A stretch of 38,659 nt of DNA from a virus, in IMG/VR virus record IMGVR_UViG_3300037587_000525, positions 1 through 38,659 of that record; one strand, given 5' to 3'. Both the position numbers and the translations under genes were made by a program. A model generated the notes under the pieces. It was not told the DNA's origin. It saw only the letters and a program-made list of their open reading frames with translations, and did not search any database. Of the stretch, positions 1 through 38,659 are shown in pieces; position 1 is the stretch's first letter; each line of letters begins with the position of its first letter.

Positions 1-376
1 TTGCCATATTGAGTCCATTGCGTCCCAGCTCGATAAGTTGATCCCAAAATAGCATAAGGACTTGTATTGCCGTCAATAAAGCAGAAGTCCGACCGAATGT
101 TTCATACCCTGCATTGTATAGCGGAATCCACTTGACTGCATCGAATGCGACAAAAATGCAGGACAGAAGCATCGCAAGGCAGCATATTGCAGAGGATAAT
201 GAGACAGTCATCAGGCCATCAGACTGGTCTGTCCTTGGCAGCAGTGACAGGCACCAAAAAAGAGCGAGGTCAAGATGCATCAGGAACAGGTAATATTGCC
301 ACCCGGCGCTTTCAAATGGCATCCAGGCAAACTCGCCGGCAACGATAAATGAAAGCACCAGAGCGATAATGATCAC
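1..376 (-). CDS. Polytopic membrane protein, C-terminus beyond the window
   Basis: A GTG-initiated frame open to the left edge, with 125 codons visible. The GTG overlaps the stop of the upstream 41-codon gene as GTGA, which indicates translational coupling. Four hydrophobic stretches are seen at about residues 2-13, 28-47, 59-78 and 97-111, so this is a small integral membrane protein. It is the last visible gene of the leftward head block, and in a circular genome would lie just before the missing part that precedes the tape measure gene. I do not recognise the family. A holin-like or virion membrane protein is possible, but nothing shows it. Confidence 0.6.
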   Translation of the reverse strand, partial: MIIIALVLSFIVAGEFAWMPFESAGWQYYLFLMHLDLALFWCLSLLPRTDQSDGLMTVSLSSAICCLAMLLSCIFVAFDAVKWIPLYNAGYETFGRTSALLTAIQVLMLFWDQLIELGRNGLNMA

Positions 377-498
377 CCGGGCAGCCTCTTATCGCCTTTG
401 ATCGATGGAATTTCAAGGCGTGGCGGCTGATTCTGAAAACCGGATCCCGCGTTATCCTTGGGCTTTTCTTTCTTCTCGGACTTTATTGCGTGTGTCAT
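373..498 (-). CDS. Small basic hypothetical protein (41 aa)
   Basis: ATG at 498 lies behind a near-perfect Shine-Dalgarno sequence (TAGGAGGG, 7 nt upstream). The product is short, Lys-rich at the N-terminus (residues 6-14) and Pro/Gly-containing, with no hydrophobic segment. Its stop overlaps the GTG of the following membrane protein gene. No family is recognised. The strong ribosome-binding site and the coupling to its neighbour are the reasons to believe it is expressed. Confidence 0.55.
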   Translation of the reverse strand: MTHAIKSEKKEKPKDNAGSGFQNQPPRLEIPSIKGDKRLPG

Positions 499-571
499 GC
501 TGAAACCCTCCTAGATTGAGTCTATCATAAAAAGCCAGATCGTAGCTGTTCACAAGACATGCAGTATTGCC

Positions 572-640
572 TCAGCTGCATCCGCCGTTCTGGCCACGCA
601 ATAGCACCATAAGGCCGCCGGACGGAGTAACCGGCACCAT
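572..640 (-). CDS. Possible 22-aa peptide coupled to the upstream structural gene
   Basis: ATG at 640 overlaps the stop of the 287-aa gene as TGATG, and the frame closes after 22 codons. There is no clear Shine-Dalgarno sequence, so translation would depend on coupling. It could be a chance frame in the 140-nt gap before the 41-aa gene. Confidence 0.2.
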   Translation of the reverse strand: MVPVTPSGGLMVLLRGQNGGCS

Positions 641-1503
641 CAATTCTGGATCTCATGCCCCTGCGCTGTTAGATGCAGCCGAGTGTTACCGCCGGTCAAG
701 TCATCCTGAATGATGATCTGCAGCTCCTCCCCTTTGCTTCCGTCCAGCCGTATCACGACGCCGTGTTTCGACTGACCTCCCCATGTCACTCGCGATGTGA
801 ATCCAGGCACAGTGTTGCCGCCCTTTGGGTCAAGAAACGCGTGGTCAAAAGCCTGCTCTATAAAGTCACTATTTGACTTGAAATTAAACAGGTTCTGGAA
901 TGTGCCGTCCTGATTCTTAATCCTGATAACGATGCCGTTAAGGAGCTCGGGCTCTGAGCCGAAGGTTGTGAAATCCATCGATCCATTAACTCTGCCCCTT
1001 AGTTCTATGATTATCCTTACCATGTCGCCTGATTGGCTCGGTAGCGGCAAGACGCTATATAACTGCGGCCCCGGCCCTCCCTGTGAAACCATGCGCCCGT
1101 CTACAATCATGCCCTTTGTTGAGCGCAGAGCTATGGATCCAGATGTTGTATAGACCCGATTAACGGGTGAGTCTAGGGTGATCGTATTGCCCGGAACCGG
1201 CGTACCGGCAGCGGCCAGCCCTAGAGGATCTATAGCAACCGCCTGCATAAACTTCGTTGTTGTTGATTCCGCCAACTCCATGACGTCGCCAAACAGGGTG
1301 CCATGACCGACAGTCAGATCTATGGTCCTGCTGTCTATAACGGTATCCGAAGATAGAGTTACAGCGGCTCTGAGCTGAAGAAATGGAGTAGTCAGCACTG
1401 GCGTTGTCTGATCCTGAACAAACACCCCAAGGCCGGTCGTGCCTCGGTTGCTAGTCTCAAAAGCCCGTAGAAGCTCAGCTTCTACCTTAGAAGGATATGG
1501 CAT
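640..1503 (-). CDS. Hypothetical virion-region protein (287 aa)
   Basis: This gene follows the paralogous 123-aa pair, with its start overlapping the upstream stop as TAATG. The protein is soluble-looking and rich in beta-forming residues, Gly and Thr, with no transmembrane segment or coiled coil. The C-terminal third (about residues 190-285) has alternating hydrophobic strands. Position downstream of the capsid genes and before the tape measure region suggests a head-tail joining, tail tube or decoration component. I do not recognise the family and the role is inferred from context only. Confidence 0.55.
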   Translation of the reverse strand: MPYPSKVEAELLRAFETSNRGTTGLGVFVQDQTTPVLTTPFLQLRAAVTLSSDTVIDSRTIDLTVGHGTLFGDVMELAESTTTKFMQAVAIDPLGLAAAGTPVPGNTITLDSPVNRVYTTSGSIALRSTKGMIVDGRMVSQGGPGPQLYSVLPLPSQSGDMVRIIIELRGRVNGSMDFTTFGSEPELLNGIVIRIKNQDGTFQNLFNFKSNSDFIEQAFDHAFLDPKGGNTVPGFTSRVTWGGQSKHGVVIRLDGSKGEELQIIIQDDLTGGNTRLHLTAQGHEIQN

Positions 1504-1874
1504 TAATCATGCCTCCACATTACGGCCCTGAAGTGGGTAGCCCCGACGATGCCGGCGAGAGTTACCTTTGCCTTGGTCATGGCGCCCATGAAGCGAGGCG
1601 GGGTATATGCGGCGTCACCGGCCTGCACATCGACAGCATTGACGACTTCGTCTGCCGAGCTGGTCAGGTATGAGTTACCAAGCGGGGATCCCCGGGCAAC
1701 GATGGTGCCGGCTGTCGGGGTTACCGGCATGGCTGCCAGCGCATCGCTGAAGAACTCAATATAAAACTGGCCGTCTTCATAGCCGAGTTCCATGATATCA
1801 GTGAAAAAGTCAGCATCAGCCACCGGTACGATCGTGTCGCCGGATCCGTCTTTGAAGTAATAGGGATTTGCCAT
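1503..1874 (-). CDS. Structural-region protein, paralogue of 1928-2299
   Basis: 123 residues starting at ATG 1874 with AGGTGA a few bases upstream. It aligns along its whole length with the upstream 123-aa protein: shared IPVA/VPVA-x-ADF near residue 16, the FFSDALA block near residue 40, P-x-AGT near residue 53, and a C-terminal KAK-x-TLAGI..ATHF-x-A block. The pair is a tandem gene duplication that has diverged considerably. The location just after the capsid genes suggests a virion component. No family is recognised. Confidence 0.6.
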   Translation of the reverse strand: MANPYYFKDGSGDTIVPVADADFFTDIMELGYEDGQFYIEFFSDALAAMPVTPTAGTIVARGSPLGNSYLTSSADEVVNAVDVQAGDAAYTPPRFMGAMTKAKVTLAGIVGATHFRAVMWRHD

Positions 1875-1885
1875 TATGTCACCTA

Positions 1886-1911
1886 CAAAAAAGGGGACCG
1901 AAGCCCCCTTT
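1886..1911 (-). terminator. Intrinsic terminator between the two paralogous genes
   Basis: On the minus strand AAAGGGG and CCCCTTT form a stem around a GCTTCGG-type loop and are followed by a run of six T. It lies between the stop at 1928 and the start at 1874, inside the leftward structural operon, so it probably reduces rather than abolishes read-through into the downstream genes. Confidence 0.7.
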
Positions 1912-1927
1912 ATTCAGTTTCAGCCAA

Positions 1928-2299
1928 TCAAAACCGAGCGATATAAGCCGTGAAATGAGTCGCAACCGTGATCCCGGCCAGGGTGAGTTTGGCCTTTACG
2001 CACGGGCCGACAAACAGCGGGACCGCTCGCCCCACTGCGTAGGCATCCACGCCATTGAACGCACCGTTAGGGACGGTCAAGAAGTTGGCGATCAGATCCT
2101 TGTCGCGGTCATTCGATGCTGTGAACGCCACCGTGCCTGCCCCAGGAGCTACCTGAGTCTGAGCTAACGCATCAGAGAAAAATCGGATAACAAAATAGGA
2201 CCGCTCATCACTAGCACTCATCAGCGGACTCAAGAAGTCAGCCGCCGCGACGGGAATAATAGTCCCGCCACCTGCCGCTTGAAAATCGATCCTGGCCAT
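1928..2299 (-). CDS. Structural-region protein, paralogue of 1503-1874
   Basis: 123 residues. ATG at 2299 lies 3 nt after the preceding stop and has AAGGA 10-14 nt upstream. It shares with the next gene an IPVA-x-ADF block (residues 15-22), the FFSDALA block (residues 40-46), a P-x-AGT turn and the C-terminal KAKLTLAGI..ATHF-x-A segment. It has no transmembrane segment or signal. Tandem paralogues this close to the major capsid gene suggest related virion subunits (for example head completion or decoration), which is inference. A terminator hairpin follows the gene. Confidence 0.6.
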   Translation of the reverse strand: MARIDFQAAGGGTIIPVAAADFLSPLMSASDERSYFVIRFFSDALAQTQVAPGAGTVAFTASNDRDKDLIANFLTVPNGAFNGVDAYAVGRAVPLFVGPCVKAKLTLAGITVATHFTAYIARF

Positions 2300-2301
2300 G
2301 C

Positions 2302-2634
2302 CTACTTATCCTTGTTGTTTGACTGCTCAAGCTTCTTTTCAACAAGAGGCTTGGAAAGCTCTTCCAGATCGGCGGTCAGCTTCTCGATGGTCTGGTTCTT
2401 CTCTTCCAGATCGGCGGTCAGCTTCTCGATCAAAGCAGACTGGTCAGCGTCACCCTTGGACTTGCGGCTGACTTCCAAATCCTGAACCTTACCTGTCCAT
2501 GCAGGAGGCATCTTGCCCTCCTTGTATGACAGCTCCTCGCCAATCTCACATTCTCTCAGCCTGTTGGTAGCACTGTCGTCTTGCCTCATGAACAGATTGC
2601 GCGCTACTACTCGGCATTTCACGGTCTTAGCCAT
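2302..2634 (-). CDS. Hypothetical protein with internally duplicated coiled-coil tail (110 aa)
   Basis: ATG at 2634 follows GAGG. Residues 1-55 are a small mixed domain with a basic start. Residues 65-105 are a heptad-like, Glu/Lys/Leu-rich coiled coil in which the block EKLTADLEE occurs twice, 14 residues apart, from an exact 30-bp DNA repeat. It lies directly after the major capsid gene and its terminator. The N-terminal part resembles small post-capsid proteins of Mu-like and lambda-like phages, but I cannot assign a family. A head-completion or assembly role is only a guess from position. Confidence 0.55.
   Translation of the reverse strand: MAKTVKCRVVARNLFMRQDDSATNRLRECEIGEELSYKEGKMPPAWTGKVQDLEVSRKSKGDADQSALIEKLTADLEEKNQTIEKLTADLEELSKPLVEKKLEQSNNKDK
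2359..2430 (-). repeat. 42-bp tandem duplication (30-bp exact repeat units)
   Basis: Bases 2359-2388 and 2401-2430 are identical over 30 bp, with a period of 42 bp, so the reading frame is kept and 14 residues are repeated. Identity at third codon positions points to a recent slippage or duplication event. Confidence 0.9.
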
Positions 2635-2650
2635 GGTAAATCCTCAAAAG

Positions 2651-2666
2651 AGGGGCCGTAGCCCCT
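2651..2666 (-). terminator. Hairpin terminator after the major capsid gene
   Basis: On the minus strand AGGGGC-TACG-GCCCCT forms a six-pair, GC-rich stem with a stable tetraloop, followed by CTTTTG. It lies in the 48-nt gap after the major capsid stop. The T-tract is short, so it may act as a partial terminator or as a 3' stabiliser of the capsid message. Confidence 0.6.
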
Positions 2667-2682
2667 GTCAGTTTCCGAGCGG

Positions 2683-3729
2683 TTAAGCGGATGCGTACAG
2701 CACACCAGTCCGACCATCAAAGTCCGTCTTGATCTCCAGGCCCATCGCAGACCAGGTGATGAAGTTGTGATTATCCATCGGATTCTGACGAACAACCGGA
2801 ACAGTGTTAACTGCCATTCCAGTCAAGGGACGGATGAACTGGTTGTTCAGCACCATGCCGATGATCTGGTTTCCGGTCAGTTTGGCCGACTCTTTGATGT
2901 CAGCGACCCCGTTCAGGTTCTTCAGATCAGCCAGGATAGTACCAAAGCCCTTGTCGTTGTCGCTATACCAGCGCTCAAGGTTGCTCATGATCTCACGGGA
3001 GACGTAGAACGTGACAGGCATCGCGGCGTTATTGGTGATCCGCAGCGTATCACGCACCTGGATGAACTTGTCACGGGCAACCGCTCCGGTCAGCGCCGAA
3101 CTGGTGAAGTCAACGTTCAGGCCACCTGCGCCAAGGTCAACCGCAGCAACCCGAGAGTCGTTGCGGATCCCGGTCCAGACGGTGCCGTTGAACACAACGC
3201 CGGTATCGCCGTCCAGGATGTAATCCACGAACTTGCGACGAACCGCACGAACCGAGTTTTCTTGGTCATCGATCAGACCATCAAACCCCTCGCTGCGCTG
3301 GCCTTCAAGCTCCCGCCATTGGCGACCGAAGCCGTCAGAGTGAACTGGGATGATCGACTTTTCGAAGGTGTATTGAGCTTTGTCCAGGCTGTTTGGGACC
3401 TGACCGCTGATGGTGGTGATAGCATTGCCGCTGTCGCTCGCCTGGCGGTGCTGGTGTTCGATCTTGCCGACATGCAGCGACTTGGCCAGAGGGAACAGGT
3501 CATTCAGGATCGTATCGCCCTCGTCGTTACGCATCACCTTTTTGGTAATGTTGTCGAACTCGCGATAAACATCCTGCGGAATGATGGCTGCAGCGTTAAT
3601 CTGCAAGCCTTGCATTTGAGCCAGATGTCGTTCGAAGTTGTCGAAGGTGTTGCGCTGATTAAGCACGACCTGATGCTGAGCGGCAAGATTGCGGTTGTTT
3701 GCAACAAGGCCTTTATCGAAATAATACAT
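2683..3729 (-). CDS. Major capsid protein
   Basis: 348 residues, starting at ATG 3729 with AAGGGGC upstream. Length, position (protease/scaffold, cement-like protein, then this) and overall character match the HK97-fold major capsid proteins of the DUF6260-type family found with DUF1073 portals. Visible features are a long N-terminal helical region, a VHSDGFGRQWRE segment around residue 135 typical of the E-loop/P-domain junction, a P-domain helix around residues 150-170 and a C-terminal beta-rich A-domain. No separate delta domain is obvious, which fits a scaffold supplied by the upstream gene. A terminator hairpin follows immediately. Confidence 0.85.
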   Translation of the reverse strand: MYYFDKGLVANNRNLAAQHQVVLNQRNTFDNFERHLAQMQGLQINAAAIIPQDVYREFDNITKKVMRNDEGDTILNDLFPLAKSLHVGKIEHQHRQASDSGNAITTISGQVPNSLDKAQYTFEKSIIPVHSDGFGRQWRELEGQRSEGFDGLIDDQENSVRAVRRKFVDYILDGDTGVVFNGTVWTGIRNDSRVAAVDLGAGGLNVDFTSSALTGAVARDKFIQVRDTLRITNNAAMPVTFYVSREIMSNLERWYSDNDKGFGTILADLKNLNGVADIKESAKLTGNQIIGMVLNNQFIRPLTGMAVNTVPVVRQNPMDNHNFITWSAMGLEIKTDFDGRTGVLYASA

Positions 3730-3740
3730 TTGTCAGCCCC

Positions 3741-4178
3741 TTACTTGAATTTAACCGCGACCAGAGTCGTGGCAGTGGTTGTGATGATCTCGTCTGCGTA
3801 ACACAGTACGTCATCGGTGGCAGGCGTTGCGATATCAAGCAACCCGGCTCCAGTGCTGGTCAGAGGCTTATCCAGTACGTCGATGGTCTGCCCGGTCGCC
3901 ACCAGCATGTTGTATCGCTCACCAGGCCTAGGCTCGAAGGCCTGGCCGGTGTCTCCGAGCGCCACGTTTGTGGTTACCGGCAGCTGCAGCAGGGTGTTGG
4001 CATCGAGGACATACAGCTGCTCCTCTGCTCCACCGTTAGCAGTCGCATGAACCGCAAACTTGCCGTTAGCGTCTTTGATCACCAGGCTGCCGGGGGCAAT
4101 TGCCGCTACCAGCACAGCCTCATCAACAATCGGTTTATTGATCTCTGCCGATCCGCGAAAAATTACGTTCTTAGCCAT
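3741..4178 (-). CDS. Capsid decoration/cement-like protein (145 aa)
   Basis: ATG at 4178 lies behind AAGGAG. It is a small, beta-rich, Ala/Thr-rich protein with no cysteine-rich or membrane segment, encoded between the protease-scaffold gene and the major capsid gene. That slot is usually taken by a head decoration or structural cement protein (DUF2190-like or Gp24-type families). The N-terminal KNVIFRG motif and the repeated GD/GE turns fit a beta-tulip or barrel protein. The family call rests on position and composition rather than on a diagnostic motif. Confidence 0.6.
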   Translation of the reverse strand: MAKNVIFRGSAEINKPIVDEAVLVAAIAPGSLVIKDANGKFAVHATANGGAEEQLYVLDANTLLQLPVTTNVALGDTGQAFEPRPGERYNMLVATGQTIDVLDKPLTSTGAGLLDIATPATDDVLCYADEIITTTATTLVAVKFK

Positions 4179-4183
4179 GGCAA

Positions 4184-4588
4184 TTAATCTCCTTCCGGAA
4201 GGGTTGATTCGGCAGTCTTATCGACCGGCTGATAGGCCCCATTCAGACCCATGCTCGACTGGCAGCTTGCCGCCATGGTGGCGATTGCTGATTCCGGCAT
4301 TGCGGCCAGAGCGTCTTTGTCGAACTCGGCATATTTGGCCGAATTGACGATGGTTTCAATATCCGATTCCTTCTGCTTGGCCGGGCCAGCATCCAGACGG
4401 GAGTTGATCGCCGAAATCTGCTCGGTCATAGGTTTCAGCAGATCAGCGACGGCATCGGCCATCGATGCTCCTTCATCCTTTCCGGCTTCCGCTTGCAGCG
4501 AGTTATAGGCAGCAAACAGGGCGTCGTCATCAAGACCCTCTGTCGGCTTGCCTGCCGCATTGAGAGCGGCAAGGATTTTATCTTTCAT
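4184..4588 (-). CDS. Internal in-frame start: scaffold protein alone (134 aa)
   Basis: Inside the protease-scaffold gene the codon ATG at 4588 follows GGTGGAG, 11 nt upstream. It begins the segment MKDKILAALNAAG, which opens the C-terminal scaffold-like region. Translation from here would give a free 134-residue acidic, helical scaffold identical to the C-terminus of the full product, as lambda Nu3 is nested in gene C. The start and spacing are seen; expression is inferred. Confidence 0.5.
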   Translation of the reverse strand: MKDKILAALNAAGKPTEGLDDDALFAAYNSLQAEAGKDEGASMADAVADLLKPMTEQISAINSRLDAGPAKQKESDIETIVNSAKYAEFDKDALAAMPESAIATMAASCQSSMGLNGAYQPVDKTAESTLPEGD

Positions 4589-5689
4589 GATATCGGTATC
4601 TCCACCATTATCAGGGTTTTGGTTTAAGTTCAGTTGATTATAACCAGAATCTGAGGTAAGTGCTAATTTCACCGCGTTCAATACCTTGGCGATGAACCCC
4701 TTGTTGTTTTGCTGCGCCTTTTCTAGCAGATCATCCACCCGGGCGCCGATGCGCTCTCTATCTGATTCAGATATTCCATCAACCCCGTCTCGCGCACCGG
4801 CAAGAGATTGCTTAATTGCCCGCAGCGCAGCAGGGACAACCACCGTTTCACCGTCTATAACGTCAACGAACGGAAGCTTATAGGCGTCGAATTTGTCAGC
4901 ACGTGACTCGTCGAACCACATAAATCCTTGACGGTAACGGTCGCCAGGGTTCTCTGTGCTATCGGATGCCTCGCGCCACCGGCCTACAGCGTCGCCTGCT
5001 TCCCACTTTGGGTCACCTTCAGCGATCGGGAACGAACCGGGTGCCGTCTTGTTTGTTTCGAGAATAGAGGTGATCACATCGATTCTGTCACCGTTGGCAG
5101 CATTAGCAAACAGGCCAACACCTTCATCGGAGGTCTTGGCCCCAGGAGATTCCAGCAGTAGGGCTGAGTGATCAAGGGTCAAATCACTGGCGATAGCGTC
5201 AAACTCCTCGCCGTTCATAGCGGTCCCCGGCTCCTCGATGCGGCGAAGGAAAAACCCAGTAGACATATCGACAGGCTGCTGCATTTCGATCCGCTTCATG
5301 AGCTCGCGGCCACGGTCTGAGCGAAACGCAACATCAGGATTGATGGCGACATCGCTGATCAGCCGGTTTTGTTCAATACGGAAATTAAGGTGCATGGCGC
5401 CGACATTGTGCTGAATAAGTGAGCGGGGGTCGGATGCGGAGACAAAGCCACCATTTACCATGGGGTGCTCTGCCGGCGCCGGAATGAACGCGGCGCTGGC
5501 CTTTAGGTCATCACCGAGCTGGAAGGTATCCTGCGAGGTGTAAAGGATGCCGTTCATCACCGTATCGGCGATCATGTGCTTGGCGCCCTTGATGATTATA
5601 TGCTCAACGCCTTCGATAGTTGTCGAACTAATATCCGCCGCGTTCATGCGTAGCGTTGACTGTACGTTAACCCGGATTTGCTTAGACAT
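4184..5689 (-). CDS. DUF2213 prohead protease-scaffold fusion
   Basis: 501 residues in three parts. Residues 1-200 are DUF2213-like (the maturation protease candidate), with AEHPMVNG near residue 75, VGAMH near 98, the DMSTGFF block near 140 and a DHSALL block near 173. Residues 215-330 match a domain often fused to phage head proteases, with a W-x-A..W segment, YRQGFMWFD, YKLPFVDV and a C-terminal helix. Residues 365-500 are Asp/Glu/Ala-rich, helical and scaffold-like. Cleavage of the scaffold by the protease would drive capsid maturation. An internal ribosome-binding site and ATG at 4588 would give the scaffold alone. Confidence 0.75.
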   Translation of the reverse strand: MSKQIRVNVQSTLRMNAADISSTTIEGVEHIIIKGAKHMIADTVMNGILYTSQDTFQLGDDLKASAAFIPAPAEHPMVNGGFVSASDPRSLIQHNVGAMHLNFRIEQNRLISDVAINPDVAFRSDRGRELMKRIEMQQPVDMSTGFFLRRIEEPGTAMNGEEFDAIASDLTLDHSALLLESPGAKTSDEGVGLFANAANGDRIDVITSILETNKTAPGSFPIAEGDPKWEAGDAVGRWREASDSTENPGDRYRQGFMWFDESRADKFDAYKLPFVDVIDGETVVVPAALRAIKQSLAGARDGVDGISESDRERIGARVDDLLEKAQQNNKGFIAKVLNAVKLALTSDSGYNQLNLNQNPDNGGDTDIMKDKILAALNAAGKPTEGLDDDALFAAYNSLQAEAGKDEGASMADAVADLLKPMTEQISAINSRLDAGPAKQKESDIETIVNSAKYAEFDKDALAAMPESAIATMAASCQSSMGLNGAYQPVDKTAESTLPEGD

Positions 5690-5716
5690 GCGCTTTATCT
5701 CTTTTTGATTACTCGA

Positions 5717-5725
5717 ATAATACCA
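5717..5725 (-). promoter_or_regulatory. Possible extended -10 promoter before the protease-scaffold gene
   Basis: The only sizeable gap in the head operon (5690-5809) is AT-rich near 5715 and contains TGG-TATTAT on the minus strand, an extended -10 match, about 30 nt before the ATG at 5689. There is no good -35. The same gap holds a 23-codon ATG frame (5735-5806) without a ribosome-binding site, which I regard as chance. Confidence 0.3.
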
Positions 5726-5809
5726 TATAAAAACTCATCCGCTAGGACGCCTCGTCGGCCCATAACGCTTCAGCGCCAGTCCTTTGGTCCGGTTCAGAGT
5801 CTCCATATT

Positions 5810-6721
5810 CTAGTTTGAGGGAAAGAATGACTCGCCTTCCTTTTTGACTCTGGCTACAAATTCGGGGTTGTCGGGCGTGCCATTTTTATCTGTCAGCACC
5901 TCTGAAGTAGAGCATCGGCAGTTTATTGAATTGCCGTCCTTCTGATACCACTCTTCCTGATCGGTCGTGGTGTGTAGCGTGCCATGCCTTGCCGCGTGCG
6001 TTCGACGAGTGGTGGGCAGCAGGGCGGATAAATGCAGTTCCCGGGTAAAGATTCCCAAGTCATCCCTTGCGCTGTCGGATTCATCCCAACGAGCCCGGCG
6101 GTGAGCCATGTTGACTTCTGTCCTGGCGATTCTCTCCGCCCTGGACTTTGCGACTCCGAAACGCTGCCGAACGGACTGGGAGATTACCCGGGGGCTCTGG
6201 CCGGATGCCATACCTTCGCCGAGCACTCTGGCCAAGTCCGCCCGGGTGTCGCCAGCAAAGCCAATCATCGTTTCAAATGATCTGGCCTGAATGAACTGAA
6301 GGCGACTACGGTATGCAGGGGAGCTGAGAACCTGGACGATAGACCGGTTGTAATCGTCTGATATGACGCCCAGGTTAATGACGGCCTCCCCTGTGCCGAG
6401 CTGATAGGCATCATTAATGGCTTGGTTCAAGAAATAATCGGGACTTCTATTCTCAAGGATGAACTGCTCAATAATCGATTCAATGAATTCTGATGTTTGA
6501 GCGATAAGATTGGCGTCCAGCTCATAAATATACCGGATCTCCCGGTTGATCGCGGCACCGGTCTCAGCATCGACTATACGGAAAGGAATGGAATTGAATC
6601 TGGCAAGAACGAGCCTCTGAGCCTGGAGCAGTCGCTGCTTTATGATTTTGTCCGTACGTCGAAGGATCCGACCAGTGTTGCTCGGGTTCTTTTTATTGCG
6701 GGGCAGGATTGCATTCCCCAT
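5810..6721 (-). CDS. Mu gpF / SPP1 gp7-type head morphogenesis protein
   Basis: 303 residues. The start overlaps the portal stop as TAATG. The C-terminal half carries the signature of the phage head morphogenesis domain (PF04233): an AERIARTEVNMAHRRAR helix near residue 200, then a TRRTHAARHG segment near 238, and a closing NCRCS motif near 268. Members are minor head proteins found next to the portal in a few copies per virion. Order (portal, this gene, protease-scaffold) is the usual one. There is no sign of a fused C-terminal toxin or ADP-ribosyltransferase domain. Confidence 0.85.
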   Translation of the reverse strand: MGNAILPRNKKNPSNTGRILRRTDKIIKQRLLQAQRLVLARFNSIPFRIVDAETGAAINREIRYIYELDANLIAQTSEFIESIIEQFILENRSPDYFLNQAINDAYQLGTGEAVINLGVISDDYNRSIVQVLSSPAYRSRLQFIQARSFETMIGFAGDTRADLARVLGEGMASGQSPRVISQSVRQRFGVAKSRAERIARTEVNMAHRRARWDESDSARDDLGIFTRELHLSALLPTTRRTHAARHGTLHTTTDQEEWYQKDGNSINCRCSTSEVLTDKNGTPDNPEFVARVKKEGESFFPSN

Positions 6722-8064
6722 TACGGCTCGTCATCCTGCTTATCCAGTTCATCCAGATTATCGCCCGGCCCTTCGTCTTCCTCCTCGGCCTCAAAGCCAG
6801 AGGTCTCTCTGATTTCGTCTGAGCTGAACGGAAGAACCCCGGAGCCAAGCCCCGCCTGGTTTATCTTGGACATCTTCTCGCCGTTATCGAGCTTCTCACC
6901 CAGCGTGGGTTCAATCAGGCTATCCCATCCAACCACAAAATCCTTTGTCTCTATGACGCCAATCTGCATCAAGCGATGAATAGTCAGCTCGATTTGAGGA
7001 ATCACGAACGACTCGCGGCGGGCCATGCCTGTGAGGTTCCAGGCGTGCGCGTCCTCGGTAGATGCTCGCTCACCGGTCTGGTTGCCAATCAGGATCGTCG
7101 TTGGTACAGGGACGCTTGCAGAAAAGCTCTGCAATGCGACGCTGAAAGGCTTTTCAGGGTCTCCCATGCTGATTGATGTGCTATTAGAGGTCATGGCTTG
7201 TGTCAATAACTGCTTATCGTAACCCTTTGCGAATGCGTCTATCTGGTCTTCCAGAGCATCAGGAAGACCATTCATGTCGGTTCCAAGAGCCTGCGCCAGC
7301 TGCTGAAGGTTTGCGTCTTTGTCTATGTCAAGATGCAAGCTTCCGCGTGAATTCTTCCAGAACCCTTCTCCGCCGGCACCGATGATCTTTTCCATGGTCT
7401 GCAGGTCGTTGAAACCTGCCTCAAGCGCAGGTACGCCATAGATGCTGCCGTCATCGGCCCCCTCTGCCCAGATAATGACCCTGGACGGATGGACATCGAC
7501 ACTCCTCACGCTGTTTGGGTCGCGGTCGCCGCCCCCAGTCTCCTGGAACTGGTACATTGATGGCTCGGAATAGGTGTCGCTGGCCTGATCCTGATTCCAA
7601 GCTTTGACCTCAAGCTGTCCCTCAAATACCGGGATGAATTTCGAGAACTGCTCCGGACGAATCGTGCCCATAGGCACAGATAGCTTCTTGCTATCACGTA
7701 CGATCATGATCAGCCCTGCATAGCGGCCAACTCGGTTGCGGTAGTCAGCGCCTCGCAATCGGTTCCACATGTAGATGTTTTTGGCGAACAGCTCAAAAGA
7801 CTTTTCCCAGCTGGTCTGCTCATGAGGATCCCCCGCCTCAAGGATGGAAGGCGTCGTTTGCCAACTCTTCTCGACAGGCCTCATGATGCCAGCCCTGGCA
7901 ATGCCGAACCGTCGGAACATGGACCAGTGATCATCGAATTCCAGCGTATTTTTATAGCCATAGTCTGCCCATGCCTGCTGGTGCTTCTGGTCCAACGTCC
8001 CAAAGCTCGACGCGAACCGACTGATCAGCGCATTGGTCAAAATCTGTAAAATCGGTTTACTCAT
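6721..8064 (-). CDS. Portal protein (DUF1073-type)
   Basis: 447 residues. ATG at 8064 lies 7 nt after the terminase stop, with AGGTAG in range. The sequence shows hallmarks of the DUF1073/PF06381 portal family: a VHPSRVIIW segment near residue 195, followed by DGSIYGVPALE and a long helix with the GAGGEGFWKNSRG block near 235. A TGERASTEDAHAW segment lies near 340. The acidic tail after residue 425 is typical of portals. The dodecamer forms the DNA entry vertex and docks the terminase. It lies exactly between the large terminase and the minor head protein, as expected. Confidence 0.9.
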   Translation of the reverse strand: MSKPILQILTNALISRFASSFGTLDQKHQQAWADYGYKNTLEFDDHWSMFRRFGIARAGIMRPVEKSWQTTPSILEAGDPHEQTSWEKSFELFAKNIYMWNRLRGADYRNRVGRYAGLIMIVRDSKKLSVPMGTIRPEQFSKFIPVFEGQLEVKAWNQDQASDTYSEPSMYQFQETGGGDRDPNSVRSVDVHPSRVIIWAEGADDGSIYGVPALEAGFNDLQTMEKIIGAGGEGFWKNSRGSLHLDIDKDANLQQLAQALGTDMNGLPDALEDQIDAFAKGYDKQLLTQAMTSNSTSISMGDPEKPFSVALQSFSASVPVPTTILIGNQTGERASTEDAHAWNLTGMARRESFVIPQIELTIHRLMQIGVIETKDFVVGWDSLIEPTLGEKLDNGEKMSKINQAGLGSGVLPFSSDEIRETSGFEAEEEDEGPGDNLDELDKQDDEP

Positions 8065-8070
8065 GCTCTG

Positions 8071-9678
8071 CTACCTATGGGCTCTGTCTTTCTGTCGGCT
8101 TGATAATAACATATTTACAACTGATTGCCCTGGACGCGTCAGGGCGATCTCTACAGCGTCGCAGGTGTTGTCTGCCTGGTCGTCATGGTCGTGTGAATCG
8201 TCTTCTGTGAACTGGCTGTGCTCGCTAACAAAATCCATCACCCAGGGCTCGCCCATCGGCAGTAAGACTTTGCCAAGCTTAATCTGAGGGGCCGCGTCCC
8301 GAGCTCTTACCACTTTGTTTTGGCCTGCCCCTCGCTGAACTGCCGTAATTGGTAGCGGAATTTGTCGCCCGGCCTCTTGTATAAGTCCGGTGCCGCTCGC
8401 CTTGTCCTCGATGTGGATGCTGCGGAGTATGCCGTGATTTCCTGTTGTGTTGAGATCCCAGTGCTTTGCAACGAAGTTGATAAACATGGCCCGAAGCTCC
8501 GGAGCTTCCCATTTGCCACGCAGTACGTCCAACAGATACAGCTTTCCCTGCCATACGCCCCAGCACATGAACACGCTGAAATCGTTCCTCTCGCCGGTCT
8601 TCATGGCGGTATCACCGGTGATGAAGCGGTATTCAAACGTGATAGGCCTTGCTTCGTCGCACCCGTCCTGATCGCCGTAAAACTTCCACCAGTCGCTGTG
8701 GAATATCTGGCCCCCGAGAGCTATTGGGGTCTGCATATACTGGGCTTGGAAGGTGTATTCGTTCCTCTCCCATAGATCCATCAGCTGGCCGATATCTTCC
8801 ATCTCTGGCCAGTAGGACCAATATCCGTTGATCTTCTCCGAACCCTTGATTGATTCCCAGCATCTATCGCGGACCCACTCAGGCAGCTCCTGGATGTAGC
8901 CGTCATCGATTAGCGCGGGGATTTTTATCAAGTCAAAGTGGAAGCTACTACCAAAGCCGCCACCCAAGAGGAAGCCGGATGTATCCTGCTGGTGGAGCCT
9001 TTGCTGGACAACAACAAAGGGGGTGGCGTTATCCTTGGATTTATCGCCCCGCCGTGATCGGATCGTATCAACCTGGATGCGGTGCATCTTCTCGCGCTTG
9101 TTTGCGCTAAACATATCCTCTACTTTATCAGGGTCATCCTGCATGACCGCCCCGCTGAATCCTGGACCAGGGTACCCGCCGCGCCCGCCAGTGATCTGCC
9201 CGCCCATTGATTTACTGACGACTTCAAACACCGTGCGACCCTTGGAATCAGATAGCTGCCACTCCTCTGCTTGGTCTGTCTTGAACGTGGATGGCCATAG
9301 GTATTGCCAGTGAGGAGACTTGATCAGGTCTCTGGTTCTGCGAGCGTTTCGCTTAACCAGGCTGTCAGCAAAGGATAGATTCAGGAATCGGCATCGCCGC
9401 TGTGCTTTGATGTGGGCATAGGCTGGTAACAGGATGCTCCAGAACTCGGTTTTTGTGCCGCCAGGAGGAAGATTTACGATTGTATTTCCACGGCTCCCCG
9501 ACACCAATCCATCAACGGTGCTGCCCATTAGCCGGTGGTGCCAGTTCACCATGAGCTTTTCGCCCATCGTGAGCTGAAACTGAGTCCTAGCGAACGTGAG
9601 GAAATCGTGCTCAGATAGCGCTTTTACTGCCTGGCGACGGGATTCGTCAAGGTCTTCCCACTCAAGCAAGCCGGTCAT
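8071..9678 (-). CDS. terL: Terminase large subunit
   Basis: 535 residues. The ATPase domain has a deviant Walker A (NLPPGGTKTE, residues 69-78) and Walker B followed by an acidic pair (GAVMQDDPDK, Asp181-Asp182). The RNase H-like nuclease domain shows its carboxylates at Asp356 (ITGDTA), Glu424-Asp425 (IHIEDKASG) and the C-terminal DHDDQAD cluster near 497-503. This is the headful-type Terminase_6 architecture. The start overlaps a tiny upstream frame as ATGA and has no strong Shine-Dalgarno of its own, so translational coupling is likely. The protein packages DNA into proheads through the portal. Confidence 0.95.
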   Translation of the reverse strand: MTGLLEWEDLDESRRQAVKALSEHDFLTFARTQFQLTMGEKLMVNWHHRLMGSTVDGLVSGSRGNTIVNLPPGGTKTEFWSILLPAYAHIKAQRRCRFLNLSFADSLVKRNARRTRDLIKSPHWQYLWPSTFKTDQAEEWQLSDSKGRTVFEVVSKSMGGQITGGRGGYPGPGFSGAVMQDDPDKVEDMFSANKREKMHRIQVDTIRSRRGDKSKDNATPFVVVQQRLHQQDTSGFLLGGGFGSSFHFDLIKIPALIDDGYIQELPEWVRDRCWESIKGSEKINGYWSYWPEMEDIGQLMDLWERNEYTFQAQYMQTPIALGGQIFHSDWWKFYGDQDGCDEARPITFEYRFITGDTAMKTGERNDFSVFMCWGVWQGKLYLLDVLRGKWEAPELRAMFINFVAKHWDLNTTGNHGILRSIHIEDKASGTGLIQEAGRQIPLPITAVQRGAGQNKVVRARDAAPQIKLGKVLLPMGEPWVMDFVSEHSQFTEDDSHDHDDQADNTCDAVEIALTRPGQSVVNMLLSSRQKDRAHR

Positions 9679-9734
9679 TCAGTCGCGCCCATCATTTTCA
9701 GTATGGCGTTGTTGGCGATCACGATCTTGAGCAT
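9675..9734 (-). CDS. Possible 19-aa coupling peptide before terL
   Basis: ATG at 9734 lies inside the end of the 58-aa cysteine-rich gene and the frame stops by ATGA overlap with the terL start. It would carry ribosomes from one gene to the next. No family and no strong ribosome-binding site; its main support is the unbroken chain of overlaps. Confidence 0.25.
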   Translation of the reverse strand: MLKIVIANNAILKMMGATE

Positions 9735-9895
9735 GAGCCGCTGTTTGTTCTGGTAGGCACCGGCTCCAAGCCTTTCGGGTTGCTACAGCCATGTCTTTGG
9801 TAATGCCACTCCCAGGCCATACACCTGCTACCTTCACACTTCTTATCGAAATACGGACAGCTCTTTTCTGACGCTTCTTGCTCTGTGACGATCAT
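9719..9895 (-). CDS. Small cysteine-rich protein (58 aa) between terminase subunits
   Basis: ATG at 9895 overlaps the terS stop as ATGA. The N-terminal half contains CPYFDKKCEGSRCMAWEW (Cys13, Cys20, Cys25), with Cys37 further on. This C-x6-C-x4-C-MAW pattern recurs in small phage proteins and suggests a metal-binding site. It lies between the small and large terminase genes in a chain of coupled starts. Function unknown; a packaging accessory role is only suggested by position. Confidence 0.6.
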   Translation of the reverse strand: MIVTEQEASEKSCPYFDKKCEGSRCMAWEWHYQRHGCSNPKGLEPVPTRTNSGSCSRS

Positions 9896-10530
9896 AATTT
9901 CCCCGCCACATCACTCAGAGCCTTTTCATCGACAACGGTGTGCCTAGCTTCTATGGGAGGAGCATTAGGATCACCGCCGACAGCTAAGCGGACCGCCGCG
10001 TTGTATCCCTCAAGATCTGCAATCTGTTTCATGCATGCCGTTTGATTGTGGACCTTAAATTTTATCCCCTCCTTCGAGGCCGTTATTTCACTAATGGCAG
10101 CAAACCCAGCGCCGCCCATTTGAGAGGGGTCTTTCAAAGACCAGAATGATTGCTTTATCTCCTTCCCATCAGGAGTCTCGACCATGACGTTATCACTGAT
10201 GTCAGCAATATCGGTGATCTCCGTTCGCGCAAGCCCGGTGAGTCGCTCAAGCATCTCAACCCTAGTCATTATCGACGGAGCTATGAGCTGAGCGTTAAAA
10301 GACTCAATGAAAGCTTGCACGTTAGGATTATTCATGATCTCAGATGCGCTGGTTGATCTTGAGTTTTCGCTTTTGGCCTTGCCTCCACCCTGAAGATAAG
10401 CATCAATATCAGAAAGCCCCTCAAGTGACTTGAGAGCGGTATTCCGCTGAAGCTTAGTCTTGAGCTTGCCGAATAGATCAAGCTGCTCCTGGCCAAGCTC
10501 AATGGCTCTATCGTTGACGATTATCTTCAT
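9892..10530 (-). CDS. terS: Terminase small subunit
   Basis: 212 residues, starting at ATG 10530 overlapping the methyltransferase stop as ATGA. Gene order and features fit the Terminase_2 family. Residues 50-95 hold the SASEIMNNPNVQAFIE and TRVEMLERLTGLAR helices, equivalent to the DNA-binding and oligomerisation core. The C-terminal region has the K-x-KVHNQTACMKQIADLEGYN segment, equivalent to the family's usual KVKLHDKLAALELLG helix. It recognises phage DNA and recruits the large subunit. The N-terminal 45 residues are less typical. Confidence 0.8.
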   Translation of the reverse strand: MKIIVNDRAIELGQEQLDLFGKLKTKLQRNTALKSLEGLSDIDAYLQGGGKAKSENSRSTSASEIMNNPNVQAFIESFNAQLIAPSIMTRVEMLERLTGLARTEITDIADISDNVMVETPDGKEIKQSFWSLKDPSQMGGAGFAAISEITASKEGIKFKVHNQTACMKQIADLEGYNAAVRLAVGGDPNAPPIEARHTVVDEKALSDVAGKL

Positions 10531-11252
10531 ACGGCAATGCGGCCCCTCTCTAGTCTAGAGCTGGCCACATCGAAATACTCACGATCCAGCTCCATACCTA
10601 TGAACCTACGATCAAGATTCAAGCAAGCCTCTCCGGTGGTGCCGCTTCCCATGCAATTATCAAGGACCGTGTCTGCTTTGTTGGTATAGGTTCTTATTAG
10701 CCACTCAATGAGAGCAACTGGCTTCTGGGTCGGATGCATGCCGCCAATTCTTGAATCTTTCGAGTAGCGCTGAACGCTTCTCGGGTACCGCTCGGTTGAG
10801 TCATAATTGGTCTTTTTGACTCCTTTCCCGTATACCTCGCTGCCGATCTCTTTTCGTCCAGCCGTTTTTCTAATGTGGCCGGTTGTCTTTTGAGGGTTAT
10901 ATGTGGGGAGTTTCTTATAAAAAACCAAGATATTTTCATGCGCCTTTAAGGGCATTCTTTTAGCGTTGAAAAAACCTGTTGCCGCGGGCTTCTCCCATAT
11001 TATCTCGTAACGCAATTGCTCGAGATTGCTGACACCTAAGACCTTATCAAATGGGGTTTGTGCGAATAACACGATAGCCGCATTATCTTTTGCGATTCTT
11101 CCGTACTGCTCCCATAGACGAGGCAGGTCAATCGGAGAATCCCACTTACAATTAGTAGTTCCGTAGGGCATATCACAGCAAATCATATCGACACTGTTAT
11201 CTGGGATTTCTGTCATCAGCTCCAGACAATCACCATAAAGAAGATTTATCAT
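10527..11252 (-). CDS. DNA methyltransferase, N4-cytosine/N6-adenine type
   Basis: 241 residues from the ATG at 11252, chosen because AAAGGAAG precedes it; an in-frame start 10 codons upstream lacks a ribosome-binding site. Motif IV appears as DMPYG (residues 27-31) and the SAM-binding motif I as DNCMGSGTTGEAC near residue 200, i.e. catalytic motif before SAM motif, the beta-class order. The HPTQKP motif precedes it. It lies in one operon with the terminase genes. A likely role is modification of phage DNA against restriction before packaging. Target base and sequence cannot be read from the sequence. Confidence 0.85.
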   Translation of the reverse strand: MINLLYGDCLELMTEIPDNSVDMICCDMPYGTTNCKWDSPIDLPRLWEQYGRIAKDNAAIVLFAQTPFDKVLGVSNLEQLRYEIIWEKPAATGFFNAKRMPLKAHENILVFYKKLPTYNPQKTTGHIRKTAGRKEIGSEVYGKGVKKTNYDSTERYPRSVQRYSKDSRIGGMHPTQKPVALIEWLIRTYTNKADTVLDNCMGSGTTGEACLNLDRRFIGMELDREYFDVASSRLERGRIAV

Positions 11253-11278
11253 TTGGCTTCCTTTCAGGTGTCTACCAC

Positions 11279-11491
11279 TCATAAATCACCAAACCGATGA
11301 ACGTAAACCCGATAGGCCGCGTCCATGATCCGTATTTTGCCGGTAGGGCTCGCCCATCGATCATTCAGGGTGCTGACTGGAGTCTGTTCAATTCTCGCGA
11401 ACTCAGCCAAAGAAACCCCGAGCTTGCCTTTTATGTACTTGGCAAGCGTGCGGGACTCTGATTTTGCGGTTTCTCGAATATCTGCATTCAT
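11279..11491 (-). CDS. Small helix-turn-helix-like protein (70 aa)
   Basis: 70 residues, first gene behind the strong promoter at 11500-11528. Residues 22-48 (GVSLAEFARIEQTPVSTLND) read as a helix-turn-helix with the pattern LAEFA-x5-V-x2-L. The small size, basic N-terminus and position next to a palindrome suggest a local transcription regulator, perhaps of its own promoter. The ribosome-binding site is weak. No named family is recognised. Confidence 0.6.
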   Translation of the reverse strand: MNADIRETAKSESRTLAKYIKGKLGVSLAEFARIEQTPVSTLNDRWASPTGKIRIMDAAYRVYVHRFGDL

Positions 11492-11499
11492 AGCTTACT

Positions 11500-11528
11500 A
11501 CTATGCGGGATATCGCTTATTTTGTCAA
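11500..11528 (-). promoter_or_regulatory. Strong sigma70-type promoter for the packaging/head operon
   Basis: Minus strand: consensus -35 TTGACA (11528-11523), 17-bp spacer, -10 CATAGT (11505-11500). It reads into the small HTH gene, the methyltransferase, terminase and head genes. Confidence 0.75.
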
Positions 11529-11529
11529 T

Positions 11530-11550
11530 CTGTTACTGACCTGGTGACAG
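11530..11550. promoter_or_regulatory. Imperfect 21-bp palindrome upstream of the -35
   Basis: CTGTtAC-n7-GTgACAG lies directly upstream of the -35 of the leftward promoter at 11.5 kb. The position suits an activator or repressor site, with the adjacent HTH protein the obvious candidate ligand. Confidence 0.4.
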
Positions 11551-11583
11551 ACCTTGCCTATTCTATGAGCCCGCCGAGATGAA

Positions 11584-12006
11584 TCAACTCTCCCTGGCTT
11601 TGCCCTTTAGCTTCTCATAGGTCCTCAATCCTCCCATCCCCAGCATTGCCAAAACTAATTCAAGCAAATCATCGGCCTGTATTTTCGGCAGATCAACTGT
11701 AATTTCTGTCATCGATAATCCGAACATAGCCACGGGCATTCCAACAAACTGCCAGAACAAAGCAATACCGCACACCCAGCCAATAAAAGGGCGCCACCCG
11801 GCGACGAACAGGGACTTATGTGCTGCCTCTTGCTTGTTGATCTCCATTTGGCCTTTGTTCATTTCGACCATTGCGTCGAGCTCTGCCAGCTCCCCTCTCT
11901 GCTCCAGCTCAAACAGCTTTATTTTTGCCTCAGCCGCGGCCTGAGGATCCGGAATCAGCTTATCAATGATGTTAGATATAGGCGCTATGAGCGCTGCAAG
12001 GCTCAC
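11584..12006 (-). CDS. Holin-like 3-TM membrane protein
   Basis: 140 residues from GTG at 12006, which overlaps the endolysin stop (GTGA) and has GGAG 8 nt upstream; an ATG ten codons earlier lacks this. Features match the 3-TM holin family known from gene-transfer agents and phages (PF11351): an N-terminal amphipathic segment, a charged middle helix rich in Glu and Gln (residues 25-65), the GWRPFIGWVCG signature near residue 72, a strong transmembrane segment after it and a third hydrophobic segment near the C-terminus (DLLELVLAMLGMGG). It lies immediately downstream of the endolysin, as expected for a lysis cassette. Confidence 0.8.
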   Translation of the reverse strand: MSLAALIAPISNIIDKLIPDPQAAAEAKIKLFELEQRGELAELDAMVEMNKGQMEINKQEAAHKSLFVAGWRPFIGWVCGIALFWQFVGMPVAMFGLSMTEITVDLPKIQADDLLELVLAMLGMGGLRTYEKLKGKARES

Positions 12007-12437
12007 GATGCTATCTCCATGTGAGGCATATCCCAACCATCAAACCGGCTGGATCCGAACTGGCCGCCCCAGTACAGCACGATAGATATTCTCCCCTCAT
12101 TTTTTAGCCGCCTAGCCGTCGATATGATCACCGCCGCGACCATCGATAGGTGGTGCTTTTCCCAGCTGGCCGCTCCGTCAACGTAGGCATAGAAATCTAA
12201 GGCGCGCCCGTAAATCTCACCCGGCTTTATCTGATGCCGGCTAACCCGAGCGTATCCATCACATTTGCTTTTGCCATCAAGACAAAGCTCTTTCTGTCTT
12301 TCGGCGGTCCTTACTCCCCCATCCCCAGGAATGCCGAAATCAATGGGGCTAACCTTTATCGATTCCTCAAATATAAAGATAAGCTCCGGATGAACTCCGG
12401 ACATACGGCTTATGCTTTTTCCGCTAAAAAGATACAT
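12003..12437 (-). CDS. Endolysin, M15-family peptidoglycan peptidase
   Basis: 144 residues behind GGGAG. The N-terminal phrase (FSGKSISRMSGVHPEL) and GVRTAERQKEL (residues 41-51) are typical of phage L-alanyl-D-glutamate peptidases. The zinc ligands of the M15 fold are visible as His68 (SRH), Asp81 (GRALDF) and His139 (DMPHME), and the YWGGQFGSS loop precedes the last. There is no signal peptide, so export would rely on the holin encoded next. It would cleave the peptide stems of peptidoglycan at lysis. No Rz/Rz1 spanin pair is evident nearby. Confidence 0.9.
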   Translation of the reverse strand: MYLFSGKSISRMSGVHPELIFIFEESIKVSPIDFGIPGDGGVRTAERQKELCLDGKSKCDGYARVSRHQIKPGEIYGRALDFYAYVDGAASWEKHHLSMVAAVIISTARRLKNEGRISIVLYWGGQFGSSRFDGWDMPHMEIAS

Positions 12438-12450
12438 TTTTATCTCCCAA

Positions 12451-12813
12451 TTAACCGAATCGATTGATTATACCGCTGTCTCCTCCGCTGCACACCTCTC
12501 CGATATGTCGAAGGATTAGCTCCAGTTCGGTCGGCGGATCTCGCTCAGGAATCGTCTGGGAGCCTCCTGAGATGGAGTATTGCGGATTGCGTGCATCCGG
12601 GCATTTGACCGCCATCAGAGTATCGACTGCGCTCTTGACTGCGGATAATGATTGATCACTATTTGAGGCTTTCTCTTCGGCCTCTTTTGTTCTGGTTTTG
12701 AACATATCTCGTTCAAATTTTATCTCGTTTTTCTCATCACGGAGCCGATCAAATCTGAGTTTTAAATCTTTAAGCTCAGCCTGGAGCTCTGCATTCGTTG
12801 GTTTCTTAGACAT
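12451..12813 (-). CDS. Coiled-coil hypothetical protein (120 aa)
   Basis: ATG at 12813 was chosen because it follows the recurrent cassette AAAGGAAAAGACCG; an in-frame start 26 codons upstream has no ribosome-binding site. Residues 8-55 are a charged coiled coil. Residues 60-118 hold a KCPDARNP turn and a polar tail with the block PTELELILRHI. No membrane segment, so it is not a spanin. It precedes the endolysin gene. Not recognised. Confidence 0.6.
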   Translation of the reverse strand: MSKKPTNAELQAELKDLKLRFDRLRDEKNEIKFERDMFKTRTKEAEEKASNSDQSLSAVKSAVDTLMAVKCPDARNPQYSISGGSQTIPERDPPTELELILRHIGEVCSGGDSGIINRFG

Positions 12814-12844
12814 CGGTCTTTTCCTTTTGATTGGTTTTTCCGTC

Positions 12845-13036
12845 TTAATCTTCGTTAGCATCAAACGCCATGGAAAGCACATGGCGGTCACCGTTAGCGT
12901 GGTTCTGCTCGCTGATCAGCTCAAGCGCATAGCAGCCCATTGAGTCGGTAAGGATTAGGCCGTACTTTTTGCAGACTGCCGTTATCTCCTTGGCCGCTTC
13001 AACGAGGTCTTTTTCTATCTGTTCATCCGGCTTCAT
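12845..13036 (-). CDS. Small hypothetical protein (63 aa)
   Basis: ATG at 13036 follows the cassette ACGGAAAAATTGATC, shared in variant form with several neighbours. The product is acidic, with helical residues 5-25 and a CYALELISEQNHANGDRHV segment. Not recognised. One of a run of small genes between the recombination block and the lysis cassette. Confidence 0.55.
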   Translation of the reverse strand: MKPDEQIEKDLVEAAKEITAVCKKYGLILTDSMGCYALELISEQNHANGDRHVLSMAFDANED

Positions 13037-13058
13037 GATCAATTTTTCCGTCTTAGAT

Positions 13059-13280
13059 TTAGTCGTCTGACAATAGCGGCTGGTAGCTGACTGTTGCGGG
13101 CGGGCTGTCCAAGCCGAACAGCTCAACCTCGCCCGCTGGTAGCTTCTGCCATTTGTGTGTCATCACTCGATCTCCAGTGCCGACCTCATCATGCGTATTC
13201 CATGCCCAGACATAAGTGCCATGAGCATGATCGTCACGAAATAGATAGCGGCCTGTTGCTGTTGTGACGATCCCCTGCAT
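13059..13280 (-). CDS. Small hypothetical protein (73 aa)
   Basis: ATG at 13280 follows GATAGGAAAAATTCAG, a variant of the local GGAAAAATT cassette. It is a short beta-rich protein with many aromatic residues (TYVWAWNTHDE, HKWQKLP). No cysteines, no membrane segment. Family unknown. Confidence 0.55.
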   Translation of the reverse strand: MQGIVTTATGRYLFRDDHAHGTYVWAWNTHDEVGTGDRVMTHKWQKLPAGEVELFGLDSPPATVSYQPLLSDD

Positions 13281-13322
13281 CTGAATTTTTCCTATCTTGT
13301 TTTGGCTTTAACGGAAAATAAA

Positions 13323-13685
13323 CTAAAGAATCAATTCTGCAAGCGTCATCTTCTTGAGGCTCTGGTGGGTCTGTTCGGAGATCTGCGCCCACTTGTCATG
13401 CTCATGAGTGCTGTCGTGCTGAATGGCCGGCAGCTCCCCGGTGATGGCCAGGACGATATCCGAAACCGAGGTGTCGAGACTGGCGACCGTGTAGCCACCC
13501 CCAGGCCCCCGAACGCTCTTGACGAGGCCAGCCTTCATCAGCTTAGAGAAAACCTGTTCCAGGTATGAAAGTGACTGACTCTGTCGGGCTGCGAGCTCTC
13601 CCAAGCTCACCGGCCCCTTATCCCCGACCATGGCCAGCCTGATCATCGAAACGGTTGCAATCTTTGCTTTGTTGTTAATTTTCAC
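13323..13685 (-). CDS. IscR-like Rrf2-family regulator without cluster-binding cysteines
   Basis: 120 residues from a GTG behind AAGGAG. The DNA-binding half closely resembles IscR: GPVSLGELA, the recognition helix SLSYLEQVFSKLMKAGLV with Glu43 at the IscR position, and the wing SVRGPGGGY. The C-terminal helix KKMTLAELI also matches. The loop that in IscR carries three Cys for a [2Fe-2S] cluster here contains IQHDSTHEHDKW instead; the whole protein has no Cys. It should bind DNA like apo-IscR or use another ligand. It has its own promoter just downstream of a terminator, so it is expressed independently of the early leftward transcript. Confidence 0.9.
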   Translation of the reverse strand: MKINNKAKIATVSMIRLAMVGDKGPVSLGELAARQSQSLSYLEQVFSKLMKAGLVKSVRGPGGGYTVASLDTSVSDIVLAITGELPAIQHDSTHEHDKWAQISEQTHQSLKKMTLAELIL

Positions 13686-13717
13686 CTGTCCTTTCTCCTT
13701 CGGGTTTGTGTGCGTTA

Positions 13718-13746
13718 ATTAAAGCTTATTATTCGTAATGGTTCAA
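13718..13746 (-). promoter_or_regulatory. Promoter of the Rrf2-like regulator gene
   Basis: Minus strand: -35 TTGAAC (13746-13741), 17-bp spacer, -10 TTTAAT (13723-13718), starting transcription shortly before the GTG at 13685. A TTAATTAA palindrome overlaps the -10, and the terminator at 13761-13789 isolates the promoter from upstream transcription. Confidence 0.65.
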
Positions 13747-13760
13747 GAGCCCAGACACAA

Positions 13761-13789
13761 AAAAACCCGATTAATTACCGGGCTTTTTT
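13761..13789. terminator. Bidirectional intrinsic terminator
   Basis: CCCG and CGGG flank an AT-rich loop, with A and T runs on both outer sides, so each strand shows a hairpin followed by T residues. It would end the early leftward transcript coming from 19 kb just upstream of the regulator's own promoter. The 98 nt between it and the gene ending at 13888 hold only an 18-codon ATG frame (13830-13886), which I do not call. Confidence 0.7.
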
Positions 13790-13887
13790 GCTTGTAGTGG
13801 CGTCGTTCTTTTATGAGGTTGAAATTAAGCTATTTCATTGCGCTTCCTCTCGTTGGTTGATGGTATTTCATGGGCTGGGATTTCATG

Positions 13888-14076
13888 TTAGCTGCCCGGC
13901 TTCAAAACTTCAATGGTCGCCATGGCGGTATTGCAGATCCTATTTAGATCAATACCCAGCTCCTTTGCCCTTCGCCTTGCTGTCTTATCAGCTATTACGA
14001 AGCTGCCAGTATCGACGTAGAAGGTATGGCTCCGATCAATTTCCTCTACCCGCGCAAACAAAACGACCTTTATCAT
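13888..14076 (-). CDS. Small hypothetical protein (62 aa)
   Basis: ATG at 14076 overlaps the preceding stop as ATGA. The N-terminus is two beta strands (IKVVLFARVEE and HTFYVDTGSF), then a basic helix (TARRRAKELG) with a C-terminal strand. It could be a small nucleic-acid or protein-binding factor. Family unknown. Confidence 0.55.
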   Translation of the reverse strand: MIKVVLFARVEEIDRSHTFYVDTGSFVIADKTARRRAKELGIDLNRICNTAMATIEVLKPGS

Positions 14077-14285
14077 GGATCACCTTCGTTTAGCGGGCTG
14101 CTTGCTCGTTGCTCTAATTCGTCCAGGGCGTTGCTGATGCGGCCAGGGTATATCGGGCTGCAACACACCCACTCCAGGCCGCTCCAGCGTACGAGATGGC
14201 CATGCCGACCGCGCTTATAATGCGCCCCCAGAAACAACACGTATCCGGTCCCGTCTGGAATTGCAGTGCTTTCAGTCCTAACCAT
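14073..14285 (-). CDS. Small hypothetical protein (70 aa)
   Basis: ATG at 14285 follows AAAGGTG. Residues 13-40 are beta-like with a cluster of Arg, His and Gly (YKRGRHGHLVRW), followed by a CC pair and a helical end. It is coupled to the next gene by ATGA overlap. Not recognised. Confidence 0.55.
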   Translation of the reverse strand: MVRTESTAIPDGTGYVLFLGAHYKRGRHGHLVRWSGLEWVCCSPIYPGRISNALDELEQRASSPLNEGDP

Positions 14286-14308
14286 GATTTCACCTTTACC
14301 TATGCTGG

Positions 14309-14500
14309 TTAATTTTTAAGCCATCCATAATATCTGAACCAAAAATAACAGACCGGAACCGTTATGCCTTGAAAGTATGCGCGCTCAATCACGCCTACGC
14401 ATTCCGGAACGCCTTCAAACCATTGATCTAAAAAACCGATGGCTATTACTATCAAAGCCAGCATGGCGACATGGGCAGCTCGATACACTTTAGCCCTCAT
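14309..14500 (-). CDS. Small membrane protein (63 aa)
   Basis: ATG at 14500 lies behind AAGGAG, 7 nt upstream. A basic N-terminus (MRAKVYR) precedes a clear transmembrane segment (residues 10-25, VAMLALIVIAIGFLD), and a second hydrophobic segment spans about residues 44-58. The topology is compatible with a small phage inner-membrane protein. It lies 2 kb from the holin-endolysin pair in a different transcript, so a lysis role is uncertain. Confidence 0.55.
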   Translation of the reverse strand: MRAKVYRAAHVAMLALIVIAIGFLDQWFEGVPECVGVIERAYFQGITVPVCYFWFRYYGWLKN

Positions 14501-14534
14501 TGCTCTTCTCCTTGTTATGCTTTACTACGATTTG

Positions 14535-14747
14535 TTACGCGCAACAATCACGCTTTTTGTGATTCTCGATGTACTCTTTCGTCGCAGCAAGGATCAGCTC
14601 CGTGTGGTCTGCGTAGCCTCCCAGGTCCTGCCCTGTCTGAATCCATCCTCGTTCGGTTGCGGTCAGCTTCAGCAGCAGCTTTTCGATGCCCCTGGCCTTT
14701 TCCTTATCCCGCAGCCTCTGAGCCCGCTCTTTCCCGTCCATTGCCAT
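14535..14747 (-). CDS. Small hypothetical protein (70 aa)
   Basis: ATG at 14747 is chosen over an in-frame ATG 23 codons upstream because it follows CCACGGAAAAATTTACC, the same leader that precedes the next gene upstream. The product is basic and helical in its first half (KERAQRLRDKEKARG), then carries a TATERGWIQTGQDLGGY segment. It resembles short phage DNA-binding or regulatory proteins, but I cannot name a family. Confidence 0.55.
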   Translation of the reverse strand: MAMDGKERAQRLRDKEKARGIEKLLLKLTATERGWIQTGQDLGGYADHTELILAATKEYIENHKKRDCCA

Positions 14748-14769
14748 GGTAAATTTTTCCGTGGTTGAT

Positions 14770-15084
14770 TTAATTAGTACTTTTTCTCTGGGATGGCCGA
14801 GTGCAGTCGCTAACAACGTGACTGAATGTCAGATGCTCATCAGCAAAAATAACCCACTCTTCGTGTTTATCTAGAAACCTGTCTCCGGTCCGTATCTCTT
14901 CACCAATAGCAAGATCTCTCCACCAGTCACCCGCGGATACCTTCGGCGATATCTGTGCGGCCTCCCAAATGTTATGCATTTTTTGCATCGTTTGGGCCGA
15001 CTCCACTGGGTTATACATGCCCTTTTCTTTCAGCCATTCCACAAACTCAAGTTGCTTTTGAATTACCGGATCTAGGTTTTTCAT
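14770..15084 (-). CDS. Hypothetical protein (104 aa)
   Basis: ATG at 15084 follows the leader CCACGGAAAAATTTACC, identical to that of the following gene. The protein is helical in residues 5-45 and then has a mixed region with WWRDLAIGEEIRTGDRF and EEWVIFADEHLTFSHV segments. No known motif. Confidence 0.55.
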   Translation of the reverse strand: MKNLDPVIQKQLEFVEWLKEKGMYNPVESAQTMQKMHNIWEAAQISPKVSAGDWWRDLAIGEEIRTGDRFLDKHEEWVIFADEHLTFSHVVSDCTRPSQRKSTN

Positions 15085-15104
15085 GGTAAATTTTTCCGTG
15101 GTTG

Positions 15105-16163
15105 TTAGTAGCGGATTGTCACACTAGAGATCTGACGCTTGGCAATAGCCTTGACTGTCGCCTTTGCCTGCTTCTCTGTCAGGCCTGCCCAGTCCATAAG
15201 TTCGGCCACTGCCTGACGATTAATTGCGCCCTTGTGCTTGGTGTCGGCCTCGCGCTGCTCCTGCTCGCGCTGGATGCGATCTTTCTCGTCCTGCTGGCGC
15301 TGGATCTCTTCGTCACGAGCTCGCTGCTCAGAGGCTTTCCGGTTGATTTCAGCCTGCTGCTCAGCCTTCTTACGGTTGATTTCAGCCTGCTCGGCTTGGA
15401 CACGGGCGTTTTCTTTGGCCTGAGTTTCGGCTTCGATTTTCTCTTTCTGTAACCGTATGGTTCTCTCTTCAGCCGCAATGCGATCGCGCTGTGCCTGGTC
15501 TGCTTTATCCTTGGCTTCCTGCTCCCGGCGGAGAGCATCAAGGCGCTCCTGCTCAATCCGGTCACGCTCAGCCTTGGCTTTCTGCTCGGCTTCAATGCGT
15601 GCGCTCTCTGCTGCTTCACGCTTCAGTCGTTCTTCACGCTCGGCTTGCTCCTGGGCGACCCGATCAGCTTCCGCCTGGCGCTGGCGTTCGGCCTCCGCTG
15701 CAGCTTCAGCGGCCTCCCGGTCGACCTTCTCATTCATGAGCAAGGCCATTTCATGCCCAGCTTCAATCTCAGAAGCCAGGCGCTCAGCAGCCAGACGCTC
15801 AGCCGCCGCCTCCTTAATGCGTTCCGCCTCTTCCTCCCAATCGGTTAGAGGTTTGCGGGCCAGGATTTTAAGTTCATCCAGCTCATCGCGCATTCCCTTT
15901 CTGCTGGCATCGACAAGCTTCACCTTTGCCTTTGCGTCCGCGATGACGTCCTTGCCCATATCATCAAGCCGGACCTTGAGCTTTGCCACCTTGGCCGACA
16001 GGGAAGCGGTACGCTTGCGTCCGGCGCCGGTAGACAGATCATGCTTGAATCCAGCAACGTGCTCCTTAGCTTCCTGAACTATCGGATCCAGGCCCCCGGC
16101 AGCCGTGAATACCTGAAGCGCCGTTGTCTCTTCTGCCAAAACTAAATCTTTTGTGTGCGTCAT
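15105..16163 (-). CDS. Long coiled-coil protein of the recombination block (352 aa)
   Basis: ATG at 16163 follows the GGAAAGACC cassette. Residues 1-110 are a small globular and helical region. Residues 110-310 are an uninterrupted Glu/Lys/Arg/Ala/Gln coiled coil of TolA-like composition. The last 40 residues (RQAVAELMDWAGLTEKQAK onward) form a compact domain ending in VTIRY. Genes of this kind commonly accompany RecT and exonuclease genes in temperate and virulent siphophages. The function is unknown, perhaps a recombination or replication scaffold. Similarity to TolA is compositional, and it has no membrane anchor. Confidence 0.65.
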   Translation of the reverse strand: MTHTKDLVLAEETTALQVFTAAGGLDPIVQEAKEHVAGFKHDLSTGAGRKRTASLSAKVAKLKVRLDDMGKDVIADAKAKVKLVDASRKGMRDELDELKILARKPLTDWEEEAERIKEAAAERLAAERLASEIEAGHEMALLMNEKVDREAAEAAAEAERQRQAEADRVAQEQAEREERLKREAAESARIEAEQKAKAERDRIEQERLDALRREQEAKDKADQAQRDRIAAEERTIRLQKEKIEAETQAKENARVQAEQAEINRKKAEQQAEINRKASEQRARDEEIQRQQDEKDRIQREQEQREADTKHKGAINRQAVAELMDWAGLTEKQAKATVKAIAKRQISSVTIRY

Positions 16164-16187
16164 GGTCTTTCCTTCCGTGTTTGTTAG

Positions 16188-16673
16188 CTAAAGCTCGATA
16201 AACTTTCCTGCTATCTCGCAGTTCCTCAGGCTCTCTGAGTTTTCTTTGCCATATGCAACCAGAACTGAGGGTGCTCCACTGTTTGATTTTCCACGGGTAC
16301 CGTCAACGTGGTGGAAAAACAATCGCCCTTCTATAAACAACACTGCATCGGCCTTTGGCCAAACCTCTTTAAAAAACATGCGGGTTTCGGTTCTGGCGAA
16401 AATCAGAGCGATTCCATTGCCATGATCAGCTAGGCGCTTGAGCCACTTTGTCGCCTCTAGTCCGTAGGGCGGATTGCACCAGACCCTTCCGGACCAGCCG
16501 GTTTTTAAGCCATCATCCTCGACTGACAGGTGGCGCTTAGCCGTATCCCATGGGCGACGATCACCGGGTGAGCAAGGGTCCAGATCAAATGGGCCCAAGG
16601 ATTCAACAATACCTGGAGGTGTTAGCCATTCATCCTTAAGCATCACTGCGCTTTGGTGTCCGCCTATGCTCAT
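16188..16673 (-). CDS. Phage Dam-type N6-adenine methyltransferase
   Basis: 161 residues from ATG at 16673, which has GGAG 7 nt upstream; the frame extends further upstream but into the exonuclease gene, so the longer form is rejected. It matches the phage DNA N-6-adenine methyltransferase family (PF05869): DEWLTPPGIVESLGPFDLDPC at residues 14-34, catalytic NPPYG at 67-71, then ALIFARTETRMFF and the GRLFFHH segment. It would methylate adenine in phage DNA, likely as protection against host nucleases. It lies directly downstream of recT and the exonuclease. Confidence 0.88.
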   Translation of the reverse strand: MSIGGHQSAVMLKDEWLTPPGIVESLGPFDLDPCSPGDRRPWDTAKRHLSVEDDGLKTGWSGRVWCNPPYGLEATKWLKRLADHGNGIALIFARTETRMFFKEVWPKADAVLFIEGRLFFHHVDGTRGKSNSGAPSVLVAYGKENSESLRNCEIAGKFIEL

Positions 16674-16695
16674 ATTTATCGCTCCTTTTTCCCGG

Positions 16696-17463
16696 TTATT
16701 GTTGAAAATTGTGAAGTTCTGGGTTCCATTGTTGCCCGTACTCGGCGCCGATCCGCTGAAGCATTGCGTCCATATCGATAACGAACCCGGAGAAGGCCTC
16801 ATCGAATACAGCCATGGCCTCAGGGCAGCGATCAATCCGCACATAATGGAGCTTCTTGGTGTTGACCATGCGCGGGTCGAAGTTGGCAAAGTCCCAATAC
16901 TGCCGGCCAGTAACCCACATCGAAAACTGGCACTGGTGCCGGTACTCGGGTTTGATCTCTTCGTTGGCCAGAAAATCGACGAACACCTTGCTGGACCAGG
17001 GGCACTTAAGCTCCAGCCCCCCTACATTATCGTCGTTCAATCCATCCGGGCTGATACCGGCGCGCATGTGCTGATCTTTGTAGATGAATGGAATCTCGGT
17101 GAATGTGGTAAACGTGGCGGCCTCATAAGCCTCTCTGGCGGCGGCCTCGTTATCCCGGCCCCATTGTAGAGGTTTGGCGCTGATGTCTTCAGGCAGGCGC
17201 GCCGTGGCGATCTCTGAGACCAGTTCAAGCATGTAGGTGTTGCGCTTGCTATCTTTGTCGGTCCCAGGGAGAAAATCAACGCCATATTCATGACCCTTGC
17301 TGCCGTGCTTCTTCTTGATAAGGCATTCAGCTTTTGATGCGGTGTAGCATCCGAGCCTGAGCAAGTGCCATTTTTCTGAAGTCTGGTCGACCTCCGTCGG
17401 GTTGAATCCAAAAACATGCTCCAGGTCCGCCAGGTCTTTCAATAGTTCAGCGTTGGTTTTCAT
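16696..17463 (-). CDS. YqaJ-family viral exonuclease
   Basis: 255 residues, overlapping the recT stop as ATGA. It is a lambda exonuclease-type protein of the YqaJ family. The N-terminal RLGCYTASKAE segment, the helix WGRDNEAAAREAYE (residues 101-114), the catalytic Asp140 in AGISPDGL and the ELK motif (Glu151, Lys153) followed by CPW are all present. It would resect double-stranded ends 5' to 3' to feed single strands to RecT. No catalytic residue is missing. Confidence 0.9.
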   Translation of the reverse strand: MKTNAELLKDLADLEHVFGFNPTEVDQTSEKWHLLRLGCYTASKAECLIKKKHGSKGHEYGVDFLPGTDKDSKRNTYMLELVSEIATARLPEDISAKPLQWGRDNEAAAREAYEAATFTTFTEIPFIYKDQHMRAGISPDGLNDDNVGGLELKCPWSSKVFVDFLANEEIKPEYRHQCQFSMWVTGRQYWDFANFDPRMVNTKKLHYVRIDRCPEAMAVFDEAFSGFVIDMDAMLQRIGAEYGQQWNPELHNFQQ

Positions 17464-18356
17464 GATGCGTTTTCCATTCGCTTAATGATTTTGTTGGCCT
17501 CGTCGCTGGAAAGATCGTCAATCTTTCCAAGAGTCCGGTTTAACTTCTTCCCGGCCCATTCAAGGAATGCGGATACTTCAGAGCCTCGGGCCTTCAGCAT
17601 GTCGGACAAGTCCTGGTGCGGGTTCTCTCGCTCCGGCGTTATGTCCTTCTCCTCCTGGAAGTCGATCCCCTCATGTTGGTTGATGGCATCGATAGCGAGA
17701 TTCAGCCGCTCCACTTTCGGCCAGTATTTGCTGGCACGCTTGACTACTGACTTCCGCATCATCTCTTCCGGCCACGTTTTCCAGGGCCCGTTCTGCGCCT
17801 TGGATGAATTCTTGATTTTGTCGAGCTCATCCTTGTTCATCTCTTCGGTGAGATAGCTTCCATCTGATGTTTTGACGGTGCAGTAAGCCCCGATGATCGG
17901 GCCGCGATCCTTGCTTGATAGGAAAGGGTTGGTCTTGTGGCTAGGAGCGCTGTCGATCCCGGTATTGAGGTATTCGTCTGTTTGATAAACCAGCTTCGAT
18001 TGGCCCCATAGGATAGAGCCGGTCTGCTGGGCTAGGTGCATGAGGCCCATGTAAGAGATATCAAGGCAGATTGCGGTGAGCGCCCCCTGCTTTGGCTTGC
18101 GCGGCACAAGGTAGGCATGTTTTAAGGCAGGGTTGAGGCTGATTCCGATAGCGGCCACGTTGATGATGGCGTTAGCAAGGCTGGCTCTATTCTTCCAGGC
18201 CTCATCATTCAGGTATTGATTGGCCTGGAGTGCCTGCATAGCAAACTGGCTTTCCTTCGCCCAGAGGATCGAATCATCAGATCCCATCTGGCTGAATGCC
18301 TGCTCCTGGAATTCAACGATCTCATAGACTGTTTTTGCTTCTGCGATATCACTCAT
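17460..18356 (-). CDS. recT: RecT single-strand annealing protein
   Basis: 298 residues from ATG at 18356, behind the GGAAAGACC cassette. RecT family features include the SLANAIINVAAIGISLNP helix near residue 65, the AYLVPRK segment near 82, the CLDISYMGLMHLA block near 98, and GAYCTVKT with the following MNKDELDKI near 160. It anneals complementary single strands and works with the YqaJ exonuclease encoded immediately downstream. The pair would serve homologous recombination and possibly concatemer formation during replication. Confidence 0.92.
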   Translation of the reverse strand: MSDIAEAKTVYEIVEFQEQAFSQMGSDDSILWAKESQFAMQALQANQYLNDEAWKNRASLANAIINVAAIGISLNPALKHAYLVPRKPKQGALTAICLDISYMGLMHLAQQTGSILWGQSKLVYQTDEYLNTGIDSAPSHKTNPFLSSKDRGPIIGAYCTVKTSDGSYLTEEMNKDELDKIKNSSKAQNGPWKTWPEEMMRKSVVKRASKYWPKVERLNLAIDAINQHEGIDFQEEKDITPERENPHQDLSDMLKARGSEVSAFLEWAGKKLNRTLGKIDDLSSDEANKIIKRMENAS

Positions 18357-18387
18357 GGTCTTTCCTTTGGTGGTTTACCTAAAGCCG

Positions 18388-18681
18388 TTAAGCAGAAACT
18401 ACAATCAGTTTTTCTTTTGGGATGAGCCCGATAATATCTTCGAAACTCGGCGCTTCTTTTCCATCCATGATTTCTGCTTTGATGCCATCGTAATTCATTC
18501 CGAACTCGTGGGTGAAAACAGACCGGTCGAGAGTCTTCTCTACTGCTTCGTGAAACTTGCTGAAAGGCATGCACAGGCACTTTTGGTTGATTTGGAATTC
18601 TGCAATCTGCCTGTAGCTCATTCCTTCGTAAGAATTGGATTCTGCGAATGCGACGGCCTCGTCTTTGGTTAGTTGCTGCAT
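18388..18681 (-). CDS. DUF7736-like phage protein (97 aa)
   Basis: 97 residues. The sequence LTKDEAVAFAES at the start, a LCMPFSKFHEAVEKTL block near residue 36 and VFTHEFG near 55 are typical of a small family of phage early proteins, which I believe is DUF7736. The function is unknown. It lies between the first leftward early gene and recT. Confidence 0.6.
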   Translation of the reverse strand: MQQLTKDEAVAFAESNSYEGMSYRQIAEFQINQKCLCMPFSKFHEAVEKTLDRSVFTHEFGMNYDGIKAEIMDGKEAPSFEDIIGLIPKEKLIVVSA

Positions 18682-18714
18682 ATCTGTATTCCCTTTCGTT
18701 TAGTGTTACCCAGA

Positions 18715-18734
18715 AAGCCCCGGTTAAAGGGCTT
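18715..18734 (-). terminator. Weak hairpin in the gap before the DUF7736-like gene
   Basis: AAGCCC and GGGCTT form a six-pair stem around an eight-nt loop, followed on the minus strand by TTTCTGG. It lies between the first and second leftward early genes and may be an attenuator. The T-tract is poor. Confidence 0.3.
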
Positions 18735-18744
18735 GGAGGGTTGG

Positions 18745-19023
18745 TTAGAACAACTCTTCGTTAATCCTGGCAATCAACTGATGAGCTGAATCCAGCTTGT
18801 TACGGATATCGCCAGCCGCGCCATTCAGAAACTCAGATAGCGTAGGATCTTCCCTTACCTCTTTGCCGACCCCCGTCTCCGGAGGGCGTGGCCCGGTTAT
18901 TCTTCCCAGCAGGTCATCAAGTGAGGTGACGATCTGGCTGATCTCTTGGATTGCCTGGTAAGACTCCAGGTGCTTATCTGGCCCGGCTACCTTGACATCT
19001 CTGCATGCTGCTTCGTTCGTCAT
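18745..19023 (-). CDS. First leftward early protein (92 aa), hypothetical
   Basis: ATG at 19023 follows GAGGAAT, 40-50 nt from the leftward promoter. The product is acidic and mostly helical (residues 20-45 and 65-90), with a Pro-rich break (TGPRPPETG) in the middle. As first gene of the leftward early operon it occupies the place of regulators or host-takeover proteins, but I recognise no family. Confidence 0.55.
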   Translation of the reverse strand: MTNEAACRDVKVAGPDKHLESYQAIQEISQIVTSLDDLLGRITGPRPPETGVGKEVREDPTLSEFLNGAAGDIRNKLDSAHQLIARINEELF

Positions 19024-19066
19024 ATCTATATTCCTCGTTGGTTTGCGTTTCGTTTGATTGGCCTTA

Positions 19067-19095
19067 ACGATAGCTTGACTCTAGAATACAGTCAA
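19067..19095 (-). promoter_or_regulatory. Leftward early promoter
   Basis: Minus strand: -35 TTGACT (19095-19090), 17-bp spacer, -10 TATCGT (19072-19067). It drives the leftward unit starting at 19023. Its -35 is the right arm of the 21-bp operator. Confidence 0.75.
19075..19095. promoter_or_regulatory. Shared palindromic operator of the divergent promoters
   Basis: TTGACT-n9-AGTCAA, 21 bp with 8 of 10 positions paired in inverted symmetry. The arms are at the same time the -35 boxes of the two face-to-face promoters, so one bound dimer would block both. The neighbouring Cro-like protein is the likely ligand. Confidence 0.65.
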
Positions 19096-19103
19096 CCTAT
19101 TAT
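19075..19103 (+). promoter_or_regulatory. Rightward early promoter
   Basis: Plus strand: -35 TTGACT (19075-19080), 17-bp spacer, -10 TATTAT (19098-19103), about 30 nt before the ATG of the Cro-like gene. Its -35 is the left arm of the shared operator. Confidence 0.85.
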
Positions 19104-19135
19104 TGTTGCCAATCGATAACAAAAGAGGAATTAAG

Positions 19136-19345
19136 ATGCAAATCACAGAAGAAGAATTCTTGGCAGAGCTTCGAGCGCATGTTGCTAAGAAATATGTCAC
19201 CAGGTCAGCAGCCGCTGAAGCCTGGGGGCTATCTCGCTCATACGCCAGTGCTGTGGTTGCCGGAACCAAGCCCCCAAGCCAGCAGATACTTGACGATATC
19301 GGCTATGAGCGAACCAAGACGGTTGGATATCAAAAGCAGGGGTAA
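19136..19345 (+). CDS. Cro-like DNA-binding protein (69 aa)
   Basis: ATG at 19136 follows AGAGGAA; an in-frame start 11 codons earlier falls on the -10 region and is rejected. Residues 18-45 (TRSAAAEAWGLSRSYASAVVAG) form a helix-turn-helix, followed by the KPPSQQILDDIGYER phrase typical of short phage repressors, where it sets the last helix. First gene of the rightward operon with a palindrome in its promoter, so probably an autoregulating Cro-type switch. There is no effector or cleavage domain as in CI. Confidence 0.75.
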   Translation: MQITEEEFLAELRAHVAKKYVTRSAAAEAWGLSRSYASAVVAGTKPPSQQILDDIGYERTKTVGYQKQG

Positions 19346-19351
19346 CGGATC

Positions 19352-19684
19352 ATGGCAAGAAGAAAGGGCAAGCGCGGGTTCGTATACCTGCTTGAATCTA
19401 TTAGTTCTGATCTTCCTGATTTCCCTCAGCTGTATAAATATGGCTGCACTACTCTGACACCAGAGATCAGATGCAAGGGCGTTAATCGTTCCTGTGGTTA
19501 CGCTAAATTCAAACTCATAGCAGCATTCAGAAGCATCGACATCTATGCGGATGAAAACAAAGTTGCTTTCTCTGTAAAGATGGCTGGTTTTGGTCGGATG
19601 TCTGAGATCTTCTCCCCAGACGAAGACAGCGATAAAGCAGAAATCGTTCGTAGATTTCTGAAAGCCGGAAAGGTTCTTTACTGA
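19352..19684 (+). CDS. GIY-YIG nuclease-like protein (T5orf172/MUG113 type)
   Basis: 110 residues, 6 nt after the Cro-like gene. The GIY-YIG core is visible as GFVYLLE (residues 9-15) and YKYGCT (28-33), with Arg40 following, the KFKLIAAF strand near 53 and a YADENKVAF helix near 65. Spacing and size fit the T5orf172-type single-domain group. No DNA-binding domain is fused, so it may act on nucleic acid in the early operon rather than as a homing enzyme. Activity is inferred from motifs only. Confidence 0.7.
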   Translation: MARRKGKRGFVYLLESISSDLPDFPQLYKYGCTTLTPEIRCKGVNRSCGYAKFKLIAAFRSIDIYADENKVAFSVKMAGFGRMSEIFSPDEDSDKAEIVRRFLKAGKVLY

Positions 19685-19685
19685 T

Positions 19686-20543
19686 ATGGCCAGTTTCGTC
19701 AAAGCGCTGCGGAGCGAACAGGCTGCGTTTTTTGACACCAACCCGCTAGCCAATCATGTGCTGAATGTTATTGCGCGAAGAGCTAGGCGCACTCCTGATC
19801 CGCTTAATGGACTTCAAGTGGGAGAGTGTTTTGTAGGCCACAAAGGGCTTGGATTGTCGGAACAGCAGTACCGAACAGTGAAAAAAAACCTACAGAAATG
19901 GGGATTGGTTGAGTTCAAAAAGGCCGAAAGGGTAACGGATAGAGGGACTGTAGCAAAGCTTTTAAATTCAGACATTTACGACATAAATGAAATCGACCCT
20001 AACGGAAGCCTAACGGAAGAGCAACGGAAGGATAACGGAAGCCCAACGGAAGGCCAACGACAAACAAAGAATGTAATAAAGAAAGAAGGAAATAAAGACA
20101 AGAAAGAACACTTACCGGCTGTCGCCAAACCTTCTGTCGACTTCTCTGTTTTCAATGCTTCAGATGATCAGATATCTGAGATGAAAAGAATAAGACGGCT
20201 GAACAAGGGAGGAGCTATGTCGCAGAGAGTCGTGAACTCATTGGCTAAGGAGTTTCATCAAGCCTTGCAAATGGGGCACACGTTTGATGGCTGTCTAACC
20301 GAATGGGAAACGGCGGGTTGGAAGTCGATGAAAGCAGACTGGGTACATAATCGAATCGGAGGCAACAATGGATCACATCAGCAAGCATCTCAACAACCAG
20401 GGCAGATCGACCACGACGACACCAGCTGGGGAGACTCGTTCCTCAGTGAACCCGCAGACCATTCAGCTGGTCAACGAGATATTCGTTCGATTGAGAGCGA
20501 TTTACCCCGCCTGGAAGCAATCCCTCCCAGACACCGCCGCTGA
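19686..20543 (+). CDS. Replication initiator, lambda O-like
   Basis: 285 residues. The N-terminal 90 residues form a winged-helix type domain (helix NHVLNVIARRARRT, then GLSEQQYRTVKKNLQKWGLVEF). A low-complexity linker (residues 105-150) is encoded by the iteron array, followed by a C-terminal region with AKEFHQALQMGHTFDG and the closing HDDTSWGDSFL phrase typical of phage replication protein O. It would bind its own iterons and recruit helicase through the downstream P-like protein. The gene ends out of frame inside the P gene, a 176-nt overlap. Confidence 0.75.
   Translation: MASFVKALRSEQAAFFDTNPLANHVLNVIARRARRTPDPLNGLQVGECFVGHKGLGLSEQQYRTVKKNLQKWGLVEFKKAERVTDRGTVAKLLNSDIYDINEIDPNGSLTEEQRKDNGSPTEGQRQTKNVIKKEGNKDKKEHLPAVAKPSVDFSVFNASDDQISEMKRIRRLNKGGAMSQRVVNSLAKEFHQALQMGHTFDGCLTEWETAGWKSMKADWVHNRIGGNNGSHQQASQQPGQIDHDDTSWGDSFLSEPADHSAGQRDIRSIESDLPRLEAIPPRHRR
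20001..20060 (+). repeat. Iteron array, putative replication origin
   Basis: AACGGAAG occurs five times at exact 11-bp spacing (20001, 20012, 20023, 20034, 20045), with a sixth degenerate copy (AACGAC) at 20056. About 50 bp of purine-rich, AT-rich sequence follows. The array lies inside the O-like gene, as the lambda origin does in O. The 11-bp phase places all copies on one face of the helix. Confidence 0.75.
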
Positions 20544-21060
20544 GAACGCATCAAAGAAAGAGTGGCTCGGAGGGCTTATGGATGCAGGAATCTGTGACTG
20601 GGGAGTCATACAGGCCGGTGTTGATGCTTGTCGCGGCTCTGGCTCGCCGTTCTGGCCATCTGTGGGCCAGTTTATAGCTCTATGCAATAAAGCCGCCTGT
20701 GAGCGAATGGGGGCGCTAGAAACCACGGAGGCATTCAATCACCTGATTCGATTCTACGCCATGCCAGCTCAAAGCCGGGACGTTTGTATGCTGAATCCAT
20801 TTGTCTATCACACGATCTCGGATCAGGCGTTCGATACCTTCCGGTTCAGGGGAGATATGAATACTGATCAAGCCACGAAGTATTTCGAGAAGCATTACCA
20901 ATCAACGCTCAAATATCTGACCGGGGGCGGTGACATCAGAAAGCCGGTGGATAGAAGCATGCGGATAGAGAGCCCTTCAGGCACAACCCATGGCTCCGAA
21001 TCCAACAAGGAAGCCGCAAGGAAGAATCTCGACGCAATGAAAGCGATGCTGAAACCTTAA
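20368..21060 (+). CDS. Replication protein, lambda P-like helicase loader
   Basis: 230 residues. ATG at 20368 lies 6 nt after CGGAGG, a strong ribosome-binding site inside the O gene, which supports this start despite the 176-nt overlap. The segment VNEIFVRLRAIYPAWKQ near residue 35, KKEWLGGLMDAGI near 63 and FWPSVGQFIALC near 93 match the lambda P family. It would deliver the host DnaB helicase to the origin bound by the O-like protein. The C-terminal 40 residues are basic and probably disordered. Confidence 0.8.
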   Translation: MDHISKHLNNQGRSTTTTPAGETRSSVNPQTIQLVNEIFVRLRAIYPAWKQSLPDTAAENASKKEWLGGLMDAGICDWGVIQAGVDACRGSGSPFWPSVGQFIALCNKAACERMGALETTEAFNHLIRFYAMPAQSRDVCMLNPFVYHTISDQAFDTFRFRGDMNTDQATKYFEKHYQSTLKYLTGGGDIRKPVDRSMRIESPSGTTHGSESNKEAARKNLDAMKAMLKP

Positions 21061-21075
21061 AATTGGAGAATGATA

Positions 21076-21591
21076 ATGGAATTGACTAAAGACAACTACA
21101 TCGACTTTGTTAAGCGGCTGAAATATCACGTCAATGGCGAAGGCGTGAACGATCACTGCACATCAAACGCAATTTTCATAGTGCAGACCTACCGACTGAT
21201 CGGCGGAATTGACCTTGATTATGACCCTTCCCACTACTGGACGGATTCAGATCATGAATCAGAGTGGACTGATGAAGAATTCGCAGCCGAGCTGGCAGAG
21301 TTTGTCGAAGATGGTGGCACGCATGATGATTTTGACCTGAAGCTTGACCGGCTTGTAACGCAGGATAACGTTATCTTGTTCCAGAAGATCGGATATCACG
21401 AGTCATGGGAATACGTTAACGCACACCTCACCAGAGAAGCAGCAGAGGCGTTTATTAAGCGTAAGTCTCATGACCATAGGAGACTGAGAATCTACGTTGA
21501 CAGCCAGTACTGGTGCTGGGAATTTAACGCGATTATCGAAGGTATGATTTCTGGAGAGATCGGCCTTATTGATCTTGAGAGCAAGCCATGA
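21076..21591 (+). CDS. Conserved phage hypothetical protein (171 aa)
   Basis: ATG at 21076 is preferred to the ATG two codons earlier because GGAG then lies at a normal 8-nt distance. The product is acidic in the middle. The C-terminal phrase HLTREAAEAFIKRKSHDH followed by LRIYVDSQYWCWEF is one I recognise as recurring in early operons of many siphophages of gammaproteobacteria. The first part has a DHCTSNAIFIVQ segment. No function is known to me. Confidence 0.65.
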   Translation: MELTKDNYIDFVKRLKYHVNGEGVNDHCTSNAIFIVQTYRLIGGIDLDYDPSHYWTDSDHESEWTDEEFAAELAEFVEDGGTHDDFDLKLDRLVTQDNVILFQKIGYHESWEYVNAHLTREAAEAFIKRKSHDHRRLRIYVDSQYWCWEFNAIIEGMISGEIGLIDLESKP

Positions 21592-21749
21592 CTAACCAGC
21601 CGCCACCAAACAGACCCACGCACCTCGACAGCAACGGCCATCGGATCAATCCTAGTGGCGTCGTGGTAGAGCTCAAGAAGGCGGACCCTGACGTTGCTAA
21701 TGATTGGCTGAGAAAGATCAAAGAATCGCTAAAGGAGAATAAATCATGA
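21588..21749 (+). CDS. Small hypothetical protein (53 aa)
   Basis: ATG at 21588 overlaps the preceding stop as ATGA, and its own stop overlaps the rtcB start as ATGA, so it is coupled on both sides. The product has a Pro/Asn-rich N-terminus and a helical end (NDWLRKIKESLKENK). Unknown function; tight coupling to rtcB is the main reason to call it. Confidence 0.6.
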   Translation: MTNQPPPNRPTHLDSNGHRINPSGVVVELKKADPDVANDWLRKIKESLKENKS

Positions 21750-22960
21750 AACAGACGAATATTTTTGCTGAGGTGCTAGAAGATACCGCACTGGAACAGT
21801 TCAACAGCGCGATGGAGCAGGACTTCGCGGTCAAGGGTGCACTGATGCCTGACGTTCACACCGGCTACTCACTGCCGATTGGTGCAGTGGTGGCGACCGA
21901 TGGCGTGATCGTGCCTGCTTGGGTCGGTTATGACATCGGCTGCGGCATGTGCGCGCTGAAGCTGGATGGTATTGATTACGATGAAGTGAAAGCCAATAGC
22001 AAGGCTATATTTGATCTGATCTATAAACACATCCCTGTAGGCTTCAATGTCAACGAGAAGGCTGTGGAATATAGTCTTGATGGACTGACAGATAAAGGCA
22101 AGGAAATTGCCGTGATGAAAAAGCATGGACGCGCCATAGGTTCTCTTGGAGGTGGTAATCATTTCATTGAAGTAGGCCATGACGAAACTGATAGTGTCTG
22201 GGTGGTCATTCACTCAGGAAGTCGCGGAGTTGGTCATGGACTAGCGGCACATTATATGACCATTGCATCCAGTGACACCAAAACATTAGAAGATGAATTT
22301 GATGTCGACCATCAGCATCTGCTCAAGTATAACCCCGGCCAATATGAAACCTATAAGTCAGAGTATGTAAAAAAGAAACAGGGAAAGTTACGTCCGAAAG
22401 AAGGGCACTACGGATTTGACGTAAATTCCCAAGACGGAATGGACTACATACAGGATCTGGCGTGGGGCTTGGACTTCGCATTAGCGAATCGAAAAGAGAT
22501 GATGGCGCGGGTTGTTAATTCAATCACCGAGGCTCTTGATATCTCATTCTATGAGCTGGATTTCTCTGAGCTGATTAACCGCAATCACAACCACGCCGAA
22601 GAACGTGACGGAGTGTGGATTCACCGCAAGGGGGCAACTCATGCTGAAGCTGGGATGATGGGGGTTATCCCCGGAAATATGCGTGACGGGTCATTCATCG
22701 TTCGAGGCAAAGGCAATCCTGATGCGTTGTGGTCAAGCGCTCATGGAGCTGGGCGCGTGATGGGTCGTAAGCAGGCTAAGCGGGAACTTGAAACTAGTGA
22801 TTTTGTGGAGACTATGAGTGGCATCACTGCAAAGGTTGGTGGCGATACTCTCGATGAGTCACCTCTGGCGTACAAGGATATATTTGAAGTGATGCGTCTC
22901 CAGGCTGATCTGGTTGAAGTTATCGCGCACGTAAAGCCGATCATCAATATAAAAGGGTAA
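21746..22960 (+). CDS. rtcB: RNA-splicing ligase RtcB
   Basis: 404 residues behind AAAGGAG. All RtcB motifs are present: MPDVHTGYSLPIG (34-46), GYDIGCGM with Cys66, GGGNHF with His139, HSGSRGVG (156-163), NRNHNH with His281 and His283 for metal, HRKGATHAEAG, and SSAHGAGR with His333 as the guanylylated residue. RtcB joins 2',3'-cyclic phosphate to 5'-hydroxyl RNA ends using GTP and Mn2+. In a phage the natural role would be repair of tRNAs or other RNAs cut by host anticodon nucleases or toxins. No archease (activator) gene is visible nearby. Confidence 0.95.
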   Translation: MKQTNIFAEVLEDTALEQFNSAMEQDFAVKGALMPDVHTGYSLPIGAVVATDGVIVPAWVGYDIGCGMCALKLDGIDYDEVKANSKAIFDLIYKHIPVGFNVNEKAVEYSLDGLTDKGKEIAVMKKHGRAIGSLGGGNHFIEVGHDETDSVWVVIHSGSRGVGHGLAAHYMTIASSDTKTLEDEFDVDHQHLLKYNPGQYETYKSEYVKKKQGKLRPKEGHYGFDVNSQDGMDYIQDLAWGLDFALANRKEMMARVVNSITEALDISFYELDFSELINRNHNHAEERDGVWIHRKGATHAEAGMMGVIPGNMRDGSFIVRGKGNPDALWSSAHGAGRVMGRKQAKRELETSDFVETMSGITAKVGGDTLDESPLAYKDIFEVMRLQADLVEVIAHVKPIINIKG

Positions 22961-23070
22961 CGTCTGACACATTAACGAACTAACGGAGACATTCTCAAAT
23001 CTTAGTGCATGCTGATTCGATTGATGCTATTGTCCATGCATAAGGCAAGGAATCTACCAGAGGAAAGACC

Positions 23071-23691
23071 ATGAAAGCCGAAAATCAATTTTACCTTAGA
23101 GATACGCGATCAAATGTTGGCTCGACCTGCACGTTTTGGGCAAAAGGGGGTTGTGGCTACGTTAGCGATTTAGATCGAGCGGAAGTATTCAGCCGGGAGG
23201 ATGCTCAAAAATACGCGGATCGGCGTAATCACTTCGTCCCTCTCAGCAAGGCAAAGGTTGACGGCGTTGCAAGAGTCCGGGTTGATATGCAGTATTTAAA
23301 AATGGATGTTGATTTCTCTAAGGGGATCATCATTCATCGAAACAGCGGATGCTATGACGGCAATGATATTTACTTCGATGACGGAGCCGGAGGGGTAACG
23401 GCTAATTATGACGAGGCCAAGGTATATTCATTAGGGGATGATTTCACCAAGCACGCTGGCTTCGCTTTATCAAAGAAGTTTCTTGACGCTATCTGCCGTC
23501 GAACCATCCAGGCTAAAAGCGTAAACCATCGCAAGATGATCACCGCATCAGGGATCAAATACCAAGCACCTCGTAAACAGAGAATGACGACCGGGAAAAC
23601 TCGCGGGAACTGCCCTGAGTGCGGGAAAATAACATGGAGCTATGACCGAGAGGAAAACGCTTATTGCTCTGACCACTCCAGATCATATTGA
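23071..23691 (+). CDS. Hypothetical protein with C-terminal zinc-ribbon-like motif (206 aa)
   Basis: ATG at 23071 lies behind GAGGAAAGACC. The N-terminus (FYLRDTRSNVGSTCTFWAK) followed by the SREDAQKYADRR and VPLSKAKVDG phrases is a recurrent phage pattern. The C-terminal 30 residues hold CPECGKITWSYDREENAYCSDH, a C-x2-C ... C-x2-H zinc-ribbon-like site. Function unknown. The 110-nt gap before it holds no convincing gene or promoter. Confidence 0.6.
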   Translation: MKAENQFYLRDTRSNVGSTCTFWAKGGCGYVSDLDRAEVFSREDAQKYADRRNHFVPLSKAKVDGVARVRVDMQYLKMDVDFSKGIIIHRNSGCYDGNDIYFDDGAGGVTANYDEAKVYSLGDDFTKHAGFALSKKFLDAICRRTIQAKSVNHRKMITASGIKYQAPRKQRMTTGKTRGNCPECGKITWSYDREENAYCSDHSRSY

Positions 23692-23700
23692 GGAAAGACC

Positions 23701-23946
23701 ATGAAAGATGCCATCAAAACCGCAAAAGAACAGTTCAAGCACTGCTCGTGGTGGGGTGGGGGTGGGGAGGCTTTGCCGGCGCGCCACGTTGCTCGACTGT
23801 TCTCCGAGATCAACCGGCTGAGGAATGAAGTCAAATTGCTCAACCTTAAGCTAGGAATAAATGAGATCACTCTTGAGCACAAAACCAACCTTCTGGGATT
23901 TCGTGATAAGGAATTGGCAAATAGAGATGAGGAGAGCCAATTATGA
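23701..23946 (+). CDS. Small hypothetical protein (81 aa)
   Basis: ATG at 23701 follows GAGGAAAGACC, the same cassette as the gene before. A Gly/Trp-rich turn (CSWWGGGGE) near residue 16 precedes a leucine-rich helix (residues 35-55) that could form a short coiled coil. It overlaps the next start as ATGA. Not recognised. Confidence 0.55.
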   Translation: MKDAIKTAKEQFKHCSWWGGGGEALPARHVARLFSEINRLRNEVKLLNLKLGINEITLEHKTNLLGFRDKELANRDEESQL

Positions 23947-24380
23947 CTGAATCGATGGTATCAGCTGGCCATTACAACGCGCTGAGGCTGGAAAGGGATC
24001 AGCTGGCTGCGAGGGTTGAAGAGCTTGAGCAGGCCGTATCTTATTCTCTCGATGTCGAAAATATCCCCGAATACCATGATGAAGGGATGGGCTGCGGTCT
24101 TGAGGACAGAGGAATAACCGACCGATACGAAGCAATGAGTTACGGGTGGGAGAAAGCCATGGATCGATTTTGCAGCGAGCTACTTCCTCCTGGTGACATC
24201 CTTGAAGTAGGCCCTCCTCAAAGCCTGCTGATCCACGACGCCGAGCTGTTCGAAAAAGCCGCAAAGGAATGGCTCCATGACGGGAACGCCTCGGCCATAT
24301 ATTCGGGTAAGAATGTGAATTATATCTTGAGCGTAAGGGCCAGAGAGCTCAGGAATGAAGCTGAGGGGAAAGACCGGTGA
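23943..24380 (+). CDS. Hypothetical protein (145 aa)
   Basis: Coupled on both sides (ATGA upstream, GTGA downstream). Residues 10-35 are a coiled-coil-like helix (NALRLERDQLAARVEELEQ), the middle is acidic, and the C-terminal part is helical. The N-terminal phrase is typical of phage ead/Ea22-like accessory proteins, but that is not a firm assignment. It directly precedes the cytosine methyltransferase. Confidence 0.55.
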   Translation: MTESMVSAGHYNALRLERDQLAARVEELEQAVSYSLDVENIPEYHDEGMGCGLEDRGITDRYEAMSYGWEKAMDRFCSELLPPGDILEVGPPQSLLIHDAELFEKAAKEWLHDGNASAIYSGKNVNYILSVRARELRNEAEGKDR

Positions 24381-25846
24381 GCGCTTATTATAATGAATTC
24401 GATCCGTATGCGGCTCAATGGCTGCGCAACCTTATCACAGCCGGTCACATAGCCCCTGGCGACGTAGACGAACGGAGTATTTCAGATGTCAGACCCGACG
24501 ACCTCAAAAATTACACCCAATGTCATTTCTTCGCGGGAATCGGCGTATGGTCCCTGGCACTCAGAAGAGCAGGATGGCCAGACGATTCTCCCGTTTGGAC
24601 CGGCTCCTGTCCTTGCCAACCTTTCAGCGCGGCAGGCAAAGGAGATGGGTTTACTGACGAGCGGCACCTATGGCCAGCATTCTTTCATCTCATCACGCAA
24701 TGTGGCCCTGATCGAATCTATGGTGAGCAGGTTGCAAGCAAAGACGGCCTCGGTTGGCTCGACCTTGTACAAGCTGACCTGGAAGGAGCGGGTTACTCCA
24801 GCGGGGCGATTGATTTGTGCGCTGCGGGCGTCGGTGCTCCGCACATCAGGCAGCGGCTCTGGTTTGTTGCTGAAAGGTTGGGCGACTTGTGCGGCCAGGG
24901 ACTACCGGAGCGAGTCAGCTACGGACGAGTTCAATGCAAAGCGATGGAGGCATGCCAGGGGGAAGCCGTTGTCGGCGGAAGCGACGTTAGCTGGGTGGAA
25001 CACTCCAGTAGTACGAGACCACAAGAACAGCTGTGGCAACGGAACAAATCCGAGAGACTTGCCGAGGCAGGCCTGGTTAGCGGGATGGGGAACCCCGACG
25101 GCGAACACCCCCGGCGGGACGCCAGAACAAGCCCTAGCGCGGAAGGAGAAAACGACAGCGGGGCAATCGGTGACCGCGTTAGCACATCAAGCTCAACTGG
25201 CGGGCCCGGCCCGACTAACGGCTTGTGGGCAGATGCTGACTGGCTCCACTGCAGAGATGGAAAGTGGAGGCCAGCTCAACCCGGCACATTCCCGCTGGCT
25301 CATGGGGCTGCCGCTAGAATGGTGTTTAATTGCGCCTGCTGCGAAACGGAGGTAATATCAAATCATGAATTGTGCTACGTGCGGAAAATCAATGGTCGGA
25401 ATGAAAGACGCGAGCCGGCGGAAATACTGCTCTCAATCCTGCATGGGAAAAGCCTACGTGGTGGATATCCCGAAGGACGGGAGGAAAAGGGCTCAGTATC
25501 TGATAAAAAAAATGAGGAAGTGCAACAGATGCGGTTCAACGGAGAATCTGCAACGTCATCACTGGGACGGAGACACCAAGAACAACGATCTATTGAACCT
25601 GGAAGTGCTCTGCCGGAAGTGTCACAGATCACACCACAAGACAATACCACTGGTTACGTGCGCAGTTTGCTCGAAAGAATTTTTAGCGCCCAGGAAGCGG
25701 AACAAGATTTGTTCTGTCCAGTGTGCGAAGGAGTGGGGGCGCATAAATGCGAGAAAGAGATGGGGAAAAGAGCAGGAATGCTGAAGGCCTACGGAAACTG
25801 TATCAACGTTGAAGCGGCTAAAACTTTCATCGAAGCAACTATTTAA
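24377..25846 (+). CDS. dcm: C5-cytosine DNA methyltransferase carrying an in-frame HNH-gene insertion
   Basis: 489 codons from GTG at 24377, behind GGGGAAAGACC. Motif I is [18 protein letters not shown] (50-67), the catalytic loop GSCPCQPFS has Cys80, motif VI reads GEQV instead of the usual ENV (116-119), and motif VIII is RQRLWFV (158-164). The TRD region ends with [18 protein letters not shown] and PLAHGAAAR. The last conserved block, [10 protein letters not shown] onward, is then found only at residue 466. Residues 315-465 are foreign, encoded by the insertion that carries the HNH gene in another frame. With them removed the protein is about 338 residues, a normal phage length. Whether the 489-residue form is active is unknown. 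Confidence 0.88.
24486..25355 (+). CDS. Overlapping +1-frame gene inside the cytosine methyltransferase (289 aa)
   Basis: ATG at 24486 has GGAG 8 nt upstream and runs 290 codons in the +1 frame relative to the methyltransferase. The protein has features I recognise from a family widespread in phages and proteobacteria: [17 protein letters not shown] near residue 36, GLLTSGTYG near 54, [14 protein letters not shown] near 91, repeated AGW-x-TP blocks ([16 protein letters not shown]) and [18 protein letters not shown] near the end. Function unknown. The HNH insertion replaces its natural C-terminus with a short ending ([10 protein letters not shown]). Both frames look constrained, so this appears to be dual coding. 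Confidence 0.65.
25319..25771 (+). mobile_element. HNH endonuclease insertion in the methyltransferase gene
   Basis: The methyltransferase sequence stops being homologous after GCC-GCT-AGA (25318) and resumes with GCA-GGA-ATG-CTG (25772). The stretch between is about 453 bp, a multiple of three. Edges are uncertain by several bases; a GAATG repeat at 25317 and 25776 gives the alternative 25322-25780 (459 bp). It carries one HNH gene with its own ribosome-binding site, whose stop codon uses the downstream host sequence. There is too little flanking sequence for a group I intron. Confidence 0.65.
25365..25784 (+). CDS. HNH homing-type endonuclease
   Basis: 139 residues; ATG at 25365 follows CGGAGG, 12 nt upstream. 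The HNH core is CNRCG (53-57), His65-His66, Asn73-Asn74, then LEVLCRKCH (79-87) with His90-His91. It is flanked by an N-terminal zinc finger (Cys3, Cys6, Cys22, Cys26) and a C-terminal one (Cys99, Cys102, Cys116, Cys120), typical DNA-binding additions of phage HNH enzymes. It lies in a frame different from both methyltransferase-region genes. Probable role: cutting uninserted alleles to spread itself. Confidence 0.85.
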   Translation: MNCATCGKSMVGMKDASRRKYCSQSCMGKAYVVDIPKDGRKRAQYLIKKMRKCNRCGSTENLQRHHWDGDTKNNDLLNLEVLCRKCHRSHHKTIPLVTCAVCSKEFLAPRKRNKICSVQCAKEWGRINARKRWGKEQEC

Positions 25847-25860
25847 TAAGCCATAAAAAA

Positions 25861-25887
25861 ACCGGCCTCCTCAGAAAGAAGGCCGGT
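25861..25887. terminator. Hairpin after the methyltransferase gene, T-tract on the minus strand
   Basis: ACCGGCCT and AGGCCGGT form a perfect 8-bp stem with an 11-nt loop. The six-base A run precedes it on the plus strand, so as an intrinsic terminator it works best for leftward transcripts. For the rightward operon it lacks a T-tract and may instead protect or partly terminate the mRNA. A six-codon GTG frame with the GGAAAGACC cassette (25914) follows. Confidence 0.6.
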
Positions 25888-25935
25888 AATTCAACACCCA
25901 AAGGAAAGACCAGTGACCATTCGAGTGGAGTAATC

Positions 25936-26022
25936 ATGGCAAAGAATACGAAGCAACGCAAATCGAAGAAGTACAATCACCGGTCATCGATTGATAAAGA
26001 CTGCGACTTCTCGACAGATTAG
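25936..26022 (+). CDS. Small basic peptide (28 aa)
   Basis: ATG at 25936 lies 5 nt after GTGGAG. The first 16 residues are strongly basic (MAKNTKQRKSKKYNHR) and the end is acidic. It ends in TAG. A possible six-codon leader peptide, with its own GGAAAGACC cassette, ends on the ribosome-binding site of this gene. No family. Confidence 0.4.
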   Translation: MAKNTKQRKSKKYNHRSSIDKDCDFSTD

Positions 26023-26024
26023 CC

Positions 26025-26053
26025 TTGCTTTTGTATGGGTTCTCGATTATCGT
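26025..26053 (+). promoter_or_regulatory. Possible internal promoter of the rightward accessory genes
   Basis: -35 TTGCTT (26025-26030), 17-bp spacer, -10 TATCGT (26048-26053), the latter identical to the -10 of the leftward early promoter. It lies after the hairpin at 25.87 kb and before the run of small genes. Moderate match only. Confidence 0.45.
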
Positions 26054-26151
26054 TAAGGGGCGCTTGAGGGATTAATTACCCCGACCGGTCTTTCGCTCCC
26101 GGCAAGCGTTTTTCATCTTCTCAGTGCGAACTACTCAGCGAGGTAGCATCA

Positions 26152-26253
26152 ATGATCATCAACCTAGAACCATCACTTACCATGAGGCATCTCATGGCAC
26201 TTTTCCCCGGCAAGCGTCTGCGTTATATCCGTATGCGGAAATGGTTCCGCTGA
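26152..26253 (+). CDS. Small basic peptide (33 aa)
   Basis: ATG at 26152 follows GCGAGGTAG. The C-terminal half is Arg/Lys-rich with aromatic residues (GKRLRYIRMRKWFR). A 12-bp repeat (CCCGGCAAGCGT) occurs at 26098 and inside this frame at 26206. Unknown function. Confidence 0.4.
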   Translation: MIINLEPSLTMRHLMALFPGKRLRYIRMRKWFR

Positions 26254-26280
26254 CTCACGAAGCGAAGGATGGAGGATAGG

Positions 26281-26499
26281 ATGAGTGATTTACCATGCTG
26301 CCCCTGCTGCGGATCTAATGCCGATATGGAACGGGACAGTTCTATATTCCAGGGGCAAGTTTATAGTGATCGATACCCTGAAAAGGTAGCTAAGCAGAGT
26401 CATGGATTTAAGATTCGATGCCACGGGTGCGGGTTACAAACATGCTACTGGCACTACAAAAAAGAGGCGGTCGACGCTTGGAGTTTGAGGGCCGGTTGA
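26281..26499 (+). CDS. Lar-type zinc-ribbon protein (72 aa)
   Basis: ATG at 26281 is chosen because TGGAGG precedes it; an ATG four codons upstream has no site. The pattern LPCCPCCGS at the N-terminus, IRCHGCGLQT near residue 45 and AVDAWSLR at the C-terminus matches the Lar family, whose founding member (Rac prophage Lar) alleviates type I restriction by stimulating modification. An anti-restriction role is plausible here, but many Lar-like phage proteins are untested. Confidence 0.7.
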   Translation: MSDLPCCPCCGSNADMERDSSIFQGQVYSDRYPEKVAKQSHGFKIRCHGCGLQTCYWHYKKEAVDAWSLRAG

Positions 26500-26529
26500 A
26501 TGAATTGTTATGAGGAGAGGAGAAAGAGC

Positions 26530-26802
26530 ATGGTCAAAGTATTATCAGAATCAGAGCCAGTGGCAAAAAAGGCACACGATTGCGATGCTTGCACATGGGT
26601 TATGAATTCCGGCTGGAATGGTATGGGGCTTTCTTTTGCAGAGCTTAGAAGCATTGCAAAAGCAAAAAGGAACAAATGGAGGGTAGTTAAAGGACAGAAA
26701 TATCTTAGGCAAACTAATGTGCAATCTGGCGACATTTTTACGTTTAAAGCTATCCCTGCAATTCATGCCATCTGTTTAGCTCACGACTATTACGACACAT
26801 AA
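26530..26802 (+). CDS. Hypothetical protein with CxxC motif (90 aa)
   Basis: ATG at 26530 follows a purine-rich AGGAGAGGAG run; an upstream in-frame start is less well placed. Residues 14-24 hold HDCDACTWV, and the end of the protein (IPAIHAICLAHDYY) has further His and Cys, so metal binding is possible. The KGQKYLRQTN and FTFKAIPAIHAICLAHD phrases recur in small phage proteins of unknown function. Confidence 0.6.
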   Translation: MVKVLSESEPVAKKAHDCDACTWVMNSGWNGMGLSFAELRSIAKAKRNKWRVVKGQKYLRQTNVQSGDIFTFKAIPAIHAICLAHDYYDT

Positions 26803-26811
26803 CCAGCCCAT

Positions 26812-26843
26812 AACCGGTGCGTTATATCACCCCAAACGGAGAG
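26812..26843 (+). repeat. 32-bp leader repeat, copy 1
   Basis: AACCGG-n3-GTTATATCACCCC followed by AAACGGAGAG occurs here and at 29041-29072 with 30 of 32 bases identical. In both places it ends in the ribosome-binding site of the following gene. A shorter copy of its 3' end (CCCAAACGGAGAG) lies at 27056. Confidence 0.8.
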
Positions 26844-26850
26844 GTGAAAT

Positions 26851-27255
26851 ATGAGTAGTCATCTAATGAAGTATGTAGTGCCAGGTCAAGATCCTGATTC
26901 AATGTATAAATTGTATGAAATATGCCCATACCCTTGGCCTTTCCATAAGATTCTAACTAATTATGGCTGGGTTCTGGACATAGAGGCATGGAGGAAAAAC
27001 GAAACAGTTCAGAGGCAATTCAGAGCAATAGAAAAATTAGGCTTGCAACCAATAGCCCAAACGGAGAGAGCAATGAACATCGAGCAGATGAGTGATCGTA
27101 AGCTGGCCCAAGAGAAGCATCAGCTCACTGAGTGGATACATTATTGCTCTGATGAAGAAGTGGAGAGCGGCGAGGCTGATAGCTGGCGGAGAGAGCTTGA
27201 TGCTGTTCGTGCTGTGATTAAACGCCGCCATGAGCAGGGAAAGGAGACTAGGTAA
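26851..27255 (+). CDS. Hypothetical protein (134 aa) with an internal start
   Basis: ATG at 26851 follows the AAACGGAGAG leader. Residues 1-74 are aromatic-rich (YEICPYPWPFHK, NYGWVLDIEAW). At residue 75 an in-frame ATG (27073) follows a second CCCAAACGGAGAG, which opens a 60-residue helical, charged domain (LAQEKHQLTEWIHY, RRELDAVRAVIKRRHEQ) that looks like a complete small phage protein. This is therefore either a two-domain protein, or two genes joined by loss of a stop codon, with both forms made. Confidence 0.55.
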   Translation: MSSHLMKYVVPGQDPDSMYKLYEICPYPWPFHKILTNYGWVLDIEAWRKNETVQRQFRAIEKLGLQPIAQTERAMNIEQMSDRKLAQEKHQLTEWIHYCSDEEVESGEADSWRRELDAVRAVIKRRHEQGKETR

Positions 27256-27503
27256 TGATTAAAAATGCAGATATGCCAGCAGGAACGAAGCCACACCAAA
27301 TAATTGATGCGAATGACGAGTTCTTTAAGCCGGGACGTGATGGATTAACCAAGCGGGAGCACTTCGCGGCCATGGCCATGCAGGGGATAGCAGCAAATCA
27401 TAGCCTTGTGGATGATGCAGGGGCCGCCAAATGGGTAGCTTCTCAATCCCTGGCCTACGCCGATGCCTTGCTTTATGCCCTGGAGAAAGGTAGTGATCGG
27501 TAA
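27255..27503 (+). CDS. Hypothetical protein (82 aa)
   Basis: The start overlaps the preceding stop as TAATG. The phrase LTKREHFAAMAMQGIAAN in the centre and ADALLYALEK at the end are common to small phage early proteins, sometimes annotated as DUF-type or Gp-like without function. The stop lies inside the next reading frame. Confidence 0.6.
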   Translation: MIKNADMPAGTKPHQIIDANDEFFKPGRDGLTKREHFAAMAMQGIAANHSLVDDAGAAKWVASQSLAYADALLYALEKGSDR

Positions 27504-27732
27504 CGCGGCGGACCTGGCTGCCCTTCCTGGCGATTATAAGGCGAACCTTTCGGATATGACCGATATCCAGCGCGCAGCCATTGAGGAGGATAAGAGGCGT
27601 TAGTTTAGAGCAGAGAAGATTACCCGATCAAAGAGGCCTGTTGAAATCAGAAAGTGGCTCGATAGTATCGCTGATGCCGACTACCGGCTTGATATGGCCA
27701 GGCGGCTGAACCAGATGAGGGGAAAGAAATGA
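27493..27732 (+). pseudogene. Small gene split by an in-frame amber codon
   Basis: GTG at 27493, behind GGAGAAAGG, starts a 36-codon frame ending in TAG (27601). The same frame continues without another stop for 42 codons to TGA at 27732, with coding character throughout. The part after the TAG, including KRPVEIRKWLD, YRLDMARRLNQ and a basic end, reads like the second half of the same small phage protein. The gene is either inactivated by a nonsense mutation, expressed as a 36-residue fragment, or completed by amber suppression. Confidence 0.55.
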
Positions 27733-27890
27733 AGAAGAGAAATCCAAAGCAGCGGCCAAATCAAAAGCTGAAAAGAGTTTCTGCAAAGACCAAAAAGGGA
27801 TGCCGCTGGGTAATGACGGGGCATGGGTTATACCCCTTGTCGATTATCGCAAGAGTTAACGCGATGATAAGACGCAATCAAGACAGATGA
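27729..27890 (+). CDS. Small basic hypothetical protein (53 aa)
   Basis: ATG at 27729 overlaps the preceding TGA and follows GGGGAAAG. Very rich in Lys and Arg, with a short hydrophobic stretch (LYPLSIIARVNAMI) near the C-terminus. Coupled by ATGA to the next gene. Nucleic-acid binding is possible; no family. Confidence 0.5.
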   Translation: MKKRNPKQRPNQKLKRVSAKTKKGCRWVMTGHGLYPLSIIARVNAMIRRNQDR

Positions 27891-28033
27891 AAACCAAGAC
27901 CTGCAGTTGCGGCATAACCTGGGAAGCACGATTCTACTCCGTCTGCCCTCGCTGCATGTGGAATAACGCCGCCGTGAAATCCATCCTGGCTATCATCAGG
28001 AACTTTAATACTCGAATTGATGAGGTGGTCTGA
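27887..28033 (+). CDS. Small zinc-ribbon-like protein (48 aa)
   Basis: ATG at 27887 overlaps the preceding stop. CSCG (residues 6-9) and CPRC (20-23) form a C-x-C ... C-x2-C knuckle, followed by a hydrophobic helix (AVKSILAIIRNF). Coupled on both sides to neighbours. Unknown function. Confidence 0.5.
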   Translation: MKTKTCSCGITWEARFYSVCPRCMWNNAAVKSILAIIRNFNTRIDEVV

Positions 28034-28034
28034 T

Positions 28035-28250
28035 ATGAAAAAGATAATAACGTGGGCCGCTGTAGTCGCGCTGCTGTCAATTCTTGAGCTGATCTATGGA
28101 GTTAATAGCACGGGGGAGAAGGTGGCCGTGGTGCTGCTCTCGTGGTCAATTATGCTTCCCTTTATTGCCCTGGCCGTAGTGAAGTTTCTTGACAGCTATA
28201 AGCCGAATTATTATGACGATATTGACGAGCATGGGAGTGAGTTCAGATGA
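28035..28250 (+). CDS. Small two-TM membrane protein (71 aa)
   Basis: ATG at 28035 is chosen with GAGGTGG upstream; a TTG six codons earlier is less likely. There are two hydrophobic segments, about residues 4-23 and 30-53, with a short polar loop (NSTGEK) and an acidic C-terminal tail (DDIDEHGSE). Probably inserted in the inner membrane. The role is unknown; superinfection exclusion proteins have this general shape. Confidence 0.55.
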   Translation: MKKIITWAAVVALLSILELIYGVNSTGEKVAVVLLSWSIMLPFIALAVVKFLDSYKPNYYDDIDEHGSEFR

Positions 28251-28540
28251 GTGAGACGAATGGCGTTGATTGCCTTGTTATGCCTGAATTTGGGCAGAAA
28301 ATCCTTGTAAGCCAAAAATACCGCCGCGTAAAGCGTGGATTTAAAAAGGAGTATGTTGCAGAGCCTTTCAACGCGGTAGGCGTATTCCTTGGCCGGAGAA
28401 CAATAACCAACGGGGAAACAGATCGCGATAGCGAATACGGTTACTCTTGGATGGCTAAAGAGCATATTCGAGCTGCCTTGGTCGCGTTTAGCCCGAACGA
28501 AAACCCTGTGTATGTGCCGCTAGATGCAATAGAAGCATAA
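28247..28540 (+). CDS. Hypothetical protein (97 aa)
   Basis: Starts with ATGA overlap. It is beta-rich with a basic centre (KYRRVKRGFKKEY) and a FNAVGVFLGRRTI strand. The end VPLDAIEA suggests a complete domain. The frame continues open past its TAA into the next called gene. Confidence 0.5.
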   Translation: MSETNGVDCLVMPEFGQKILVSQKYRRVKRGFKKEYVAEPFNAVGVFLGRRTITNGETDRDSEYGYSWMAKEHIRAALVAFSPNENPVYVPLDAIEA

Positions 28541-28606
28541 CGGCAGAGTTTAGGGGCCGGTGAAGACGATCCAATTGAGTTAAACGAACAGCTAGAGCAG
28601 ATTGTT

Positions 28607-28810
28607 ATGGCTAGACATACGGCAAGAGCTTCAGAAAAGTACCCATGGAAAGATGGCTGGTTAGTATTGGATTTGTGGATTTCTATGCCTAATTCAGCGC
28701 CAACATCTAAGCTCCTTGGCCATTCGGCACCGGGCGAAAAAGTTGAGTCCGCACAAATTGCCAATAAGGCCATTAAAAGAATCATGAGCGGTGACGCAAT
28801 AGCGCGATAA
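28607..28810 (+). CDS. Hypothetical protein, possibly truncated at its N-terminus (67 aa)
   Basis: The frame is open from the stop of the preceding gene (28540), but the first ATG is at 28607 and has no good ribosome-binding site. The 22 codons before it look coding and acidic (EDDPIELNEQLEQIV). This may be a gene that lost its start, or the second half of a longer gene now cut by TAA. No family. Confidence 0.35.
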   Translation: MARHTARASEKYPWKDGWLVLDLWISMPNSAPTSKLLGHSAPGEKVESAQIANKAIKRIMSGDAIAR

Positions 28811-28876
28811 CGTCGTAGTAACCGGGCGGAGTTCCGAGTTTAATTCCTTGTTAGAGGGTTGGGTTAACAGGAGAGC

Positions 28877-29023
28877 ATGATGATTATAAAAGAGAGAATA
28901 ACGCTGCCTATATGGTTTTTAGCCATGGCCTTATATTCCATTTATTCACCAGTAAAGGCGGTAAACATGAATATTAGGTGCTGCGATGGAAAGAAACCGT
29001 TAGGCCAGAATAAAGCCCTATAA
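28877..29023 (+). CDS. Small membrane or secreted peptide (48 aa)
   Basis: ATG at 28877 follows CAGGAG; a second ATG is adjacent. Residues 10-25 are hydrophobic (LPIWFLAMALYSIY), resembling a signal anchor, followed by a basic segment with a CC pair. Unknown function. Confidence 0.45.
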   Translation: MMIIKERITLPIWFLAMALYSIYSPVKAVNMNIRCCDGKKPLGQNKAL

Positions 29024-29040
29024 CTATTGATCGACCCCAC

Positions 29041-29072
29041 AACCGGCGTGTTATATCACCCCAAACGGAGAG
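29041..29072 (+). repeat. 32-bp leader repeat, copy 2
   Basis: Second copy of the element at 26812, ending in AAACGGAGAG four bases before the ATG at 29077. The TTATAT within it lies 18 bp after TTGATC (29029), which could be a weak promoter in this copy only. Confidence 0.75.
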
Positions 29073-29076
29073 ATCT

Positions 29077-29508
29077 ATGCCGATTGAGCAGATCATAAAC
29101 TCAGAAGTGGCTTTTGATGCCTATATTGGCCACCTAAGAGCGCAATTTGATAAGCATCACTATCTCCGCATCACCGTGAAGACAGGAAAACAACGCACGC
29201 CGACCCAGAACAATTGCATGTGGAAGTACTGCACCATGCTTGCCGATTCGCTTAACGAGGGAGGGATTGACTTCAGGCAGGCGCTCAAGCCAGGGGTGGA
29301 TGTTCCATTCAATAAAGACCTCGTTAATGAATACCTATGGGACGTATTTCAAGAGGCTATAACCGGGCACAAGAGCAGCACGAAGCCGGATAGGAGTCAG
29401 TACAGCGAGATATATGACCGGGTGAATGCGTTCACAATCAACCGCTGGGGGATAAGCGTTCCCTGGCCTTCTAAGGACACGATGAAGGACGTTGCCAGCA
29501 CCCCCTGA
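29077..29508 (+). CDS. Hypothetical protein, remote NinB-like candidate (143 aa)
   Basis: ATG at 29077 behind AAACGGAGAG. The GKQRTPTQNNCMWKYCTMLAD segment (residues 42-61) resembles the RTLEQN-x-LWAML signature of lambda NinB/Orf-type recombination mediators, and the VPFNKDLVNEYLW and SVPWPSKD phrases recur in phage proteins of this kind. The position shortly before a RusA resolvase, as ninB lies in lambdoid nin regions, supports it. The match is short and the call is tentative. Confidence 0.5.
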   Translation: MPIEQIINSEVAFDAYIGHLRAQFDKHHYLRITVKTGKQRTPTQNNCMWKYCTMLADSLNEGGIDFRQALKPGVDVPFNKDLVNEYLWDVFQEAITGHKSSTKPDRSQYSEIYDRVNAFTINRWGISVPWPSKDTMKDVASTP

Positions 29509-29756
29509 ATAGTCTGTTTTGTAGAGAGTAAAAGCTATCTTCGCTGGTGACCTTTGAGCATTAGTGGATAAGAGATAGCCGCTGTAGCAGGTGAACGTGA
29601 GTGGTGATAACTCAACGTCTGCTAATCACCCAGCACTCTCTCCAAAGCAGATCGATCATAATTTTGGAATTAGATAGCCTGTAGAAAGGAGAAAGGGCAA
29701 AGCTCATCGTTGATAACCATTTTGGGTAAGTAACAAAGCAATGGAGAGTAGCTGCA
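29509..29756 (+). other. 248-bp intergenic stretch, no convincing gene
   Basis: Holds a 28-codon GTG frame from about 29592 with an AGCAGG site, and an AAAGGAGAAAGGG sequence near 29686 that is not followed by a usable start. No strong hairpin, tRNA-like fold or promoter was seen. The reverse-strand frame here overlaps the next gene and is taken as chance. Confidence 0.4.
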
Positions 29757-30128
29757 ATGAGAAGCAAAAAGAACAAAGTCACAGCAGAGCACTTGAAGTT
29801 CCGTGAAGCCATTGCGCAGTATGTTGAGGCTCAAGGTGCTCTACCTCTGGCCGATGGCGGCCCTTGGCAGATGCACCATGTTGTGGGCGGCTCATATGTG
29901 CAGGACAAGATTCACATCGGCGAGTGGTTCCTGCTGCCGATAGAGTCAGAGTTTCACGACCCGGGAAGCAACAACCCGTTAAACGTGACCCACTTCCGCA
30001 AGCGATTCACAAAGCAGTTTGGGGATCAGCGCGTTTTATTTCTCTGCATGGTTAAGAGGATGGAGGATATGGGACTGCTTGTTCCGCCGCCCAGGGTGAT
30101 GGAAGCGATCATGAGGACAAGACGATGA
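29757..30128 (+). CDS. His-rich phage protein, possible nuclease (123 aa)
   Basis: ATG at 29757 with GGAGAG upstream. Residues 35-75 carry WQMHHVVGG, HIGEWFLLPIESEFHD and the NNPLNVTHFRKRFTKQFG block, a pattern of conserved His and Asn residues found in nin-region phage proteins related to DUF968/Ref-type and HNH-like nucleases. A recombination or DNA-cleavage role is plausible. Metal ligands cannot be proven from sequence alone. Confidence 0.55.
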   Translation: MRSKKNKVTAEHLKFREAIAQYVEAQGALPLADGGPWQMHHVVGGSYVQDKIHIGEWFLLPIESEFHDPGSNNPLNVTHFRKRFTKQFGDQRVLFLCMVKRMEDMGLLVPPPRVMEAIMRTRR

Positions 30129-30328
30129 GAGATATCGGCGCGAATCGATTGCAGCGTTTGGTTATGTTGCGACAGCGCAGAATGAATAACATGACAACCG
30201 AGCAGCTGGCTAGATTGAACAAGGTGCTCTGTGGCAAGGGTTGCCATTGGGCGACAGAGGAGCGGATTATGGTATGCAAGACTTTGGGCGTAAAGCTGTC
30301 AAAGCTGTTTAAAGAAGAAGCAAAATGA
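30125..30328 (+). CDS. Small basic hypothetical protein (67 aa)
   Basis: Coupled by ATGA at both ends, between the His-rich protein and RusA. Basic N-terminus (RLQRLVMLRQRR) and a helix-turn-helix-like layout in residues 24-62 (TTEQLARLNKVLCG ... EERIMVCKTLGVKLSKL). Unknown; a small DNA-binding protein is possible. Confidence 0.5.
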   Translation: MRDIGANRLQRLVMLRQRRMNNMTTEQLARLNKVLCGKGCHWATEERIMVCKTLGVKLSKLFKEEAK

Positions 30329-30723
30329 GAGAGGAAGTCTTGTGGGTGCCAGTGACAGGTCGAAAGAAGCTGAGCCTCAACGAGATTTATGCAGGCATTC
30401 ACTGGTCAAAGCGCAAAAAGCAGAAGGATACAGTGAGGCAGCTGGTCAGCGGGGCTTGCAGGGGCGTAAAACCATTCTCTAAGCCCGTCTCACTCACTTT
30501 CCGCGCAACTCTAGGCAAAGGGTCCGTTACGTGGGACATAAGCAACCACGGCTATCTGGTGAAACTGGTAGAAGATGCGCTAGTGAAGAAAGGAATCTTG
30601 ATTGATGATACTCAGAAATATGTCAGGGAGATCATCACCCAGCCCAGCATCAGGGATATTGAAACAGGTGACGGCCTATGGGTCAGAATTCAAGAGTGCA
30701 GCGAGGAATGGTGGGAGCCTTAA
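30325..30723 (+). CDS. rusA: RusA-family Holliday junction resolvase
   Basis: 132 residues. SLNEIYAGIHWSKRKKQK near residue 17 and the core DISNHGYLVKLVEDALVKKG (72-91) followed by ILIDDTQKYV carry the RusA pattern D-x2-N-x3-K/D ... DD, with acidic residues at about 72, 85 and 95-96. RusA dimers resolve Holliday junctions, which fits with RecT, YqaJ and a NinB-like gene in the same phage. It is the last gene of the rightward unit. The first acidic position reads DISN rather than DxDN, a minor variation. Confidence 0.82.
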   Translation: MREEVLWVPVTGRKKLSLNEIYAGIHWSKRKKQKDTVRQLVSGACRGVKPFSKPVSLTFRATLGKGSVTWDISNHGYLVKLVEDALVKKGILIDDTQKYVREIITQPSIRDIETGDGLWVRIQECSEEWWEP

Positions 30724-30800
30724 CGGCCAATTGACTTGTAACCTTTCCAAAAGCCATTCAAACCAAGTACCGATTGAAGGCTAATATTTTGGAGAAAGAA

Positions 30801-30828
30801 AAGGCGCTATCTCAACGAGAAGCGCCTT
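30801..30828. terminator. Terminator between convergent operons
   Basis: AAGGCGCT and AGCGCCTT form a perfect 8-bp stem with a 12-nt loop. On the minus strand TTTTCTTTC follows, so it mainly ends the tail operon after the spike gene. For the rightward transcript ending at 30723 it offers a hairpin without a T-tract. Confidence 0.75.
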
Positions 30829-30839
30829 AACTCAGGGCT

Positions 30840-33311
30840 CTATACGTTTCCGGCGCAAACAGTAAGAAGGCAACGCCTTGTCGACCCCGTTCTATTCTCT
30901 ACATAGATCAGGCCGTTAACGTCTACAGATAGATTAAACTGAGCATCCGCACCCGTTGTGCCGGTCAGCGCGCCCGTTGATAAGCCTACAAGGTTGACAG
31001 TGACCATGTTGGCAAGGTACGGAGTCCCTGACGCTCTGAACGCATATACCCCTCGGCCAAGAAAGTCATTCAAGCTAGAAAATAGTATTTGACCGCTGGC
31101 AGCTTGCCCCAGATCGATAATAAAAACATCGTCATCTGCAATGTTGCCTGTGTCGAAAGTCCTACTAAAGACAATCGAGTCGGTTTCACGCGGCCATGCA
31201 GCATCAATCTTAAGCTTGGGAACGCCTGCTGGGGATACTAAGAACTCATCTGTGCCGCCGTTGTAGCTGACAACAACGGTTCCATCTGACTTTTTGAACC
31301 CAACATTGCCCCCGTTGAATGGGCGCAAGAATGTATTTGAAGCATCGTAGTCGATCTGCATCCTAGACCAAACGAGCGAGAACGGACTGAAGTGCCCTAG
31401 ATCCCCTCCATTATTGAACCTGGCAGGCTTAACCCCCGTTCCCGTTGGTCGAGCATCCATAACAGAAGAGGCAAAAGGGATAGACCCCATATTCATTCTC
31501 GTGGTGTTCGTTGTGGCTATCGCTCGAATACCGAAAGTGCTAAAAGTAGCATCTTTCTTGCTCTCAAGCGTACACCCTTCATCAAAGTGAACGTCCTCTG
31601 CCACGTTCAGGAAAAAGGCAATGTCATCATGTGATGTCAGCTTTGTATTGATAAAACGCATTCCCCGAAGAGCAACGCCGCTCACCTCAAGACATGCGCT
31701 TGGTTGAGTAAATCCAAGCTCAGTTGCTCTCTTTCCAGTGGAATGATCAAGGCCACTGATCTCTGACTCCTGTATGTGGAACTGACTCATTCCAAAGTTC
31801 GAACCGACTAGCGCCACATCTCCGATATTTAACCCGGCGGTTGATTCCGTTGTATTAAGGGTCAGTGTCGCGCCGTTATCGACAACGCTAGTGACATTAA
31901 AGTCCGTTGTCGTATCTTCATTTATTCCGGCCTTTAGTGTTCCGGTTGAATTCGCTCTCCATGGGTTACCGTCGTAATCATTTATATCGAAGCTGTTAGC
32001 TCCAACCGCGATAATATCCCAAGTGTCAGAAGCCCGGACACATAACCCGACTTGGCCGTTAATTAGCGACTTGCGAATAGTGTTCCGTTCCCCAAACGCA
32101 AAGTCGTTCTGAGATGTGGACTCCTCGCCGTTGGTGGATAGAACTCCGGCAATTCGCCAGTGCCCAACGATTTGAACCTCGTCTAATATGACATCAGAGT
32201 GTGTGTCAGCCCAAAAGCCAACATCCCATTCATCTGATAGTAAATCAGAACCAGTGTCATTGTATCCGACTATCCCATTATAGTTAGGGAATACCCGCAA
32301 TCTTCTCAACCCGCATGCTTGTCCTGACTTTGCGGTTCTGATTGCTGCAGAAAAAGCGCGTTCAGTACCATTAACATTAGTAAGAGATGTAAGTTTATAT
32401 TCGGAATCGTTTGCGTCTCTCGGTGACAGGTTGGTGATAACGCCCCCTCTGTCCGCGTTGCTGCTGATCCACTTTTTCGTGTTAGTCTTCGCCCCAGTCC
32501 CAACAAAACATAGTTCAGTAGCGGCAGCTAATTTTATACGCCCGTGAATAGTTAGAATCCACCCGCCAAGCCCCTGCCCCTCAAGCACAACCCCTTCTGG
32601 CTCTGGGAGCTCACCGGTACAAAAGAGTCGCCCTTCGGGGAGTATTACTACACCTGGTCCTCCAAGGAAAGCCATCGCCGCAATGATGTTTGGTGAGTTG
32701 TTGGATAGCAGAGTGCTTGCACCGAAGAGTCTGGCATCCACGACCTTAGTCTGGACTACTGCGGTATCTCCGCTATCAAGCAACAGTCTATCAAAACCAT
32801 TTGAGCTATCCCCAGCGACAACAAGATAGATTGCATCCAGTCCGTCACCGGCTGTTACGCCGCCCTGTGTTGATATCGTCATGCCTGGCGCTATGTTGGC
32901 AATAATTCCGTCTGCTGCGACAGGGCTCGCCGCTACCATTGCTGCTGCCGTTGTGAAGATAGGCCCGTATCGAGTATCGCCCTGCGGAACTGACCCCTGA
33001 TAAATTCTCCAGTTTGCTACATCACCTGCAAACGTTGCTCCAGAGGTGTGAGCATTTATAGCGATGTAATAAAACCCGGAGTCAAGCACAAGATCTTTTA
33101 CTTGGTAGCTGGTTGCGGTAGCCCACACGCCGCGATCAGTAACAGAGGCGATAGATTCGATTATTTTGTCTATCGACTGGATGCCTTTTCCTGTCCGTGT
33201 GGTCACCACCGCATTCGGGCCATTTACCACAGAATCAAGCTTTGCCGCATTGTCCTGGGCAACATCAAACCTGTCGCTAGGCACTGGGAATTGAGATAAA
33301 TCAGTAGCCAT
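30840..33311 (-). CDS. Tail spike/tail fibre with predicted beta-helix
   Basis: 823 residues, the last gene of the tail operon; its start overlaps the tip protein stop as TAATG. Residues 1-60 form a virion-attachment region. Residues 62-108 (SYQVKDLVL ... HTSGATFAGD) are a small domain common in phage fibres. Residues 115-640 are Gly, Asn and Ser-rich with short strands, including the LPEGRLFCTGEL and LEGQGLGGW turns typical of pectate-lyase-type right-handed beta-helices. The C-terminal 150 residues form a beta-rich trimerisation or receptor domain. Probably binds, and perhaps degrades, a surface polysaccharide. No catalytic residues can be identified by eye. Confidence 0.8.
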   Translation of the reverse strand: MATDLSQFPVPSDRFDVAQDNAAKLDSVVNGPNAVVTTRTGKGIQSIDKIIESIASVTDRGVWATATSYQVKDLVLDSGFYYIAINAHTSGATFAGDVANWRIYQGSVPQGDTRYGPIFTTAAAMVAASPVAADGIIANIAPGMTISTQGGVTAGDGLDAIYLVVAGDSSNGFDRLLLDSGDTAVVQTKVVDARLFGASTLLSNNSPNIIAAMAFLGGPGVVILPEGRLFCTGELPEPEGVVLEGQGLGGWILTIHGRIKLAAATELCFVGTGAKTNTKKWISSNADRGGVITNLSPRDANDSEYKLTSLTNVNGTERAFSAAIRTAKSGQACGLRRLRVFPNYNGIVGYNDTGSDLLSDEWDVGFWADTHSDVILDEVQIVGHWRIAGVLSTNGEESTSQNDFAFGERNTIRKSLINGQVGLCVRASDTWDIIAVGANSFDINDYDGNPWRANSTGTLKAGINEDTTTDFNVTSVVDNGATLTLNTTESTAGLNIGDVALVGSNFGMSQFHIQESEISGLDHSTGKRATELGFTQPSACLEVSGVALRGMRFINTKLTSHDDIAFFLNVAEDVHFDEGCTLESKKDATFSTFGIRAIATTNTTRMNMGSIPFASSVMDARPTGTGVKPARFNNGGDLGHFSPFSLVWSRMQIDYDASNTFLRPFNGGNVGFKKSDGTVVVSYNGGTDEFLVSPAGVPKLKIDAAWPRETDSIVFSRTFDTGNIADDDVFIIDLGQAASGQILFSSLNDFLGRGVYAFRASGTPYLANMVTVNLVGLSTGALTGTTGADAQFNLSVDVNGLIYVENRTGSTRRCLLTVCAGNV

Positions 33312-36028
33312 TATAAAACCCCATCCTTTTCATAAATTCGTTCATCATATTGAGATAATTCTATTGTAACACGACCGTCCGCGCCGGGCTTTTTGGTGAT
33401 AACGGTCCAGTCGGAAGCGTTAACGTCATCAAGCACGCCGAGAAGGTACCGGCTGCCGGCCTGGATTGTTGATCCATCTGCAACTATTCCCGACCCTGCA
33501 AAAGTGGCTGTGAATTGCTTTTGACCAGTTACCGCGGCTACGACGGGACCGAGCACGACTCCCTGTGAATCGGTTATGATCGCAAAAATGGCCCCCGCTG
33601 GCAGCTCATCAAGGCGTTCGCTTGTATCGAATGTCGTGCCGTTGATCGATCTGATCTCGCCTTCGCTGATGTCTCCGTCAAAGATGTCGACCCAGCCAAC
33701 CCTGTCACCGATATCAACGAGCATGCCATCAGATAGAACTTTGTCAGAAACAGTTCTGCGCTGCCTGAGAATTTTCCTGACCTCAAGGTTCGCCCTGTCG
33801 GTTGCCTGCAGGACCGTCCTGCATCCAGCCAGGTCAATTTTATGCGGCCTGGTGCCTATGGACCCCTCGACTATGGTTTCTCCAACAGAGTCAATCTTGC
33901 GCTTAATCTCTGCCCTTTTGCCGGTCACTGGATCAGTATATCGGAGAGCAATGCTGTCAAAATCCTTCGGGCGCTGGAGTTTATAGTTCTGTTTCTGATT
34001 GTCGCCGCTTGCGATGTTTCGCCGGTTAAACAGTGCACTCCGGGCGGTCTTTGTCTCATCCCTAAAGAATCGCCACACTTGGCCATCTCGATACACGCCG
34101 ACCCGGGCCGCGTTGCATATGGTCTGCACTCTCGACCCCAGGCTGATGTCTTTGTCATCGAAGGAATAATCAAACCGGCCAAGCTCCTGATCTGATAGCC
34201 CGCCCTGAATCTCATACAGAGAATCAAGGTCGATTTCATCAAGAGGCCGGCCAGCAGATACATTAAGCGAATACAGGACCGCATCAGCAAATTTTCGTGT
34301 GGCAGTCAGGGTTGCATCAAAGCCCCCTCCGGCAGTCCAGGTAGGAAGTTTTCGCGTGCAATCGATGTTTATTTTTCGTTGGGATGAGCTCAGGGCGAAA
34401 TTCGTTGCAACGGTGTTAACGTCCACTGTGGTAATGTCGCCAAACCCGGAGCCTGAGTACGCCGTCACCGAAACAGCATCCTCCCATTTAACTTGGTCCA
34501 AAGCTGAGCCTGCAAATTTATTCGTCGTGCGCCTAGCTCTGACCCTATAAAACCCGCCTGAAACGGGAACTGTAAATTTCTCAGTCTGGAATTGCGCGTC
34601 AAATGTTCCGCCTGTAAAGGAATAATTCTCAGTGTCGATAACGCCTGTCGGCGTGCCTACAGAATCGGTTTCCTGGATGTCCGCTTCGATATTAACTGTT
34701 ATCACGTTTCCGTTCTGATCGCGGATCCCTCTTGGCATCTGGAAATGAAACCATACCTGCTCTGCAGTGTCGGCAAGCTGGAACCACCCCACGTTCGCGT
34801 CTGGATCCTGTCCAAACCTCACCATCGTCGCTGTTGCGTCATCTTCATCAATGACTGTTTCTGTGACCGTGAACCTAATTGCGCTCAGAGGCGTTCCATC
34901 TATAGTCGGAAGGAACGTATCCGGACCATGAGTAAGAACATTAAAATCACCGTCATTCGATGCAGTATCAGCAACGGTAAATTTATTGAGAGAGTCGATC
35001 CCTAGATTTTCCTCGACATTCAAATCAAAGGAATACACAACCATTGGAGCCGTTGTAACCCGGGTAAATGTCGCGGTCACGGGGCCTTCTGTAGTAACCC
35101 CGCCGGTCACATCAAGTTGCACCTGCCCCGCGTTGTCTGTGATCGATGCAATAGTGAACGTGGCGTTATTGCTGACCGTTCCTGTGACCACCAACTGATC
35201 ACCTGGTGACAGGTCCAGGTTATAGGCAAAAGCGTTGTCAGGTATGTCGATGAGATTTGTTGATGTGAACTGAACATTGGCCGGACTGGCAGCGTCGAGT
35301 TTGTCTTTGAATACCAGCCTGCCGACGCTTGAAACCGTAGGGTCATCAGGAGCAAGCAGCTCCTGACCGTTAATGTCGTTTGTCTCCCTGCCAATCTGTA
35401 GGTCTGGCGGAATGTCGCCAGGATCACGAACAGTAGCCGACGACCCGGGGATTCCTGAGAGTAGTGACTGGCCGCTCTTGATTTCGTTTATCAGGAACTC
35501 ACCAACGCCCAGGCCGAAAACTTCTCGAACCTGTTTGGTGTTGGCAACGTATTCGAACAGAGATGGCTGCAAAAGGTCAGGAAATGCAATTATCCTTCCG
35601 AATATTTCCGGCATTGCCTGGTAGGGGCGAGCACTGTTTGTCTGTCCGCTTAGAGAGTTGTTTGGGCTATCTTTGCCTGTCTGCCCCTGAGAGTTTGGGA
35701 TTGAAGGTGTAGGAATCAAAATAACAGTAGCGACAGCGATAACAGCAATTGCAATTAACGCAATCGTAAGGGGATCAAATCCGCTTGGGCGGTGAACGAT
35801 ATGAAGCACATCACCATCGTCAAGAATCCTCCCGCAGCCCTGCTGATCAATCAGCGTTGATTTATGGACACTGCCAAGATGCAGATCAGTTTCGATACCG
35901 TAAAACGGCAACTCAGCCTCGCTCTTTTTCGGATAGGCTCTTTCAAGATACGTGATTATTGAAAGCCCAGAATCGACCGGGACTATCTGCTTATCCGTTG
36001 GGGTGTGAATTACAATCGTTGCCGACAT
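33311..36028 (-). CDS. Tail tip protein, gpJ-like host-specificity protein
   Basis: 905 residues from ATG at 36028; an upstream TTG (36064) would lengthen the overlap with the preceding gene. Residues 1-95 are a tail assembly I-like domain, and about 83-105 are very hydrophobic (LTIALIAIAVIAVATVILIP), as in tip-attached gpI/gpJ fusions. The next part carries YQAMPEIFGRIIAFPDLL and the EVFGLGVGEF phrase of gpJ N-termini. Several fibronectin-type and beta-sandwich repeats follow (residues 230-560), and a conserved C-terminal J domain (DRVGWVDIFDGD, about 770). It forms the baseplate hub-spike of the tail tip. Confidence 0.85.
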   Translation of the reverse strand: MSATIVIHTPTDKQIVPVDSGLSIITYLERAYPKKSEAELPFYGIETDLHLGSVHKSTLIDQQGCGRILDDGDVLHIVHRPSGFDPLTIALIAIAVIAVATVILIPTPSIPNSQGQTGKDSPNNSLSGQTNSARPYQAMPEIFGRIIAFPDLLQPSLFEYVANTKQVREVFGLGVGEFLINEIKSGQSLLSGIPGSSATVRDPGDIPPDLQIGRETNDINGQELLAPDDPTVSSVGRLVFKDKLDAASPANVQFTSTNLIDIPDNAFAYNLDLSPGDQLVVTGTVSNNATFTIASITDNAGQVQLDVTGGVTTEGPVTATFTRVTTAPMVVYSFDLNVEENLGIDSLNKFTVADTASNDGDFNVLTHGPDTFLPTIDGTPLSAIRFTVTETVIDEDDATATMVRFGQDPDANVGWFQLADTAEQVWFHFQMPRGIRDQNGNVITVNIEADIQETDSVGTPTGVIDTENYSFTGGTFDAQFQTEKFTVPVSGGFYRVRARRTTNKFAGSALDQVKWEDAVSVTAYSGSGFGDITTVDVNTVATNFALSSSQRKINIDCTRKLPTWTAGGGFDATLTATRKFADAVLYSLNVSAGRPLDEIDLDSLYEIQGGLSDQELGRFDYSFDDKDISLGSRVQTICNAARVGVYRDGQVWRFFRDETKTARSALFNRRNIASGDNQKQNYKLQRPKDFDSIALRYTDPVTGKRAEIKRKIDSVGETIVEGSIGTRPHKIDLAGCRTVLQATDRANLEVRKILRQRRTVSDKVLSDGMLVDIGDRVGWVDIFDGDISEGEIRSINGTTFDTSERLDELPAGAIFAIITDSQGVVLGPVVAAVTGQKQFTATFAGSGIVADGSTIQAGSRYLLGVLDDVNASDWTVITKKPGADGRVTIELSQYDERIYEKDGVL

Positions 36029-36425
36029 ATCGCCAGTATTCCAATCGTGAATATAGTTTTTCAAGGGTGCGGATACTATGATAACCCACGCTGCCAGGCC
36101 TGTCGTCTGACCCCAGACAATGCAGGCACCTGCCTCCAGTAACTACCCCGACATGGGCCGGGATGTCGCCATGAAATGCAGCGAAAACAAGACCATCAGA
36201 TGGGCCCTGTTCTTTCCTCCACCATCCGGATTCCGCTTGCTGGAAAAACCCGTCAGAGATCGGGGTTGATCCATCTGAATATCCAGGAACAACAGGGATG
36301 TCCAAGCAGTGAACGTGACGGAAAAACATCACCACCACTCCCCAGCAGTCAAGCTCGGTAAAGCTTTCGCCTCTGTTAACCCACGGCAGTCCCACAGTTC
36401 TATTAATAAAGTTTTCAGAAGTCAT
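35991..36425 (-). CDS. NlpC/P60-type tail protein (lambda gpK-like)
   Basis: 144 residues. The phrase GLPWVNRGESFTELDCWGVV carries the catalytic Cys in the DCWG motif (residue 27), AHVGVV holds the His (about residue 91), and a third polar residue follows in LHCLG. These are the Cys-His pair of the NlpC/P60 fold. In lambda-like tails this protein (gpK) cleaves peptidoglycan locally during DNA entry. It overlaps both neighbours, and the order DUF1833, NlpC/P60, tip protein is standard. Confidence 0.85.
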   Translation of the reverse strand: MTSENFINRTVGLPWVNRGESFTELDCWGVVVMFFRHVHCLDIPVVPGYSDGSTPISDGFFQQAESGWWRKEQGPSDGLVFAAFHGDIPAHVGVVTGGRCLHCLGSDDRPGSVGYHSIRTLEKLYSRLEYWRYVGNDCNSHPNG

Positions 36426-36937
36426 AGAGCCTCCAGGCCGGGAAAATCCTCGAAAGTGTAAACCCTGCTGATATCTTGGTTAGTTGGGTTGTCATCCTCT
36501 GCCGTTATGCCTGCACTATTCCCATTGAGAATAACAGCCCCTCCAAACAGCTTATATTTCTTGACGGGTTCTGTCAGATCATCGCTCAAATAGTACCTGT
36601 AAATCACCTCGACAGAGCTCATAAAACCGAAGTCACGAATCAGCTTGAGATTGTCTTTGACATCGCTCCCAACGCGACCGAGCTGAATTGTTATAACGGC
36701 TTCAGGAGTGTCAGTCTGCGCCGGGTCTACCACATCGAAATCGAGAGCTGAAAACAACACCGTTTGCCCCGCGTCCCGGTCTGCTCCTGATTCAATACCA
36801 AGACTTTTGTCAGTGAAGTCTTTGACGAAACGAAGAGTACCAATCTGCTCATGCCATATCTCGATAGTCTGATATCTAATGGTCGCAATCGGCTTCTTAT
36901 TGAAGAAGTTCTGAATTCGAACATTTACCTCAGCCAT
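36422..36937 (-). CDS. DUF1833-like minor tail protein (171 aa)
   Basis: 171 residues; the start overlaps the 37-aa gene stop as TAATG. Beta-rich, with FSALDFDVVDPAQTDTPEAVITIQL near residue 63 given in parts by LDFDVV and AVITIQLGR, then VIYRYYLSDDL near 110. Sequence type and position between the M-like and NlpC/P60 genes match DUF1833 (PF08875)-type proteins, thought to be equivalents of lambda gpL at the tail tip. No iron-sulphur cysteine cluster as in gpL is present. Confidence 0.65.
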   Translation of the reverse strand: MAEVNVRIQNFFNKKPIATIRYQTIEIWHEQIGTLRFVKDFTDKSLGIESGADRDAGQTVLFSALDFDVVDPAQTDTPEAVITIQLGRVGSDVKDNLKLIRDFGFMSSVEVIYRYYLSDDLTEPVKKYKLFGGAVILNGNSAGITAEDDNPTNQDISRVYTFEDFPGLEAL

Positions 36938-37050
36938 TACGCCTCCGGCATTTCATTGTTAATGGCGCGATCTAACGCCACTGCGTCGCCCCAGGTCTCA
37001 GGCAAGCTATGAATCATTGCGTCCAGCATCATCATTTCATCAGGCGTCAT
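36937..37050 (-). CDS. Small acidic tail-region protein (37 aa)
   Basis: ATG at 37050 overlaps the preceding stop (ATGA), and its TAA overlaps the next ATG (TAATG), filling the gap exactly. The product begins MTPDEMMMLDAMIHSLP and is acidic and helical, with no known motif. The perfect coupling on both sides makes it likely to be real. Possibly a tail assembly helper. Confidence 0.6.
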   Translation of the reverse strand: MTPDEMMMLDAMIHSLPETWGDAVALDRAINNEMPEA

Positions 37051-37529
37051 ACAGGCATCGACTCGTTGATCATGATGTCCAGGAAATTAAGCTGTGAGAG
37101 ATCATTCTGGAACTCCTCCCAGTAACCAAGCACAAATTCAGGATCTGGCTCAGTGGTGAATTCTCGAATCACAACCCGGGCGCTGTAGGTTGATATTCCG
37201 GCGGCCTGAGATACAAGCTGCGGTACCCCGTCAGAAGTGAAGCGGGCGACCTCTTCAACATCACCCCATTCAGCCTCAAACGGGAAATTGAATTCTGCAA
37301 GGCCTTTGTCCGCATTAAGCGGATCTCTGAACCATGAGAAGAACACCAGCGCCTCAATCCGATTAAACCGAAGCTGGAAATCATAGACTATCGGCTCGTC
37401 ATCAGTGAAGCGCTCAACAAACGGCGGACCTGCGGCGGGGTCTGCCTGCCTGAATGCGGACCCGATAGAACGGCTTTTCCCTTGCTGGATCGCGTTTCTT
37501 AGACTTGTCGGCCAGTTTACGGTTGCCAT
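37047..37529 (-). CDS. Minor tail protein, gpM-like (160 aa)
   Basis: 160 residues, coupled to the tape measure gene. The layout (short N-terminal NWPTSL phrase, then FQLRFNRIEALVFFSWFR in the centre, AEFNFPF, and YSARVVIREF near residue 120) matches the distal tail or tail tip subunits encoded right after the tape measure gene in siphophages. It would sit between the tail tube and the tip complex. The family name is uncertain. Confidence 0.65.
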   Translation of the reverse strand: MATVNWPTSLRNAIQQGKSRSIGSAFRQADPAAGPPFVERFTDDEPIVYDFQLRFNRIEALVFFSWFRDPLNADKGLAEFNFPFEAEWGDVEEVARFTSDGVPQLVSQAAGISTYSARVVIREFTTEPDPEFVLGYWEEFQNDLSQLNFLDIMINESMPV

Positions 37530-38659
37530 TACTCGGTCTTCCTCGTCACGCTTGTCGATTCGGTCAGCGCCCTGCTCACAGGTCCATTGCCTGTCCTGAT
37601 GTCGCTTACGATTGCGTTAATTGTAACCTCTGACCCTTCCTGGCGCACTCCTCGAACCTCAAACCCCGCGCCAGGCATCTCGTTTTGCACATTGAAATTG
37701 ATATTGATGCTGGGCTCGCCCCCGCCCCGCATGTCTTTGTTGCTGATGACATCGCCCCGGCTGCCGGGAATCAGAAACTGACGGTTGCCGTCCGTGAACA
37801 TTTCAGGCCGCCCATCCTCTGCAACAGGGAAAGCACGTCCAGGGCCGACCGGGCCGCCGTGCACCCTTCCTCCACCAAGCGCCAAACCTTGAGACAAAGC
37901 AACTGTTGAGGCTATCCCTGCGGCTGCTGGTGCCGCGTTAGCGCCAAAGCTGGCCAATGACGCCAAGGCGGCAGCCGGGGCCCATGCAGCAGCCGTTACG
38001 GAGCCAGCGGCTACTGATGCAGCCGATGCAGCAGCCACCCCTGCTGTACCGATCGCTTGGTTGACCAGCATTCTCACGCCGACCTTTATCAGCGACCCGA
38101 TCAGGTCAGCCAAGAACGACTGAGCAACGCCCTTGATTGTCTGGCTGAGGTCTTCGCCCTGCACTATGGCCTGGCCCAGCGTATCGCCGATGCTGTCGCC
38201 CACATCCAGCATAGCGCCGGTCCAGCTAGACCGCAGCTCTTCAGCAGGCCTTGATGCTGCTTCTGACAATTCAACCAGCCGGGCCGCCGTCTGAGCGCTC
38301 ACATTTAGCTGCTCAGCAATGAAGGCCTCGTTTGCTGTCCGCCTAATGTCTGCCAGCTGATCTTGTTTGCTCTGCTCAAGCTTAATCTCTTTATCGTTTA
38401 GCGCCTGTTGCTGACTAACAAAAAACTCAGCGTTTCTTGTTGTAAGATCGCGCTGCAGGTCACTCCCCACCTCTGTTTGCTGCTGGATGATAGCGTTCCG
38501 ATCCTCGAACCCCTTGCGGATCCTCTCGTTTTCAGTGGCAAGGGTTGCAACGGCTCCAGAAAGCTGGCGCTGCCCCTGAAGCTTTTTGGCCGCCTCCTTT
38601 TCAAGCCTTAGCTCTTCCTTCTTTGAGGCTTCCTTTCTGCTTTTTGCCCTTTTCTCTCG
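37529..38659 (-). CDS. Tape measure protein, C-terminal 376 residues
   Basis: The frame is open to the right edge, so the N-terminus lies outside the window. The first 130 visible residues are coiled coil (Lys/Glu/Gln/Arg-rich). Then comes a Gly/Ala/Val-rich hydrophobic stretch (about 215-270 of the visible part), followed by RVHGGPVGPGRAFPVAEDG and the FLIPGSRGDVISN phrase, both typical of lambda gpH-type tape measure C-termini. The protein sets tail length and is ejected with the DNA. An internal GTG at 38470 has no special support and is not taken as the start. Confidence 0.85.
   Translation of the reverse strand, partial: REKRAKSRKEASKKEELRLEKEAAKKLQGQRQLSGAVATLATENERIRKGFEDRNAIIQQQTEVGSDLQRDLTTRNAEFFVSQQQALNDKEIKLEQSKQDQLADIRRTANEAFIAEQLNVSAQTAARLVELSEAASRPAEELRSSWTGAMLDVGDSIGDTLGQAIVQGEDLSQTIKGVAQSFLADLIGSLIKVGVRMLVNQAIGTAGVAAASAASVAAGSVTAAAWAPAAALASLASFGANAAPAAAGIASTVALSQGLALGGGRVHGGPVGPGRAFPVAEDGRPEMFTDGNRQFLIPGSRGDVISNKDMRGGGEPSININFNVQNEMPGAGFEVRGVRQEGSEVTINAIVSDIRTGNGPVSRALTESTSVTRKTE

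Follow-up and report, generated by a model that had tools for sequence, protein, structure and literature searches.

An HNH endonuclease gene nested out of frame in a phage C5 methyltransferase gene with an open host frame

The C5 cytosine DNA methyltransferase gene of a tailed phage contains a 453-bp insertion that carries an HNH endonuclease gene in the +1 frame, and the host frame runs through this insertion without a single stop codon. Our preferred interpretation, to which we assign a probability of about 80% on the basis of the sequence comparisons, is a frame-transparent homing-type element: the methyltransferase would be read through, the HNH protein would be translated from an internal start, and the element would home into empty alleles. 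The window, i.e., the whole stretch of DNA that was analyzed, is the single IMG/VR virus record IMGVR_UViG_3300037587_000525 (38,659 bases), whose portal, terminase, tape measure, RecT, and O/P-like replication genes mark it as a tailed phage. The phage also bears a gene for an RtcB-type RNA ligase (positions 21746 to 22960; phrog_1075, E = 5e-110).

The methyltransferase gene and its insertion site

The host open reading frame (ORF; 24377 to 25846, plus strand) has a GTG start, comprises 489 codons including the insert, and matches the DNA methyltransferase family phrog_363 (E = 3.8e-77) as well as the Pfam family DNA_methylase. The PCQ (C80), GEQV, IRQR, and YGN motifs are all intact, and with the catalytic PCQ and motifs VI, VIII, and X present, the protein classifies as a C5 enzyme. 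Directly 3' of its stop codon lies a terminator-like, GC-rich inverted repeat (25848 to 25912; ACCGGCCT...AGGCCGGT), which has a weak Rfam match below the cut-off on the opposite strand.

The insertion was mapped with an alignment of 27 sequences, i.e., the methyltransferase of the window and 26 relatives. The collinearity of the window protein with the relatives is interrupted after M315 and restored at G467, which divides the gene, all on the plus strand, into a 5' segment with residues 1 to 315 (24377 to 25321), the insertion with residues 316 to 466 (25322 to 25774), whose host-frame translation is referred to here as the shadow peptide, and a 3' segment with motif X (25775 to 25846). The element thus follows the target-recognition region and precedes motif X. 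The first-pass annotation had recognized the insertion itself but placed it 3 nt too far to the left, at 25319 to 25771; the break that it reported, from residue 314 to residue 466, is likewise real, with the correction that the ATG codon 315 belongs to the host and A466 to the insert. The ends remain ambiguous by 1 nt because a G is common to both. Nothing is present at the insertion point in 24 of the 26 aligned relatives, and the remaining two (L127 and L155) have other inserts close by; homologues in which these 151 residues form a native domain were looked for among these relatives and did not turn up. The length of 453 bp corresponds to exactly 151 codons, as had been noted before, and such divisibility by three has a one-in-three probability of arising by chance.

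The target stretch (CCGCTGGCTCATGGGGCT..CCGAGTGGGACG.CTGCGCGCCTACGG) is nearly invariant in about 60 relatives, synonymous sites included, and therefore represents a natural homing target. Two overlapping frames are also under simultaneous constraint here. The host gene contains a conserved ORF of 289 amino acids in its own +1 frame (24486 to 25355, plus strand; phrog_1008/phrog_31772), which had been omitted from the first-pass annotation. In 25 relatives (among L009 to L088), the phrog_1008 frame contains 10 stop codons versus 79.0 expected and is therefore a conserved overlapping gene; Escherichia coli phage K1H is annotated with both the methylase and a "Mte8-like" overlapping gene. This ORF predates the insertion, ends inside the insert, and shares the frame of the HNH gene. 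In two other loci (L119:2501-3016 and L127:3459-3947), the HNH ORF extends into the 3' flank, still in the +1 frame, and hence ends with the C terminus of phrog_1008 (DDCAVTAMPSSRK and CACAPTATQLTRK). The idea that the 5' end of the window insert restores the terminus of the overlapping ORF was discarded, since the similarity between this 5' end and the 3' flank did not exceed that of shuffled sequences.

The nested HNH gene and its translation

The nested gene (25365 to 25784, plus strand) encodes 139 amino acids in the +1 frame relative to the methyltransferase, and its best family is the HNH endonuclease phrog_1271 (E = 6e-16). It is complete, as had been proposed, with an N-terminal CxxC/CxxxC knuckle, the core CxxC-HH-N-N-CxxCH-HH, and a third zinc knuckle all intact, so that the HH...N...H signature is combined with CxxC zinc knuckles; the Pfam HNH score of 20.3 bits lies just below the cut-off of 21.4. 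Its stop codon is indeed borrowed from the host gene, the TGA at 25782 to 25784 being located in the 3' host flank. The predicted ribosome-binding site was also found, in the form of a Shine-Dalgarno (SD) sequence GGAGGT (25348 to 25353, plus strand) 11 nt before the ATG, a spacing that exceeds the optimum. Among the nested HNH starts, which we assigned ourselves and some of which are uncertain, 12 of 33 have an SD sequence of at least 5 nt at a workable distance, compared with 7.3% of background ATGs; many nested relatives are without a clear SD sequence. A second possibility for the window gene is coupling to the overlapping ORF, whose stop lies 9 nt upstream of the HNH ATG.

Phage introns often carry HNH genes, and the insert might accordingly be a self-splicing group I or group II intron with an HNH ORF, in which case the open host frame would be incidental. 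This explanation is very improbable, given that 420 of the 453 bp are coding, which leaves no space for a ribozyme core, that Rfam detected no intron family in the window, and that stop codons in the host frame would be of no consequence to an intron, yet none are present where about 250 would be expected across the family (see below). An unrecognized intein-like element, which would deliver a mature methyltransferase free of the 151 residues by protein splicing, would account for the open host frame, and other HNH domains do sit inside real inteins. We regard it as equally far-fetched, as no Hint or intein domain was found in the window protein (Pfam at E ≤ 1, NCBIfam at E ≤ 0.1), while the same libraries do detect inteins in locus L118. 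Splicing blocks and the C-terminal HN are absent, and the junction reads V...A|G, i.e., the insert starts with V and ends with A, and the +1 extein residue is G instead of C, S, or T.

Stop codons in the host frame and the fate of the enzyme

The statistical evidence for the frame-transparent element comes from a null model in which each HNH gene had its synonymous codons shuffled, so that protein sequence and codon usage were kept. Given the HNH protein and its codons, 5.0 stops are expected in the host frame of the window, and none is present (P = 0.0015), in agreement with the earlier statement that the host frame has no stop across the insert. In 32 nested HNH genes that remained after de-duplication at 90%, the host frame has 0 stops versus 249.7 expected, whereas the third frame of the same genes has 229 stops versus 204.0 expected, and the same frame of 44 nonredundant free-standing relatives has 595 versus 628.1. 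Locus L119 was left out of these counts because its HNH ORF runs beyond the host's own stop. Since nesting was scored by the absence of stops after similarity-based retrieval, the informative fact is the sharp split between nested genes with none and other genes with about the expected number.

Judged from these counts, selection and not luck keeps the host frame open, a result in favor of translation across the insert and against splicing of the RNA. The window insert is a singleton whose HNH has only about 40% identity to its nearest relatives, and the case for selection at this very locus therefore rests on the P value of 0.0015 together with the family. The dual reading, which the first-pass annotation had marked as inference, gains support from the contrast between the nested genes and the near-expectation controls, and both proteins are probably made from the one stretch.

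Constraint on the amino acids of the shadow peptide is another matter. When loci are compared against a stop-free permutation null, the excess of its amino-acid similarity is just a little larger in the host frame than in the non-host frame. Strong constraint was rejected, the signal being barely above this null and both alternative frames being lifted by residual shared ancestry. AlphaFold2 models the methyltransferase core of the window with confidence, but the insert has a pLDDT of about 28 to 54; in the L107 family the corresponding values are about 35 to 51, and motifs IX and X beyond the insert are modeled well. The idea of a folded shadow domain was rejected on these low values. The shadow peptide thus looks like a tolerated, mostly unstructured loop in the models, and since constraint is slight and no fold was predicted with confidence, the enzyme may be impaired by the insert.

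Phages can often dispense with their orphan methyltransferases, and a recent insertion could simply have broken the gene, the open frame in the window being due to chance without any selection. The singleton status of the insert, the displaced motif X, and the predicted disorder of the shadow peptide would all fit such an event. We nevertheless consider it unlikely in view of the P value of 0.0015 for the open frame, the lack of stops in all 32 nonredundant nested genes, and the intact methyltransferase motifs. Under the preferred reading of a frame-transparent element, a small zinc-binding HNH gene with an internal SD sequence would insert at a nucleotide-conserved site of a phage C5 methyltransferase and keep a second frame open, so that ribosomes could read the methyltransferase straight through. 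The product would be a presumably active methyltransferase enlarged by a loop of about 151 residues, and the HNH protein would be produced in the +1 frame by SD-led or coupled internal initiation. It would then presumably cut insert-free alleles, and the element would be copied in by repair.

The family of nested genes and its counterparts

Relatives were gathered by HNH similarity alone and not by nesting. Besides the window, 39 loci (40 with the window) have an HNH gene inside a C5 methyltransferase and in its +1 frame; they include dozens of IMG/VR contigs, Staphylococcus phage CUB-EPI_14, Komagataeibacter phage phiKX1 (L119), and the bacterial genome bin L122. The genome collection contributed one relative, in a Peptococcaceae MAG, and a search for plasmid relatives yielded none. 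Several sites and hosts are used: insertions are located just before motif IX (e.g., L095, L107, and CUB-EPI_14), between motifs IX and X (e.g., L089, L091, and L117), or before motif X in phrog_363-type hosts (the window, L119, L127, L143, L155, and L199). The window insert has no second copy in the collections searched. It is absent from the aligned relatives, and a comparable pattern is seen in staphylococcal phages, where CUB-EPI_14 has an insert and its relative IME-SA4 does not; this disjunct distribution is suggestive of homing.

A free-standing homing endonuclease gene within a coding sequence is known from mobE in nrdA of phage Aeh1, a genes-in-pieces insertion in which the host is split into two proteins. 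The window resembles this case in the landing of the gene and differs from it in the continuous host frame. A further counterpart is the DNA-cytosine methyltransferase of CUB-EPI_14 (ON325435.2), an open C5 frame of 601 codons with a strong SD sequence and an HNH gene in the +1 frame whose product is about 40% identical to that of the window. It differs in that the host belongs to another C5 methyltransferase family, the site is before motif IX, and the annotation lists the methyltransferase alone.

Out-of-frame HNH genes in phage methylases have been described as the ShiLan domain and the Pacc40 insertion (Arsenault, Gosselin, and Gogarten 2025; PMC11855218). In the passages devoted to these two cases, which are discussed in detail, the host frame is open, an intron or intein is undetectable, and no ribosome-binding site is reported; the text gives no stop-codon statistics. 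The window shares with ShiLan an HNH gene in a non-host frame of a phage DNA methylase, the open host frame, the conserved spot, and the undetectable intron or intein. Our reexamination of ShiLan revealed an amino-methyltransferase (DPPY) as host and an HNH gene in the third frame, in contrast to the C5 methyltransferases, +1 frame, zinc-finger HNH proteins, SD sequence, about 40 cases, and stop avoidance of the window family. The two HNH proteins are only remotely related (BLASTP E = 0.008 for a zinc-finger stretch; hhalign 69.6%), and neither the HNH subfamily nor the host methylase class is the same. A resemblance between the start of the insert and the 3' flank, as in ShiLan, was not seen in the window, where 111 of 500 shuffles scored as high. 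The window element is therefore a variant of the ShiLan kind and not the same element, i.e., a ShiLan-like arrangement in another methyltransferase class with a far larger family. A frame-keeping insertion, which the first-pass annotation had correctly described and called unusual, is thus recurrent, with about 40 C5 methyltransferase cases in addition to ShiLan and Pacc40.

A UDG-fused family A DNA polymerase (L139:1385-4255) and a DPPY-bearing amino-methyltransferase (L124:3083-4273) also contain HNH genes nested out of frame. Furthermore, inteins, mostly in terminase large subunits, were found in which the HNH gene and the splicing domain occupy different frames and the intein frame is open. 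With the host frame at +2 of the HNH gene (L118, L154, L160, L165, L169, and L195), 0 stops were counted versus 23.4 expected; at +1 (L153, L157, L158, L170, L192, L193, L194, L198, and L200), the count was 0 versus 18.1. In the published papers searched, no description of an out-of-frame endonuclease in an intein was found.

On balance, we lean toward the view that frame-transparent homing endonuclease genes form a distinct and widespread class of mobile elements without splicing, which would persist within coding sequences through the evolution of a second open frame, as would have happened repeatedly in C5 methyltransferases, DNA polymerase A, and an amino-methyltransferase, as well as out of frame inside terminase inteins. 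What was in 2025 a curiosity of two methylases becomes a large family with statistical evidence of selection on the host frame, and the internal SD sequence is offered as an answer to the question of how the hidden enzyme is produced. Besides introns and inteins, this would be a third route by which a selfish endonuclease may reside inside a gene that must survive, and the family supplies many natural overlapping genes for tests of dual coding.
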